Of a stretch of DNA of 49,657 bases, positions 1 to 49,657 are shown in pieces. The notes beneath the pieces were generated by a model, which saw nothing but the letters and a program-made list of their open reading frames with translations, made no database searches and was not told where the DNA came from. The stretch is taken from contig CAMASG010000008.1 of assembly GCA_945860945.1 (NCBI GenBank), forward strand, positions 1-49,657, in the 5' to 3' direction. Source of the stretch: Akkermansia muciniphila (lineage in GTDB: Bacteria; Verrucomicrobiota; Verrucomicrobiia; Limisphaerales; SIAT01). Within the stretch, counting starts at the first letter, position 1. Each line of letters starts with the position of its first letter. Made by a program: the position numbers and the translations under genes.

Positions 1-13
1 GTCTCGCTATCCA

Positions 14-904
14 TCAGCCCCGCTGGCGAGTTGCTTCGTAGAAAAACACTGCCGAGGCAGAAGCCACGTTGATCGAGTTCATGTGTGAGGGCATCGGGAT
101 TGCCACGACATCGTCACACGCGGCCACCGCCGCTGCGCTGAGGCCGGGGCCTTCCGCGCCGAACACGAGGCAGCAATCGCCACGCAGATCCACGGCGGCC
201 AGTTTATGGGCCCCCGGCGGCGGATGCGCGGCCAGACACCGCACGCCCCGTGCGCGCAAAGCCGTCAGGGTCGCCATCAAGCTGCCCACCTGCACCACCG
301 GCTGCTCAAAGATAGTGCCCATGGACCCGGAGACGGCCCGGCGCTGAAAGGGGCTGCCACAGGTTTCGCCCACGATCAGGAAAGACACGCCAAAGGCCGC
401 GCAGCTCCGGACGACTGAGCCGAGGTTTTCCGCATTGGCAATGCCCTCGACGGCGGCGAGCAGGAGCGGTCGTGGGGCGGCTTCGAGCAGGCTGTCGAAG
501 CCCGGTTGCGGCGGAATTTTTGCGACGGCCAGCGCGCCTTGGTGGAGTTGATAGCCGGTGATATTCTCCAGCAGCGCTTGATCGCCGAGGTAAACGCGGA
601 TCGCTTCTGGACGCGCTCTTAGCTGATCCTCAAACCGTTCCAACCATGCGGGGGTGAGCAACACGGAGACGACGGGGAAGCGACTCGCTAGCAGTCGCTG
701 GAGAACCTTCACGTTCGTGGCCACGAGCACGCCCGCCCGCTCGTGCTCATCGGGGCGTCGGAGCGTGCGATACAGCGCCAACTCCGGCGCGTCGAGAGAC
801 TGGACGGTTTCAATGTGCAGCGTTGCCACATCTGGATTAAAGCGCTCGGGACGAACGATGAGAAGACTTCTCCCTCCGTTGATGCGCTTGATTTTCTCCA
901 TCAT
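14..904 (-). CDS. SpoU/TrmH-family RNA 2'-O-ribose methyltransferase
   Basis: This gene encodes an S-adenosylmethionine-dependent 2'-O-ribose methyltransferase of the SPOUT class that modifies tRNA or rRNA in the cytoplasm; the target nucleotide cannot be read from sequence. The C-terminal half holds the three SpoU motifs in order: VEGIANAENLGSVVRSC (Asn and the catalytic-type Arg), LVFGAEGPGLS, and MNSINVASASAVFFYEA. These form the trefoil-knot cofactor site. The N-terminal half has the substrate-binding look of rRNA-type members. I chose the ATG at 904 (tandem ATGATG). The frame stays open to 1072, but the extra 56 residues are basic, unlike the family, and run into the divergent gene. Length is about 296 residues, normal for the family. 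It is transcribed away from the secreted operon that starts at 1029. Family assignment is secure; substrate is unknown. Confidence 0.9.
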   Translation of the reverse strand: MMEKIKRINGGRSLLIVRPERFNPDVATLHIETVQSLDAPELALYRTLRRPDEHERAGVLVATNVKVLQRLLASRFPVVSVLLTPAWLERFEDQLRARPEAIRVYLGDQALLENITGYQLHQGALAVAKIPPQPGFDSLLEAAPRPLLLAAVEGIANAENLGSVVRSCAAFGVSFLIVGETCGSPFQRRAVSGSMGTIFEQPVVQVGSLMATLTALRARGVRCLAAHPPPGAHKLAAVDLRGDCCLVFGAEGPGLSAAAVAACDDVVAIPMPSHMNSINVASASAVFFYEATRQRG

Positions 905-1028
905 GCGCGGCACGCTTTTCGTCGGACTCCGGTTCTTGCGGGAGTCGCTCAGTGGATGAGCAGTCCCGCGTTTGCAGGAAATCGAAGAACACGACGCATC
1001 CGTAAGTCCGACCAGCAATCGAACAATC

Positions 1029-3473
<2,445 letters not shown>

Positions 3474-3508
3474 GCTACGAGCTGACAGCCAACCTCCAGC
3501 GGACGACG

Positions 3509-3529
3509 ACTAACAACTAATCACTAAAA
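3509..3529. repeat. Heptanucleotide tandem repeat, 3 units
   Basis: Three consecutive 7-bp units read actaaca, actaatc, actaaaa, ending three bases before the ATG of the DUF1552 gene. The tract occupies the position where a Shine-Dalgarno sequence would be, and contains none. It shares its 7-bp period with tracts at 4908-4942 and 24668-24695. Confidence 0.6.
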
Positions 3530-3532
3530 GCT

Positions 3533-4906
3533 ATGAGCAACTACCTCTCACAATCCTGGCTGATGGATCGCCGTCACGCCCTTCGTGCCATCGGCACTTT
3601 CATCTCGCTGCCGATGCTGGAATGTATGGTGCCGCTGCGGGCGGCGGAGAAAACTGCCACGCCAAAGCGCAGCGTCTTCATCTACCTCGCCAATGGCGTT
3701 CACTCGCTGAACTACCAGATCACCACGGCGGGAAAGGATTACCAGTTCTCCCGGTCGCTGAAGCCATTGGAGAAGCACCGCGCAGTCATCACGCCCATCA
3801 GCGGGTTGCATCACCCAGGAGCGCTCAGCCACCACCACAACTGCATCAACGTCTGGCTCACCGGCGGAAAGCTCGGCCCGTCCGACCGCAACACCATCTC
3901 CGTGGACCAGAAGATGGCCGAGATGACCGCGCCGCTCACCCGTTACCCATCGATGGAGGTCGCCATCTCGCAGGATTCCCTCGCTTGGACAGCAGACGGC
4001 GTGCGGCTGCCCGCGATGCGTCGTTGCAGTGAAATCTTCGCATCCCTCTTCGAAGAACCGAAGGGCGGCAAAACGGTCCAGCGCCGGTCCTTGCGCCGCA
4101 AAGGTAGTGTGCTCGACGCCAACCTCGCCGAAGTGCGCCAGCTCGAGAAAAAGATGGGCGCTGGGGACAAGGGACGCATGGAGCAATACCTCACCTCCGT
4201 CCGCGAGGCGGAGATCCGCACGCGGCGCGCCGATGCATGGCTCGACACGCCGTTGCCCGTCGTCTCCGACGCCGACCGCAAGCGCACCAACCGCGACGTC
4301 GCCGCCACCCTGGCGGGCGATTATTTCCGCACCGTGTATGACCTCATGGTGCTCGCCTTCCAAACGGATGTGACGCGCGTGGCCACCTTCAGCCTGGGGG
4401 GAGAAGGAGATGCCATCGCCATTCCCGAGATCGGCATCACCGAGTCGCGCCATCAACTCAGCCACCACGGCGGCGATGCCGGCTACATGGAGAAGCTCAC
4501 CAACTACGACACCTTCGCCATCGAGCAGTTCAGCTATTTCCTCACCCGGCTCGGCGAGACCAAGGACCTCGGCGGCAAGCCGCTCTTGGGATCCACGATG
4601 GCGCTCTTCGGCAGCGGCATGTCCTACGGCCACAGCCACGGCAACGCCAACCTCCCGCTGGTGCTCGCCGGCGGCTCCGACCTCGGCCTGAAACACGGCG
4701 GTCACCTCGACCTCAACAAGTCGGCCGCAGGATTCCAAGGCTACGCGCTCGGCACCGACGGCGCGCTCACCAGCGCGCACTACCATCTCTGCAGCCGTCC
4801 CGCGAACTCGGACGCCCACATGAGTAACCTCCTTCTTCTCATGGCGCAGCGCATGGGCGTGGCGACCGACAAGTTTGGCGACAGCAACAAGGTGATCGCA
4901 CTATGA
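3533..4906 (+). CDS. DUF1552 family secreted protein
   Basis: This 457-residue protein belongs to the DUF1552 family, which in PVC bacteria almost always accompanies a DUF1592/cytochrome protein; I infer that the two act on the same unknown substrate outside the cytoplasm. The N-terminus has [20 protein letters not shown], a Tat-like or atypical export signal with twin arginines before a hydrophobic stretch. Hallmarks include [19 protein letters not shown] and [18 protein letters not shown] near the C-terminus, a conserved family block. Several His-rich stretches ([17 protein letters not shown]) could bind metal; that is inference. No Shine-Dalgarno is present; a 7-bp repeat tract abuts the start. 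The stop codon overlaps the next gene by 4 bp (ATGA), so the two are translationally coupled. Confidence 0.9.
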
Positions 4907-6159
4907 AGATCTTCGTTCTTGGTTCTTTGTTCTTGGCTCTTGGATTGCGCACAGCAACCGCAGCTGATGATCCCTTCCGCCCCGAAGCCGGGAAGTTTCC
5001 CCCGCTGGAAAAAGCGCACTCCTACCGCGGCGAACTCGTGTTCGTGGACCATGCCAACCGCCGTGGAAGTATTCGAGTGCAGGGATCGGGCATGTTTTTC
5101 CGCAACGACCCGCACCCCTTCGCCATGCTCCCCTACGGTATCGTCCGTTATCTCGGCGCACCGGCGGATTTGCGGGACATCCCGCTCGGCACGGTGATGC
5201 ACGTCCGAGCCTTTCTCCCGCCCGACCCGAAGATTTCCGCCGTGCCGGTGTTGCCGGTCAACAGCAAGAAGATGGACGGAAACCACAATCGCGGTGCCGG
5301 CATCGCACCCGCCGAGAACCACGTCCTCCTCCTCGAAGACGAGCCCAGCCAATGCCAGCGCGAGGGAATGGTCTGGAAGCTCAAGGAAGTGGACCTCAAG
5401 AATCGCGAAGGCATGATCATCGCCACCCGAGAACCGAAGCAAGGCGGAGACATCAAGGCGACCGAGGAAAAGATGACCTTCGATGCCGCCACCCGAATCT
5501 GGCGCGGCCGCGAATGCCTCGGGATCGAAGATTTGATCACCGAGAGTGCGTGGCCCGCTGAAGGGAAGAAATCCCTCGGCAACCAACCCGTCCTGCTCGG
5601 CATCACCTGGAAACCCGCACCGGATGGCATTTTCACCCGCTTTCACATCTCGGACATCTGGCTGGATGACGCCGCGATGCAACGCGCCGCCCACAACCAA
5701 ACCGAAACGCACAAGGCCTTCATCCGCAGCCGATGGACGGCCGCGTGGATTGATTCCGTCGAGTATGGCAAGTTTGGCCGCGCCACTGTAACCGCGACCC
5801 TGTTCGGGGGCATGGACGCTTCCATCTACGCCGATTTCACAAAAGGCAGCCCCACCATGATGAATGCGGTCGAGAATACTTTGAAGCACACCCACGGTGC
5901 CTACGGCCCCGCGCACATGGCCTCACGAGGGACCACCCTGGACGTCATCAAGCTGCCCGGAGAGGCGCCTCTGGGGAGCAGCGGCATTCAAATCCGATTT
6001 GAGACCGACCTCATCATTGAAGGCATCCGCCCCGGCCGGACGGTCCGCGTCCGCCCCGGCAATTGGCCTCGGGTCCAGGTGCCTCGGGAGGAATACCTTA
6101 ACGATGCGTCCAACCTTGACGAGCGCTTCCCGACTCCGGCTATCTTTCCAAAATACTGA
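4903..6159 (+). CDS. Secreted protein of unknown function, third gene of the DUF1592/DUF1552 operon
   Basis: I do not recognise this 418-residue protein. It starts with a signal peptide ([15 protein letters not shown], likely cleaved after ATA before ADDP). After that it is soluble with no further membrane helix. Visible features are a basic, aromatic-rich N-terminal third ([44 protein letters not shown]), which may be an OB-like or beta-barrel fold. A middle [26 protein letters not shown] segment and a C-terminal block [21 protein letters not shown] follow. Conserved-looking His and Asp residues are scattered, but I see no known catalytic motif or haem site. The ATG overlaps the DUF1552 stop, and a plausible ribosome site (AAGGTGA, about 7 nt upstream) lies inside that gene, so co-translation with the DUF1552 gene is likely. 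Its signal peptide is partly encoded by a 7-bp tandem repeat. Confidence 0.8.
4908..4942. repeat. Heptanucleotide tandem repeat, 5 units, inside a signal peptide
   Basis: Units gatcttc, gttcttg, gttcttt, gttcttg and gctcttg run head to tail immediately after the start codon of the secreted protein at 4903. Translated in frame they give most of the hydrophobic core of its signal peptide ([12 protein letters not shown]). Confidence 0.65.
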
Positions 6160-6570
6160 TGAGGGTCACGCCCTCCACTTCGTTGACCTCCAGCCGATTC
6201 AGGAAGGCCATCAGATGAATCTTTAAGAAATGTAATCCCAATCTGCTGTCCTCCCTAAGGAACCACTGATTTAATCGAGGTTCGTAATTTCGGGTGAAAT
6301 TCGACACGCCAGGATGGCGTAGAAACGATTTTGATTTCACAGGAAGGTGATTTTGAATGTCAAAAGTGGATCAAAGTTTCTGGTTGCCGATTAAATCAGC
6401 GATTCCCTAGGCGCGATGGCTGCATGCCCCCCTACTTCGCTGGCGGCAGATGGATTCTTTCAGGAATTCGGCGGAATTTTCACTGGGGCAGGGCTCGCCT
6501 CAAGTAGCGTGTGTGGAATGGGCGCTTTTCCGGTTTGTCTGGCGCGGGGCGGGTTGGTAGTGTCGGGGAT
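6160..6570. other. 411-bp gene-free interval
   Basis: No credible gene is present between the secreted-protein operon and the S1/P1 nuclease gene. A 66-residue minus-strand frame (6140-6340) runs into the end of the upstream gene and through the left arm of the inverted-repeat element; it has no family signature. The only structure is the element at 6254-6411. The flanks (6160-6253 and 6412-6570) show neither an obvious terminator nor a strong promoter. Confidence 0.6.
6254..6411. repeat. 158-bp MITE-like element with 24-bp inverted terminal repeats
   Basis: The left arm (6254-6277) and right arm (6388-6411) are inverted copies matching at 21 of 24 positions; the inner 12 bases (cgattaaatcag and its complement) match perfectly. 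Both outer ends are close to the palindrome CCTAGG. The 110-bp core has no coding capacity and contains a small hairpin (acgcc-aggat-ggcgt, 6306-6320). It is AT-richer than the surrounding genes. I could not see a target-site duplication. It may be a miniature transposable element or a paired REP-like unit. Confidence 0.55.
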
Positions 6571-7575
6571 ATGACACGCCTTTTCTTGAGCGCTTTGGTG
6601 CTGCCGTTGCTGCCGTTGTTTATGATGGCGTGGGATTACGAGGGGCACCGTGTACTGAGCCAGATTGGGTTGACGGTATTGCCGACGAATTTCCCGGCGT
6701 TCGTCCATGCGCCGATGGCGCGGGAGCGGATCGCCTTTCTCGGTGGCGAACCGGATCGCTGGCGTAACACGGCTGATACGGCGCTCCGGCACGTCAATGG
6801 CCCCGATCATTTCCTCGATCTGGAGGATCTCGCGCCGTTGGGACTGAAGCCCGAGACGTTGCCGCCGTTGCGATACGATTACGTGGCGGAGGTGGCGCGG
6901 CATCACGCGAAGGCGTCCCCAGAGAAGAAGGAAGATGGCGCGGGCGCGGTGGGTTTTTTGCCGTGGAGCATCACGGAATGGCACGCGCGGCTGAAGTCGA
7001 GCTTCGGTTCGCTGAAGGTTTACGAGGAACTGGGGACGGAGGAGGAGGTGGCGAACGCGCGGCAGAATGTGCTGTATGCGATGGGGGTGTTGGGGCATTT
7101 CGTGGGGGACGCCTCGCAGCCGCTGCACACGACGCGGCATTTCAATGGATGGGTGGGGGCGAATCCAAAAAGCTACACGACGAGCAAGAAGTTCCACGCG
7201 TGGATTGACGGCGGTTACATGCGCAAATCGGGCGGGCTGGATTCGGAGCGGATGAAGAAGCAACTGCGCGCGGCGCGGGCGTTGCCATTGGATGCTGTGG
7301 GTCGTAAGGAAGGACGCGTGTTCACGGAGTCGGTGCGTTTTCTCGTCGAGCAGTGGCAGCAGGTGGAGCCGCTTTATCGCTTGGAGAAAGAGGGCAAACT
7401 GACAGGCGAAGGGGAGGAGGGCAGGGGCGGCCGCGTGCTCGTCGAGGGGCAGATGGTGCGCGGGAGCCAGTTCCTCGCGGACCTGTGGCTGACGGCGTGG
7501 ATGGAGGCGCCGCCTGATAATTTTCTCAAGGCGCGGCTGGTGGAACGCAAGGCGGGTAGCAAGCCAGCCGAATGA
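6571..7575 (+). CDS. Secreted S1/P1-type zinc-dependent nuclease
   Basis: This 334-residue exported enzyme belongs to the S1/P1 nuclease and zinc phospholipase C superfamily, which cleaves single-stranded nucleic acid or phosphoesters with three zinc ions. The signal peptide (MTRLFLSALVLPLLPLFMMA) would be cleaved to leave Trp21 as the mature N-terminus, so W21-x4-H26 matches the W1-x4-H6 zinc ligands of P1 nuclease. Further ligands are visible: TADTALRHVN (Asp and His), H176-x3-D180-x5-H186 in GHFVGDASQPLHTTRH, and H209-x3-D213 in HAWIDGG. All metal ligands seem to be present, so it should be active. A Gly/Arg-rich segment (GEGEEGRGGRVLVEG) precedes the last helix. The ATG at 6571 is used because an upstream start at 6511 would hide the signal peptide. 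It stands alone; its likely role is nutrient phosphate or nucleotide scavenging. Confidence 0.88.
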   Translation: MTRLFLSALVLPLLPLFMMAWDYEGHRVLSQIGLTVLPTNFPAFVHAPMARERIAFLGGEPDRWRNTADTALRHVNGPDHFLDLEDLAPLGLKPETLPPLRYDYVAEVARHHAKASPEKKEDGAGAVGFLPWSITEWHARLKSSFGSLKVYEELGTEEEVANARQNVLYAMGVLGHFVGDASQPLHTTRHFNGWVGANPKSYTTSKKFHAWIDGGYMRKSGGLDSERMKKQLRAARALPLDAVGRKEGRVFTESVRFLVEQWQQVEPLYRLEKEGKLTGEGEEGRGGRVLVEGQMVRGSQFLADLWLTAWMEAPPDNFLKARLVERKAGSKPAE

Positions 7576-7593
7576 GCGGTCGAGTAGGGGAAA

Positions 7594-7669
<76 letters not shown>

Positions 7670-7714
7670 GTGCTGCGGCGCGACTGTGGCGCAAGGGACG
7701 CGGTTTGGAAAAGC

Positions 7715-7752
7715 AAAAAGCCCCTCCTCGCCTAAAGCGTGGAAGGGCTTTG
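7715..7752 (-). terminator. Rho-independent terminator of rpoD
   Basis: Read on the minus strand, AAGCCC-t-TCC pairs with GGA-g-GGGCTT around a loop, followed by a run of T. It lies 17 bp after the rpoD stop and before the tRNA gene, so the tRNA probably has its own promoter. Confidence 0.75.
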
Positions 7753-7768
7753 AAGTTTTGCTGCTGGC

Positions 7769-9667
<1,899 letters not shown>

Positions 9668-9839
9668 AGGAAACAATACCGTTCTCAATAAAAGAGCCGG
9701 TAAATGTGGGGTCGCTGAACAGTTTCGTCAAGGGCGGAAAACATTTGAGGAATACTTGCGGAAAACGGGCGAGAAACGACCTCAGATTGGGTGTGGGGTT
9801 GGGCAGATTGAGGGCTTGTGAAAAAAATCACTAATTCAC

Positions 9840-9868
9840 TTGCGCCACCCGTGGTCGCTGATTAGGTT
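9840..9868 (+). promoter_or_regulatory. Candidate promoter of the nuo operon
   Basis: TTGCGC (9840-9845), a 17-bp spacer, then TAGGTT (9863-9868). The shape resembles other candidates in the window (rpsP, the double-ACT gene, two tRNAs). The start point would lie about 30 nt upstream of nuoB. Confidence 0.45.
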
Positions 9869-9904
9869 CGCGCTCTAAAGGTGGTTCTGCCATCCGTCCG
9901 ACTT

Positions 9905-10414
9905 ATGCCGACGCAGACCGAGATTGGCTACAATTCAAAGATTGAGGGCGACGTTATCGTCACGCGTGTGGACGCCGCGCTCAATTGGTTCCGTCAAAAT
10001 TCGCTCTGGCCGATGCCGATGGGCCTCGCCTGTTGCGCGATCGAGTTGATGGCCGCCGGCGCGAGTCGTTACGACATCTCCCGCTTCGGCTCGGAAGTGA
10101 TGCGATTCTCCCCGCGCCAGTCCGACGTGATGATCGTGGCCGGCACCGTGACTTACAAGATGGCGCTCGCCGTTCGCCGTATTTACGACCAGATGGCCGA
10201 GCCGAAATGGGTCATCGCGATGGGTGCCTGCGCCTCGACCGGCGGCATGTATCGCAGCTACTCCGTGCTGCAGGGCGTGGATAATATAATCCCCGTGGAT
10301 GTGTATGTGGCGGGTTGCCCGCCGCGCCCCGAAGCGCTGCTTGACGCGCTGATGAAGCTGCAGAACAAGATCGGCAAGGAGCCGCTCCTCGCCACACAGA
10401 AGAGCGTCGTCTGA
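9905..10414 (+). CDS. nuoB: NADH-quinone oxidoreductase subunit B
   Basis: NuoB carries cluster N2, the last iron-sulphur centre before quinone in respiratory complex I, and sits at the junction of the peripheral arm with the membrane. The tandem cysteines in LACCAIELM, the cysteine in [10 protein letters not shown] and the one in [15 protein letters not shown] are the four N2 ligands. The ATG at 9905 gives 169 residues; a GTG at 9881 would add eight unconserved residues. No Shine-Dalgarno is visible. It is the first gene of a 13-gene operon. In most bacteria nuoA precedes it, but here the upstream neighbour is divergent rpoD, so nuoA must be elsewhere. Confidence 0.95.
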
Positions 10415-10443
10415 ACCCCCTTTACTTCGCGTTTTCAACCCGA

Positions 10444-11022
10444 ATGACCGCACTCGAATTAGCCCAGCAACTCAAGGCCAAGTTCGGCGATCTCATCTCC
10501 GCGCCGGCCGAGTTCCGCGGCGAAATCACGGTGCAAGTGGCCGATGCCGAGCGCATCACTGAGGTCTGCGCCTTCGCAAAGCAATCGCTCGGCTGCGACT
10601 CGTTGGTTGACCTTTCCAGCGTGGACAACTACGGCGAAGACCCCCGATGGACGCTCGTTTACGAGCTTTACGGCATGAGCCATCATTGCCATCTCCGCCT
10701 CAAAACGAACGTGAGCGAGGAGAAGTCCGAGTTACCGACCATCAGCGGCGTCTGGCGCACGGCTGATTGGCACGAGCGCGAGATTTACGACATGATGGGC
10801 GTCCGTTTCCGCGGACATCCCGACCTGCGTCGCATTCTGATGTGGGACGGTTATCCGTATTTTCCCCTGCGCAAAGATTTCCCGCTCGCAGGCAAGCCGA
10901 CCGATTTGCCTGAAATCGCCTTCACAAAAACCGCGCCGCTCGAGGGCGGGCCGTTCGTCACGGTCGCCGGCGGCAAAGACACCATTGCGCGCGAGCCGCG
11001 CGTGCGGAATCCAGAGAACTGA
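10444..11022 (+). CDS. nuoC: NADH-quinone oxidoreductase subunit C
   Basis: NuoC is a peripheral-arm subunit of complex I that packs against NuoD near the quinone site. The 192-residue protein has the 30-kDa subunit signature WHEREIYDMMGVRFRGHPDLRRIL and the ending YPLRKDFPLAGK-like block (YFPLRKDFPLAGK). It is a separate gene, not the NuoCD fusion found in enterobacteria. No Shine-Dalgarno is seen before the ATG. It lies 29 bp after nuoB and 3 bp before nuoD. Confidence 0.95.
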   Translation: MTALELAQQLKAKFGDLISAPAEFRGEITVQVADAERITEVCAFAKQSLGCDSLVDLSSVDNYGEDPRWTLVYELYGMSHHCHLRLKTNVSEEKSELPTISGVWRTADWHEREIYDMMGVRFRGHPDLRRILMWDGYPYFPLRKDFPLAGKPTDLPEIAFTKTAPLEGGPFVTVAGGKDTIAREPRVRNPEN

Positions 11023-11025
11023 GCA

Positions 11026-12297
11026 ATGGCCGTTTCCCAATCCATCGAGTTCCGCGAATCGGCCGCACGCGCGTCCGAAGCCGCGGCGGCGTTGCAGAAG
11101 CCGGGCGAAGAGCTGATTGACGTTCAGGGCGAGAAGATGATTCTGAACATGGGGCCGTCGCATCCCTCCACGCATGGCGTGCTCCGGATTATTTTGGAGA
11201 TGGACGGCGAGATCATCACGAAAGCGATTCCCGATATCGGTTATCTGCATCGGGGCGATGAGAAGATCGCCGAGAACATGACTTACACCCAGTTCATCCC
11301 GTACACGGATCGACTGGATTATCTCGCGCCGCTGGCGAACAATGTCGCCTACGCGCTCGCGGTGGAAAAGCTTCTCGGCATCCACGATAAGCTCCCGCCG
11401 CGTTGCCAATACATCCGCGTGATTTGCTGCGAACTGGCGCGCATCTCGGCGCATTTGCTCGGCCTCGGCGCCTTCGCGATGGACGTCGGTGCGCTCACGG
11501 TTTTCCTGCACACGTTCACCGAGCGCGAGAAGATCTACAACCTGTGCGAGTCGCTCACCGGCGCGCGTTTTACGACGAGCTACACGCGCATCGGCGGGCT
11601 CGCTCGCGATTTGCCGGCGGGCTGGACCGACGCGTTGCGCAAGTTCTGCGACGAGGTGGTGGTGAACTTCGACGAGTCCGAGAAGCTGCTCACGCGCAAC
11701 CCGATCTTCGTCAATCGAACGAAAGACGTCGGCATCATCTCGGCCGCCGATGCGATTGATTTTGGATTGTCCGGTCCGAACCTGCGCGGTAGCGGCGTGA
11801 GCCACGACCTGCGCAAGGCGCATCCGTACCTCGTGTACAACGAGCTGGAATTCGATGTGCCGGTCGGTTCCGTGGGCGATTGCTACGACCGTTATCTCGT
11901 GCGGATGGAAGAGATGCGCCAGAGCGTGCGCATCATCCTCCAATGCATCGACAAGCTGCCGGGCGGCCCTGTGAACGTGGCTGACGGGAAGATTATTTTA
12001 CCGCCGAAAGACAAAGTGATGACGAGCATGGAGGAGCTGATTCACCAGTTCCTGCTCGTGACGCAGGGGATGAACGCGCCGGTCGGCGAGGTTTATTTCG
12101 GTGCGGAGAATCCGAAGGGCGAGCTCGGCTTTTACATCCACAGCAAAGGCGGCGGCACGCCGAACCGACTCAAGATCCGCGCGCCATCGTTCTGCAACCT
12201 GAGCATCCTGCCGCACACGCTTCCCGGCCACATGATGAGCGACGTGGTGAGCATCCTCGGCTCGATTGATTTCGTGATGGGAGAATGTGACCGATGA
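11026..12297 (+). CDS. nuoD: NADH-quinone oxidoreductase subunit D
   Basis: NuoD is the 49-kDa subunit whose fold derives from the large subunit of NiFe hydrogenases; with NuoB it forms the quinone-binding chamber. The 423-residue protein carries MGPSHPSTHGVLRIILEMDG, the conserved loop whose His contacts quinone, and the TPNRLKIRAPSFCNL and DVVSILGSIDFVMGECDR blocks at the C-terminus. The first 35 or so residues are an Ala-rich extension. Its last four bases overlap the nuoE start (ATGA), indicating coupled translation. Confidence 0.96.
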   Translation: MAVSQSIEFRESAARASEAAAALQKPGEELIDVQGEKMILNMGPSHPSTHGVLRIILEMDGEIITKAIPDIGYLHRGDEKIAENMTYTQFIPYTDRLDYLAPLANNVAYALAVEKLLGIHDKLPPRCQYIRVICCELARISAHLLGLGAFAMDVGALTVFLHTFTEREKIYNLCESLTGARFTTSYTRIGGLARDLPAGWTDALRKFCDEVVVNFDESEKLLTRNPIFVNRTKDVGIISAADAIDFGLSGPNLRGSGVSHDLRKAHPYLVYNELEFDVPVGSVGDCYDRYLVRMEEMRQSVRIILQCIDKLPGGPVNVADGKIILPPKDKVMTSMEELIHQFLLVTQGMNAPVGEVYFGAENPKGELGFYIHSKGGGTPNRLKIRAPSFCNLSILPHTLPGHMMSDVVSILGSIDFVMGECDR

Positions 12298-12779
12298 GTT
12301 TCACCGTTCCAGCCAAACTCGAAGCCGAAATTGACGAGTTGATTTCGCATTATCCGCAGAAGCGTAGTGCGTCGCTCATGTTGCTGCACGCGGTGCAGGA
12401 GCACTTCGGCTACATCTCGCATGACGCCACCGAGTGGATCGCCAAGAAGCTCGAACTGCAGCCGATCAACATCTACGAGTTGGTCACGTTCTATCCGATG
12501 TTCCGGCAGGAACCGGCCGGCCGCCATCAGATCAAAGTTTGCCGCACGCTCTCCTGCGCGCTCGGGGGCTCGCACAAATTGCACGATCACTTTTGCACGA
12601 AGCTCGGTCTCGATGCGCACAAGCACGGACTGCAGACGACGCCGGACGGCAAGTTCTCAGTCGAGTTCGTCGAGTGCCTCGCCGCTTGCGGCACCGCGCC
12701 GGTGATGATGTGCAATGATGATTTTCACGAGGGCGTCACGTCGCAGAAAGCGGACGAGATTCTGGGAGGCTGCAAGTGA
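12294..12779 (+). CDS. nuoE: NADH-quinone oxidoreductase subunit E
   Basis: NuoE (24-kDa type) binds the [2Fe-2S] cluster N1a next to the FMN subunit NuoF. In this 161-residue protein the four cysteines are in CRTLSC (C-x4-C) and CLAAC (C-x3-C), exactly the thioredoxin-like ferredoxin pattern. The thioredoxin-like domain follows an N-terminal helical bundle (LMLLHAVQEHFGYIS). A purine-rich ribosome site (GGGAGA) inside the end of nuoD precedes the overlapping ATG. It is followed by an antisense tRNA gene, so the operon has an unusual 133-bp gap before nuoF. Confidence 0.96.
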   Translation: MSFTVPAKLEAEIDELISHYPQKRSASLMLLHAVQEHFGYISHDATEWIAKKLELQPINIYELVTFYPMFRQEPAGRHQIKVCRTLSCALGGSHKLHDHFCTKLGLDAHKHGLQTTPDGKFSVEFVECLAACGTAPVMMCNDDFHEGVTSQKADEILGGCK

Positions 12780-12784
12780 GGAAT

Positions 12785-12858
12785 TGGCTGCCAGACATGG
12801 ATTCGAACCATGACAAAGTGATCCAGAGTCACTTGTGCTACCGTTACACCATCTGGCA
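12785..12858 (-). tRNA. tRNA-Gln (CTG anticodon), antisense within the nuo operon
   Basis: A 74-nt cloverleaf on the minus strand: acceptor TGCCAGA paired with TCTGGCA, anticodon stem AGTGA/TCACT with loop CTCTGGA (anticodon CTG), T arm CATGG-TTCGAAT-CCATG, discriminator G and an encoded CCA. The 3' end lies 5 bp from the nuoE stop, so unprocessed transcripts would run antisense into nuoE. Confidence 0.93.
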
Positions 12859-12870
12859 ATCGGGAGGCGC

Positions 12871-12898
12871 AGCGTATCTTTTTTCATTTTCGAGTCAA
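12871..12898 (-). promoter_or_regulatory. Candidate promoter of tRNA-Gln
   Basis: On the minus strand TTGACT (12898-12893), 16-bp spacer, TACGCT (12876-12871). The start would fall about 6 nt before the tRNA 5' end. It fits wholly between the tRNA and the nuoF start codon. Confidence 0.5.
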
Positions 12899-12912
12899 GG
12901 CGCAGATTGATT

Positions 12913-14301
12913 ATGTCGCAAGAATTTCGCCTCATCCTCAAAGACGCTGATCAGCCTGGCTACACGCCGGACATGGAATGCTATCTGCGCCGCGGTGGTT
13001 ACGACGCGCTGAAGAAAGCCTTCGCGATGGGGCCGCGCGTTTCTCCTGATGGCGGTACGGTCAGCGGGCCTGAAAAGGTGCGCAAAGAAGTATTGGCCTC
13101 CGGTCTGCGCGGTCGCGGCGGCGCGGGTTTTAGCGCGGGACTCAAGTGGAGCTTCGTGGATCGCAAGAGCGGCAAGCCCATTTATCTCATCTGCAACGCG
13201 GACGAGTCCGAGCCGGGCACGTTCAAGGATCGCCAGATCATTCACAAAGATCCGCATCAGCTCATCGAGGGGATGATCATCTCCTGCTGGGCGAATGACG
13301 TGAAGCTCGCCTACATCTATATCCGCGGCGAATTTCCGCAGGGCGCGAAGCTGTTGAACGCGGCGCTGGCTGAGGCGCGCGCGAAGAATTTTCTTGGCAA
13401 GAACATCCTCGGCACCGATTACGATCTCGAGATCCACGTTCACCGTGGCGCGGGCGCGTATATCTGCGGTGAGGAGACCGGCCTCATCGAGTCGCTCGAA
13501 GGCAAGCGCGCGTATCCGCGCATCAAGCCGCCCTATTTCCCCGCCGTGCTCGGCCTCTACATGTGCCCGACCATCGTGAACAACGTGGAGACGCTCTGCC
13601 ACGTGAAGCACATCCTCACGATGGGCTCGGCCGAATACGCCAAACTCGGCACGCCGAACAACACCGGCACACGCATCGTGAGCCTCAGCGGCGATGTGAA
13701 ACGCCCCGGCTACTACGAGATCGAGGTTGGCAAAGCGACGATCGGCGAACTCATCAACGACCCCGCGTTCGGTGGCGGTTTGCGCGATGGCCGGAAATTG
13801 AAGGCCGTCATTCCCGGCGGTTCGTCCTCGAAGATTTTGAAGGCTGGCGAAGTTTTCAAACTCAACCGCAAAGGCGCCGATGGTCAGATGACCAAGGTGG
13901 ACGTGCCGCTGCTCGATCTCCCGTATGATTTCGATTCGCTCCAGCAGGCTGGAACGATGTCCGGCTCCAGCGCCATCATCGTGATGGACGACAGTCGCGA
14001 CATCGTCGAGTGCCTCGCGAATCTCGGCGAGTTTTACGCGCACGAAAGCTGCGGCCAATGCACGCCCTGCCGCGAAGGCTCGCTCTGGATCAGTAAAGCG
14101 CTCCATCGCATGACGCACGGTCAGGGCCGCAAAGGTGACGCTGATTATCTGGTGAACATCGCGCAGAACATTCAGGGCCGCACCATCTGCGCCTTTGGCG
14201 AAGCCTGCGCGTGGCCGGTGCTCAGTTTCGTGAAGAAGTTCAAGGAAGACTTTGAAGCAAGAGGCGCCGCTGACGAGGCTCGCAACGCCGCCGACAAATA
14301 G
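12913..14301 (+). CDS. nuoF: NADH-quinone oxidoreductase subunit F
   Basis: NuoF is the NADH-binding subunit of complex I, holding FMN and the [4Fe-4S] cluster N3. It has GLRGRGGAGFSAGLKW for the FMN/NADH site, GAGAYICGEETGLIESLEG, and ESCGQCTPCREG (C-x2-C-x2-C) plus the distant cysteine in TICAFGEACAWP, together the four N3 ligands. The ATG at 12913 gives 462 residues. The frame is open from 12835 through the antisense tRNA region, so a longer start is not credible. No Shine-Dalgarno is seen. It follows a 133-bp interval containing the tRNA-Gln gene, which nuo mRNA must cross. nuoG starts 2 bp after its stop. Confidence 0.96.
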   Translation: MSQEFRLILKDADQPGYTPDMECYLRRGGYDALKKAFAMGPRVSPDGGTVSGPEKVRKEVLASGLRGRGGAGFSAGLKWSFVDRKSGKPIYLICNADESEPGTFKDRQIIHKDPHQLIEGMIISCWANDVKLAYIYIRGEFPQGAKLLNAALAEARAKNFLGKNILGTDYDLEIHVHRGAGAYICGEETGLIESLEGKRAYPRIKPPYFPAVLGLYMCPTIVNNVETLCHVKHILTMGSAEYAKLGTPNNTGTRIVSLSGDVKRPGYYEIEVGKATIGELINDPAFGGGLRDGRKLKAVIPGGSSSKILKAGEVFKLNRKGADGQMTKVDVPLLDLPYDFDSLQQAGTMSGSSAIIVMDDSRDIVECLANLGEFYAHESCGQCTPCREGSLWISKALHRMTHGQGRKGDADYLVNIAQNIQGRTICAFGEACAWPVLSFVKKFKEDFEARGAADEARNAADK

Positions 14302-14303
14302 CC

Positions 14304-16022
14304 ATGTCCACTCCCGCGACAACCGACATCAAGCCCGCGCCCGCCGCGCCGCCGCCGATCGAGAAGATCAAGATTAAGGTGGACGGCCGGGAGATCGAGG
14401 TGCCGAAGATGATGCCCGATTGGCAGGGCAAGCCGCAGCCCACCACGATGCTGCAGGCCTGCCAACTCGCCGCGCAGGAGGTGCCGCACTATTGCTATCA
14501 TCCGAAGTTGCCCATCGCCGGCAACTGCCGCATGTGCCTCGTCGAGTTCGGCACGCCCGCGATGGGACCCGATCGCAAGCCGGTGTTGAACGAGGACGGT
14601 TCGTCGAAAATTGCGAAGTCCGTTTTGCCTTACGAACCCGGCACGCCGCGCGGCGCCATCGCGTGTGCGACGCCGATTTCGCCGGGCATGGAGATTTATC
14701 CGAATTCACCCGCGACGAAGCAGATGCGCGAGGCGGTGCTGGAATCGTTGCTCATCAATCACCCGCTCGACTGCCCGATTTGCGATCAAGCCGGCGAATG
14801 CAAGTTGCAGGAATACTCTGTCGAGCACGGTCAGTCGCAGAGCCATTTCGTCGAGGCTAAGGTTCACAAGCCGAAGGCCGTGGATCTCGGGCCGCGCATC
14901 GTGCTCGATGATGAGCGTTGCATCCTTTGCACGCGCTGCATCCGTTTCACGAAGGACATCGCCGGCGACGACGCTCTCGGCATCGTGAATCGCGGCAGCT
15001 ACAGCACCATCGCCGCGTGGAAAGAAGGCGCGTTCGACAACAACTACACGCTCAACACGGTGGACCTCTGTCCGGTGGGCGCGCTCACGTCGAAGGATTT
15101 CCGGTTCCAGATGCGCGTCTGGTTCATGAAGGAAACGAAGTCGCTCTGCACGAGTTGCGGCACCGGTTGCAACGTCATCGTCGGTTCGCGCGAGGAGAAG
15201 GTTTATCGCTACGAGCCGCGTCAGAACGACGCCGTGAACTCGACGTGGATGTGCGACTCGGGCCGGTTGAATTACAAATGGATCAATCGCGATGACCGTC
15301 TGAAAGACGTGGTCGTGCGCGGTCAGAAGTCGACGTGGGCCGCCGCGTTAAAAGAGATTTCCGAGAAGCTCGCGAAAGCGGCGTCCGGCAGCGTGGCTGT
15401 TCTTGCTAGCGCGCGGCAGACGAACGAGGAGCTTTACCTATTGTCCAAGCTTGCGAAGAAACTCGGTGCCGTCACGGACTCCGTCCCGCGCGTCGGGGAA
15501 GGGGACAAGCTGCTCGTCAGCGCGGACAAGAACTCGAACACGAACGGCGCGAAACTCACGGGCATCGCGTCGGCGGAGATGGGTTCTAATCTGAAGAAGA
15601 TCGCCGATGGCATCCGCAGCGGTGCGATCAAGACGCTCGTCGTTTTCGGCGAGGACGTGACGAAGCACGGCATCGGCGCCGATTTGCTCGCGAAGCTCGA
15701 GACGATCATCGTCAGCGATATTTTACCGAACGCCACGACGGCGACGGCGCACATTCTTCTGCCCGGTTGCGCTCACGCGGAGAAGCGCGGTTCGTTCACG
15801 AATGTGAAAGGCCGCGTGCAGAAGTTTATGAAAGCGGTCGAGCCGAAGGGTGACGCGCGGTCTGAGTGGGAAGTTCTGCACGAGCTGGTCCACAACGTGA
15901 CCGGCCAGAACGGATTCTCGAGCATCGAGGGTCTGTTCAACCAGATGGCGAAGGAAGTGCCCGCGTTCGCTGGCCTCGAGTGGGCCAAGCTGGGCGATAC
16001 GGGTGTGACGGTGCCGATTTGA
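14304..16022 (+). CDS. nuoG: NADH-quinone oxidoreductase subunit G, compact form
   Basis: NuoG is the large iron-sulphur subunit of the NADH module. The N-terminal ferredoxin domain has HYCYHPKLPIAGNCRMC for the [2Fe-2S] cluster N1b. A His-Cys3 motif and a second set (CILCTRC and a later CPVG) hold clusters N4 and N5. A C-x2-C-x3-C-x27-C motif starting at CTSCGTGC matches the extra N7 [4Fe-4S] cluster known from Escherichia coli and Thermus. The C-terminal molybdopterin-oxidoreductase-like domain is shortened: the protein is 572 residues, against roughly 780 to 910 in those species. The end (GRVQKFMKAVEPKGDA, then a helical segment) is intact, so this looks like a compact variant, not a truncation. 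No Shine-Dalgarno is visible. Confidence 0.93.
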   Translation: MSTPATTDIKPAPAAPPPIEKIKIKVDGREIEVPKMMPDWQGKPQPTTMLQACQLAAQEVPHYCYHPKLPIAGNCRMCLVEFGTPAMGPDRKPVLNEDGSSKIAKSVLPYEPGTPRGAIACATPISPGMEIYPNSPATKQMREAVLESLLINHPLDCPICDQAGECKLQEYSVEHGQSQSHFVEAKVHKPKAVDLGPRIVLDDERCILCTRCIRFTKDIAGDDALGIVNRGSYSTIAAWKEGAFDNNYTLNTVDLCPVGALTSKDFRFQMRVWFMKETKSLCTSCGTGCNVIVGSREEKVYRYEPRQNDAVNSTWMCDSGRLNYKWINRDDRLKDVVVRGQKSTWAAALKEISEKLAKAASGSVAVLASARQTNEELYLLSKLAKKLGAVTDSVPRVGEGDKLLVSADKNSNTNGAKLTGIASAEMGSNLKKIADGIRSGAIKTLVVFGEDVTKHGIGADLLAKLETIIVSDILPNATTATAHILLPGCAHAEKRGSFTNVKGRVQKFMKAVEPKGDARSEWEVLHELVHNVTGQNGFSSIEGLFNQMAKEVPAFAGLEWAKLGDTGVTVPI

Positions 16023-16051
16023 GCCGCGCGGCAAACAACGATTGATTTAAG

Positions 16052-17146
16052 ATGGATTGGATCAACCAACTGAATCCGACGATGCAGTTCGCCATCTTCA
16101 GCATGCTGAAGGTATGTGTCGTCATCTTCCTCGCCGTGATGCCGATCGTGGCCTACGCGGTGCTGGTCGAGCGCAAGGTTTCGGCGTTCATCCAAGACCG
16201 CGTTGGGCCGAATCGCGCCGCGCCTTTTTTCGTGAAGTATCTGCCGGTGGTGGGGCCGTTCCTCGTGCGGCTTGGCATCTTCCACCCCCTGGCCGATGGG
16301 CTAAAATCTTTTCTGAAGGAAGACTTCACGCCGGCGCATGTGCGCAAAGTTTATTTCTGGCTCGCGCCGGCTATCGCGGTGGTCCCGGCGATGCTTGCGC
16401 TGGCGGTGATTCCGTTCGGCTCGACGCTTGGCGCGCAGAAGATGGTGATCGCCGACTTGAACGTCGGCATCCTCTACACGTTCGGCATCGTCTCGCTCGG
16501 CGTGTACGGTCTCGTGCTGGCTGGCTACGCCAGCAACTCGAAGTTCTCGTTCCTCGGCGGCATCCGCTCGAGCGCGCAGATGATCTCGTACGAGATTGCG
16601 ATGGGGATGAGCGTGATTCCGCTCTTCATGCTCGTGGGCGATTTGAATCTCTCGAAGGTGATTGCTTATCAAGCTGACGGCGCGTGGTTGGTGTTCAAGC
16701 AACCGATTGCGTTCGTCATCTTCCTCGTGTCGGCGTTCGCCGAAACGAACCGTCTGCCGTTCGATTTGCCGGAGGCGGAGACGGAGTTGGTCGGCGGCTA
16801 TCACACAGAATACAGCTCGATGAAGTTCGCGCTCTTCTTCATCGGCGAATACACGGCGATGATTGCGGCTTCGGCGATGATGGTGGTGCTGTTCTTCGGT
16901 GGCTGGACGCTGCCCTTCGCGGGACTCGACCAACCGGCGACGACGCTCGTCATGGGCTTCGCGCACATCGGCATCTTCGTGACGAAGATGCTGGTGCTGA
17001 TGGTCGTGTTCATCTGGGTCCGTTGGATGCTGCCGCGTTTCCGCTACGATCAGCTGATGGACCTCGGCTGGCGCCGGTTCGTGCCGCTCGCGCTGGCGAA
17101 CATCGTGGTGACGGCTGTGGTGCTGTGGGCCCTGCACGCAAAATGA
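16052..17146 (+). CDS. nuoH: NADH-quinone oxidoreductase subunit H
   Basis: NuoH is the membrane subunit that contributes the floor of the quinone chamber and couples it to proton pumping. The 364-residue protein has about eight transmembrane helices and the family signatures VERKVSAFIQDRVGPNRA and AETNRLPFDLPEAETELVGG, the latter rich in the conserved acidic residues of the E-channel. It lies 29 bp after nuoG and 10 bp before nuoI. No Shine-Dalgarno is apparent before the ATG. Confidence 0.96.
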   Translation: MDWINQLNPTMQFAIFSMLKVCVVIFLAVMPIVAYAVLVERKVSAFIQDRVGPNRAAPFFVKYLPVVGPFLVRLGIFHPLADGLKSFLKEDFTPAHVRKVYFWLAPAIAVVPAMLALAVIPFGSTLGAQKMVIADLNVGILYTFGIVSLGVYGLVLAGYASNSKFSFLGGIRSSAQMISYEIAMGMSVIPLFMLVGDLNLSKVIAYQADGAWLVFKQPIAFVIFLVSAFAETNRLPFDLPEAETELVGGYHTEYSSMKFALFFIGEYTAMIAASAMMVVLFFGGWTLPFAGLDQPATTLVMGFAHIGIFVTKMLVLMVVFIWVRWMLPRFRYDQLMDLGWRRFVPLALANIVVTAVVLWALHAK

Positions 17147-17156
17147 AAGCCGATCA

Positions 17157-17714
17157 ATGATTGTCAAACGCGCCAATCTGAGTTTCTGGGAACGCCTCTA
17201 TCTGCCGGCGCTGCTGAGCGGCCTGCAGGTGACGTGGCGGCATTTCAGCCGCACTTTCTTCGCTGGCAAGAAGGTCACGATGGAGTATCCGGAGCAGAAG
17301 TGGGTGGTGCCTGAGGGCTATCGCGGCGCGCCTTATCTCGTGCGAGACCAATCGGGCGACACGAAATGCGTCTCCTGCCAACTCTGCGAATTCGTCTGCC
17401 CGCCCAAAGCGATTAAGATCATTCCGCCGGGATCGAGCGGGAAGCCGGCCGAGCGCGCGAACGCGGAGAAGATGCCGGCGGAGTTCGAGATCAACATGCT
17501 GCGCTGCATCTTCTGCGGTTTCTGCCAGGAGGTTTGTCCGGAGGAAGCCATCTTCCTGCAGCGCGATTACTCGCTTACTGGGTTGAGCCGCGGCGAAATG
17601 ATTTACGATAAGGAGAAGCTCCTCGCGCTCGGCGGCACGCACGCGGGCGTCCAGAAATGGAAGCACAAGCTCGACGAAGCGAAGGAGCAGGAGACATTTC
17701 CGGTGAAGGGCTGA
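17157..17714 (+). CDS. nuoI: NADH-quinone oxidoreductase subunit I
   Basis: NuoI carries two [4Fe-4S] clusters (N6a and N6b) passing electrons toward NuoB. The two ferredoxin motifs are clear: CVSCQLCEFVCPPKAI and CIFCGFCQEVCPEEAI. Before them lies the conserved basic/aromatic segment VTWRHFSRTFFAGKKVTMEYPEQ. The length, 185 residues, is normal. It starts 10 bp after nuoH; the ATG overlaps nothing and has no clear ribosome site. Confidence 0.96.
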   Translation: MIVKRANLSFWERLYLPALLSGLQVTWRHFSRTFFAGKKVTMEYPEQKWVVPEGYRGAPYLVRDQSGDTKCVSCQLCEFVCPPKAIKIIPPGSSGKPAERANAEKMPAEFEINMLRCIFCGFCQEVCPEEAIFLQRDYSLTGLSRGEMIYDKEKLLALGGTHAGVQKWKHKLDEAKEQETFPVKG

Positions 17715-17719
17715 ACGAA

Positions 17720-18226
17720 ATGGAGAACGCACTTTTCTACATCTTCGCCGCGCTGACGCTGCTGTTCGCTTTCCTCTGCGTCGCGAATCCGTTCAGCCGC
17801 AATCCGGTCACCAGCGCGATGTTCCTCGTGCTGACGATGATCTCGATGGCCGGTCTGTTCGTGCTGCTGCAGGCGTTCTTCCTCGCGGCGGTGCAGATCC
17901 TCGTTTACGCCGGCGCGGTGATGGTGCTGTTCCTTTTCGTCATCATGCTGCTGGACATCAAGGAAGAGGAGCGCCGCCGCTTCAACCGCTTCGCCATCGC
18001 GCTCGGCGGCGTGTCGGTGATCGGCCTCGGCTTCATTCTCTTCAGCACCATCCGTGAGTCGAAGGTGGGCGCGGGATTGAAGCTCACCGCGGTGAAGGGA
18101 TCGGACACCGCTGCCCTCGGCAAAGCGCTGTTCACGGAGTATCTGCTGCCGTTTGAGATCGTTTCCGTGCTGTTGCTTGTGGCGATGGTCGGCGTGATTC
18201 TGTTGAGCAAAAAGGATCTGAAGTGA
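17720..18226 (+). CDS. nuoJ: NADH-quinone oxidoreductase subunit J
   Basis: NuoJ is a small membrane subunit of complex I with the pi-bulge helix that switches on quinone reduction. The 168-residue protein has five predicted helices and the conserved [20 protein letters not shown] segment, which contains that helix. The ATG at 17720 has a GAAGGG ribosome site within the end of nuoI. A frame opening at 17657 overlaps nuoI and is not the true start. The stop overlaps the GTG start of nuoK by 4 bp (GTGA). Confidence 0.95.
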
Positions 18227-18528
18227 ACATCGGACTCGAACAATATCTGATAGTGAGCGGACTGCTGTTCTGCTTCGGACTGCTCGGCGTGGTGGTGCGG
18301 CGCAATCTGCTCATCATGTACATGGGTCTCGAGCTGATGCTCAACGCGGCCAATCTCGCGCTCGTCGCCTTCTCGCGTTTCAATAACAATCTCGACGGAC
18401 AGTTGATGGTCTTCTTTATCATCACCGTCGCTGCGGCCGAGGTTGCCGTCGGCCTCGCGCTCATCGTCGCTCTCTATCGCAAGCGCCGGTCCGCTCACGT
18501 GGAAGATCTCACCACACTGAAACTCTGA
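18223..18528 (+). CDS. nuoK: NADH-quinone oxidoreductase subunit K
   Basis: NuoK is the smallest core membrane subunit of complex I (101 residues, three helices). The conserved glutamate in [19 protein letters not shown] and the one in [19 protein letters not shown] are the proton-path residues of the family. It starts with GTG overlapping the nuoJ stop, with an AAAGGA ribosome site. Its stop shares one base with the nuoL ATG (TGATG). Confidence 0.96.
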
Positions 18529-20360
18529 TGAACATCCACGCACTGCCTTGGTTCATCTTGTTCCTGCCGCTGGCGGCGGCGGTGGTCATCACCTTTTTCA
18601 CGCAACGGAACAAAACCGCCAGCGCCGCGCTCTCGATCGCGGCCGTGATCACCAGCTTCGCGCTCAGCGTCGTCCTCTTTGTGAAGCTCTCGGGCGAGAC
18701 GCTGCCAAATCCGGAGACGTTCAATCTCCCGTGGCTGCACGTCAGCAATCTCTACGTTGATTTCGGAATCAAGCTCGACCAACTCAGCATTTTGATGCTC
18801 CTCGTCGTCACCGGCGTTGGCAGCGCGATTCACATCTACTCGTTCGGCTACATGCACGATGACCGCGCTGTCTCGCGCTACTTCGCTTCCTTGAGTCTGT
18901 TCATGTTCTCGATGCTCGGAATCGTGCTGGCCACGAACTTCGTCCAGATGTTCATCTTCTGGGAGTTGGTCGGCGTGTCGAGCTACCTGCTCATCGGCCA
19001 TTGGTATGAACGGCCCTCCGCAGCTGAAGCCTGCAAGAAAGCGTTCCTCACAAACCGCGTGGGCGACTTCGGTTTCCTGCTCGGCATCCTGCTCGTCTGG
19101 TCCACGCTCGGCTCGATTAACTTCGGAACGCTCGACGACATGTTGAAGGCCAATCCTGCGGCGCTCGGCACGGCTGCGACCGCCGCCGGTCTGCTCGTCT
19201 TCTGCGGTTGCGTCGGCAAATCCGCCCAGTTCCCGCTGCACGTTTGGTTGCCGGACGCGATGGAAGGCCCGACGCCTGTCTCCGCGCTTATCCACGCGGC
19301 GACGATGGTGGCCGCGGGTGTGTACATGCTCTGCCGCGTGTTCTTCCTTTTCACGCCGGATGCGCTCTCAGTCATCGCGTGGATCGGCGGCGGCACGGCG
19401 CTCCTCGCGGCATTGATGGCGGTGCAGCAGAGCGACATCAAACGTATCCTCGCCTATTCTACGCTCTCGCAACTCGGCTACATGGTGATGGCCGTCGGCC
19501 TCGGTGGACCGGCCTCCGCGATGTATCACCTCACCACGCACGCGTTCTTCAAGGCGCTGCTCTTTCTCGGCGCCGGTTCGGTCATCCACGCGCTGCATCA
19601 CGAGCAGGACATCTGGAAAATGGGCGGGCTGAAGGCGAAACTGCCGATCACGTTCTGGACCTTCCTCGTCGCCACGCTCGCGCTCTGCGGTGTCCCGCCG
19701 TTGAGCGGTTATTTCAGCAAGGACGAAATCCTCGCGCTCGCGCTCGGCAAGAATCAAGCGCTCTTCGCTGTCGCCGCGTTTGTGGCATTGCTCACCACGT
19801 TCTACATGTTCCGCCTCGTGTTCGTGGCGTTCACTGGACCGGCCAAATCGCAGGCGCGCGACCACGCGCACGAGTCGCCGGCGGTGATGACGTGGCCGCT
19901 GATTTTCCTCGCCGTGCTGACGGTTGTCGCCGGCTTCATCGGCATTGATGAGCGCTACGCCGACGTGCTCGGCAAGCCGGCGTTGGGCAATCACAACGTC
20001 GCCGTGATCTTCGGCCTCAGCGCGTTTCTCATCGGCCTGTTCGCCGCGTGGAAGTTGTACGCGAACGCGTTGAGCGATCCGATCCCAGCCGCGTCCTCGC
20101 GTCTTGCGAGCCTGCTGCGGAACAAGTTTTATTTCGACGAGCTGTACGCGAAGATCATCGCCTGCACGCAGGAAGCGCTGGCGACGGCGGCGGATTGGTT
20201 CGACCGCTGGATCATCGCCGACCTCGCCGTTCGCGGCGCGCACGGCACGACGGAGTTGACGGGCAGGGCACTGCGCCTGCTCCAGACGGGCAATCTGCAG
20301 ACCTACGCCTTCCTGTTCGTGACCGGTGTGGTGGTGCTGCTCTATGTGGTTTTGCGCTAA
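18528..20360 (+). CDS. nuoL: NADH-quinone oxidoreductase subunit L
   Basis: NuoL is the distal antiporter-like proton-pumping subunit. The 610-residue protein has the conserved Glu in FIFWELVGVSSYLLIGHWYE, the Lys/Pro helices around GKSAQFPLHVWLPDAMEGPTP, and the signature DIKRILAYSTLSQLGYMV. The length is consistent with the full 14-helix core plus the long lateral helix and a final anchor (FLFVTGVVVLLYVVLR). It starts one base inside the nuoK stop and lies 6 bp before nuoM. Confidence 0.96.
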   Translation: MNIHALPWFILFLPLAAAVVITFFTQRNKTASAALSIAAVITSFALSVVLFVKLSGETLPNPETFNLPWLHVSNLYVDFGIKLDQLSILMLLVVTGVGSAIHIYSFGYMHDDRAVSRYFASLSLFMFSMLGIVLATNFVQMFIFWELVGVSSYLLIGHWYERPSAAEACKKAFLTNRVGDFGFLLGILLVWSTLGSINFGTLDDMLKANPAALGTAATAAGLLVFCGCVGKSAQFPLHVWLPDAMEGPTPVSALIHAATMVAAGVYMLCRVFFLFTPDALSVIAWIGGGTALLAALMAVQQSDIKRILAYSTLSQLGYMVMAVGLGGPASAMYHLTTHAFFKALLFLGAGSVIHALHHEQDIWKMGGLKAKLPITFWTFLVATLALCGVPPLSGYFSKDEILALALGKNQALFAVAAFVALLTTFYMFRLVFVAFTGPAKSQARDHAHESPAVMTWPLIFLAVLTVVAGFIGIDERYADVLGKPALGNHNVAVIFGLSAFLIGLFAAWKLYANALSDPIPAASSRLASLLRNKFYFDELYAKIIACTQEALATAADWFDRWIIADLAVRGAHGTTELTGRALRLLQTGNLQTYAFLFVTGVVVLLYVVLR

Positions 20361-20366
20361 CGAAAC

Positions 20367-21890
20367 ATGTCACTCCTGACACACATCCTCGGTTGGCCGT
20401 TGTTGGCGGCGCTGGTGCTCGCCTTCGTGCCGCGCAACTTTCGTTTCCTCACGCGCCTCGTGGCGTTGGCGGCGACCTTCACCTCGGCCGTGCTCGCGGT
20501 GGTGATGTTCGTGAAGTTCGACACGGCGTTGGCGACGGATTTTCAGTTCGTGCAAATCCTGCCGTGGGTGGCGTCGCTCGGCATCAGCTACCACGTTGGT
20601 GTGGACGGCCTCAACGTGGGGCTCGTGTTGATGGGCGCGCTGGTCGCGTTCGCGGCGTGCTGCTGCTCGTGGGAAATCAAGGAGCGCGAGAAGGAGTTTT
20701 ACATCCTGCTGCTGGTGATGACCGGCGGTATCCTCGGCGCGTTCGCGTCGCTGGACGTGTTCTTCCTCTACTTCTTCCACGAACTCGCGCTCGTGCCGAC
20801 GTTCATCATGATCGGCATCTGGGGCCGTGGTGAGGAGAAGGACTACGCGACATTCAAGATCACGCTCTACTTGAGCCTCGGCGCGCTGCTCGCGCTGATC
20901 GGTCTGCTCGCGCTCTACCTGCAAATGCCCGAGGACAAACGCACGTTCGACCTCGTCACGATGACGGCGCATTTCCGCGCGCAAGCGATGGATGGCTCCG
21001 CACAACAGTTCATCTTCCCGCTGCTGCTTTTCGGTTTCGGCATTCTCGTTTCGCTCTGGCCGTTCCACACGTGGGCCCCGCTCGGCTACGGCGCGGCGCC
21101 GACGGCCACCGCGATGCTTCACGCCGGCGTGCTGAAGAAATTCGGCTTGTACGGTCTCATCCGCATCGCGCTGCCGATGATGCCCGAGGGCGCGGCGATG
21201 TGGATGCAGTGGCTCGCTTTCCTTTGCCTCGGGAACATTCTTTACTGCGGCCTCGTCGCGATGAAGCAGAAGGATCTGAACCTGCTCATCGGCAACTCCA
21301 GCGTGGCGCACATGGGCTTCGTCTTCCTCGGCATCGCCAGCCTGAACGTCCTCGGCATCACCGGCGCGGTGCTCGTGATGATCGCGCACGGATTCCTCGC
21401 CGCGCTGTCGTTCGGATTGAGCGGTTATCTTTACCAACAGACCAAGACGCTGGAGATGGAGAAGCTCGGCGGTCTGTTGCGCCAGATGCCGTTCTTCGGC
21501 GCGGCGTTCGTGATGGCCGCGATGGCCGGCTGCGGGCTCCCGGGCTTCGCCAACTTCGCCGGCGAGGCGCTCATCTTCTTCGGCGCGTGGACGGAGTTCC
21601 GCGTGGTGACCATCCTCGCCGCGTGGGGCGCTCTCGTGATCGGCGCGGTGTACATGCTGCGCGCAGTGCGGAGCATCCTGCACGGCCCGCTCCCGCAGCA
21701 GTGGCACGCGGCGCAGGACGCCTCCACGCTCTGGTGTCGGCTGCCGTTCGCGCTCCTGATCGGCGCGCTCTTGCTCTTCGGATTTTTCCCTGTGCTGTTG
21801 ACGAAGAAGATTGAGCCCGTCGCAAAACAAATCGTGAAGGACGCTCGGGCCGTGTTGAAACCGTCCGTGACCGTCGGCGTGAAGAACTAA
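20367..21890 (+). CDS. nuoM: NADH-quinone oxidoreductase subunit M
   Basis: NuoM is the central antiporter-like proton pump of complex I. The 507-residue protein shows the catalytic Glu in FHELALVPTFIMIGIWG, the Lys-containing helix near LWPFHTWAPLGYGAAPT, and the family signature KDLNLLIGNSSVAHMGFVFLG. About 14 transmembrane helices are expected. The ATG has no visible Shine-Dalgarno. It lies 3 bp before nuoN. Confidence 0.96.
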   Translation: MSLLTHILGWPLLAALVLAFVPRNFRFLTRLVALAATFTSAVLAVVMFVKFDTALATDFQFVQILPWVASLGISYHVGVDGLNVGLVLMGALVAFAACCCSWEIKEREKEFYILLLVMTGGILGAFASLDVFFLYFFHELALVPTFIMIGIWGRGEEKDYATFKITLYLSLGALLALIGLLALYLQMPEDKRTFDLVTMTAHFRAQAMDGSAQQFIFPLLLFGFGILVSLWPFHTWAPLGYGAAPTATAMLHAGVLKKFGLYGLIRIALPMMPEGAAMWMQWLAFLCLGNILYCGLVAMKQKDLNLLIGNSSVAHMGFVFLGIASLNVLGITGAVLVMIAHGFLAALSFGLSGYLYQQTKTLEMEKLGGLLRQMPFFGAAFVMAAMAGCGLPGFANFAGEALIFFGAWTEFRVVTILAAWGALVIGAVYMLRAVRSILHGPLPQQWHAAQDASTLWCRLPFALLIGALLLFGFFPVLLTKKIEPVAKQIVKDARAVLKPSVTVGVKN

Positions 21891-21893
21891 GCA

Positions 21894-23363
21894 ATGAACG
21901 CCTCGTTAATTGGATTCGAGATTGCGGTGATCCTGCTCGGGTTGGGCCTGTTGATGCTCGACCTCTGGACGCCCCCGGAGCGCAAGCGTGGCCTCGGCCT
22001 CGCCGCCGCTCTCTCGCTGCTCTTGGTGCTGGTGGCGACCTTCGTCGTGCCGATGCCGCAGGATGCGACCGGCTTCAGCGGCGGCTACGTTTTCGATCCG
22101 CTCGCGCTCTTTTTCAAGCGCTTCTTCCTCGTCGCGGCCATTCTCGTTCTGGTGATGCAGACCGAGTTCGCCGACCGCATTGCGTCCGGCATCTCGGAGT
22201 TCTACGCGCTCGTACTGTTCGCGCTGGCGGGGATGATGTTCGCCGCGTCCGCCAACAACTTCGTGATGCTGTTCGTCGCCATCGAGTTGATCACCGTGAC
22301 GTTCTATGTTCTGACCAGTTTCCAGCGCGGGCGGCAAGCCTCGCTCGAAGCGGGCGTGAAGTATCTCATCCTCGGCGCGCTCTCCTCCGGCTTTCTCGTC
22401 TTCGGCATCGCGCTAATCTACGGCACGTCTGGCACGATGTCTTTCCCGGAAATCGCGAAGGGCATTGAGGCCAACCACGACCTCGCCCACCAAGGACTCT
22501 TCCTGCTCGGCATCGTGTTCGTGATGGTCGCCCTCGGCTTCAAGATCGCGGCCGTCCCGATGCAGATATGGGCGCCCGATGTGTATCAAGGCGCGCCCGC
22601 GCCGATCACCGCGTTCCTCGCCGTCGGTTCCAAAGCGGCGGGCGTCGTGCTCCTCCTGCGCGTCCTGCTCACCGCGGTGCCGGACCTCGCCGGTCATTCC
22701 GCCAAACTGCTGATGACGGTGTCGGGCATCACCATTCTCTACGGCAGCCTCTGCGCCATTCCGCAGCGGAACATCAAGCGACTCCTCGGCTATTCGAGCA
22801 TTGCCAGCGCGGGTTTCCTGCTCCTCGGCCTTTCGGCACTGAGCCTCAATGGCATCTCGGCCATCCTCTATTACCTCGGTGGCTATCTCTTCACCGTGCT
22901 CGCCGCGTTCCTCGTCATCTGCATCGTGATGCGCTACACGGCGACGCAGGACGAAGACATCAGCGTCCTCGCCGGCTTGCACCAACGCTCGCCGCTGCTG
23001 GCCACGAGCCTGACGCTGGCGATGGTCTCCCTCGCCGGCGTGCCGCCGCTCGCGGGGTTCTTCGGGAAATTCCTCCTGCTGAAAGCCGTCGTCGAATCGG
23101 CCAGCAACCCGGATTTCCACTCCGCCTACTACACGCTGGGCGCCGTCGGCATCCTAGGCGTCGTAATCTCGCTCTACTACTACTTCGGCGTGGTGAAGGC
23201 GATCTTCTGGTCGAAAGCCCCCGCTGACCTTTCGCCCATCTCCCTTTCGCTGCCCGCGCGCCTCTCCCTCTACGCATGCATCGCAGGAATGCTCTTCCTC
23301 GGCCTCTATCCCGCGCCGCTCTTGGATCTCACCGACGGCGTGGTGAAGGCCGTCTTCAAGTAA
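21894..23363 (+). CDS. nuoN: NADH-quinone oxidoreductase subunit N
   Basis: NuoN is the third antiporter-like pump, next to the NuoA/J/K bundle. The 489-residue protein has the conserved Glu in LFVAIELITVTFYVL, the Lys segment near KIAAVPMQIWAPDVYQGAP, and the signature RNIKRLLGYSSIASAGFLLLG. It closes the operon. I saw no strong terminator between its stop and the peroxiredoxin promoter, so read-through into the next gene is possible. Confidence 0.96.
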   Translation: MNASLIGFEIAVILLGLGLLMLDLWTPPERKRGLGLAAALSLLLVLVATFVVPMPQDATGFSGGYVFDPLALFFKRFFLVAAILVLVMQTEFADRIASGISEFYALVLFALAGMMFAASANNFVMLFVAIELITVTFYVLTSFQRGRQASLEAGVKYLILGALSSGFLVFGIALIYGTSGTMSFPEIAKGIEANHDLAHQGLFLLGIVFVMVALGFKIAAVPMQIWAPDVYQGAPAPITAFLAVGSKAAGVVLLLRVLLTAVPDLAGHSAKLLMTVSGITILYGSLCAIPQRNIKRLLGYSSIASAGFLLLGLSALSLNGISAILYYLGGYLFTVLAAFLVICIVMRYTATQDEDISVLAGLHQRSPLLATSLTLAMVSLAGVPPLAGFFGKFLLLKAVVESASNPDFHSAYYTLGAVGILGVVISLYYYFGVVKAIFWSKAPADLSPISLSLPARLSLYACIAGMLFLGLYPAPLLDLTDGVVKAVFK

Positions 23364-23407
23364 GTCCAAAAATTGCCTCGGTGCATTGAGTCGCGGCGTG
23401 AGGAGGT

Positions 23408-23436
23408 TTGACACCTTTCTCGGTCGCGTTTATAAA
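23408..23436 (+). promoter_or_regulatory. Strong sigma-70 promoter of the peroxiredoxin gene
   Basis: Perfect -35 TTGACA (23408-23413), a 17-bp spacer and TATAAA (23431-23436, five of six -10 bases). This is the closest match to consensus in the window, and predicts a start at about 23441-23443. Confidence 0.8.
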
Positions 23437-23442
23437 ACCAAT

Positions 23443-23457
23443 CCCTGCAACGCAGGG
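23443..23457 (+). promoter_or_regulatory. Stem-loop at the predicted 5' end of the peroxiredoxin mRNA
   Basis: CCCTGC-aac-GCAGGG, a perfect 6-bp stem with a 3-nt loop, begins at or within two bases of the predicted transcription start. Such 5'-terminal hairpins can block 5'-end-dependent decay. The rest of the leader to the ATG has no Shine-Dalgarno. Confidence 0.5.
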
Positions 23458-23480
23458 AACAACCTCAACCAAAACTGACT

Positions 23481-23972
23481 ATGCCTATCGCCGTTGGAAC
23501 CAAAGCCCCCGACTTCACCCTCAAAAGCAAGAACGCCGCAGGCGTCTCCGACGTCAAGCTCAGCGCCAACTTCGGCCAGAAGAGCACCGTGATTCTCTTC
23601 GTGCCGCTCGCCTTCACCGGCGTTTGCACCGCCGAGTTGTGCGATATCACCGCCGGACTGAGTGCGTACAATGACCTCAACGCCGCCGTCATCGGCATCA
23701 GCGTGGACAGCCCGTTCGCTCAGGAACAGTGGGCGACGAAGGAGAAGATCGGCATCACGCTCGCCAGCGACTTGAACAAGCAGACGTCCACGGACTACGG
23801 CGTACTCATCAACGATCTGGGCGGACTGATTGCCGGCTTCGGCTCGACCAGCGCGCGCGCCGCGTTCGTCGTGGACAAGGCCGGCGTCGTGCAATACGCC
23901 GAGCAGACAGCCACCGTGAAGGATCTGCCGAACTTCGCCGCGATCAAAGAGACGCTCGCCAAGCTGAAGTAA
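23481..23972 (+). CDS. Peroxiredoxin (AhpC/TSA superfamily)
   Basis: A 163-residue thiol peroxidase that reduces hydrogen peroxide or organic peroxides in the cytoplasm. It has the thioredoxin-like N-terminus ([11 protein letters not shown]) and the peroxidatic site [12 protein letters not shown], where Thr-x-x-Cys is the active cysteine. The partner Arg is expected in the [15 protein letters not shown] block, which matches the family. A second cysteine (ELCDITAGL) lies five residues after the active one, as in some 1-Cys and atypical 2-Cys forms, so the resolving partner is uncertain; it resembles AhpE/Bcp-like enzymes. It has its own near-consensus promoter and a strong terminator, so it is a single-gene unit, likely highly expressed. 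Confidence 0.9.
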
Positions 23973-23994
23973 CGTCAATTCCACAACACTCTCG

Positions 23995-24026
23995 AACGGG
24001 CGAAACTTTTGTTTCGCCCGTTTTTC
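23995..24026 (+). terminator. Rho-independent terminator of the peroxiredoxin gene
   Basis: An 11-bp perfect stem (ACGGGCGAAAC with GTTTCGCCCGT) around a TTTT loop, followed by TTTTTCTTTT. It lies 23 bp after the stop codon. Confidence 0.9.
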
Positions 24027-24028
24027 TT

Positions 24029-24066
24029 TTGCGCTTCCAAGTTTCTTTTGCTCAGAATCCGATTCT
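24029..24066 (+). promoter_or_regulatory. Candidate aconitase promoter with overlapping palindrome
   Basis: TTGCGC (24029-24034), 18-bp spacer, CAGAAT (24053-24058). A perfect palindrome AGAATC-c-GATTCT (24054-24066) overlaps the -10 element and could be an operator or just chance. The ATG follows 9 nt later with no Shine-Dalgarno. Confidence 0.35.
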
Positions 24067-24075
24067 GATTTTGAT

Positions 24076-26799
24076 ATGAGCCACAACCTTTTCAACTCGC
24101 TCCAGAAATTCGACCTCGGCAATGGCAAGCAGGGGAAGTTTTATTCGCTGCCCGCATTGGAAGCCGCCGGTGTCGGCCCCATCTCGCGTCTGCCGGTCTC
24201 CATCCGCCTCGTGCTGGAATCGGTGCTGCGCAACTGCGACGGCAAAAAAGTCAGCGAAGCGAACGTGAAGGAGTTGGCGAACTGGAAGGCGACCGAGACG
24301 CGCACGGCGGAAATCCCGTTCGTGGTCGCGCGCATCGTGCTGCAGGATTTCACCGGCGTGCCGCTGCTCGTGGATCTTGCGGCGATGCGCACCGCCGTCG
24401 CCAAGCTCGGCAAGAATCCGAAGATCATCGAGCCGCTCGTGCCGGTGGATCTCGTCGTGGATCACTCGGTGCAGGTGGATTTCGCCGGCGCGCCCGATTC
24501 GATGGCGCGCAATCTCGAGCTGGAGTTCAGCCGCAATCGCGAGCGCTACCAGTTCCTCAAATGGGGCATGCAGGCGTTTGACACCTTCAAGGTCGTGCCA
24601 CCCGGCATCGGCATCGTGCACCAAGTGAATCTCGAATACCTCGCCAAAGGCGTGCTGTCTTCTCCATCAACTTTCAACTCTCAACTCTCAACCATTTACT
24701 ATCCCGATACGCTTGTCGGCACCGACTCGCACACCACGATGATCAACGGACTGGGCATCGTCGGCTGGGGCGTTGGCGGCATCGAAGCCGAGGCGGGCAT
24801 GCTTGGTCAGCCGGTTTATTTTCTCACACCCGATGTCGTGGGCGTTCAACTGAGCGGCGCGATTTGCGAAGGCGTCACCGCCACCGACGTCGCGCTCACC
24901 GTCACGCAAATGCTGCGCAAGGCGAAGGTCGTCGGCAAGTTCGTGGAGTTCTTCGGTCCGGGCGCGGCGGCGTTGCCGCTCGTGGACCGCGCGACCATTG
25001 CGAACATGGCGCCCGAATACGGCGCGACGATGGGCTTTTTCCCCATCGACGAGGAATGCGTGAATTACCTGCGCGCCACCGGCCGCAGCGACGCGCACTG
25101 CAAGCTCTACGAGAATTATTACAAAGCGCAAGGTCTGTGGGGCATTCCGCAAGCGGGCCAGATTGATTACTCGCAAGTCGTCGAGCTGGATTTGAGTAGC
25201 GTGAAGCCGAGTGTCGCTGGACCGAAGCGTCCGCAGGATCGCATCGAGTTGGGCAATCTGCGCCGCGAATTCTTCAACGCCGTGCAGCGGCCCGTCGCTG
25301 AAAACGGTTTTGGCAAATCGCGGCAGGTCTTCGGCAAGTCGGTGAAAGTCGAGATGGCTTCAAAGAAGAAGGCGAGCATCGGCACCGGCTCCGTGGTCAT
25401 CGCCGCCATCACGAGCTGCACGAATACCAGCAACCCGAGCGTGATGCTCGCCGCCGGTTTGCTCGCGAAGAAAGCCGTTGAGCGCGGGCTGAAAGTGAAT
25501 CCCGCCGTGAAGGCGTCGCTCGCGCCCGGCTCGCGTGTCGTCACCGATTATCTCAAGAAGACCGGCCTCACGCCGTATCTCAACAAGCTTCGTTTCAACA
25601 CCGTCGGCTACGGCTGCACGACGTGCATCGGCAACTCCGGCCCGCTCGATCCGGCCATCGAGGATGCCGTGGTGAAGAACGATTTCGTCACGGCTAGCGT
25701 GCTCTCCGGCAACCGCAACTTCGAGGCGCGCGTGCATCAGAACGTGAAGTCGAACTTCCTCATGTCGCCGCCGCTTGTCGTCGCGTTCGCGCTCGCGGGC
25801 CGTGTGGATATTGATCTCGGCTGCGAACCGCTCGGCACTGGCAAAGACGGCGAGCCGGTTTATCTCGCCGATCTCTGGCCGACGTTGCAGGAGGTCCGCG
25901 ACGCGATGCAGAGCGCGCTCAAGCCGGAAATCTTCCGCAAGCTCTACAAGAATTTCGCCGCGCAAAATCCGAAGTGGAACGAGATCCCGTCCAGCATCGG
26001 CAACGTGTATGAGTGGGACGCGAAGAGCACCTACATCCAAGAGCCGCCGTTCTTCACGAATTTCTCGATGCAGCCGGGAAGCATCAAGCCGATCACCGGC
26101 GCGCGTCCGCTGGGCATTTTTGGCGACAGCGTGACGACCGACCACATCTCGCCCGCCGGCGCGATCAAGAAGAGTTCGCCCGCCGGAAAATTCCTCGGCG
26201 ACAACGGTGTCGAGTTCGCCGACTTCAACAGTTACGGCTCGCGACGCGGCAATGACCGCATCATGACGCGCGGCACCTTCGCCAATGTGCGCATCAAAAA
26301 CCTGATGCTCGGCGGCGAAGAAGGCGGCAACACCATCGGGCCTGATGGCGTGAAGACGTCCATCTACGACGCGGCCATCGCATATCAAGCGAAGGGCATG
26401 CCGCTCATCGTGATCGCCGGACAGGAATATGGCACCGGTTCATCGCGCGACTGGGCTGCGAAAGGCACGAACCTGCTCGGTGTGAAGGCCGTCGTCGCGC
26501 AGAGCTTCGAGCGCATCCACCGCAGCAACCTCGTTGGCATGGGCGTGCTGCCGCTGCAATTCAAGGAAGGCACTACCGCGCAGACGCTCAAGCTCGACGG
26601 CACGGAGACCTACGACATCGTCGGCCTCGACGCGTCCATCAAGCCGCAGCAAGACCTCACGCTCAAGATTACGCGCAAGAATGGCGCTGTGGAAAACGTG
26701 AGCGTCCGTTGCCGCATCGATACGCCCATCGAGATTGATTACTACCAACACGGCGGCATCCTGCCGTTCGTCCTGCGCCAACTCGTGGCGCAGGCGTGA
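24076..26799 (+). CDS. acnA: Aconitate hydratase A
   Basis: Aconitase isomerises citrate to isocitrate in the TCA cycle using a [4Fe-4S] cluster. The 907-residue protein is of the AcnA/IRP1 type. Cluster ligands are C448 ([10 protein letters not shown]), C514 and C517 ([12 protein letters not shown]). Also visible are [19 protein letters not shown] with the catalytic His and Asp, and the swivelling C-terminal domain with [24 protein letters not shown] and [17 protein letters not shown] segment at about residues 194-208 ([13 protein letters not shown]) is unlike other aconitases: it is encoded by a 7-bp tandem repeat and sits just before YPDTL, where other AcnA enzymes have a variable loop (for example SELQDGEWIA in E. 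coli). The frame is kept, so the enzyme should work. No Shine-Dalgarno is visible. Confidence 0.97.
24668..24695. repeat. Heptanucleotide tandem repeat, 4 units, inside acnA
   Basis: Units caacttt, caactct, caactct and caaccat run head to tail in the coding sequence of aconitase, adding or replacing a Ser/Thr-rich loop ([10 protein letters not shown]). The tract is AT-richer than the flanking codons. Confidence 0.7.
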
Positions 26800-26823
26800 C
26801 GTAGTCGCCATTCAGTTCAGCGT

Positions 26824-26855
26824 GGGCCGGATGCAAATCCGGTCCATTTGCTTTT
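26824..26855 (+). terminator. Terminator between acnA and the convergent CxxCxxCC gene
   Basis: A 9-bp stem (GGGCCGGAT with ATCCGGTCC, one G-U pair) closed by a GCAA tetraloop, then a T-rich tail (atttgctttt). It lies 24 bp after the acnA stop and could also act on the convergent transcript. Confidence 0.65.
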
Positions 26856-27369
26856 ATGGATAGAACTCCCGCTGCAACATGGCAGTGAGTTTGTGCACAA
26901 TCATCTGAAGCTCGGCGAGCGTCTCGAGTTGCTCGGTTCTCCAGCCGCCGTTTTCGGCGTCGCGAACACAGCGGCGATAACGCTGGCTCAAGGAAAGTTT
27001 GGGGTGGTTGTGACCGAGTTCTTTTAGGAAATGCTCGGCGCGTTCGGCCAGTTGACGGGCCTTTCGGATGTGCGTCAGCGCATTGTCGGGAGCCGTCTCG
27101 CCGCTTTTCACTTTCAAAAGCTGTAGGCATTCAAATGTTCGGCAACGGCTGGGGCGTTGGGCATAGTTGCGGCAGAGGCAGCCATTGAGAGCTGCGCACG
27201 GTTGCGGCATCTTGGTTTTCGTCTTCAACCGTTTCACAGGAAGACCGAGCTTTTCCAGAGCGCTCGCATCGTCCTCGGCCTGCAACTCCACATCAGCGAA
27301 GAGCACGCCGTTGCAGCAGAGGCCGCAGGCGGTGCAGAGGCGGGCGATAGTATCGGCTTCCGACAACAT
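26854..27369 (-). CDS. YkgJ-family CxxCxxCC cysteine-cluster protein
   Basis: A 171-residue cytoplasmic protein with the N-terminal motif CTACGLCCNGVLF (C-x2-C-x2-CC) and a later CAALNGCLCRNYAQRPSRCRTFEC-type block in which cysteines are spaced as in the YkgJ/UPF0153 family, which probably binds a zinc ion or iron-sulphur cluster. The C-terminal half is charged and helical. The biochemical role of the family is not established. The ATG at 27369 places the first cysteine at residue 13, as usual for the family. It is convergent with acnA and divergent from the RNA methyltransferase gene 78 bp away. Confidence 0.85.
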   Translation of the reverse strand: MLSEADTIARLCTACGLCCNGVLFADVELQAEDDASALEKLGLPVKRLKTKTKMPQPCAALNGCLCRNYAQRPSRCRTFECLQLLKVKSGETAPDNALTHIRKARQLAERAEHFLKELGHNHPKLSLSQRYRRCVRDAENGGWRTEQLETLAELQMIVHKLTAMLQREFYP

Positions 27370-27447
27370 CCCTAAAAACTAGCGGGGATGGAGTGGAATC
27401 GAAAGAGGAGAATTGCCAGCAGCCGCGGAGAAGGTTGAGATAGGGGA

Positions 27448-28572
27448 GTGATATTGAAGCTGACCCAATTGGCCGCGAAGGTGGTGGCGAAGGCGAGTCG
27501 CGAGCATCCGGCTGACGCGGTGCTGCGCGTGGAGTTTAAAGCGGCGCACGGTCTGGCGCGGAGTGATGCGGGCGCAGTGAGCCGCGGCGTTTTCGCTCAT
27601 TTCCGTTGGCTAGGTTGGACCGATGAAAACGCCTCGTTGGAACAGCGAATCACACAAGCGCTGGAGATCGCCGCTCGTTTCGAGCGAAGCACCGCGTCGG
27701 TTTCAGACTCCGAGCTGTTGCAGAAAACCATTCCGGAATGGGCGCGCGAACAAATCGAAGTGTCAGCAGCGTGGGTGCGGACGTTGCAGTCCAATCCAAA
27801 AATCTGGCTGCGCGCGCGGCCGGGGAGAGCGGGGGAGTTGGCTCTCAATCTTCATGCGGCAAGTGCGGGCAGCCTTCCAGACGCGGTGTTATATGAGGGC
27901 GAGGAGGACCTGTTTCGCATACCGGAATTTCACGCTGGCGAGTTCGAGTTGCAGGACATCACGTCGCAGGCGGTTGGTTTTCTCTGCAATCCGCAATCGG
28001 GCGAAACGTGGTGGGACGCCTGCGCGGGCGAGGGCGGCAAGATGCTTCACCTCGCTGACTTGATGCAGAACAAGGGATTGATCTGGGCGAGCGACCGTGC
28101 CGAGTGGCGGCTCAAGCGTTTGAAACAACGTGCGGCGCGCGCGAAGTGTTTCAACTACCGCGCGGCGGTCTGGGATGGCGGCGCGAAGTTGCCGACGAAG
28201 ACGAAGTTCGATGGCGTACTGGTGGACGCGCCATGCAGCGGCCTCGGTACGTGGCAACGGAATCCGCACGCGCGCTGGACGACGACACTTGCTGACGTGC
28301 TCGAACTGGCGGACATCCAACGCAAACTGCTCGCGCACGCGGCGGCGAGTGTGAAGCTGGGCGGGCGACTCGTTTACGCCGTCTGCACGCTCGCGCGCGC
28401 GGAGACGGAGGAAGTGGCATCATCGTTTGAAAGCGCGTTTCCCGAATTCGAACCGCTTCCTGCGCCATCCCCTTTCACGCGCGCCGCGGAGCCGCAGAGC
28501 CGGCATTGGTTCTGGCCGCAGACGCACGGCGGTAATGGCATGTTCGTCGCGCTCTGGCGGCGGAAGGCATAA
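27448..28572 (+). CDS. RsmB/NOP2-family RNA (cytosine-5) methyltransferase
   Basis: This protein of about 374 residues is a SAM-dependent m5C methyltransferase acting on rRNA (RsmB modifies C967 of 16S rRNA in E. coli) or tRNA. The cofactor site WWDACAGEGGKMLHLADLM, the motif IV catalytic block VDAPCSGLGTWQRNP, and the motif VI block LVYAVCTLARAETEEV with the second cysteine are all present. The N-terminal 110 residues look like a divergent NusB-like or RNA-binding domain. The start is uncertain: GTG at 27448 or the TTG two codons later (27454), which is better spaced from an AGGGGAG site. Substrate is inferred from family only. Confidence 0.88.
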   Translation: MILKLTQLAAKVVAKASREHPADAVLRVEFKAAHGLARSDAGAVSRGVFAHFRWLGWTDENASLEQRITQALEIAARFERSTASVSDSELLQKTIPEWAREQIEVSAAWVRTLQSNPKIWLRARPGRAGELALNLHAASAGSLPDAVLYEGEEDLFRIPEFHAGEFELQDITSQAVGFLCNPQSGETWWDACAGEGGKMLHLADLMQNKGLIWASDRAEWRLKRLKQRAARAKCFNYRAAVWDGGAKLPTKTKFDGVLVDAPCSGLGTWQRNPHARWTTTLADVLELADIQRKLLAHAAASVKLGGRLVYAVCTLARAETEEVASSFESAFPEFEPLPAPSPFTRAAEPQSRHWFWPQTHGGNGMFVALWRRKA

Positions 28573-28612
28573 AACACAGGCAGGAGTCGCGGCCGCCTAC
28601 CCGTGTTTTTCC
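28571..28612 (+). terminator. Terminator of the RsmB-like gene
   Basis: AAACAC-a-GG-c-AGG pairs with CCT-a-CC-c-GTGTTT (two mismatched bulges) around a loop that contains the palindrome GCGGCCGC, followed by a T run. It starts inside the stop codon region and reads in both directions. Confidence 0.7.
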
Positions 28613-28628
28613 CTTGTGGCGGTTAGAT

Positions 28629-28826
28629 TTAGGCTCCGATAGGATGCGTCTTCAGCCAGAGCATCAGCGCCAACCCACCCGGAATCAACAGGCCCAGCAC
28701 GCTCGCCCACATTGGGAGCACGGTGCCGGCGATGGAGAGATCCCAGCCCAGCACTAGCCGTAGCAGGTGCACGAACGACAGCAGCGCGAATACGATCACG
28801 GTGATTGTCGTGTAGATGTGATTCAT
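28629..28826 (-). CDS. Small two-helix membrane protein (65 residues)
   Basis: A 65-residue integral membrane protein with two hydrophobic helices (ITVIVFALLSFVHLLRLVLG and the segment around PMWASVLGLLIPGGLALML). The HLLRLVLGWD...GTVLPMW pattern recurs in short proteins of unknown function in many bacteria. The ATG at 28826 is decided by the best ribosome site in the window (AAGGGAGAAAG, 3 to 12 nt upstream). The frame stays open upstream to 28979, but that region is basic and hydrophilic. The role is unknown; a regulator or stabiliser of a membrane complex is possible but not shown. Confidence 0.75.
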   Translation of the reverse strand: MNHIYTTITVIVFALLSFVHLLRLVLGWDLSIAGTVLPMWASVLGLLIPGGLALMLWLKTHPIGA

Positions 28827-28867
28827 AACTTTCTCCCTTCCCTTGGTTGAACTCTTACCCCATTGAA

Positions 28868-28895
28868 AACTTAAGGCCGATGGCGGCGATTGCAA
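28868..28895 (-). promoter_or_regulatory. Candidate promoter of the 65-residue membrane protein gene
   Basis: On the minus strand TTGCAA (28895-28890), a 16-bp spacer and TAAGTT (28873-28868), about 40 nt before the start codon. Confidence 0.35.
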
Positions 28896-29034
28896 AGGGT
28901 GGGCGAAACGGCGCAGCAGACGAATCCTGCGAGTACGTTGCTGAAGTTGCTTAAGCTGGCACAATCGCTTGCGCGACAAAGGGCGTCAAAAAGAGGTGGG
29001 ATAAAACTGCGTGAGCCGACCTGCCTCGCGAATG

Positions 29035-30114
29035 TCAGCGGCGAATCCAGCCACCGCCCACCACGAGATCGTCTTGATAGAAAACGCACGCTTGGCCGGG
29101 CGTGATGGCGCGCTGCGACTCGTGGAGTTTCACACGCGCGCCGCCGGTCGTGGGCGTGATGGTGGCCGGCGTACCGGGATGATTGTAACGGATTTTGGCT
29201 GTGACCTCGATGGTTTCGGGCGGCACATCGAATGGAATCCAATTGCAGTTCTCCACCTCGAATGTGTCGCGCTCGAGCGCCGATTCGTCGCCGACGACCA
29301 CGCGATTATTGGCAGCATCAAGGTCCACCACGTAGAGCGGTTTTGGCGAAGAGATGCCGAGGCCTTTACGTTGGCCGATGGTGTAGAATTCGATGCCGTC
29401 GTGCTCGCCGATTTTGCGGCCGTGGAGATCCACAATATCGCCGCGATGCTTTTGGGCAAGGCCAGCCTTCTGCAAAAAACCACCGTAGTCGTTATCCGGC
29501 ACGAAGCAGATTTCCATACTCTCCTCTTTCTCAGCGGTCTTGAGTTGGCAATTCCGAGCGACTTCGCGCGTATCGGCTTTGGTTTTTTCACCAAGCGGAA
29601 ACATGGCGCGGGAAAGTTGCGCCTGTCGGAGGGAGAAGAGAAAGTAACTCTGATCCTTGCGCGGGTCGCGGCCTTTTTTGAGCAGATGCCGCGTGCTGTC
29701 GGCGCTCGGTTCGATGCGCGCGAAGTGGCCGGTGGCGATGAAGCGCGCGCCGAGTTGATCGGCCCGGGATATGAGCGTACCGAATTTGAGATGCTGGTTG
29801 CACATCACGCACGGGTTCGGCGTGCGCCCAGCTTTGTACTCGGCGGCGAAATATTGGATGACCTGTTTCTGAAATTCCGCCGCCTCGTCCACGAGGTAGT
29901 AGGGGACCCCGAGTTGATGGCAGACCGCACGGGCGTCGGTGACGGCTTGCGGACCGCAGCACTTATCCTCAGCGCGCGAGACGCAATCCTGGGGCCAGAG
30001 CTTGAGCGTGACGCCGACGACATCGTAGCCCTGCTCCTTCAAAAGCGCGGCAGTGGCGGAGGAATCCACTCCGCCGCTCATTCCAACCAGCACACGTGTC
30101 TTTGTCGTCACCAT
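29035..30114 (-). CDS. mnmA: tRNA-specific 2-thiouridylase MnmA
   Basis: MnmA installs the 2-thio group at U34 of tRNA-Lys, -Glu and -Gln in the cytoplasm, using ATP and a relayed persulphide. From the ATG at 30114 the protein is 359 residues. It has the PP-loop GMSGGVDSS for ATP, the nucleophilic C102 in NPCVMCNQHLKFG, the persulphide-carrying C203 in MEICFVPDNDY, and the central FYTIGQRKGLG block. A GTG one codon upstream is an alternative start. The putative promoter lies only about 5 nt upstream of the ATG in transcript terms, so the mRNA may be nearly leaderless. It follows the double-ACT gene on the same strand. Confidence 0.96.
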   Translation of the reverse strand: MVTTKTRVLVGMSGGVDSSATAALLKEQGYDVVGVTLKLWPQDCVSRAEDKCCGPQAVTDARAVCHQLGVPYYLVDEAAEFQKQVIQYFAAEYKAGRTPNPCVMCNQHLKFGTLISRADQLGARFIATGHFARIEPSADSTRHLLKKGRDPRKDQSYFLFSLRQAQLSRAMFPLGEKTKADTREVARNCQLKTAEKEESMEICFVPDNDYGGFLQKAGLAQKHRGDIVDLHGRKIGEHDGIEFYTIGQRKGLGISSPKPLYVVDLDAANNRVVVGDESALERDTFEVENCNWIPFDVPPETIEVTAKIRYNHPGTPATITPTTGGARVKLHESQRAITPGQACVFYQDDLVVGGGWIRR

Positions 30115-30125
30115 CACAGCGTGAC

Positions 30126-30154
30126 AGAATAGAGACGCAGCGAAGTGGTGTAAA
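30126..30154 (-). promoter_or_regulatory. Candidate promoter of mnmA
   Basis: On the minus strand TTTACA (30154-30149), 17-bp spacer, TATTCT (30131-30126). The predicted start at about 30119 leaves a leader of 2 to 5 nt. Confidence 0.55.
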
Positions 30155-30201
30155 GGTTGAGGAAGAAGAACAGCGATGACCGCGGTTGCCGATTCAGCGA
30201 A

Positions 30202-30594
30202 TCACTTGCTCAGTGTTTTGAGCGCCTTCTTCGCGTCGGAAGTGCGGATGATGAGGAGGCCCTTTTTCACATCAGGATGCGTGGCGCTGTAGCAGTAGTC
30301 TATGTTCACCTTGGCGGCAGCGAGTCGATTGGCGATGGCGGAAAGCGAACCGGGTTGATTGCTTCCTTGGATCATCAGCACGTCGTCCTCGACCACCAAT
30401 GTGCCGTGTTCCTCGAAGAGCAGTAGCGCTTTGCGCGGGTCGCTCACGACCAAGCGCACGACGCAATGGTCGATGGTATCGCTGGTGGAAACGGCGTAGA
30501 TGTTAATCTTAGCTTCGGCGAGCGCGTCGCAGACACGTCCCAGTGTGCCGGGTATATTGTCGAGGAAGATGGCGAGTTGTTTGGTGATTTGCAT
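30202..30594 (-). CDS. Tandem ACT-domain protein
   Basis: A 130-residue protein made of two ACT domains (about residues 3-68 and 70-130). Each begins with the usual glycine-turn pattern: DNIPGTLGRVCDALAEAKINI and SNQPGSLSAIANRLAAAKVNI. ACT domains bind amino acids or other small ligands and regulate amino-acid metabolism. No enzymatic domain is attached, so it is probably a ligand sensor or a partner of another enzyme; the ligand is unknown. It lies between gltB and mnmA on the same strand but has a good promoter of its own, and a terminator separates it from gltB. Confidence 0.9.
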   Translation of the reverse strand: MQITKQLAIFLDNIPGTLGRVCDALAEAKINIYAVSTSDTIDHCVVRLVVSDPRKALLLFEEHGTLVVEDDVLMIQGSNQPGSLSAIANRLAAAKVNIDYCYSATHPDVKKGLLIIRTSDAKKALKTLSK

Positions 30595-30615
30595 AAGAAG
30601 TGTGATGGGCGGCGC

Positions 30616-30643
30616 AATATAACCGCGCCGCGAGTCCGCGCAA
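30616..30643 (-). promoter_or_regulatory. Promoter of the tandem-ACT gene
   Basis: On the minus strand TTGCGC (30643-30638), a 16-bp spacer and TATATT (30621-30616; five of six -10 bases). The leader would be about 15 nt. Confidence 0.65.
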
Positions 30644-30680
30644 GGGGAGGACTCGAGAGAAAACGAACAGCGGGTATAGA

Positions 30681-30719
30681 AACAAACAAGCCCCGAGGTT
30701 GTCGGGGCTTGTTTGTTTG
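30681..30719 (-). terminator. Bidirectional-looking terminator after gltB
   Basis: AAACAAGCCCCGA pairs perfectly with TCGGGGCTTGTTT around a short loop, flanked by A and T runs. It lies 14 bp after the gltB stop. Confidence 0.9.
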
Positions 30720-30732
30720 AATGAGTGAGCGT

Positions 30733-33700
30733 TTAGAAGCCGCCGGCGGGCGTCGGCTTGGCCTTCTCAGCCTGAAGTTCGTGGACCGGCTTTGCGGCGG
30801 GCTTTGCCTCGGCCGGGTGCGGCACGATGCGCCAGAAGTGGTTCGCGGCGTCTTTCCAATTCTTGAGAATCTCGTTCGCGCGGGGCGATTCGGTGTGCTC
30901 GAGGTGGGTATAAATCAGCCCTTGTAGACGTTTAATTTCATCCATGTTGGTGAGTCGCTCGATGCCGACCATCGCGTTGTTGAAACGATCGGGGAAGGCG
31001 TTCTGCGGATCGTACACGTAGGCGGAGCCACCAGACATGCCAGCGCCGAAGTTGCGGCCAGTCTCGCCGAGCACCACCACGGTGCCACCGGTCATGTACT
31101 CGCAACCGTGGTCGCCCACACCTTCAACAACAGCGGTGCCGCCGGAGTTGCGGACGCAGAAGCGTTCGCCTGCGCGGCCCGCGGCGAAGAGTTTTCCGCC
31201 GGTGGCGCCGTACATCACGGTGTTGCCGATGATTTGATTTTCAGACCACACGAACTTCATGCCGTCCGGAGGTCGAACGATGATTTCGCCGCCGTTCATT
31301 CCTTTGCCGACGTAGTCGTTGGCTTCGCCGATGAGTTTGATGCGGATGCCGTTCGCGAGGAACGTGCCGAGGCTCTGCCCAGAACTGCCGTGCAGGGTGA
31401 TATCCACCGTCGCAGGCGGCAGACCTTTGTCGCCGAGCGTGTAGCCGATGTGGCCGGAGACGCGCGTGCCGATGTTGCGGAGGATGTTGTTGATCTTGTA
31501 ATCGAGCTTGATCGAACCCTTGCCATTCAACGCGTCCTTGGCGTCGGTCATGATCTTGTCATCGAGCGGGCTGTCGCCGAAACGCTCGTTGCGTTCGCGC
31601 GTGTGGATGCGCGTCGCGGTGCCAGTCGAGTCCACTTGATAGAGGAGCTTCGAGAGGTCGATGGCCGCGATCTTGGCGCGCAGTTCCTCGGGGAAATCTT
31701 CGAGCGGGCGGCGGGCGAGCAGGTCGGTGCGGCCGATGATTTCGTCCAACTTTCGATAACCAAGCTGAGCGAGCAACTCGCGGATTTCCTGCGCAGCGCC
31801 GGTGAAGAAGGCGACGACGTTCTCGGGCTTGCCGCGGAACTTGAGCCGCAGCTCGTCCTTCTGCGTGGCGACGCCGACGGGGCAGGTGTTGAGATGGCAG
31901 ACGCGGAACATCGCGCAACCAGCGGCGATGAGAGCGGCGGTGCCGAAGTTGAATTCCTCAGCGCCGAGCAACGCGGCGACCACGATGTCGCGGCCGGTTT
32001 TGATGCCGCCATCCGTGCGCAAAACAATGCGCGAGCGGAGATCATTCAACATCAGCGTCTGATGCGCCTCGGCCACGCCGGTCTCGAACGGCGCGCCGGC
32101 GTGCTTGATGGAACTGAGCGGGCTGGCGCCCGTGCCGCCATCGTGGCCGGAGATGAGGACGACGTCCGCGTAAGCTTTCGCGACGCCGGCGGCGACGGTG
32201 CCGACGCCGGAGGAGGAGACGAGTTTCACGCAGACCTTGGCGCGCGGGTTGACCTGCTTGAGGTCGTAAATGAGCTGCGCGAGATCCTCGATGGAATAGA
32301 TGTCGTGGTGCGGCGGCGGCGAGATGAGCGGCACGCCGGGGACGCTGTAGCGCAGGCGCGCGATGATCGGGCTGACCTTGTGGCCGGGGAGTTGGCCGCC
32401 TTCGCCGGGCTTCGCGCCTTGAGCCATCTTGATCTCGATCTCCGTTGCGCTGGCGAGATATTCGGGCGTGACGCCGAAGCGGCCGCTTGCGACCTGCTTG
32501 ATGGCGCTGCAGGCGTTGTCGCCGTTCGGACGGATGGTATAACGCGCGGGGTCTTCGCCGCCTTCGCCGGAGTTGCTCTTGCCACCGATGGAGTTCATCG
32601 CGATGGCGAGGCACTCGTGCGCTTCGGGCGAGAGCGCGCCGAGCGACATGCCGGCCGTGGTGAAACGGCGGCGGATATCCTCGATCGACTCGACCTCCTC
32701 GATGGAAATCGGAGTGGCTGCGAAATTAAACTGCAGCAAATCGCGGTAGGACACCGGCTGCCGACCGACCACTGCCTCGACGTATTTCTTGTACTCCTCA
32801 GATTTCGGATTCTTGAGGAAGCGGTGCATCGTGAGCACCACCTGCGGATTGAAGGCGTGGAATTCGCCGCGGCCGCCTTTGGCGACCTTGTAATTGCCGC
32901 CTTCATCGAGCATCGCGGCCTCGGGCGCGCCGTAAGCGGCCTGATGCCGGCGAAGAGCGTCCTCGGCGATTTGCTGAAGCGAAACGCCGCCGACCTGTGT
33001 GGTGGTACCGAAGAAACAACGGTCCACGACAGCGTCCGAAACGCCGATGGCTTCGAAGGTTTGCGCGCCGCGGTAGCTGGCGATGGTGCTGATGCCCATC
33101 TTCGACATGATTTTCAGCACGCCGTTTTCGATGGCGTTGCGGAAGTTGGCGATGGCTTTGTCCTGCGTGAAATCGCCGTAGTCGCCGCTCTCGATGGATT
33201 GGCGGATGCTGTCGATCGCGACGTACGGATTCACCGCGCTCGCGCCGTAACCGACGAGGGCGGCGAACTGGTGCACCGTGCGGGCCTCGCCTGATTCGCA
33301 GACGAGCGACGCCTTCATCCGCTTGCCTTCACGGATGAGATGATGATGCACCGCGCCAACGGCGAGCAGCATCGGGATGGGCACCTTCTCGGCGCAGGTA
33401 TTACGGTCGCTGAGTATCAGGATGTTCTTGCCACTGTCGATCGCTTTGGCGGCGAGCTGGCAGATGGAAGTGAGCGCGGCCTCCATGTCCGCGGCGCCGT
33501 TCTCTGTGCTGAAGTGGCAGTAAATCGTCTCGGTCTTGAACACCGGGTCGTCGATGTTCTGCAACGCTTCCAGTTCGTAATCGAGTAGGAAAGGGCTGTC
33601 CACGCGGATGAGTTTGGCGTGCTGCTCGGTCTCTTCCAGCCACGAACGTCGTGGTCCGATGCTCGTGGAGAGCGACATCACGATCTTCTCGCGGATCGGA

Positions 33701-35298
33701 TCGATCGGCGGATTCGTGACCTGCGCGAAGAGCTGCTTGAAATAATCGTAGAGCAGACGCGGGCGCTTGGAGAGGCAGGCGAGCGGCGAATCATCGCCCA
33801 TCGAGCCGATCGGCTCGGCGGCTTCGAGCGCCATCGGCTTGAGCACGTCGCGCAGTTCCTCGTTGTCCCAGCCGAAAGTGATTTGCTGGAGGGTGAGGTC
33901 GAGCAGATTGACGGGGCGGAAGTTTTCGCTGAACGGCTTCGCATGTTCGGTGAGCGAGAAGACCTGCTTCTTGCACCATTCGCCGTACGGCTTTTGTCCG
34001 GCGACGAGTGCTTTGACTTCGTCGTTCTCCAGCAGTTTTCCCTCCTGCGTGTCGATGGCGATGATGAGGCCGGGACCGAGGCGGCCTTTGCGGACGACCT
34101 TTTTCTCATCCAGCGCGACGACGCCGGCTTCGCTGCCCATCACGATGAGGCCGTCCTCGTAAACTTTGTAACGCGCGGGACGCAGGCCGTTGCGATCGAG
34201 CGTGGCACCGACCCAGCGGCCATCGCTGAAGACGACCGCGGCAGGGCCGTCCCACGGCTCGTTGAGGCAGGAGTGATACTGGTAGAAGCCCTTCAACTCG
34301 GGCTTCATATCGCTCATCTTCTCCCACGCTTCGGGCGCGAGCATCATCACCGAGTGGAGAATGCTGCGGCCGGAGAGCTCGAGTGTCTCGAGGGCGTTGT
34401 CGAGCGCGGAGGAATCGGAGCCGCCGGGCTGGATGATCGGCTTGAGGTGCTCGAGTTGATCCTTCCAGATATTCGAGGTCAGCTCGCGTTCGCGGGCTCG
34501 CGTCCAGTTTTTGTTGCCGAGCAAGGTGTTGATTTCGCCGTTGTGGGCGAGCCGGCGGAACGGATGCGCGAGCTGCCAGTTCGGAAAAGTATTCGTCGAG
34601 TAACGCTGGTGATACACGGCCAACGCAGTCGTGAAGAGCGGATCCTTGAGATCAGGATAGAACTTCGGCAACTGCGGCGCGTTAAACAGACCTTTGTAAA
34701 CAATGGTCTGCGAAGAGAAGGAAGATATGTAGAAGCCATCGAGCTTCAGCTCGCCGGCGCGTTTCTCGGCGCCTTTGCGCGCGAGGAAAAGATAGCGTTC
34801 AAATTCCGCGTCGCTCCAGCCGTCGGCTCGTCCCAGCAGGATTTGCTGGATCTCGGGCATCGTGGCCAGCGCCTTGTCGCCAAGGCAGCGCGGGGTGGTC
34901 GGCACGGCGCGCCAACCGAAAGTCGGGATGCCGAACTGCTTCACGGCTTCCTCGACGGCGAGACGCGAGGCGGCGATCTGTTCCTTCTGGCCGCGCGGCA
35001 TGAAAATGAATCCGACGGCGATATCGGTGTCCTTCACCAGCTTGCCGCCGAGCTTCTCCACCTCGCGGCGGAAGAAGGCGTGCGGGAGCTGCGTGAGCAC
35101 ACCCGCGCCGTCGCCGGTTTTCGCGTCGGCGTCGAGCGCACCGCGATGGGCGAGATTGCACAGCGCCTCGATAGCGTATTCGAGAACGCGGTGCTCGCGC
35201 TTGCCGTTGATGTTGGCAATGAAACCGACGCCGCAGGCGTCGTGTTCAAACTTCGGCTCGTAAAGCGAGTTCGGTAGATTCGGGTAGCTGGTGTTCAT
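30733..35298 (-). CDS. gltB: Glutamate synthase, large (alpha) subunit
   Basis: GltB makes glutamate from glutamine and 2-oxoglutarate. The 1521-residue protein starts with a short propeptide; the catalytic N-terminal Cys22 follows HDA and precedes GVGF, so removal of 21 residues is expected. The class-II amidotransferase domain (to about 420) is followed by the central domain, the FMN-binding synthase barrel with KPGEGGQLPGHKV and SGHDGGTGASPL, and a [3Fe-4S] site CAMFRVCHLNTCPVG (C-x5-C-x4-C). The GXGXG beta-helix domain ends the core. The last 45 or so residues are a Pro/Ala/Lys-rich extension. No gltD is adjacent, so the electron donor (NADPH through an unlinked GltD, or ferredoxin) is undecided. 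Confidence 0.97.
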   Translation of the reverse strand: MNTSYPNLPNSLYEPKFEHDACGVGFIANINGKREHRVLEYAIEALCNLAHRGALDADAKTGDGAGVLTQLPHAFFRREVEKLGGKLVKDTDIAVGFIFMPRGQKEQIAASRLAVEEAVKQFGIPTFGWRAVPTTPRCLGDKALATMPEIQQILLGRADGWSDAEFERYLFLARKGAEKRAGELKLDGFYISSFSSQTIVYKGLFNAPQLPKFYPDLKDPLFTTALAVYHQRYSTNTFPNWQLAHPFRRLAHNGEINTLLGNKNWTRARERELTSNIWKDQLEHLKPIIQPGGSDSSALDNALETLELSGRSILHSVMMLAPEAWEKMSDMKPELKGFYQYHSCLNEPWDGPAAVVFSDGRWVGATLDRNGLRPARYKVYEDGLIVMGSEAGVVALDEKKVVRKGRLGPGLIIAIDTQEGKLLENDEVKALVAGQKPYGEWCKKQVFSLTEHAKPFSENFRPVNLLDLTLQQITFGWDNEELRDVLKPMALEAAEPIGSMGDDSPLACLSKRPRLLYDYFKQLFAQVTNPPIDPIREKIVMSLSTSIGPRRSWLEETEQHAKLIRVDSPFLLDYELEALQNIDDPVFKTETIYCHFSTENGAADMEAALTSICQLAAKAIDSGKNILILSDRNTCAEKVPIPMLLAVGAVHHHLIREGKRMKASLVCESGEARTVHQFAALVGYGASAVNPYVAIDSIRQSIESGDYGDFTQDKAIANFRNAIENGVLKIMSKMGISTIASYRGAQTFEAIGVSDAVVDRCFFGTTTQVGGVSLQQIAEDALRRHQAAYGAPEAAMLDEGGNYKVAKGGRGEFHAFNPQVVLTMHRFLKNPKSEEYKKYVEAVVGRQPVSYRDLLQFNFAATPISIEEVESIEDIRRRFTTAGMSLGALSPEAHECLAIAMNSIGGKSNSGEGGEDPARYTIRPNGDNACSAIKQVASGRFGVTPEYLASATEIEIKMAQGAKPGEGGQLPGHKVSPIIARLRYSVPGVPLISPPPHHDIYSIEDLAQLIYDLKQVNPRAKVCVKLVSSSGVGTVAAGVAKAYADVVLISGHDGGTGASPLSSIKHAGAPFETGVAEAHQTLMLNDLRSRIVLRTDGGIKTGRDIVVAALLGAEEFNFGTAALIAAGCAMFRVCHLNTCPVGVATQKDELRLKFRGKPENVVAFFTGAAQEIRELLAQLGYRKLDEIIGRTDLLARRPLEDFPEELRAKIAAIDLSKLLYQVDSTGTATRIHTRERNERFGDSPLDDKIMTDAKDALNGKGSIKLDYKINNILRNIGTRVSGHIGYTLGDKGLPPATVDITLHGSSGQSLGTFLANGIRIKLIGEANDYVGKGMNGGEIIVRPPDGMKFVWSENQIIGNTVMYGATGGKLFAAGRAGERFCVRNSGGTAVVEGVGDHGCEYMTGGTVVVLGETGRNFGAGMSGGSAYVYDPQNAFPDRFNNAMVGIERLTNMDEIKRLQGLIYTHLEHTESPRANEILKNWKDAANHFWRIVPHPAEAKPAAKPVHELQAEKAKPTPAGGF

Positions 35299-35317
35299 CG
35301 GTCGAACAAAGGTTTGG

Positions 35318-35345
35318 AGAATAACAAACGCGCGCGGCGGTGCAA
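35318..35345 (-). promoter_or_regulatory. Candidate promoter of gltB
   Basis: On the minus strand TTGCAC (35345-35340), a 16-bp spacer and TATTCT (35323-35318), the same -10 as the mnmA candidate. The leader would be about 13 nt with no Shine-Dalgarno. Confidence 0.4.
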
Positions 35346-35452
35346 AATATTTTTATCAGTAAACAACCGTTGAACAGTTACCGCCAACCATCAGCGCGGC
35401 TTGTGGAAAGCTTGCCGTTGAATAATGCCGTCCAGCGTGCGAGCCTCTTCTC

Positions 35453-36328
35453 GTGGCCACGGAGAACCCATCCCAGCCGCTGCTGCCCGTGCCTTCTGAG
35501 CGCGAACGGGTTGCGTTGGTCACGCTGCTGGCCGACGAAGATCCGGCTGTGTATCGGACCATTCGCGCTCGAATCCTCGCTTGCGGACCGGCGGCGCGCG
35601 ATTGGCTGCGCGGTTATCGCCTGAGTGACGACCCGCGTCTGCGCCGCCGCGTGACGGAGATCGTGGAGCATTTCGGGCGTCGCGAGGCGGAGAACCGCTT
35701 CCTCTCATTTTGTCTCCGCCATGGTGAGGATTTGGATTTGGAGGAAGGCTGCTGGCTTCTCGCCCGCACGCGTTATCCCGAGATCAACGTCGCGGCTTAT
35801 CGCGCATTGCTCGACGCCTTCGCCGACACGTTGCGTGAAAAGGTATCGGTGAGCGATGAGCCGCAGCAGGTCATCGCCACCATCAATGAACTGATCTTCG
35901 GTCAACTCCGCTTCGTGGGCGACGAGACGAATTACTACGATCCCGAGAACAGTTATCTCAACCGCGTGCTCGATCGGCGGACGGGCAACCCGCTCATGAT
36001 GTGCACGGTCTATCTCGGTGTGGCGCGCCGGTTGTGCCTGCCCATCGCGGGTATCGGTTTGCCGGGGCATTTTCTCTGCCGCTATCAGACGGCCGTGCGC
36101 GAAGTGTACATCGATGCTTTCGGTGGTGGGCGAATTCTGACGAAGGCGGATTGCGTGAAGTATCTTCAGCAGACCGGCTACGAATTTCACGAGGCGTTTC
36201 TAGTGCCGGCAAGCCCGCGGCGGATGTTGCTGCGGATGTGCTCGAACCTTCACCAGATCTACACGCGGCTGAACGAGAAGGAAATCGCCGCGGCGATGCA
36301 CGGCTACGTCCTCGCGCTCACGAAGTGA
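35453..36328 (+). CDS. SirB1/transglutaminase-like family protein
   Basis: A 291-residue cytoplasmic protein of the SirB1 family (transglutaminase-like fold with a tetratricopeptide-type tail). The core block is SYLNRVLDRRTGNPLMMCTVYLG, then IAGIGLPGHFLCRY and VYIDAFGGG. A Cys in LMMCTVY and the His in LPGHFLCRY sit where a transglutaminase-like Cys-His pair would be, although enzymatic activity is not established in the family. The N-terminal 100 residues are HEAT-like and helical (DDPRLRRRVTEIVEHFG). The start is GTG at 35453, with no better upstream start. It is convergent with the HlyD-like gene, 6 bp between the stops. Confidence 0.88.
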   Translation: MATENPSQPLLPVPSERERVALVTLLADEDPAVYRTIRARILACGPAARDWLRGYRLSDDPRLRRRVTEIVEHFGRREAENRFLSFCLRHGEDLDLEEGCWLLARTRYPEINVAAYRALLDAFADTLREKVSVSDEPQQVIATINELIFGQLRFVGDETNYYDPENSYLNRVLDRRTGNPLMMCTVYLGVARRLCLPIAGIGLPGHFLCRYQTAVREVYIDAFGGGRILTKADCVKYLQQTGYEFHEAFLVPASPRRMLLRMCSNLHQIYTRLNEKEIAAAMHGYVLALTK

Positions 36329-36334
36329 ACGCGA

Positions 36335-37057
36335 CTACTTCTTCGGCGGGGCGTTGGTGGTCGGCGCGTTCGTTGCCGGTGGGATTTCCGGCGCCGCTTT
36401 TGTTGAAAGGAAGGTCACATCCACGATCTCACCGGGATGAAGGGAGAGGTTTTCCGGAACGCTGATGAAGACCGGCAGGCCAACTTCGTCGCGGTCGTGC
36501 ATCGCCGGCAGGAGTGATTTGCGGATGGGCGCGAGCTCGGTGCCGACTTTGGTGACGCGGGCGAGGACGGTCTTCTGCCCGAGCGCGCGGGAGCGGATTC
36601 TCACTTCCGTGTTGGCTTCCACCGTCACGGCGAGCGGTTGCCGAAGGAAGGCGATGATGCGGTCGGCCTTGGCCGCGCTGATGGTGAGCAGGTGCTGACC
36701 GGGTTGGACGAATTCGCCGGGTTGGAGGTTCACGATGCTCACCATGCCTTTCATCGGCGACTTGATATCAATCGGCGTGTTCGCTCCGGCGAGGAAGATC
36801 TGCCCGAGGACCTGTCCCTGCGCCACCTCGGTGAGGTCGCGGGCACTCATCTGCGCGAGGACGCCGGCGCCGGGGGCGGTGAGGCGGACTTTAATGGTGT
36901 CCACCTCCGCGGCCACGGTGGCGGTGCCGAAGCGCTGGCTCCAGAGCACGGCGACGAAGAGCAGTGCCACGCCGAAGAAGATAATGGGGAGAAAGCGGAT
37001 GGATAAGTCGCGCAGTCGATTCAAGGACGGCGTCGGGATAGGTTCGTATTGGCTCAT
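36335..37057 (-). CDS. HlyD-like membrane-anchored biotin/lipoyl-fold protein
   Basis: This 240-residue protein looks like a short membrane fusion (periplasmic adaptor) protein. One N-terminal transmembrane helix (LPIIFFGVALLFVAVLW) is followed by the split lipoyl-like fold: VKVRLTAPGAGVLAQMSARDLTEV-type first half (APGAGVLAQ) and SPMKGMVSIVNLQPGEFVQPG second half, then a beta-barrel with EVRIRSRALG. The coiled-coil hairpin that normally splits the lipoyl halves is absent, so it is unlikely to contact an outer-membrane channel in the usual way. The C-terminus is a low-complexity tail (PPATNAPTTNAPPKK). No transporter gene is adjacent. It diverges from the VTC/DUF4956 pair; a functional link is inference. 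Confidence 0.8.
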   Translation of the reverse strand: MSQYEPIPTPSLNRLRDLSIRFLPIIFFGVALLFVAVLWSQRFGTATVAAEVDTIKVRLTAPGAGVLAQMSARDLTEVAQGQVLGQIFLAGANTPIDIKSPMKGMVSIVNLQPGEFVQPGQHLLTISAAKADRIIAFLRQPLAVTVEANTEVRIRSRALGQKTVLARVTKVGTELAPIRKSLLPAMHDRDEVGLPVFISVPENLSLHPGEIVDVTFLSTKAAPEIPPATNAPTTNAPPKK

Positions 37058-37195
37058 CGCACGGAGTGTTTTTCACGGACACGCCATTGGCGCAAGCACG
37101 AAAAGGCCGCCACTATTTTTAAAATGATTTGTTAAATTTTTGTTTCAATGGAACGTCGTTAGAATCTACGTTGGTAGGGTAAGCAGTTGGCAAAG

Positions 37196-38002
37196 ATGGC
37201 TCAAGACCACCACATCCAGGCGCAGCGGTTCGAACTGAAGTACATCATCAGCGAGGAGACGGCTCTGCGCGTGCGCGATTTTATCGGCTCGCATCTCGAG
37301 CTCGACGACTACGGCGCGGGTCGGCCGCACAATTCCTATCCCGTCCACAGCCTCTACCTCGACTCCGAGCGGATGCGGCTCTACTGGGAGACGATCAACG
37401 GCAACAAGAATCGCTACAAGCTCCGGCTGCGGTTCTACCACGACGACCCCGAGGCACCGGTGTTTTTCGAGATTAAGCGCCGCGAGAACGACGCCATTCT
37501 CAAGCAGCGCGCTGGCGTGCGACGCGAAGCGGTGGACTGGGTGTTGCGCGGTCATTTGACTCCGGTCGGTTATCTGATTTCCAATGATGCGAAGACAATC
37601 GCGGCCGTGCAGCGGTTCAGCGAGTTGCTCAAGCAAGTGGACGCCGTGCCCAAAGCGCACGTTTCCTATCTGCGCGAGGCGTGGGTGCATCCCGATAGTA
37701 ACTCCGTGCGCGTGACGATGGACCGCGAGGTGCGCTGCGGCATCGAGACCAGCGCGCGGCTCGTGGCCGAGATGGATAAATCCGTGATGGTCTTCGGCAA
37801 GAGTGTCGTGCTCGAGGTGAAGTTCACTGGTCGTTTTCCGAAATGGTTCGGCGAGATGACGAGGGTGTTCGGTTTCAAACAATGCTCCGCCGCGAAATAC
37901 GTGGACGGGGTCACGCTGCTGGATGACCGGCAGTTCAACTCCAACGTGGTCCGGCGGCGCAAGATGGCCGCTCTCGACCCCGCAATTCAGGCATATCTAT
38001 GA
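37196..38002 (+). CDS. VTC-domain protein (polyphosphate polymerase fold)
   Basis: A 268-residue protein with the VTC domain, which in yeast Vtc4 makes polyphosphate inside a beta-barrel tunnel. The basic and acidic tunnel residues expected in the family are visible: RFELKYIIS, SLYLDS, YKLRLRFY (alternate Arg/Lys), FFEIKRREN and VLEVKFTG. Bacterial members are soluble and nearly always neighbour a DUF4956 membrane protein, as here. I chose ATG 37196; a TTG at 37187 would add three residues. It overlaps the next gene by 4 bp (ATGA). Whether the bacterial enzyme makes polyphosphate or another phosphopolymer is not established. Confidence 0.9.
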   Translation: MAQDHHIQAQRFELKYIISEETALRVRDFIGSHLELDDYGAGRPHNSYPVHSLYLDSERMRLYWETINGNKNRYKLRLRFYHDDPEAPVFFEIKRRENDAILKQRAGVRREAVDWVLRGHLTPVGYLISNDAKTIAAVQRFSELLKQVDAVPKAHVSYLREAWVHPDSNSVRVTMDREVRCGIETSARLVAEMDKSVMVFGKSVVLEVKFTGRFPKWFGEMTRVFGFKQCSAAKYVDGVTLLDDRQFNSNVVRRRKMAALDPAIQAYL

Positions 38003-38688
38003 ACGAATGGTTTCTTCTCCGCGGCGATTACGGGATGGGTCCCTCGAACCTAGAGGCCCTCGTACTCGGCACGATGCTCGCCTTCCTGCTCGGCCAGACT
38101 ATGGCGTGGGTGTACATGATCACGCACGCTGGCCTTTCGTATTCGCGCTCATTCGTCGCCGCGCTCGTCGTCACGCCGATGGTCGTGACCATCGTGATGG
38201 CGGTGTTGGCGAACAACATGATCACCGCGTTCGGATTGATGGCCGTGTTCGCCATCGTCCGCTTCCGCAACATCCTGCGCGACACGCTCGACACGTCGTA
38301 CGTGCTCATCTCCATCGTCATCGGGATGTCTTGCGGCACGCAGAAATTCTCCACCGCCGTCATCGGCGTGGCGATGGTCTGCTTCGTCCTGATTTATCTC
38401 TGGTACACCTCGTTCGGCAGCCGTCATCGCTACGATTTGATTTTGAATCTGCAATGGTCGCGTTCGCTGGAGGAGTTGCCGGAACTGCGCGCACTGCTTA
38501 ATCGCCACAGCCGCGACATCCAGCTCGCCAGCCAGCGCACGCACGAAGGTTACCAAGCCGTGGATATTTCCTATCGCCTGCTGATGCGCGATCCCGCCCG
38601 CGCCGGCGAGTTGGTGAGTGAGTTGCAGGAACTGACCGGCGTGGCTCACATCACCACGTTGAAAGCCGAAGACGAGTCGGAGCTGTAA
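37999..38688 (+). CDS. DUF4956 membrane protein
   Basis: A 229-residue membrane protein of the DUF4956 family. About four to five helices fill residues 18-135 (LVLGTMLAFLLG, FVAALVVTPMVVTIVMAVLA, MITAFGLMAVFAIVRF, VLISIVIGMSCG, VIGVAMVCFVLIYLW). The conserved FAIVRFRNILRDTLDTSYV loop carries Arg and Asp residues. The C-terminal 90 residues form a soluble cytoplasmic domain. Its start overlaps the VTC gene, supporting a complex in which the VTC enzyme works at the membrane. Function is unknown. Confidence 0.9.
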   Translation: MNEWFLLRGDYGMGPSNLEALVLGTMLAFLLGQTMAWVYMITHAGLSYSRSFVAALVVTPMVVTIVMAVLANNMITAFGLMAVFAIVRFRNILRDTLDTSYVLISIVIGMSCGTQKFSTAVIGVAMVCFVLIYLWYTSFGSRHRYDLILNLQWSRSLEELPELRALLNRHSRDIQLASQRTHEGYQAVDISYRLLMRDPARAGELVSELQELTGVAHITTLKAEDESEL

Positions 38689-38710
38689 CGGTTCCCACGG
38701 CAATCTCACA

Positions 38711-38752
38711 AAGCAAAAGCCGCCGAGTAATTCGGCGGCTTTGCTGTTTCTA
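38711..38752. terminator. Bidirectional terminator between DUF4956 and the secreted cytochrome gene
   Basis: A long stem (AGCAAA-a-GCCGCCGA with TTCGGCGGC-TTTGCT, loop GTAA), followed by TGTTTCT and flanked upstream by an A-rich run. It serves the two converging transcripts. Confidence 0.85.
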
Positions 38753-38785
38753 AAATAAGAGCGGACGGACTTCGCGACTCTCCCG

Positions 38786-41338
38786 TCACTTGAGTTTGGA
38801 AAGCTCCTCGTTGGTCCAAGCCGACTCACGTCCAGCGGTGGCGGCGCGGACCTTTTTCACGAAATCCGGCGTGACGGGGTCGTAGGGATGCTCCCATTCG
38901 CGGCGAATGTAGGTGAGCACGGCGGCGAGAGTCTCGTCGTCGAACGTGCCGTGGCCGGGCATATCCATATCCCACTTGCGGCCCTGCACGGTGATTGGCC
39001 CGCCGATGCCGTGGAGGAGAATGCGGGCGAGTTTCTCGGTCGAACCGGCGACCCACTCAGAATCATTCAGCGGCGGCGCCATGCCGTCCTGCCCGTAGCC
39101 GTGCAACTGATGGCACGCCGCGCAGGTGGCTTCGTAAGCGGTCTTGCCGGTGGCGAAAAGTTTCTGCTCGGCGTCGGTGAGCGATCGGATGACGGGGAAC
39201 ACGACGCCGGGTTTTCCGGGCCACACGAGCAACTGATCGAGTTTCTTGGCGGCGGATTGGACGGCCTTGTCGCTCGATTTTTCAAGCGCGTCGAGCGCGG
39301 GCGGCGCTACGGGAAGCTTCACGAGTTTGACGCGCGGCGCAGGCTGTCCTTTGGGAACGGTTGCGCCCGGCGCATTCAGGCTGGCGAGCACGGCGAGCGT
39401 CTGCCACTGCGGCGTGGAGGAGGTGGTGATCTTCTCGAGCAGGCGATTCACGTTCGCGGCTTTGGCCTGTTGGAAAACGGATTTGCTCAACGTGCCGATG
39501 AAAGCGTCGCCGCCGGCGAACTTTTCTTTCCACGACGGATCGGCGAAGACGCGATCAAGAAAATCCATCTCGCGCAGAGCGAGACCGCTGATGAGCGCGT
39601 CGCGGATGAGCGTGTTGGTGGCGGCATTTTTGGCGAGGGTGATCATCGCGGTCTCGGCGGCCGGATCCCTCACCTCGCCGAGCGTGAAGGCGAGCTGGGT
39701 TTTGATCTCGATGTCTTTCGTGCCGGCTAGCGACACGAGTTTGGGCAGGAGCTTCTCCTTGTCGGTCTTGAGCGCGGGTTCGCTCAGGCGGATGGCGGCG
39801 GCGAGGATCTTCGAGTGAGCATCCTTCTCCATCGCTGTGGCGAGCGTGACGGCGTCGAGTTGGCCCATGCCATCGAGCGTCCAGAGCGCTTGCAAACGAG
39901 CGCGCGGGTCGGCCGCGGCGATGGCGAGCTGCTTGAGCGGCGCAATCGTGGAGGGAGCTGATTTTTCGACGAGCAATCGCTGCGCGGTATCGCGCCACCA
40001 ACCGTTCGGATGCGCGAGGGTGTTGACGAGATCGGCGGGCGTGGCGGCCGCGAGCTGCGGCTTCGGTCCGGGCGCTGCGCTTTGGTGAACGATGCGATAG
40101 ATGCGGCCGCGGCGGATGACTTTGTCGAGGCCGCGATCCTCGGCTTGCTTGCGCAGGTAGCTCGTGAGGAAGACGCGGTGCTGCAGAATGCCGTGATACA
40201 TATCCACGATGTAGAGGCAGCCATCGGGGCCGGTGTAGGCGTTGATGGGACGGAAGAGTTCGTCCGTGGAGGTGAGGAACTCAGCTTCCTTGTAGGGATT
40301 CGTGCCGGAGATTTCGCCCGACTTTTCTGTGAGAACCATGCGGCGAATCATGTTGGCCGATGGCTCGGGGATAAAGGCGTTGCCGCGGAACTCGGCTGGG
40401 AACTTATCGCCGCGGTAGATGACCGGGCCGCAGGTGGCGGTGTATTTATTGAGCGTACCGTCGGGCTTGAGCGTGGCGGGTTGGTAGCCGCGGTTGACGC
40501 CGGGATTCACGCGCGCCGGCCAGACGGTCTGGTCTTTCATCGGCTGCTGATTGAGGCCGGCGGTGGAACGGAAGAACGGGTTGCGGAAATAATACTCCGA
40601 CGGCACGAGGTCGGTGCGGAGTTGGTCGGAGTTGGAGTTGTAGAAAGGACGACCCCAATCATCCATCGTCATGCCCCACTGACCGCGGAAGGTCGTGGGC
40701 AGGCGCTTCCATTCCTCGTCCACGCGCCGGTAGCGGAAGGTGTGGTTCGCCGAGACAATCCAGTTGTTCATGAACCACGTCGGGCTGTTGCCGGTGTGCT
40801 CGGGATTCTTGATGCCGGCGGGCGCGTAGTTCTTGTCCACCAACACGCGTTTGCCGGGCTTGAGGCCCACTTCGATGGGATACCACCAGAGCGCGGTCGC
40901 TTCGCAGACGAGCAATCCGCCGTTAGCCAGACAGAGCGCGCGGGGCAATACGAGCCTGTCGAGAAAGATGGTCTTCTTGTCCATCTTCCCGTCGCCGTCG
41001 GTGTCCTCGAGAATCGAGATGCGGTTGATGGCGTTGGTCTCCCCCGTGGCGGTCGGGGTGTTCATGTAACTCGGAACTTCGATGATCCAGATGCGGCCGT
41101 CGGCGTCCCACTGCATCGCGATCGGTGTCTCGATGAACGGATCGGCCGCGACGACCTCGATGCGGAAACCAAGCGGCAGCTTGAATGTCTTGAGCGCGTC
41201 TTCCGGCTTGAGCGGCGGGTTAGCGGGGATTTTTTCCTTCGGCACGCGCGATTCCTGCTTCTCATCCGGCTTGTCGCCGTTTTGCGCGTGGACGAGTGAT
41301 ACGGCGAGAAAGAACGCGAGGAGGAGACGAGGTAACAT
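38786..41338 (-). CDS. Secreted PVC-type dehydrogenase-like protein with HEAT-like repeats and cytochrome c domain
   Basis: An exported 850-residue protein of a family expanded in Planctomycetota and Verrucomicrobiota. The signal peptide is MLPRLLLAFFLAVSLVHAQ, deciding the start at 41338 (the open frame from 41398 would hide it). Residues to about 440 resemble a six-bladed membrane-bound dehydrogenase propeller (PLGFRIEVVAADP, IAMQWDADGRIWIIE, DTDGDGKMDKKT, GPDGCLYIVDMYHGI). The middle is HEAT/armadillo-like helices (about 460-660). The end is a class I cytochrome c with CAACHQLHG and a possible axial Met in KWDMDMPGHG. It probably passes electrons from oxidation of a carbohydrate-type substrate to a respiratory acceptor; the substrate is unknown. 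It has its own promoter. Confidence 0.9.
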   Translation of the reverse strand: MLPRLLLAFFLAVSLVHAQNGDKPDEKQESRVPKEKIPANPPLKPEDALKTFKLPLGFRIEVVAADPFIETPIAMQWDADGRIWIIEVPSYMNTPTATGETNAINRISILEDTDGDGKMDKKTIFLDRLVLPRALCLANGGLLVCEATALWWYPIEVGLKPGKRVLVDKNYAPAGIKNPEHTGNSPTWFMNNWIVSANHTFRYRRVDEEWKRLPTTFRGQWGMTMDDWGRPFYNSNSDQLRTDLVPSEYYFRNPFFRSTAGLNQQPMKDQTVWPARVNPGVNRGYQPATLKPDGTLNKYTATCGPVIYRGDKFPAEFRGNAFIPEPSANMIRRMVLTEKSGEISGTNPYKEAEFLTSTDELFRPINAYTGPDGCLYIVDMYHGILQHRVFLTSYLRKQAEDRGLDKVIRRGRIYRIVHQSAAPGPKPQLAAATPADLVNTLAHPNGWWRDTAQRLLVEKSAPSTIAPLKQLAIAAADPRARLQALWTLDGMGQLDAVTLATAMEKDAHSKILAAAIRLSEPALKTDKEKLLPKLVSLAGTKDIEIKTQLAFTLGEVRDPAAETAMITLAKNAATNTLIRDALISGLALREMDFLDRVFADPSWKEKFAGGDAFIGTLSKSVFQQAKAANVNRLLEKITTSSTPQWQTLAVLASLNAPGATVPKGQPAPRVKLVKLPVAPPALDALEKSSDKAVQSAAKKLDQLLVWPGKPGVVFPVIRSLTDAEQKLFATGKTAYEATCAACHQLHGYGQDGMAPPLNDSEWVAGSTEKLARILLHGIGGPITVQGRKWDMDMPGHGTFDDETLAAVLTYIRREWEHPYDPVTPDFVKKVRAATAGRESAWTNEELSKLK

Positions 41339-41406
41339 AGTTTTCACATTCACAAGAGATCGGATAACTAGCAGTGGTTGGACAACATTTGAGGCCACCT
41401 TATTCC

Positions 41407-41434
41407 ACTATATTGCACTAAAATAGATAAGCAA
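41407..41434 (-). promoter_or_regulatory. Promoter of the secreted dehydrogenase-like gene
   Basis: On the minus strand TTGCTT (41434-41429), 16-bp spacer, TATAGT (41412-41407; five of six -10 bases). The leader would be about 62 nt. The rest of the interval 41339-41461 shows nothing else. Confidence 0.6.
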
Positions 41435-41461
41435 CCGCCAGCTTTATTCTGGGAAAAAGAA

Positions 41462-41536
41462 TGGCTCCAGAGGAAGGACTCGAACCTTCAACATTTCGGT
41501 TAACAGCCGAATGCTCTACCATTGAGCTACTCTGGA
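41462..41536 (-). tRNA. tRNA-Asn (GTT anticodon)
   Basis: A 75-nt cloverleaf on the minus strand: acceptor TCCAGAG paired with CTCTGGA, D arm GCTC/GAGC, anticodon stem TTCGG/CCGAA with loop CTGTTAA (anticodon GTT), T arm GAAGG-TTCGAGT-CCTTC, discriminator G and an encoded CCA. Confidence 0.96.
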
Positions 41537-41550
41537 ACTCAGAGGGGTCG

Positions 41551-41579
41551 AGGCTACGAATACGTCGCGTCTGCGTCAA
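41551..41579 (-). promoter_or_regulatory. Candidate promoter of tRNA-Asn
   Basis: On the minus strand TTGACG (41579-41574), 17-bp spacer, TAGCCT (41556-41551), about 15 bp upstream of the tRNA. The architecture is the same as the tRNA-Gln promoter. Confidence 0.5.
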
Positions 41580-41640
41580 TCTTTTTGCCATTGCGGCGAA
41601 CGAATGACGAGTGCGCTTCCGCGTGTGCCGAGCCGTCTGT

Positions 41641-42069
41641 TCAGCCGTAGCGATACGGCGCAGATAACGCAAAGGTGTTCGGCAGATGGCGGACTTCGCG
41701 GACGGCGTCATCGGTGAGCAGCACCTCGACGATGTCGAAGCGGATTTTCAGCGGCGGGTGGCGGAGTTGGCGCAGATAATCGAGCGCGGTCAGCGAGAGG
41801 CGACGGCGCTTGGCGGCGTTGACTGCTGCAGCAGGGCGCGACCAGTCTTCGTTTGAACGCGTTTTCACTTCAACGAACACAAGGCAATCGTCGTCGCGAA
41901 AGACGAGATCGATCTCGCCGCGTGACGTTTTGAAATTCGCCGTGAGAAATTTAAGACCGAGCGAGCACAGATGTTTTTTCGCTGCGCGCTCACCGAATTC
42001 ACCGCGCCGTAAATTCTCCGGTTTTGGTTTTCCGGCCACGATTGCGGCAAGTCGTTGCCAGAGATTCAT
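41641..42069 (-). CDS. YraN/UPF0102 endonuclease-like protein
   Basis: A 142-residue protein with a predicted PD-(D/E)XK nuclease fold. The motif GEFGERAAKKHLCSLG is followed by the metal-binding signature GEIDLVFRDDDCLVFVEVKTR, where Asp, Glu and Lys form the presumed active site. The family usually follows rnhB, as here (5 bp after it). Its cellular role is unclear; a link to Holliday-junction or recombination intermediates has been suggested for some members. Confidence 0.92.
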   Translation of the reverse strand: MNLWQRLAAIVAGKPKPENLRRGEFGERAAKKHLCSLGLKFLTANFKTSRGEIDLVFRDDDCLVFVEVKTRSNEDWSRPAAAVNAAKRRRLSLTALDYLRQLRHPPLKIRFDIVEVLLTDDAVREVRHLPNTFALSAPYRYG

Positions 42070-42074
42070 TGCGG

Positions 42075-42737
42075 TCAGCGAAGTTGAGATTGCGGGGATT
42101 TGAAGGGCGCGAAGCTGCGTCGGTGGATGGGGCAGGGGCCATGGCGGGCGATCGCCGCGAGGTGCGCGGGTGTGCCGTAGCCTTTGTGCTTGGCGAATCC
42201 GTAAAGGGGAAACTCATCAGCGTAGTGTTGCATCAGTCGGTCGCGCGTGACCTTGGCGAGCACGCTGGCGGCGGCGATGGAGTAACTGCGCGAATCACCT
42301 TTCACGAGCGGCGTCTGCGGAAAGCGCATCGTCTTCACGCGCGTGCCATCCACCAACACGTGCGCGGGAACCGGAGAAAGCTGCGCGAGCGCCGCGTTCA
42401 TCGCGCAATGAGTCGCCTGTAAAATGTTGGTGGCATCAATGACGTCCGCTTCGACGATGGCGATGCCGTGGTGGATGGCCCGGTTTTCCGTGACCACGGT
42501 GAAGAAGCGTTCACGTTGCGCTTCGGTGAGTTGTTTGGAATCGTTCAACCCTTTCAACTCGGCGGGCAATCCATCGCGGATCCATTCGGCAGGGAAGATG
42601 ACAGCGGCGGCCGCGACGGGGCCAGCGAGTGGGCCGCGGCCGGCTTCATCCACACCAGCAATCGGCGTAATGTCATCGCGCAGCAATGCGCTCTCGAACT
42701 CGAAGCGGTCGATGGATTTGGCTGCGGTTCGCGGCAC
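42075..42737 (-). CDS. rnhB: Ribonuclease HII
   Basis: RNase HII removes RNA from RNA-DNA hybrids and excises single ribonucleotides from DNA. The 220-residue protein has the catalytic GVDEAGRGPLAGP (Asp-Glu), HVLVDGTRV with the next Asp, and the SYSIAAASVLAKVTRDR block with the last. The start is taken as GTG at 42737; no ATG precedes the catalytic motif in this frame and no ribosome site is visible, so the exact start is uncertain. It is separated from rplS by a terminator and followed closely by the yraN gene. Confidence 0.95.
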   Translation of the reverse strand: MPRTAAKSIDRFEFESALLRDDITPIAGVDEAGRGPLAGPVAAAAVIFPAEWIRDGLPAELKGLNDSKQLTEAQRERFFTVVTENRAIHHGIAIVEADVIDATNILQATHCAMNAALAQLSPVPAHVLVDGTRVKTMRFPQTPLVKGDSRSYSIAAASVLAKVTRDRLMQHYADEFPLYGFAKHKGYGTPAHLAAIARHGPCPIHRRSFAPFKSPQSQLR

Positions 42738-42802
42738 GGGGCGACGTTCGCGCCGAGGTGGAGAAAAATCAAGTTTGCCTCGGAAGCCCGGGCATTGATG
42801 GA

Positions 42803-42834
42803 AAAAGAAAAACGAGGCCTCGCGGCCTCGCTTT
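42803..42834 (-). terminator. Terminator after rplS
   Basis: On the minus strand CGAGGCC-gcga-GGCCTCG is followed by TTTTTCTTTTTC. It ends the rpsP-khpA-trmD-rplS transcript or attenuates entry into rnhB. Confidence 0.85.
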
Positions 42835-42860
42835 TGAAAGGGACTGTTCGTTGTCGCGAC

Positions 42861-43235
42861 TTACTTCTTCTTGGCGACGACCCGTGTTTCCTTCTCCTTC
42901 ACAGCCGTGGCGCCCTTGCCGAGGCGGCCGCGGAGGTAGGTGAGCTTGGCGCGGCGGACGGCGCCCTTGCGATCCACTTCCACCTTCTCGACACGGGGGG
43001 AGTGGGTCGGGAAAATACGCTCGACGCCTTCGCCGTAGCTGATGCGGCGGACGGTGAAGGTGGCGTTCAGTCCGTGGCCGCGACGGCCCATGACAACGCC
43101 GGTGAATATCTGGATGCGCTCCTTGTCGCCTTCGACGACTTTGGTGTGCACCTTCACAGTGTCGCCCACGGCGAAATCCGTCTTGTCCTTGCGATATTGT
43201 TCCGACTCGATTTTGTCCAATAGTACCTGGTTCAT
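42861..43235 (-). CDS. rplS: 50S ribosomal protein L19
   Basis: L19 sits at the 30S-50S interface. The 124-residue protein has the family blocks [28 protein letters not shown] and [23 protein letters not shown], and ends with a basic tail. The ATG at 43235 is correct; the longer frame to 43385 belongs to trmD sequence in another frame. It starts 7 bp after trmD. Confidence 0.97.
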
Positions 43236-43242
43236 AAATTGT

Positions 43243-43956
43243 TCACTTCGTTTTGGCGGTGTTGCCGCCGGTTTCTTTCTTTTCCAACTTCTGCAACAAA
43301 TCTGGCCGCACTTCCGTGGTGCGGGCGAGCGCTTGTTCGCGTCGCCATTTCTCGATCTCGGCGTGGTTCCCGGAGAGCAGCACATCGGGTACCTTCAACT
43401 CGCGGAACTCCGCCGGCCGCGTGTAGTGCGGATACTCCAGCAATCCGTTGCTGAAGGACTCGTCGTGCGCGCTGGCGTCGTCGCCCAGCACGCCGGGGAG
43501 CAACCGCGCCACGCTATCGATGATGACCATCGCCGGCAAATTACCGTTGGTCAGTACGTAATCGCCGATGGACAACTCATCGTCCACCAACGTCTCTCGC
43601 ACTCGCTCATCCACACCCTCGTAGCTGGCGCAGATGAAGAGCAAGCTCTCGTGCTGCGCCAGTTCGCGGGCGATCGATTGGTCGAACTTCCGACCAGCCG
43701 GTCCGAGCAACACCACGCGGGTTTGCTCGCTCGCCAGACTTTCCACTGCCTCAAAGATCGGTTCGGGTTTCAGCAACATTCCCGGTCCGCCGCCGAATGG
43801 ACGATCGTCCACCGTGCGATGCCGGTCATGTGTCCAATCCCGCAAATTGTGTATCCGCAACTCCAGCCGGCCCGAATCGCGCGCGCGGCGGATGATGCTC
43901 TCATCGAGCGGCCCCGTGAACATCTCGGGGAACAGGGTGAGTACGTCGATCTTCAT
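43243..43956 (-). CDS. trmD: tRNA (guanine-37-N1)-methyltransferase TrmD
   Basis: TrmD makes m1G37 in tRNAs reading CCN, CUN and CGG codons, preventing frameshifts. The 237-residue SPOUT enzyme has the substrate/cofactor motifs [27 protein letters not shown] and [18 protein letters not shown], and a C-terminal basic domain. The ATG at 43956 is preferred; a GTG two codons upstream (43962) is possible. In most genomes rimM comes immediately before it, but here khpA is the direct neighbour. Confidence 0.97.
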
Positions 43957-43995
43957 ACTCACACCGGCGGACGCTGCTCGTGCGTCCGCGAAAAT

Positions 43996-44241
43996 TCAAC
44001 TCTGCGCGCCGTCCTCGACAATCTCCACCGTCGCGCGCTTGCCTTGCTTGGCGCTACCGACTTGCACGAGGGCGCGGATGGACTGGATGGTCGCGCCTTT
44101 GCGGCCGATGATCTTGCCGACATCGTCCGGCGCGAGCCGCAATTCATAAACCGTCTGCCCGCCGTTCTCGACCGGGGTGACGGTGACGGTCTCGGGATGG
44201 TCCACCAACCCTTTGACCACGTATTCGACAAAGGCTTGCAT
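43996..44241 (-). CDS. khpA: KH-domain RNA-binding protein KhpA
   Basis: An 81-residue single KH-domain protein of the KhpA family (formerly YlqC), which binds RNA, often with KhpB, and affects cell division and translation in Gram-positives. The KH signature VGKIIGRKGATIQSIRALV with the GxxG loop (GRKG) is at residues 42-60. It lies 12 bp after rpsP and 40 bp before trmD, the usual place in this cluster. Confidence 0.93.
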   Translation of the reverse strand: MQAFVEYVVKGLVDHPETVTVTPVENGGQTVYELRLAPDDVGKIIGRKGATIQSIRALVQVGSAKQGKRATVEIVEDGAQS

Positions 44242-44253
44242 GCCCGTGAAGGG

Positions 44254-44502
44254 TTACTTCACCGCGCGCTTGAGCTTGCGCAGGAAGCTGGCGACGGTGT
44301 CGCTCGGCTGTGCGCCTTTGCTGATCCAGTAATCGGCGCGGGCGACGTCGAGCTTCACATTGTCGCCCTTCAACAGCGGCTGATAGGTGCCGATTTCCTC
44401 GATGAACTTGCCATCACGCGGGCTGCGGCCGTTGGCGACGACGACACGGTACACCGGCGTGTTCTTCGAGCCGATCCGTTTGAGACGTATTTTGACTGAC
44501 AT
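44254..44502 (-). CDS. rpsP: 30S ribosomal protein S16
   Basis: S16 is an early-binding 30S protein. The 82-residue protein starts [26 protein letters not shown], matching the family from the first residue. The ATG at 44502 is therefore certain although the frame extends to 44607. It heads the cluster rpsP-khpA-trmD-rplS. Confidence 0.97.
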
Positions 44503-44527
44503 AAACTGTTCTTTTCGCGCTTTCCGT

Positions 44528-44607
44528 GCGGGTTTCATCACCCGCCCTCGGAAGTCCAATCTTCCAAAAAGGAGTGGGAGCCTAGTCAGCGTATAAACGG
44601 AAGGCAA
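44528..44607 (-). promoter_or_regulatory. rpsP promoter and leader hairpin
   Basis: On the minus strand TTGCCT (44607-44602), 17-bp spacer, TAGGCT (44584-44579). The leader of about 70 nt contains GCGGGT-gatgaa-ACCCGC (44545-44528), a 6-bp perfect stem with a 6-nt loop. It might be an autoregulatory site, but nothing in the sequence proves it. Confidence 0.45.
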
Positions 44608-44646
44608 GTCCTGTTTTGCAGGAGAGACCGACTGGCTTGGAATCGC

Positions 44647-45540
44647 TCACGGCACAACCAGTCTCAACGCCTGCGGCTGAATGCTGACCTTCGCCGGCAG
44701 ATGGCCCACGGCGTCACCGTCCAATTCAAGCGGCACACGTTCACCGCTGGTCAGCGTGAGCGAATCGGTTTGGAAATAGTGGACGCCCTTCAGTTCGGCG
44801 AGCCGCCCTCGGAATAGCGCCCAGAGATAGGAGGGCAATCGCCACCGTTGAAACCGGGTGAACACGCAGACGTCGAACTGGCCGTCGTCCATCCGCGCTT
44901 TCACGAAGAAGGGCAGTCGGCCACCGTAGTAACGGCCGTTTCCGAAGAGCACCAACTCCGCCGATTCGATGGTCGTGTTGCCGCACGTGACCGTCATCGG
45001 CGTTCGCGCCTCGTTCAACGCCCGCCATCCGGCCACCATGTAAGCGAGTGTGCCGAGGCGTTTCTTGATGCCCCACTTCACCAATTCCACCGCGCGCGCA
45101 TCGAGACCCGCGCCCGCCAGAATGACGAATGCGCGCCGCTCGGTTCCGGTCGCGCCGGCGAATTCCATCCACGGCAGATCCACGCGCCGCTCCCGTCCGC
45201 GCTGGATGACTTCCCACGCGCGCGCGAGGTTCGTTGGTAAATCGAGTTCCTTCGCGAGCACATTCACGCTGCCGAGCGGCAGGATGCCCAGTCGCGTTTT
45301 CTGCAAACCATCGGGTGCGTTGGCGATGCCGTTTGCGACCTCGTTGACGGTGCCATCGCCACCAGCGGCCACGATGGTGGTGAAGCCTTCCGCCACCGCA
45401 GCGGCGGCCAATCGCGTGGCGTCACCGGGTGCTATGGTCGGCTTGAGCGCGCACTCGGAGGCGATGGCGTCGAGCTGCCGACGGAAACGGCGCGCTTTAT
45501 CGCCGCGCGCCGTGGGATTGAAAATTACGCAGATGCCCAC
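44647..45540 (-). CDS. Diacylglycerol/lipid kinase family protein
   Basis: A cytoplasmic or membrane-associated lipid kinase of the DagK/YegS type, about 297 residues. The nucleotide-binding signature VAAGGDGTVNEVANG is followed by LGILPLGSVNVLAKEL and, near the C-terminus, the MDDGQFDVCVF block; these are diagnostic. The substrate (diacylglycerol, sphingolipid-like or phosphatidylglycerol) is not readable. The start is uncertain: GTG at 45540 aligns with the usual MxxxIFNPTARG N-terminus, while the frame stays open to 45669 with further GTG codons that would overlap the divergent isomerase gene. In many bacteria this family adjoins housekeeping genes with no fixed partner. Confidence 0.85.
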   Translation of the reverse strand: MGICVIFNPTARGDKARRFRRQLDAIASECALKPTIAPGDATRLAAAAVAEGFTTIVAAGGDGTVNEVANGIANAPDGLQKTRLGILPLGSVNVLAKELDLPTNLARAWEVIQRGRERRVDLPWMEFAGATGTERRAFVILAGAGLDARAVELVKWGIKKRLGTLAYMVAGWRALNEARTPMTVTCGNTTIESAELVLFGNGRYYGGRLPFFVKARMDDGQFDVCVFTRFQRWRLPSYLWALFRGRLAELKGVHYFQTDSLTLTSGERVPLELDGDAVGHLPAKVSIQPQALRLVVP

Positions 45541-45583
45541 GGCGGAGTTGTCGGTTTTCCGCTCGTGCGAGTCGAGTTTTGTT

Positions 45584-45615
45584 TTGACAGCATGGCGCGG
45601 TGCGATTGCTATGAC
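45584..45615 (+). promoter_or_regulatory. Candidate promoter of the secreted isomerase-like gene
   Basis: A perfect -35 TTGACA (45584-45589) and an extended -10, TG-c-TATGAC (45607-45615), but with a wide 20-bp spacer. It lies about 43 nt upstream of the start codon. Confidence 0.35.
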
Positions 45616-45657
45616 CGCGTTCAATGGAACGGCGGTTCCCGCCACAAACTCACAACT

Positions 45658-46542
45658 ATGCTCAAGCACATCCTCTCACTCGTTCTCGCCCTTGGCGCTG
45701 CGCCGTTCTCCCACGCGGTGGAGATTCCCGATGACTATCGCATCAACGGTTTCGCCGTCGGCTGCCAAGCCTATTCCTTCAACCGCTTCAGTGTTTTCGA
45801 GGCGATTGAGAAGACCGCCGAAGCGGGTGGTCGCATCATCGAGTTCTATCCCGGCCAGAAACTCACCAAGGAAGAGCCGAATCTGAAGTGGGATCACAAC
45901 GCTTCGCCGGAGATCATCGCGCGCGTAAAGGAGAAACTCGCGAAGCACAAGGTCAAGGCTGCGAACTACGGCGTCGTCGGCATCCCGAAGGATGAGGCTG
46001 CCGCGCGCAAGATTTTCGAGTTCGCCAAAAAGATGGAGCTTTACGCCGTCACCACCGAGTCGGCTGACGCCATCGACACCATCGAGAAGATGGTGAAAGA
46101 GTTCGATGTGCGCGTTGGTTTTCATCAGCACGCCAAACGGATGAAGAAGGGCGCTGACGGCAAGATGGTCGTGGACGAGTCGTACAAGATTTGGGATCCG
46201 AACTATGTTGTCGCGCTCGTGAAGGATCGCGATTCGCGCATTGGTGCCTGTGCCGATACCGGTCACTGGCAGACCTCCGGCCTCAAGGCGCTCGACTGCA
46301 TCAAGATTCTCAAAGGCCGCATCATCAGCAGCCACCTCAAGGAGCGCGCCGCGCTCGGTGCCGGCCAGCACGACACCATCTACGGCACTGGCGTCTCCGA
46401 TACCGCCGCTGTGCTCGACGAGTTGAAGGCCCAAGGTTTCAAGGGCAACATCTCCATCGAATACGAGTACAACTGGGATCACTCCGTGCCGGACATCGCC
46501 AAGTGCATTGACTTCGTCCGCAACCACGGCAAGAAGAAGTAA
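45658..46542 (+). CDS. Secreted sugar-phosphate isomerase/epimerase-like protein (xylose isomerase-like TIM barrel)
   Basis: A 294-residue exported protein. The signal peptide is MLKHILSLVLALGAAPFSHA; the ATG at 45658 gives it, and the longer open frame from 45565 does not. The mature part is an AP-endonuclease-2/xylose-isomerase-like TIM barrel with likely metal ligands: the Glu in IIEFYPGQ, VGFHQHAKRM (His), IGACADTGHWQ (Asp and His), ISSHLKER (His) and ISIEYEYNWDHS (Glu). Such secreted members are abundant in PVC bacteria and Bacteroidota, often near carbohydrate-degrading operons; the substrate is unknown. It diverges from the lipid kinase gene and ends at a shared terminator. Confidence 0.88.
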   Translation: MLKHILSLVLALGAAPFSHAVEIPDDYRINGFAVGCQAYSFNRFSVFEAIEKTAEAGGRIIEFYPGQKLTKEEPNLKWDHNASPEIIARVKEKLAKHKVKAANYGVVGIPKDEAAARKIFEFAKKMELYAVTTESADAIDTIEKMVKEFDVRVGFHQHAKRMKKGADGKMVVDESYKIWDPNYVVALVKDRDSRIGACADTGHWQTSGLKALDCIKILKGRIISSHLKERAALGAGQHDTIYGTGVSDTAAVLDELKAQGFKGNISIEYEYNWDHSVPDIAKCIDFVRNHGKKK

Positions 46543-46560
46543 CGTCCCGAAATGTTTCGC

Positions 46561-46590
46561 AAAGGGGCTGCCTCACGGCGGCCCCTTTTT
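46561..46590. terminator. Bidirectional terminator between the isomerase-like gene and thiD
   Basis: AAAGGGGC-t-GCC pairs with GGC-g-GCCCCTTT (one U-G pair) around TCAC, followed by TTTTT on the plus strand and preceded by an A run that gives T's on the other strand. Confidence 0.9.
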
Positions 46591-47387
46591 CATTTCCAGA
46601 AGTTGTTGAGCACGTCGTGCCCCCCCGCCTTCACGCTTTGAGCGATGGCTTGCGTGATGTGCTGCTTGGCTTTTTCTACTGCGCGGGAAAGCGGACAACC
46701 GAGCGCGAGGTGCGCGGTGATGGCCGCGGAATAGGTGCAGCCGGTGCCGTGTGTGGAGACGCCGCGCACGAACGGCGCCGACAGTAGCAGCTCTTCGTGG
46801 CCGTCCCAGAAAATGTCCGCCGCCTCTTTCAAGTCGCGCAAGTGCCCGCCCTTCATCAAGACCGCGCAGCCGTGGCGCGCGTGAATCTCTCGCGCCGCGG
46901 CGCGAAGGTCCTCGACGGATTTGAGTTTCCGTCCGACAAGAATCTCAGCCTCGTCGAGGTTCGGCGTCACGAGCGCGGCGAGCGGCAGTAGTTCGCGTTG
47001 ATACAGCCGCACCGCTGCCGGATTGAGCAGGCGCGCGCCACTCGTCGCCACCATCACGGGATCGACGACCAACGGTGGATGTTTTCCGTGTTTGAAAAAA
47101 TCGGCGACCACTCGAATCGTCCCCGTGTTGAAGAGCATTCCCGTCTTCACCGCTTTGGGCGGAAGCTCGGCGAAGATGGCTTCGATCTGACCGCGCACGA
47201 CTTCCGGTCGGCATGGCTGGATGCCGAAAACCTTGCGCGGATTCTGCATTGTCACGCAGGTCACGGCGGTCGCGCCGTGCACGCCGAGCGCGGCGAATGC
47301 CTTCAGGTCCGCCTGCAGGCCCGCGCCCGCGCCGGAGTCCGAGCCGGCGATCGTCAGCGCCACAGGGATGTTCTGCCGTTTTGCCAT
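46590..47387 (-). CDS. thiD: Hydroxymethylpyrimidine/phosphomethylpyrimidine kinase
   Basis: ThiD phosphorylates the pyrimidine precursor of thiamin. The 265-residue ribokinase-fold protein has the substrate motif [17 protein letters not shown], the KTGMLFN block, [20 protein letters not shown], and the catalytic anion-hole segment [12 protein letters not shown]. The length and all motifs are standard. It is a single gene here; no thiC or thiE is adjacent and no TPP riboswitch is visible in the 120 bp upstream. It diverges from polX. Confidence 0.95.
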
Positions 47388-47509
47388 CGCCCCATTTACA
47401 ACGCGGATCGTGCCGAGTTCAACTCCGGAGAGTGACTGATTGATCGCGTTTGAAATCCAAAATCCGCTTCCCGCTTTTCTGTTTACGGAAATGCGTTAAT
47501 CTCCCGCGC

Positions 47510-49264
47510 ATGAATAAGGATCAAGTTGTCGAGATACTTGCCGAGATCGGCGTGCTGCTGGAGCTGAAGGGCGAGAATCCCTTCAAGACCCGCGCCTACG
47601 CCAACGCCGCGCGCACGCTTGAGAGCTTGCCGGAGTCGCTGGAGAAACTCGTGGCCGAGGGGCGTCTCGGCGAGGTGAAGGGGATCGGCGAAGCGTTGCA
47701 GGAGAAGATCACCACGCTCGTCACCACCGGTGCGCTGCCGTATTACGAGGAGCTGAAGTCGTCGCTCCCCGCCGGCTTGCTGGAGATGTTGCAGATTCCC
47801 GGGCTCGGACCGAAGAAGGTGAAGAAGCTGTACGGCGAACTGGCTGTGGAAAGCATCGAAGCGCTCGAGGCGGCGTGCAAAGCGGGGAAGGTGGCCGTGC
47901 TCGATGGCTTCGGTGAAAAGACGCAGGCGAAGATTCTCGAGGGAATCCAATTCAAGCGCACCTACGCGAGCAAACATCATCTCGGCAAAGCGTTCATCGT
48001 GGCCGAGCCGATTCTCGAAAACCTCCGCAGCCATCCGGACGTGAGCCGTTGCAGCACGGCGGGAAGTTTGCGTCGGAACAAAGAGGTGATTGGCGACATT
48101 GATTTCCTCGCCTCCTCGAAAAATCCAGCGGCTGTCATCGAGTTTTTCACCAGCCAGCCGGGCATTCTCAGCGTGAGCGCGAAAGGCGAGACGAAGGCCA
48201 GCGTCATCCTCACCGGCGGCATCCAAGCTGACCTGCGCGTGGTGAGTGACGCGGAGTTCCCCTTCGCGCTCGCCTATTTTACCGGCAGCAAGGAGCACAA
48301 CATCGTGATGCGCCAGCGGGCCATCACGCGCGGTCTGCGCCTCAACGAATATGGTTTGTTTAAATCGACGGAGGAGACGCGTGACCCCGCGTTGCGGGTG
48401 ACGTGTAGCACGGAGGAGGAGATTTTTCACGCGCTTGATCTGCCCTACATCCCGCCCGAGTTGCGCGAGGACCACGGCGAGTTCATCGCTGGCGAACAGA
48501 ATAATCTGCCGCGGCTCATCGAGTGGACCGACCTCAAAGGCTCGCTCCACAACCATTCCAACTGGAGCGACGGCCAGAACACGATTGATGAAATTGCGGC
48601 GCACATGCAGGAGCTCGGCTGCGATTACTGGGCGATCACCGACCATTCGCGCGCGAGCTTTCAAGCCAACGGCCTGGACGCCGAGCGCGTGCGGCGTCAG
48701 CTCAAAGAGATTGCCGCCACCAACCAGCGGCTTGCCGATCAGGGCAGCGACTTCCGCCTGCTCGCCGGCAGCGAGGTGGACGTTCTCAAGGAACGCCTCG
48801 ATTTCGATGACGATCTGCTCGCGGAGCTGGAAGTCGTCGTCGCCAGCCTGCACGTGGCCGGCAGCGACGAGGCCGACAACACCAAGCGCCTCATCCGCGC
48901 CGCGGAGAATCCCTTCGTCCACATGCTCGGCCATCTCACCGGCCGCCTCCTGCTCGAGCGCCAGCCGTATCCGCTGAACCAGCACGCCGTCATCGACGCC
49001 TGCGCGGCCACCGGCACGTGGATTGAGCTGAACGCGAACCCGCACCGTTTCGATCTGGATTGGCGGCTCTGGCAATACGCGAAGAGCAAGGGGGTGAAAT
49101 GCGTCATCAACTGCGACGCGCACCGGCTCGAGCACGCCGGTTTTCTAAGGCTCGGCACCGGCATCGCCCGGAAAGGCTGGCTCACCAAAGCCGATGTCAT
49201 CAATACACTGCCACTGGAGAAACTGCGTAACGCTCTTGGCGAGAAACGGGCCCGGAAGAGATAA
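47510..49264 (+). CDS. polX: DNA polymerase X family protein with PHP domain
   Basis: PolX fills short gaps in DNA repair. The 584-residue protein has an N-terminal 8-kDa domain with two helix-hairpin-helix segments (LGEVKGIGEALQEKI; PGLGPKKVKKLYG), the polymerase beta-type nucleotidyltransferase motif AGSLRRNKEVIGDIDFLAS with the metal Asp pair, and a C-terminal PHP phosphoesterase domain (GSLHNHSNWSDG, ITDHSR, SEVDVL, ASLHV, MLGHLTGR, NCDAHR), giving 3'-5' exonuclease and AP-endonuclease activity in the family. The ATG at 47510 is preferred over 47450, since residues before it are unconserved. The gene ends 110 bp before the Sel1-repeat gene. Confidence 0.95.
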   Translation: MNKDQVVEILAEIGVLLELKGENPFKTRAYANAARTLESLPESLEKLVAEGRLGEVKGIGEALQEKITTLVTTGALPYYEELKSSLPAGLLEMLQIPGLGPKKVKKLYGELAVESIEALEAACKAGKVAVLDGFGEKTQAKILEGIQFKRTYASKHHLGKAFIVAEPILENLRSHPDVSRCSTAGSLRRNKEVIGDIDFLASSKNPAAVIEFFTSQPGILSVSAKGETKASVILTGGIQADLRVVSDAEFPFALAYFTGSKEHNIVMRQRAITRGLRLNEYGLFKSTEETRDPALRVTCSTEEEIFHALDLPYIPPELREDHGEFIAGEQNNLPRLIEWTDLKGSLHNHSNWSDGQNTIDEIAAHMQELGCDYWAITDHSRASFQANGLDAERVRRQLKEIAATNQRLADQGSDFRLLAGSEVDVLKERLDFDDDLLAELEVVVASLHVAGSDEADNTKRLIRAAENPFVHMLGHLTGRLLLERQPYPLNQHAVIDACAATGTWIELNANPHRFDLDWRLWQYAKSKGVKCVINCDAHRLEHAGFLRLGTGIARKGWLTKADVINTLPLEKLRNALGEKRARKR

Positions 49265-49373
49265 GTCTCTGAGCGGCCGAATTATGAACGGGCGCTTCAT
49301 AAATATGGGGCCGGAATCGGGATAAATATGACGACGGCAAGAGCCGCTAGCGAGAACCGCGCTCCTTCTGCGA

Positions 49374-49657
49374 TTACTTCTTCTTGAACTCGAGTGCTCG
49401 CTTCTGCCCCTCGGCACGCTGACTGGGCGTCAGATTCTTTTCGATGAGAGGGATATTTTTCTTTGCGTTTTCGTTGCCCTGCGCCCCAGCCAGCAGCCAC
49501 CATTTGTAAGCCTCAACCTCATCCTTCGCCACGCCTCGGCCATTGGCATACATCAACCCGAGGTTGAGCTGCGCGGAGGCCTTGCCCTGATCTGCGGCTT
49601 TGCGAAACCACTTCACGGCCTCAACCTCATCCTTCGCCACGCCTCGGCCATTGGCAT
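49374..49657 (-). CDS. Sel1-repeat protein, 5' end beyond the window
   Basis: The C-terminal part of a protein made of Sel1-like (tetratricopeptide-type) repeats of 36 residues: KDEVEAVKWFRKAADQGKAS, then AQLNLGLMYANGRGVAKDEVEAYKWW. The frame stays open to the window edge with the start of another repeat (ANGRGVAKDEVEA), so the gene is truncated by the window. It ends with a basic helical tail (LTPSQRAEGQKRALEFKKK). Sel1 repeats mediate protein-protein contacts; the partner is unknown. The repeat DNA is almost identical between units. Confidence 0.85.
   Translation of the reverse strand, partial: ANGRGVAKDEVEAVKWFRKAADQGKASAQLNLGLMYANGRGVAKDEVEAYKWWLLAGAQGNENAKKNIPLIEKNLTPSQRAEGQKRALEFKKK
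49510..49657. repeat. Near-identical 108-bp direct repeat in the Sel1 gene
   Basis: A 40-bp block at 49510-49549 recurs exactly at 49618-49657, a spacing of 108 bp (36 codons), and the identity continues to the window end. It encodes ANGRGVAKDEVEA in each Sel1 unit. Confidence 0.9.

Follow-up and report, generated by a model that had tools for sequence, protein, structure and literature searches.

The hydrophobic core of the signal peptide of a protein of 418 amino acids was found to be encoded by a degenerate tandem repeat of five 7-bp units, which is probably a captured intergenic (GTTCTTN)n repeat that now serves as signal peptide (in relatives, as signal peptide plus linker) and is kept as coding sequence. 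It looks like a natural case of non-coding repeat DNA supplying a working targeting signal, and the tract is very probably not an on/off switch. The window, i.e. the whole stretch of 49,657 nucleotides that was analyzed, is contig C8 of a genome that totals 2.63 Mb over 131 contigs and whose relatives are Verrucomicrobiota. The features of the region are the following.

972–3473, + strand: planctomycete-type cytochrome protein (PSCyt1/DUF1587-1592-1588-1585; profile match), first gene of the operon.
3505–3532, + strand: short degenerate heptamer, with ACTAA recurring every 7 bp, immediately 5' of the DUF1552 start (seen by eye).
3533–4906, + strand: HXXSHH/DUF1552 protein, upstream operon gene (PF07586, E=5.8e-81).
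4903–4906, + strand: ATGA overlap joining the start of the 418-aa gene and the stop of the DUF1552 gene (from the sequence; seen in many relatives).
4903–6159, + strand: 418-aa protein with predicted export, of a family of Verrucomicrobiota and Planctomycetota (from the sequence and comparison with relatives).
4903–4968, + strand: signal-peptide coding region, with an n-region MK, a hydrophobic core and an A-x-A type cleavage region (from the sequence and relatives).
4908–4942, + strand: degenerate (GTTCTTN)5 heptamer tract coding for the hydrophobic core (from repeat finding, periodicity and the family scan).

The 418-aa gene is apparently the last of an operon with the PSCyt1/DUF1592-type and DUF1552 genes. 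Judging from its sequence, the N-terminus of the protein looks like an ordinary Sec signal peptide, and the protein would be secreted. Searches of Pfam, NCBIfam and PDB with the protein sequence returned no match, and the route to its function through AlphaFold and Foldseek was abandoned, the model being poor (mean pLDDT 57) and the matches not credible. In relatives, the place of the heptamer at 3505–3532 is occupied by NAAGAAC arrays or IVP elements.

The tract reads GATCTTC GTTCTTG GTTCTTT GTTCTTG GCTCTTG and spans codons 2–14 of the ORF. The initial annotation had traced the hydrophobic core to five 7-bp units, and the repeat proved to be real: it was matched by TRF (4910–4943, period 7, 4.9 copies, 85% matches), and lag-7 matches were found at 24 of its 29 positions, the top value among all 36-base stretches of the 49.7-kb window. 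The units, however, are imperfect; no two neighbouring ones are exact copies, and the longest exact repeat is shorter than two units. The observed lag-7 identity was reached by none of 20,000 synonymous recodings, in which the peptide and the local codon usage were kept fixed, and by none of 20,000 shuffles of codon order, indicating that a signal peptide rich in Phe and Leu does not by itself account for the tract. GC3 was 0.50 in the tract versus 0.76 in the remainder of the gene.

Some properties of the unit follow from the genetic code. As 7 mod 3 = 1, the GTTCTTN strand yields one hydrophobic cycle, FLVLGSW, whichever frame is read, and the opposite strand, NAAGAAC, likewise yields the hydrophilic cycle QEPRTKN. 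The peptide encoded by three units had been described as hydrophobic and non-repeating; the former holds, but the 21-bp cycle yields a repeating heptapeptide in all frames. Because the unit is 7 bp long and stop-free in all six frames, unless its seventh base is A, any frame works, and insertion in either orientation can give a usable protein part. A seventh-base A creates a TAG stop in the sense-strand cycle, and this base was found in 1 of 141 coding signal-peptide units versus 54 of 233 intergenic units (p=2e-11), a contrast to which species base preferences contribute, the intergenic set having been drawn from two genomes; in linker units it was found in 4 of 89 (p=3e-5).

In a species-level genome collection, 214 candidate stretches encoding relatives of the 418-aa protein were found, of which 80 were fetched and retained, all from Verrucomicrobiota and Planctomycetota, with mature parts about 74–93% identical over the full length. 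Tandem copies of family members were frequent. The closest relative (L006, 93%) comes from a MAG that bears the name Klebsiella pneumoniae, evidently in error, and that belongs to the same group. Both strands of the 160 nt that precede the conserved beginning of the mature part were scanned for (GTTCTTN)n, with 200 dinucleotide shuffles for each copy. A significant sense arm was present in 40 of 81 copies and a reverse-complement arm in 27, at least one arm being present in 45; a survey of signal-peptide regions of relatives for 7-bp repeats, as the initial annotation had proposed, thus recovered them in signal peptide and/or linker. In the same scan the gene bodies of the 81 copies never reached arm-level heptamer scores. 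Where both arms were present their order was always GTTCTTN, 35–95 nt, NAAGAAC (22/22). The GTTCTTN arm lies in the signal peptide, encoding FLVLGS(S/W)FLVL..., and the NAAGAAC arm in the linker just after it, encoding EPRTKNQE-type sequences past the cleavage site; an FLVLGSS-like start is common to most family copies. The window gene itself (L086) carries the family repeat, defined as GTTCTT with a variable seventh base in at least three units, with a score of 8 that was reached by 0 of 200 shuffles. The NAAGAAC partner, which is usual rather than constant, was absent downstream of its tract (p=0.3), and 36 of 79 relatives on the tree had no heptamer signal.

One family member (L247/L260, G228:C127) showed a pair of heptamer signal peptides in succession (MKKFLVRGSLFFVRG...MKKFLVLRSLFFV), perhaps through duplication of the start region. 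In four copies devoid of GTTCTTN (L085, L062, L076 and L019), other short N-terminal repeats were noticed by eye (GGTCAATCCAAAC, TTAATC, CACTCCA).

The same heptamer was then considered outside the gene. In two heptamer-rich relatives, G144 and G236, only 1 of 26 and 5 of 36 tracts, respectively, were mainly coding (p=4e-20 and 6e-19), against a baseline of 82–85% of coding DNA according to a simple gene caller. Inward-facing pairs were found in both, with GTTCTTN near the left gene and NAAGAAC near the right gene (p=0.03 and 0.02). Across 79 loci, 67 of 95 tracts stood just before a family member. In the genome of the window, a two-unit pattern search detected the heptamer only at the 418-aa gene and around a second operon copy on contig C124 (G000:C124; L004, L088), the paralogue of which carries both arms and is cut by the end of the contig; in that copy a NAAGAAC array precedes the start of the DUF1552 gene. 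There being hardly any such intergenic heptamers in this genome today, the tract was there probably inherited or arrived with the operon. A reversed control pattern for the TTCTTGG search was uninformative, since reading the unit backwards gives the same repeat. Among 23 heptamer-rich genomes, every ORF longer than 160 aa found to start with ATGA-(0–14 nt)-GTTCTTN heptamers belonged to this one family, and the idea that heptamers are a general source of signal peptides was discarded on these grounds. A further heptamer-start ORF, of 152 aa, in L255 looks spurious. Literature searches with the letters of the repeat or of the peptide found nothing.

Signal peptides were exchanged between family members. 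Copies L068 and L080, 98.5% identical in their mature DNA, carry signal peptides unrelated to each other, the similarity stopping at the border, and the same was observed for L032 and L026, the mature genes of which are 95.9% identical. Such near-identical mature genes with unrelated signal peptides indicate that 5' ends were replaced without the rest of the gene. In a tree built from 79 mature proteins, the state with or without arms changed at least 13 times along well-supported branches. Family copies that have, lack or exchange heptamer signal peptides on near-identical mature proteins make the origin and replacement of signal peptides testable.

Capture could have proceeded as follows. 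The source would be the (GTTCTTN)n repeat that is intergenic in many genomes of Verrucomicrobiota and Planctomycetota, typically as an inward inverted pair GTTCTTN...NAAGAAC between genes. In the operon, the junction of the DUF1552 and secreted-protein genes would be translated, the ATGA overlap providing the start of the captured reading frame. The GTTCTTN arm would supply the hydrophobic core, and the spacer between the arms would code for the last part of that core and for the cleavage site of the signal peptide. In about a third of relatives, the NAAGAAC arm would give a hydrophilic QEPRTKN-type linker past that site. Once coding, stop-making units would be selected out, and the length would be frozen or altered by three units. 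The window gene would have retained the signal-peptide arm alone, and the C124 paralogue both. Creation of a signal peptide from the repeat, as initially suggested, is thus plausible, heptamers being mainly intergenic and forming inverted pairs elsewhere; the event itself, and its direction from intergenic to coding, are what we infer, and no two genomes were found to have one locus as intergenic DNA in the first and as signal peptide in the second.

The initial annotation had further proposed that gain or loss of a unit would shift the frame and act as a phase switch. The tract would then be a phase-variable contingency locus like Neisseria opa, in which slipped-strand mispairing of 7-bp units toggles secretion. 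Like the CTCTT pentamers of opa, which lie in the leader-peptide region and have a switching rate of about 1e-3 per cell and generation (PMC3960869), it is a non-triplet tandem repeat within a signal-peptide coding region, and one or two units more or fewer in the window gene would indeed truncate the product at 16–102 aa, three units remaining in frame. However, contingency loci are built of uninterrupted, near-identical units of varying number, and here five imperfect units were found, with no two exact copies adjacent, and unit number, which was compared between species only, was stable. Thus, L081 and L084, with mature DNA identical at 95.6%, have intergenic arrays in the same operon that differ by whole units, one by exactly 28 bp and another by about 42 bp, but a signal-peptide tract of equal length without indel; tract length was also equal in L020, L037 and L023, and in L047 and L066. 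The sole length difference among aligned pairs, between L021 and L032, is of 21 bp, i.e. three units, in frame. Stop-making units have been purged from coding copies. Unlike those of opa, the GTTCTTN units are degenerate, keep the reading frame and do not vary between close relatives, and their reverse-complement arm codes for a linker. The dynamics of the tract are the opposite of those of a contingency locus; we abandon the phase switch as highly improbable, and caution that a repeat of non-triplet length can lie in a signal peptide without being one.

Repeated capture has a counterpoint in the confinement of heptamer signal peptides to one gene family among the genomes scanned, since much of the distribution is explained without it if one old heptamer signal peptide was passed down and disseminated through recombination. 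Accordingly, a single ancestral heptamer signal peptide and linker could have arisen once and been inherited and swapped by homologous recombination between copies and species, the intergenic heptamers being parallel or derived. The restriction to this family in 23 genomes, the FLVLGSS-like start of most copies, the observed exchange of signal peptides and the location of 67 of the 95 tracts just before a family member are all in keeping with it. Yet G144 and G236 have many intergenic pairs at a distance from family members, the presence of the heptamer is patchy on the tree, and the reverse-complement arm in the linker is left unexplained by descent alone, so that we regard a single origin as possible but rather unlikely. 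A T-rich, Phe/Leu-rich signal peptide might also have drifted into a 7-bp repeat through local slippage under weak constraint, given that signal peptides tolerate almost any hydrophobic sequence and that heptamers are over-represented among bacterial repeats (PMC4692102). Such convergence is very hard to reconcile with the recurrence of the same GTTCTTN unit in many species, with its reverse complement past the cleavage site in a constant order, and with a periodicity that synonymous recodings never produced; we give it little credence. Capture of an intergenic repeat is thus the reading that we retain.

Other heptamer repeats share part of these traits. The available text of PMC4692102 describes the GGGAATC heptamers of Xanthomonas, and related repeats of Nostoc, as degenerate, variable in length and mostly of about four units, situated near the ends of ORFs (those after stops on the coding strand, those before starts on the non-coding strand) and often forming convergent inverted pairs. 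The inward-facing inverted geometry at gene borders is common to GTTCTTN; by contrast, the GGGAATC repeats are G-rich, of other sequence and lineage, and are not reported in that text to be used in signal peptides. The TAACTGA direct repeats of Beggiatoaceae and cyanobacteria are, like GTTCTTN, intergenic near start codons, with a few copies in ORFs, mostly near protein ends, but their forward unit has stops in all frames, and no recurrent use in signal peptides is reported (PMC4679880, available text).

Inverted heptamer arrays were also found around genes for the IVP/S23 four-helix-bundle protein (PF05635; loci L188–L217), which are intergenic and flanked by mutually inverted arrays of short tandem units, mostly 7 bp long; peaks were seen at lags of 7 and 14. 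The arrays vary from gene to gene, complementarity being 16.4 within own pairs versus 8.6 for mismatched pairs (p=6e-11). At least three of these loci (L188, L197 and L206) lie directly 5' of the DUF1552 gene of the same operon type. A link between IVP elements and the signal-peptide arms is put forward as a hypothesis; most IVP flanks carry other heptamers, so the link would be to the kind of repeat and not to the GTTCTTN unit itself. Some of the arrays flanking intergenic PVC IVP genes are nonetheless GTTCTTN. An IVP gene within the signal-peptide element was ruled out, as no PF05635 match was found in the genome of the window; unlike the intervening-sequence elements of 23S rRNA (IVS/S23; PMC4990558), the signal-peptide element has no IVP gene and lies outside rRNA.

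More broadly, small mobile elements of Planctomycetota and Verrucomicrobiota that have heptamer arrays in inverted orientation, either with an IVP/S23 gene or empty, might insert at gene borders, their stop-free arms repeatedly becoming protein parts: signal peptide and linker here, and surface loops in enzymes such as aconitase. We hold this extension only tentatively, and doubt that it applies in full. Within the window, a loop-like indel of aconitase (24076–26799) contains, in frame, a (TCAACTC)3.7 heptamer at 24667–24692. The insert is missing in a genome of the same genus, and other heptamers (AAATCCG and TCTCAAA) occupy the same aconitase loop in L221 and L222.
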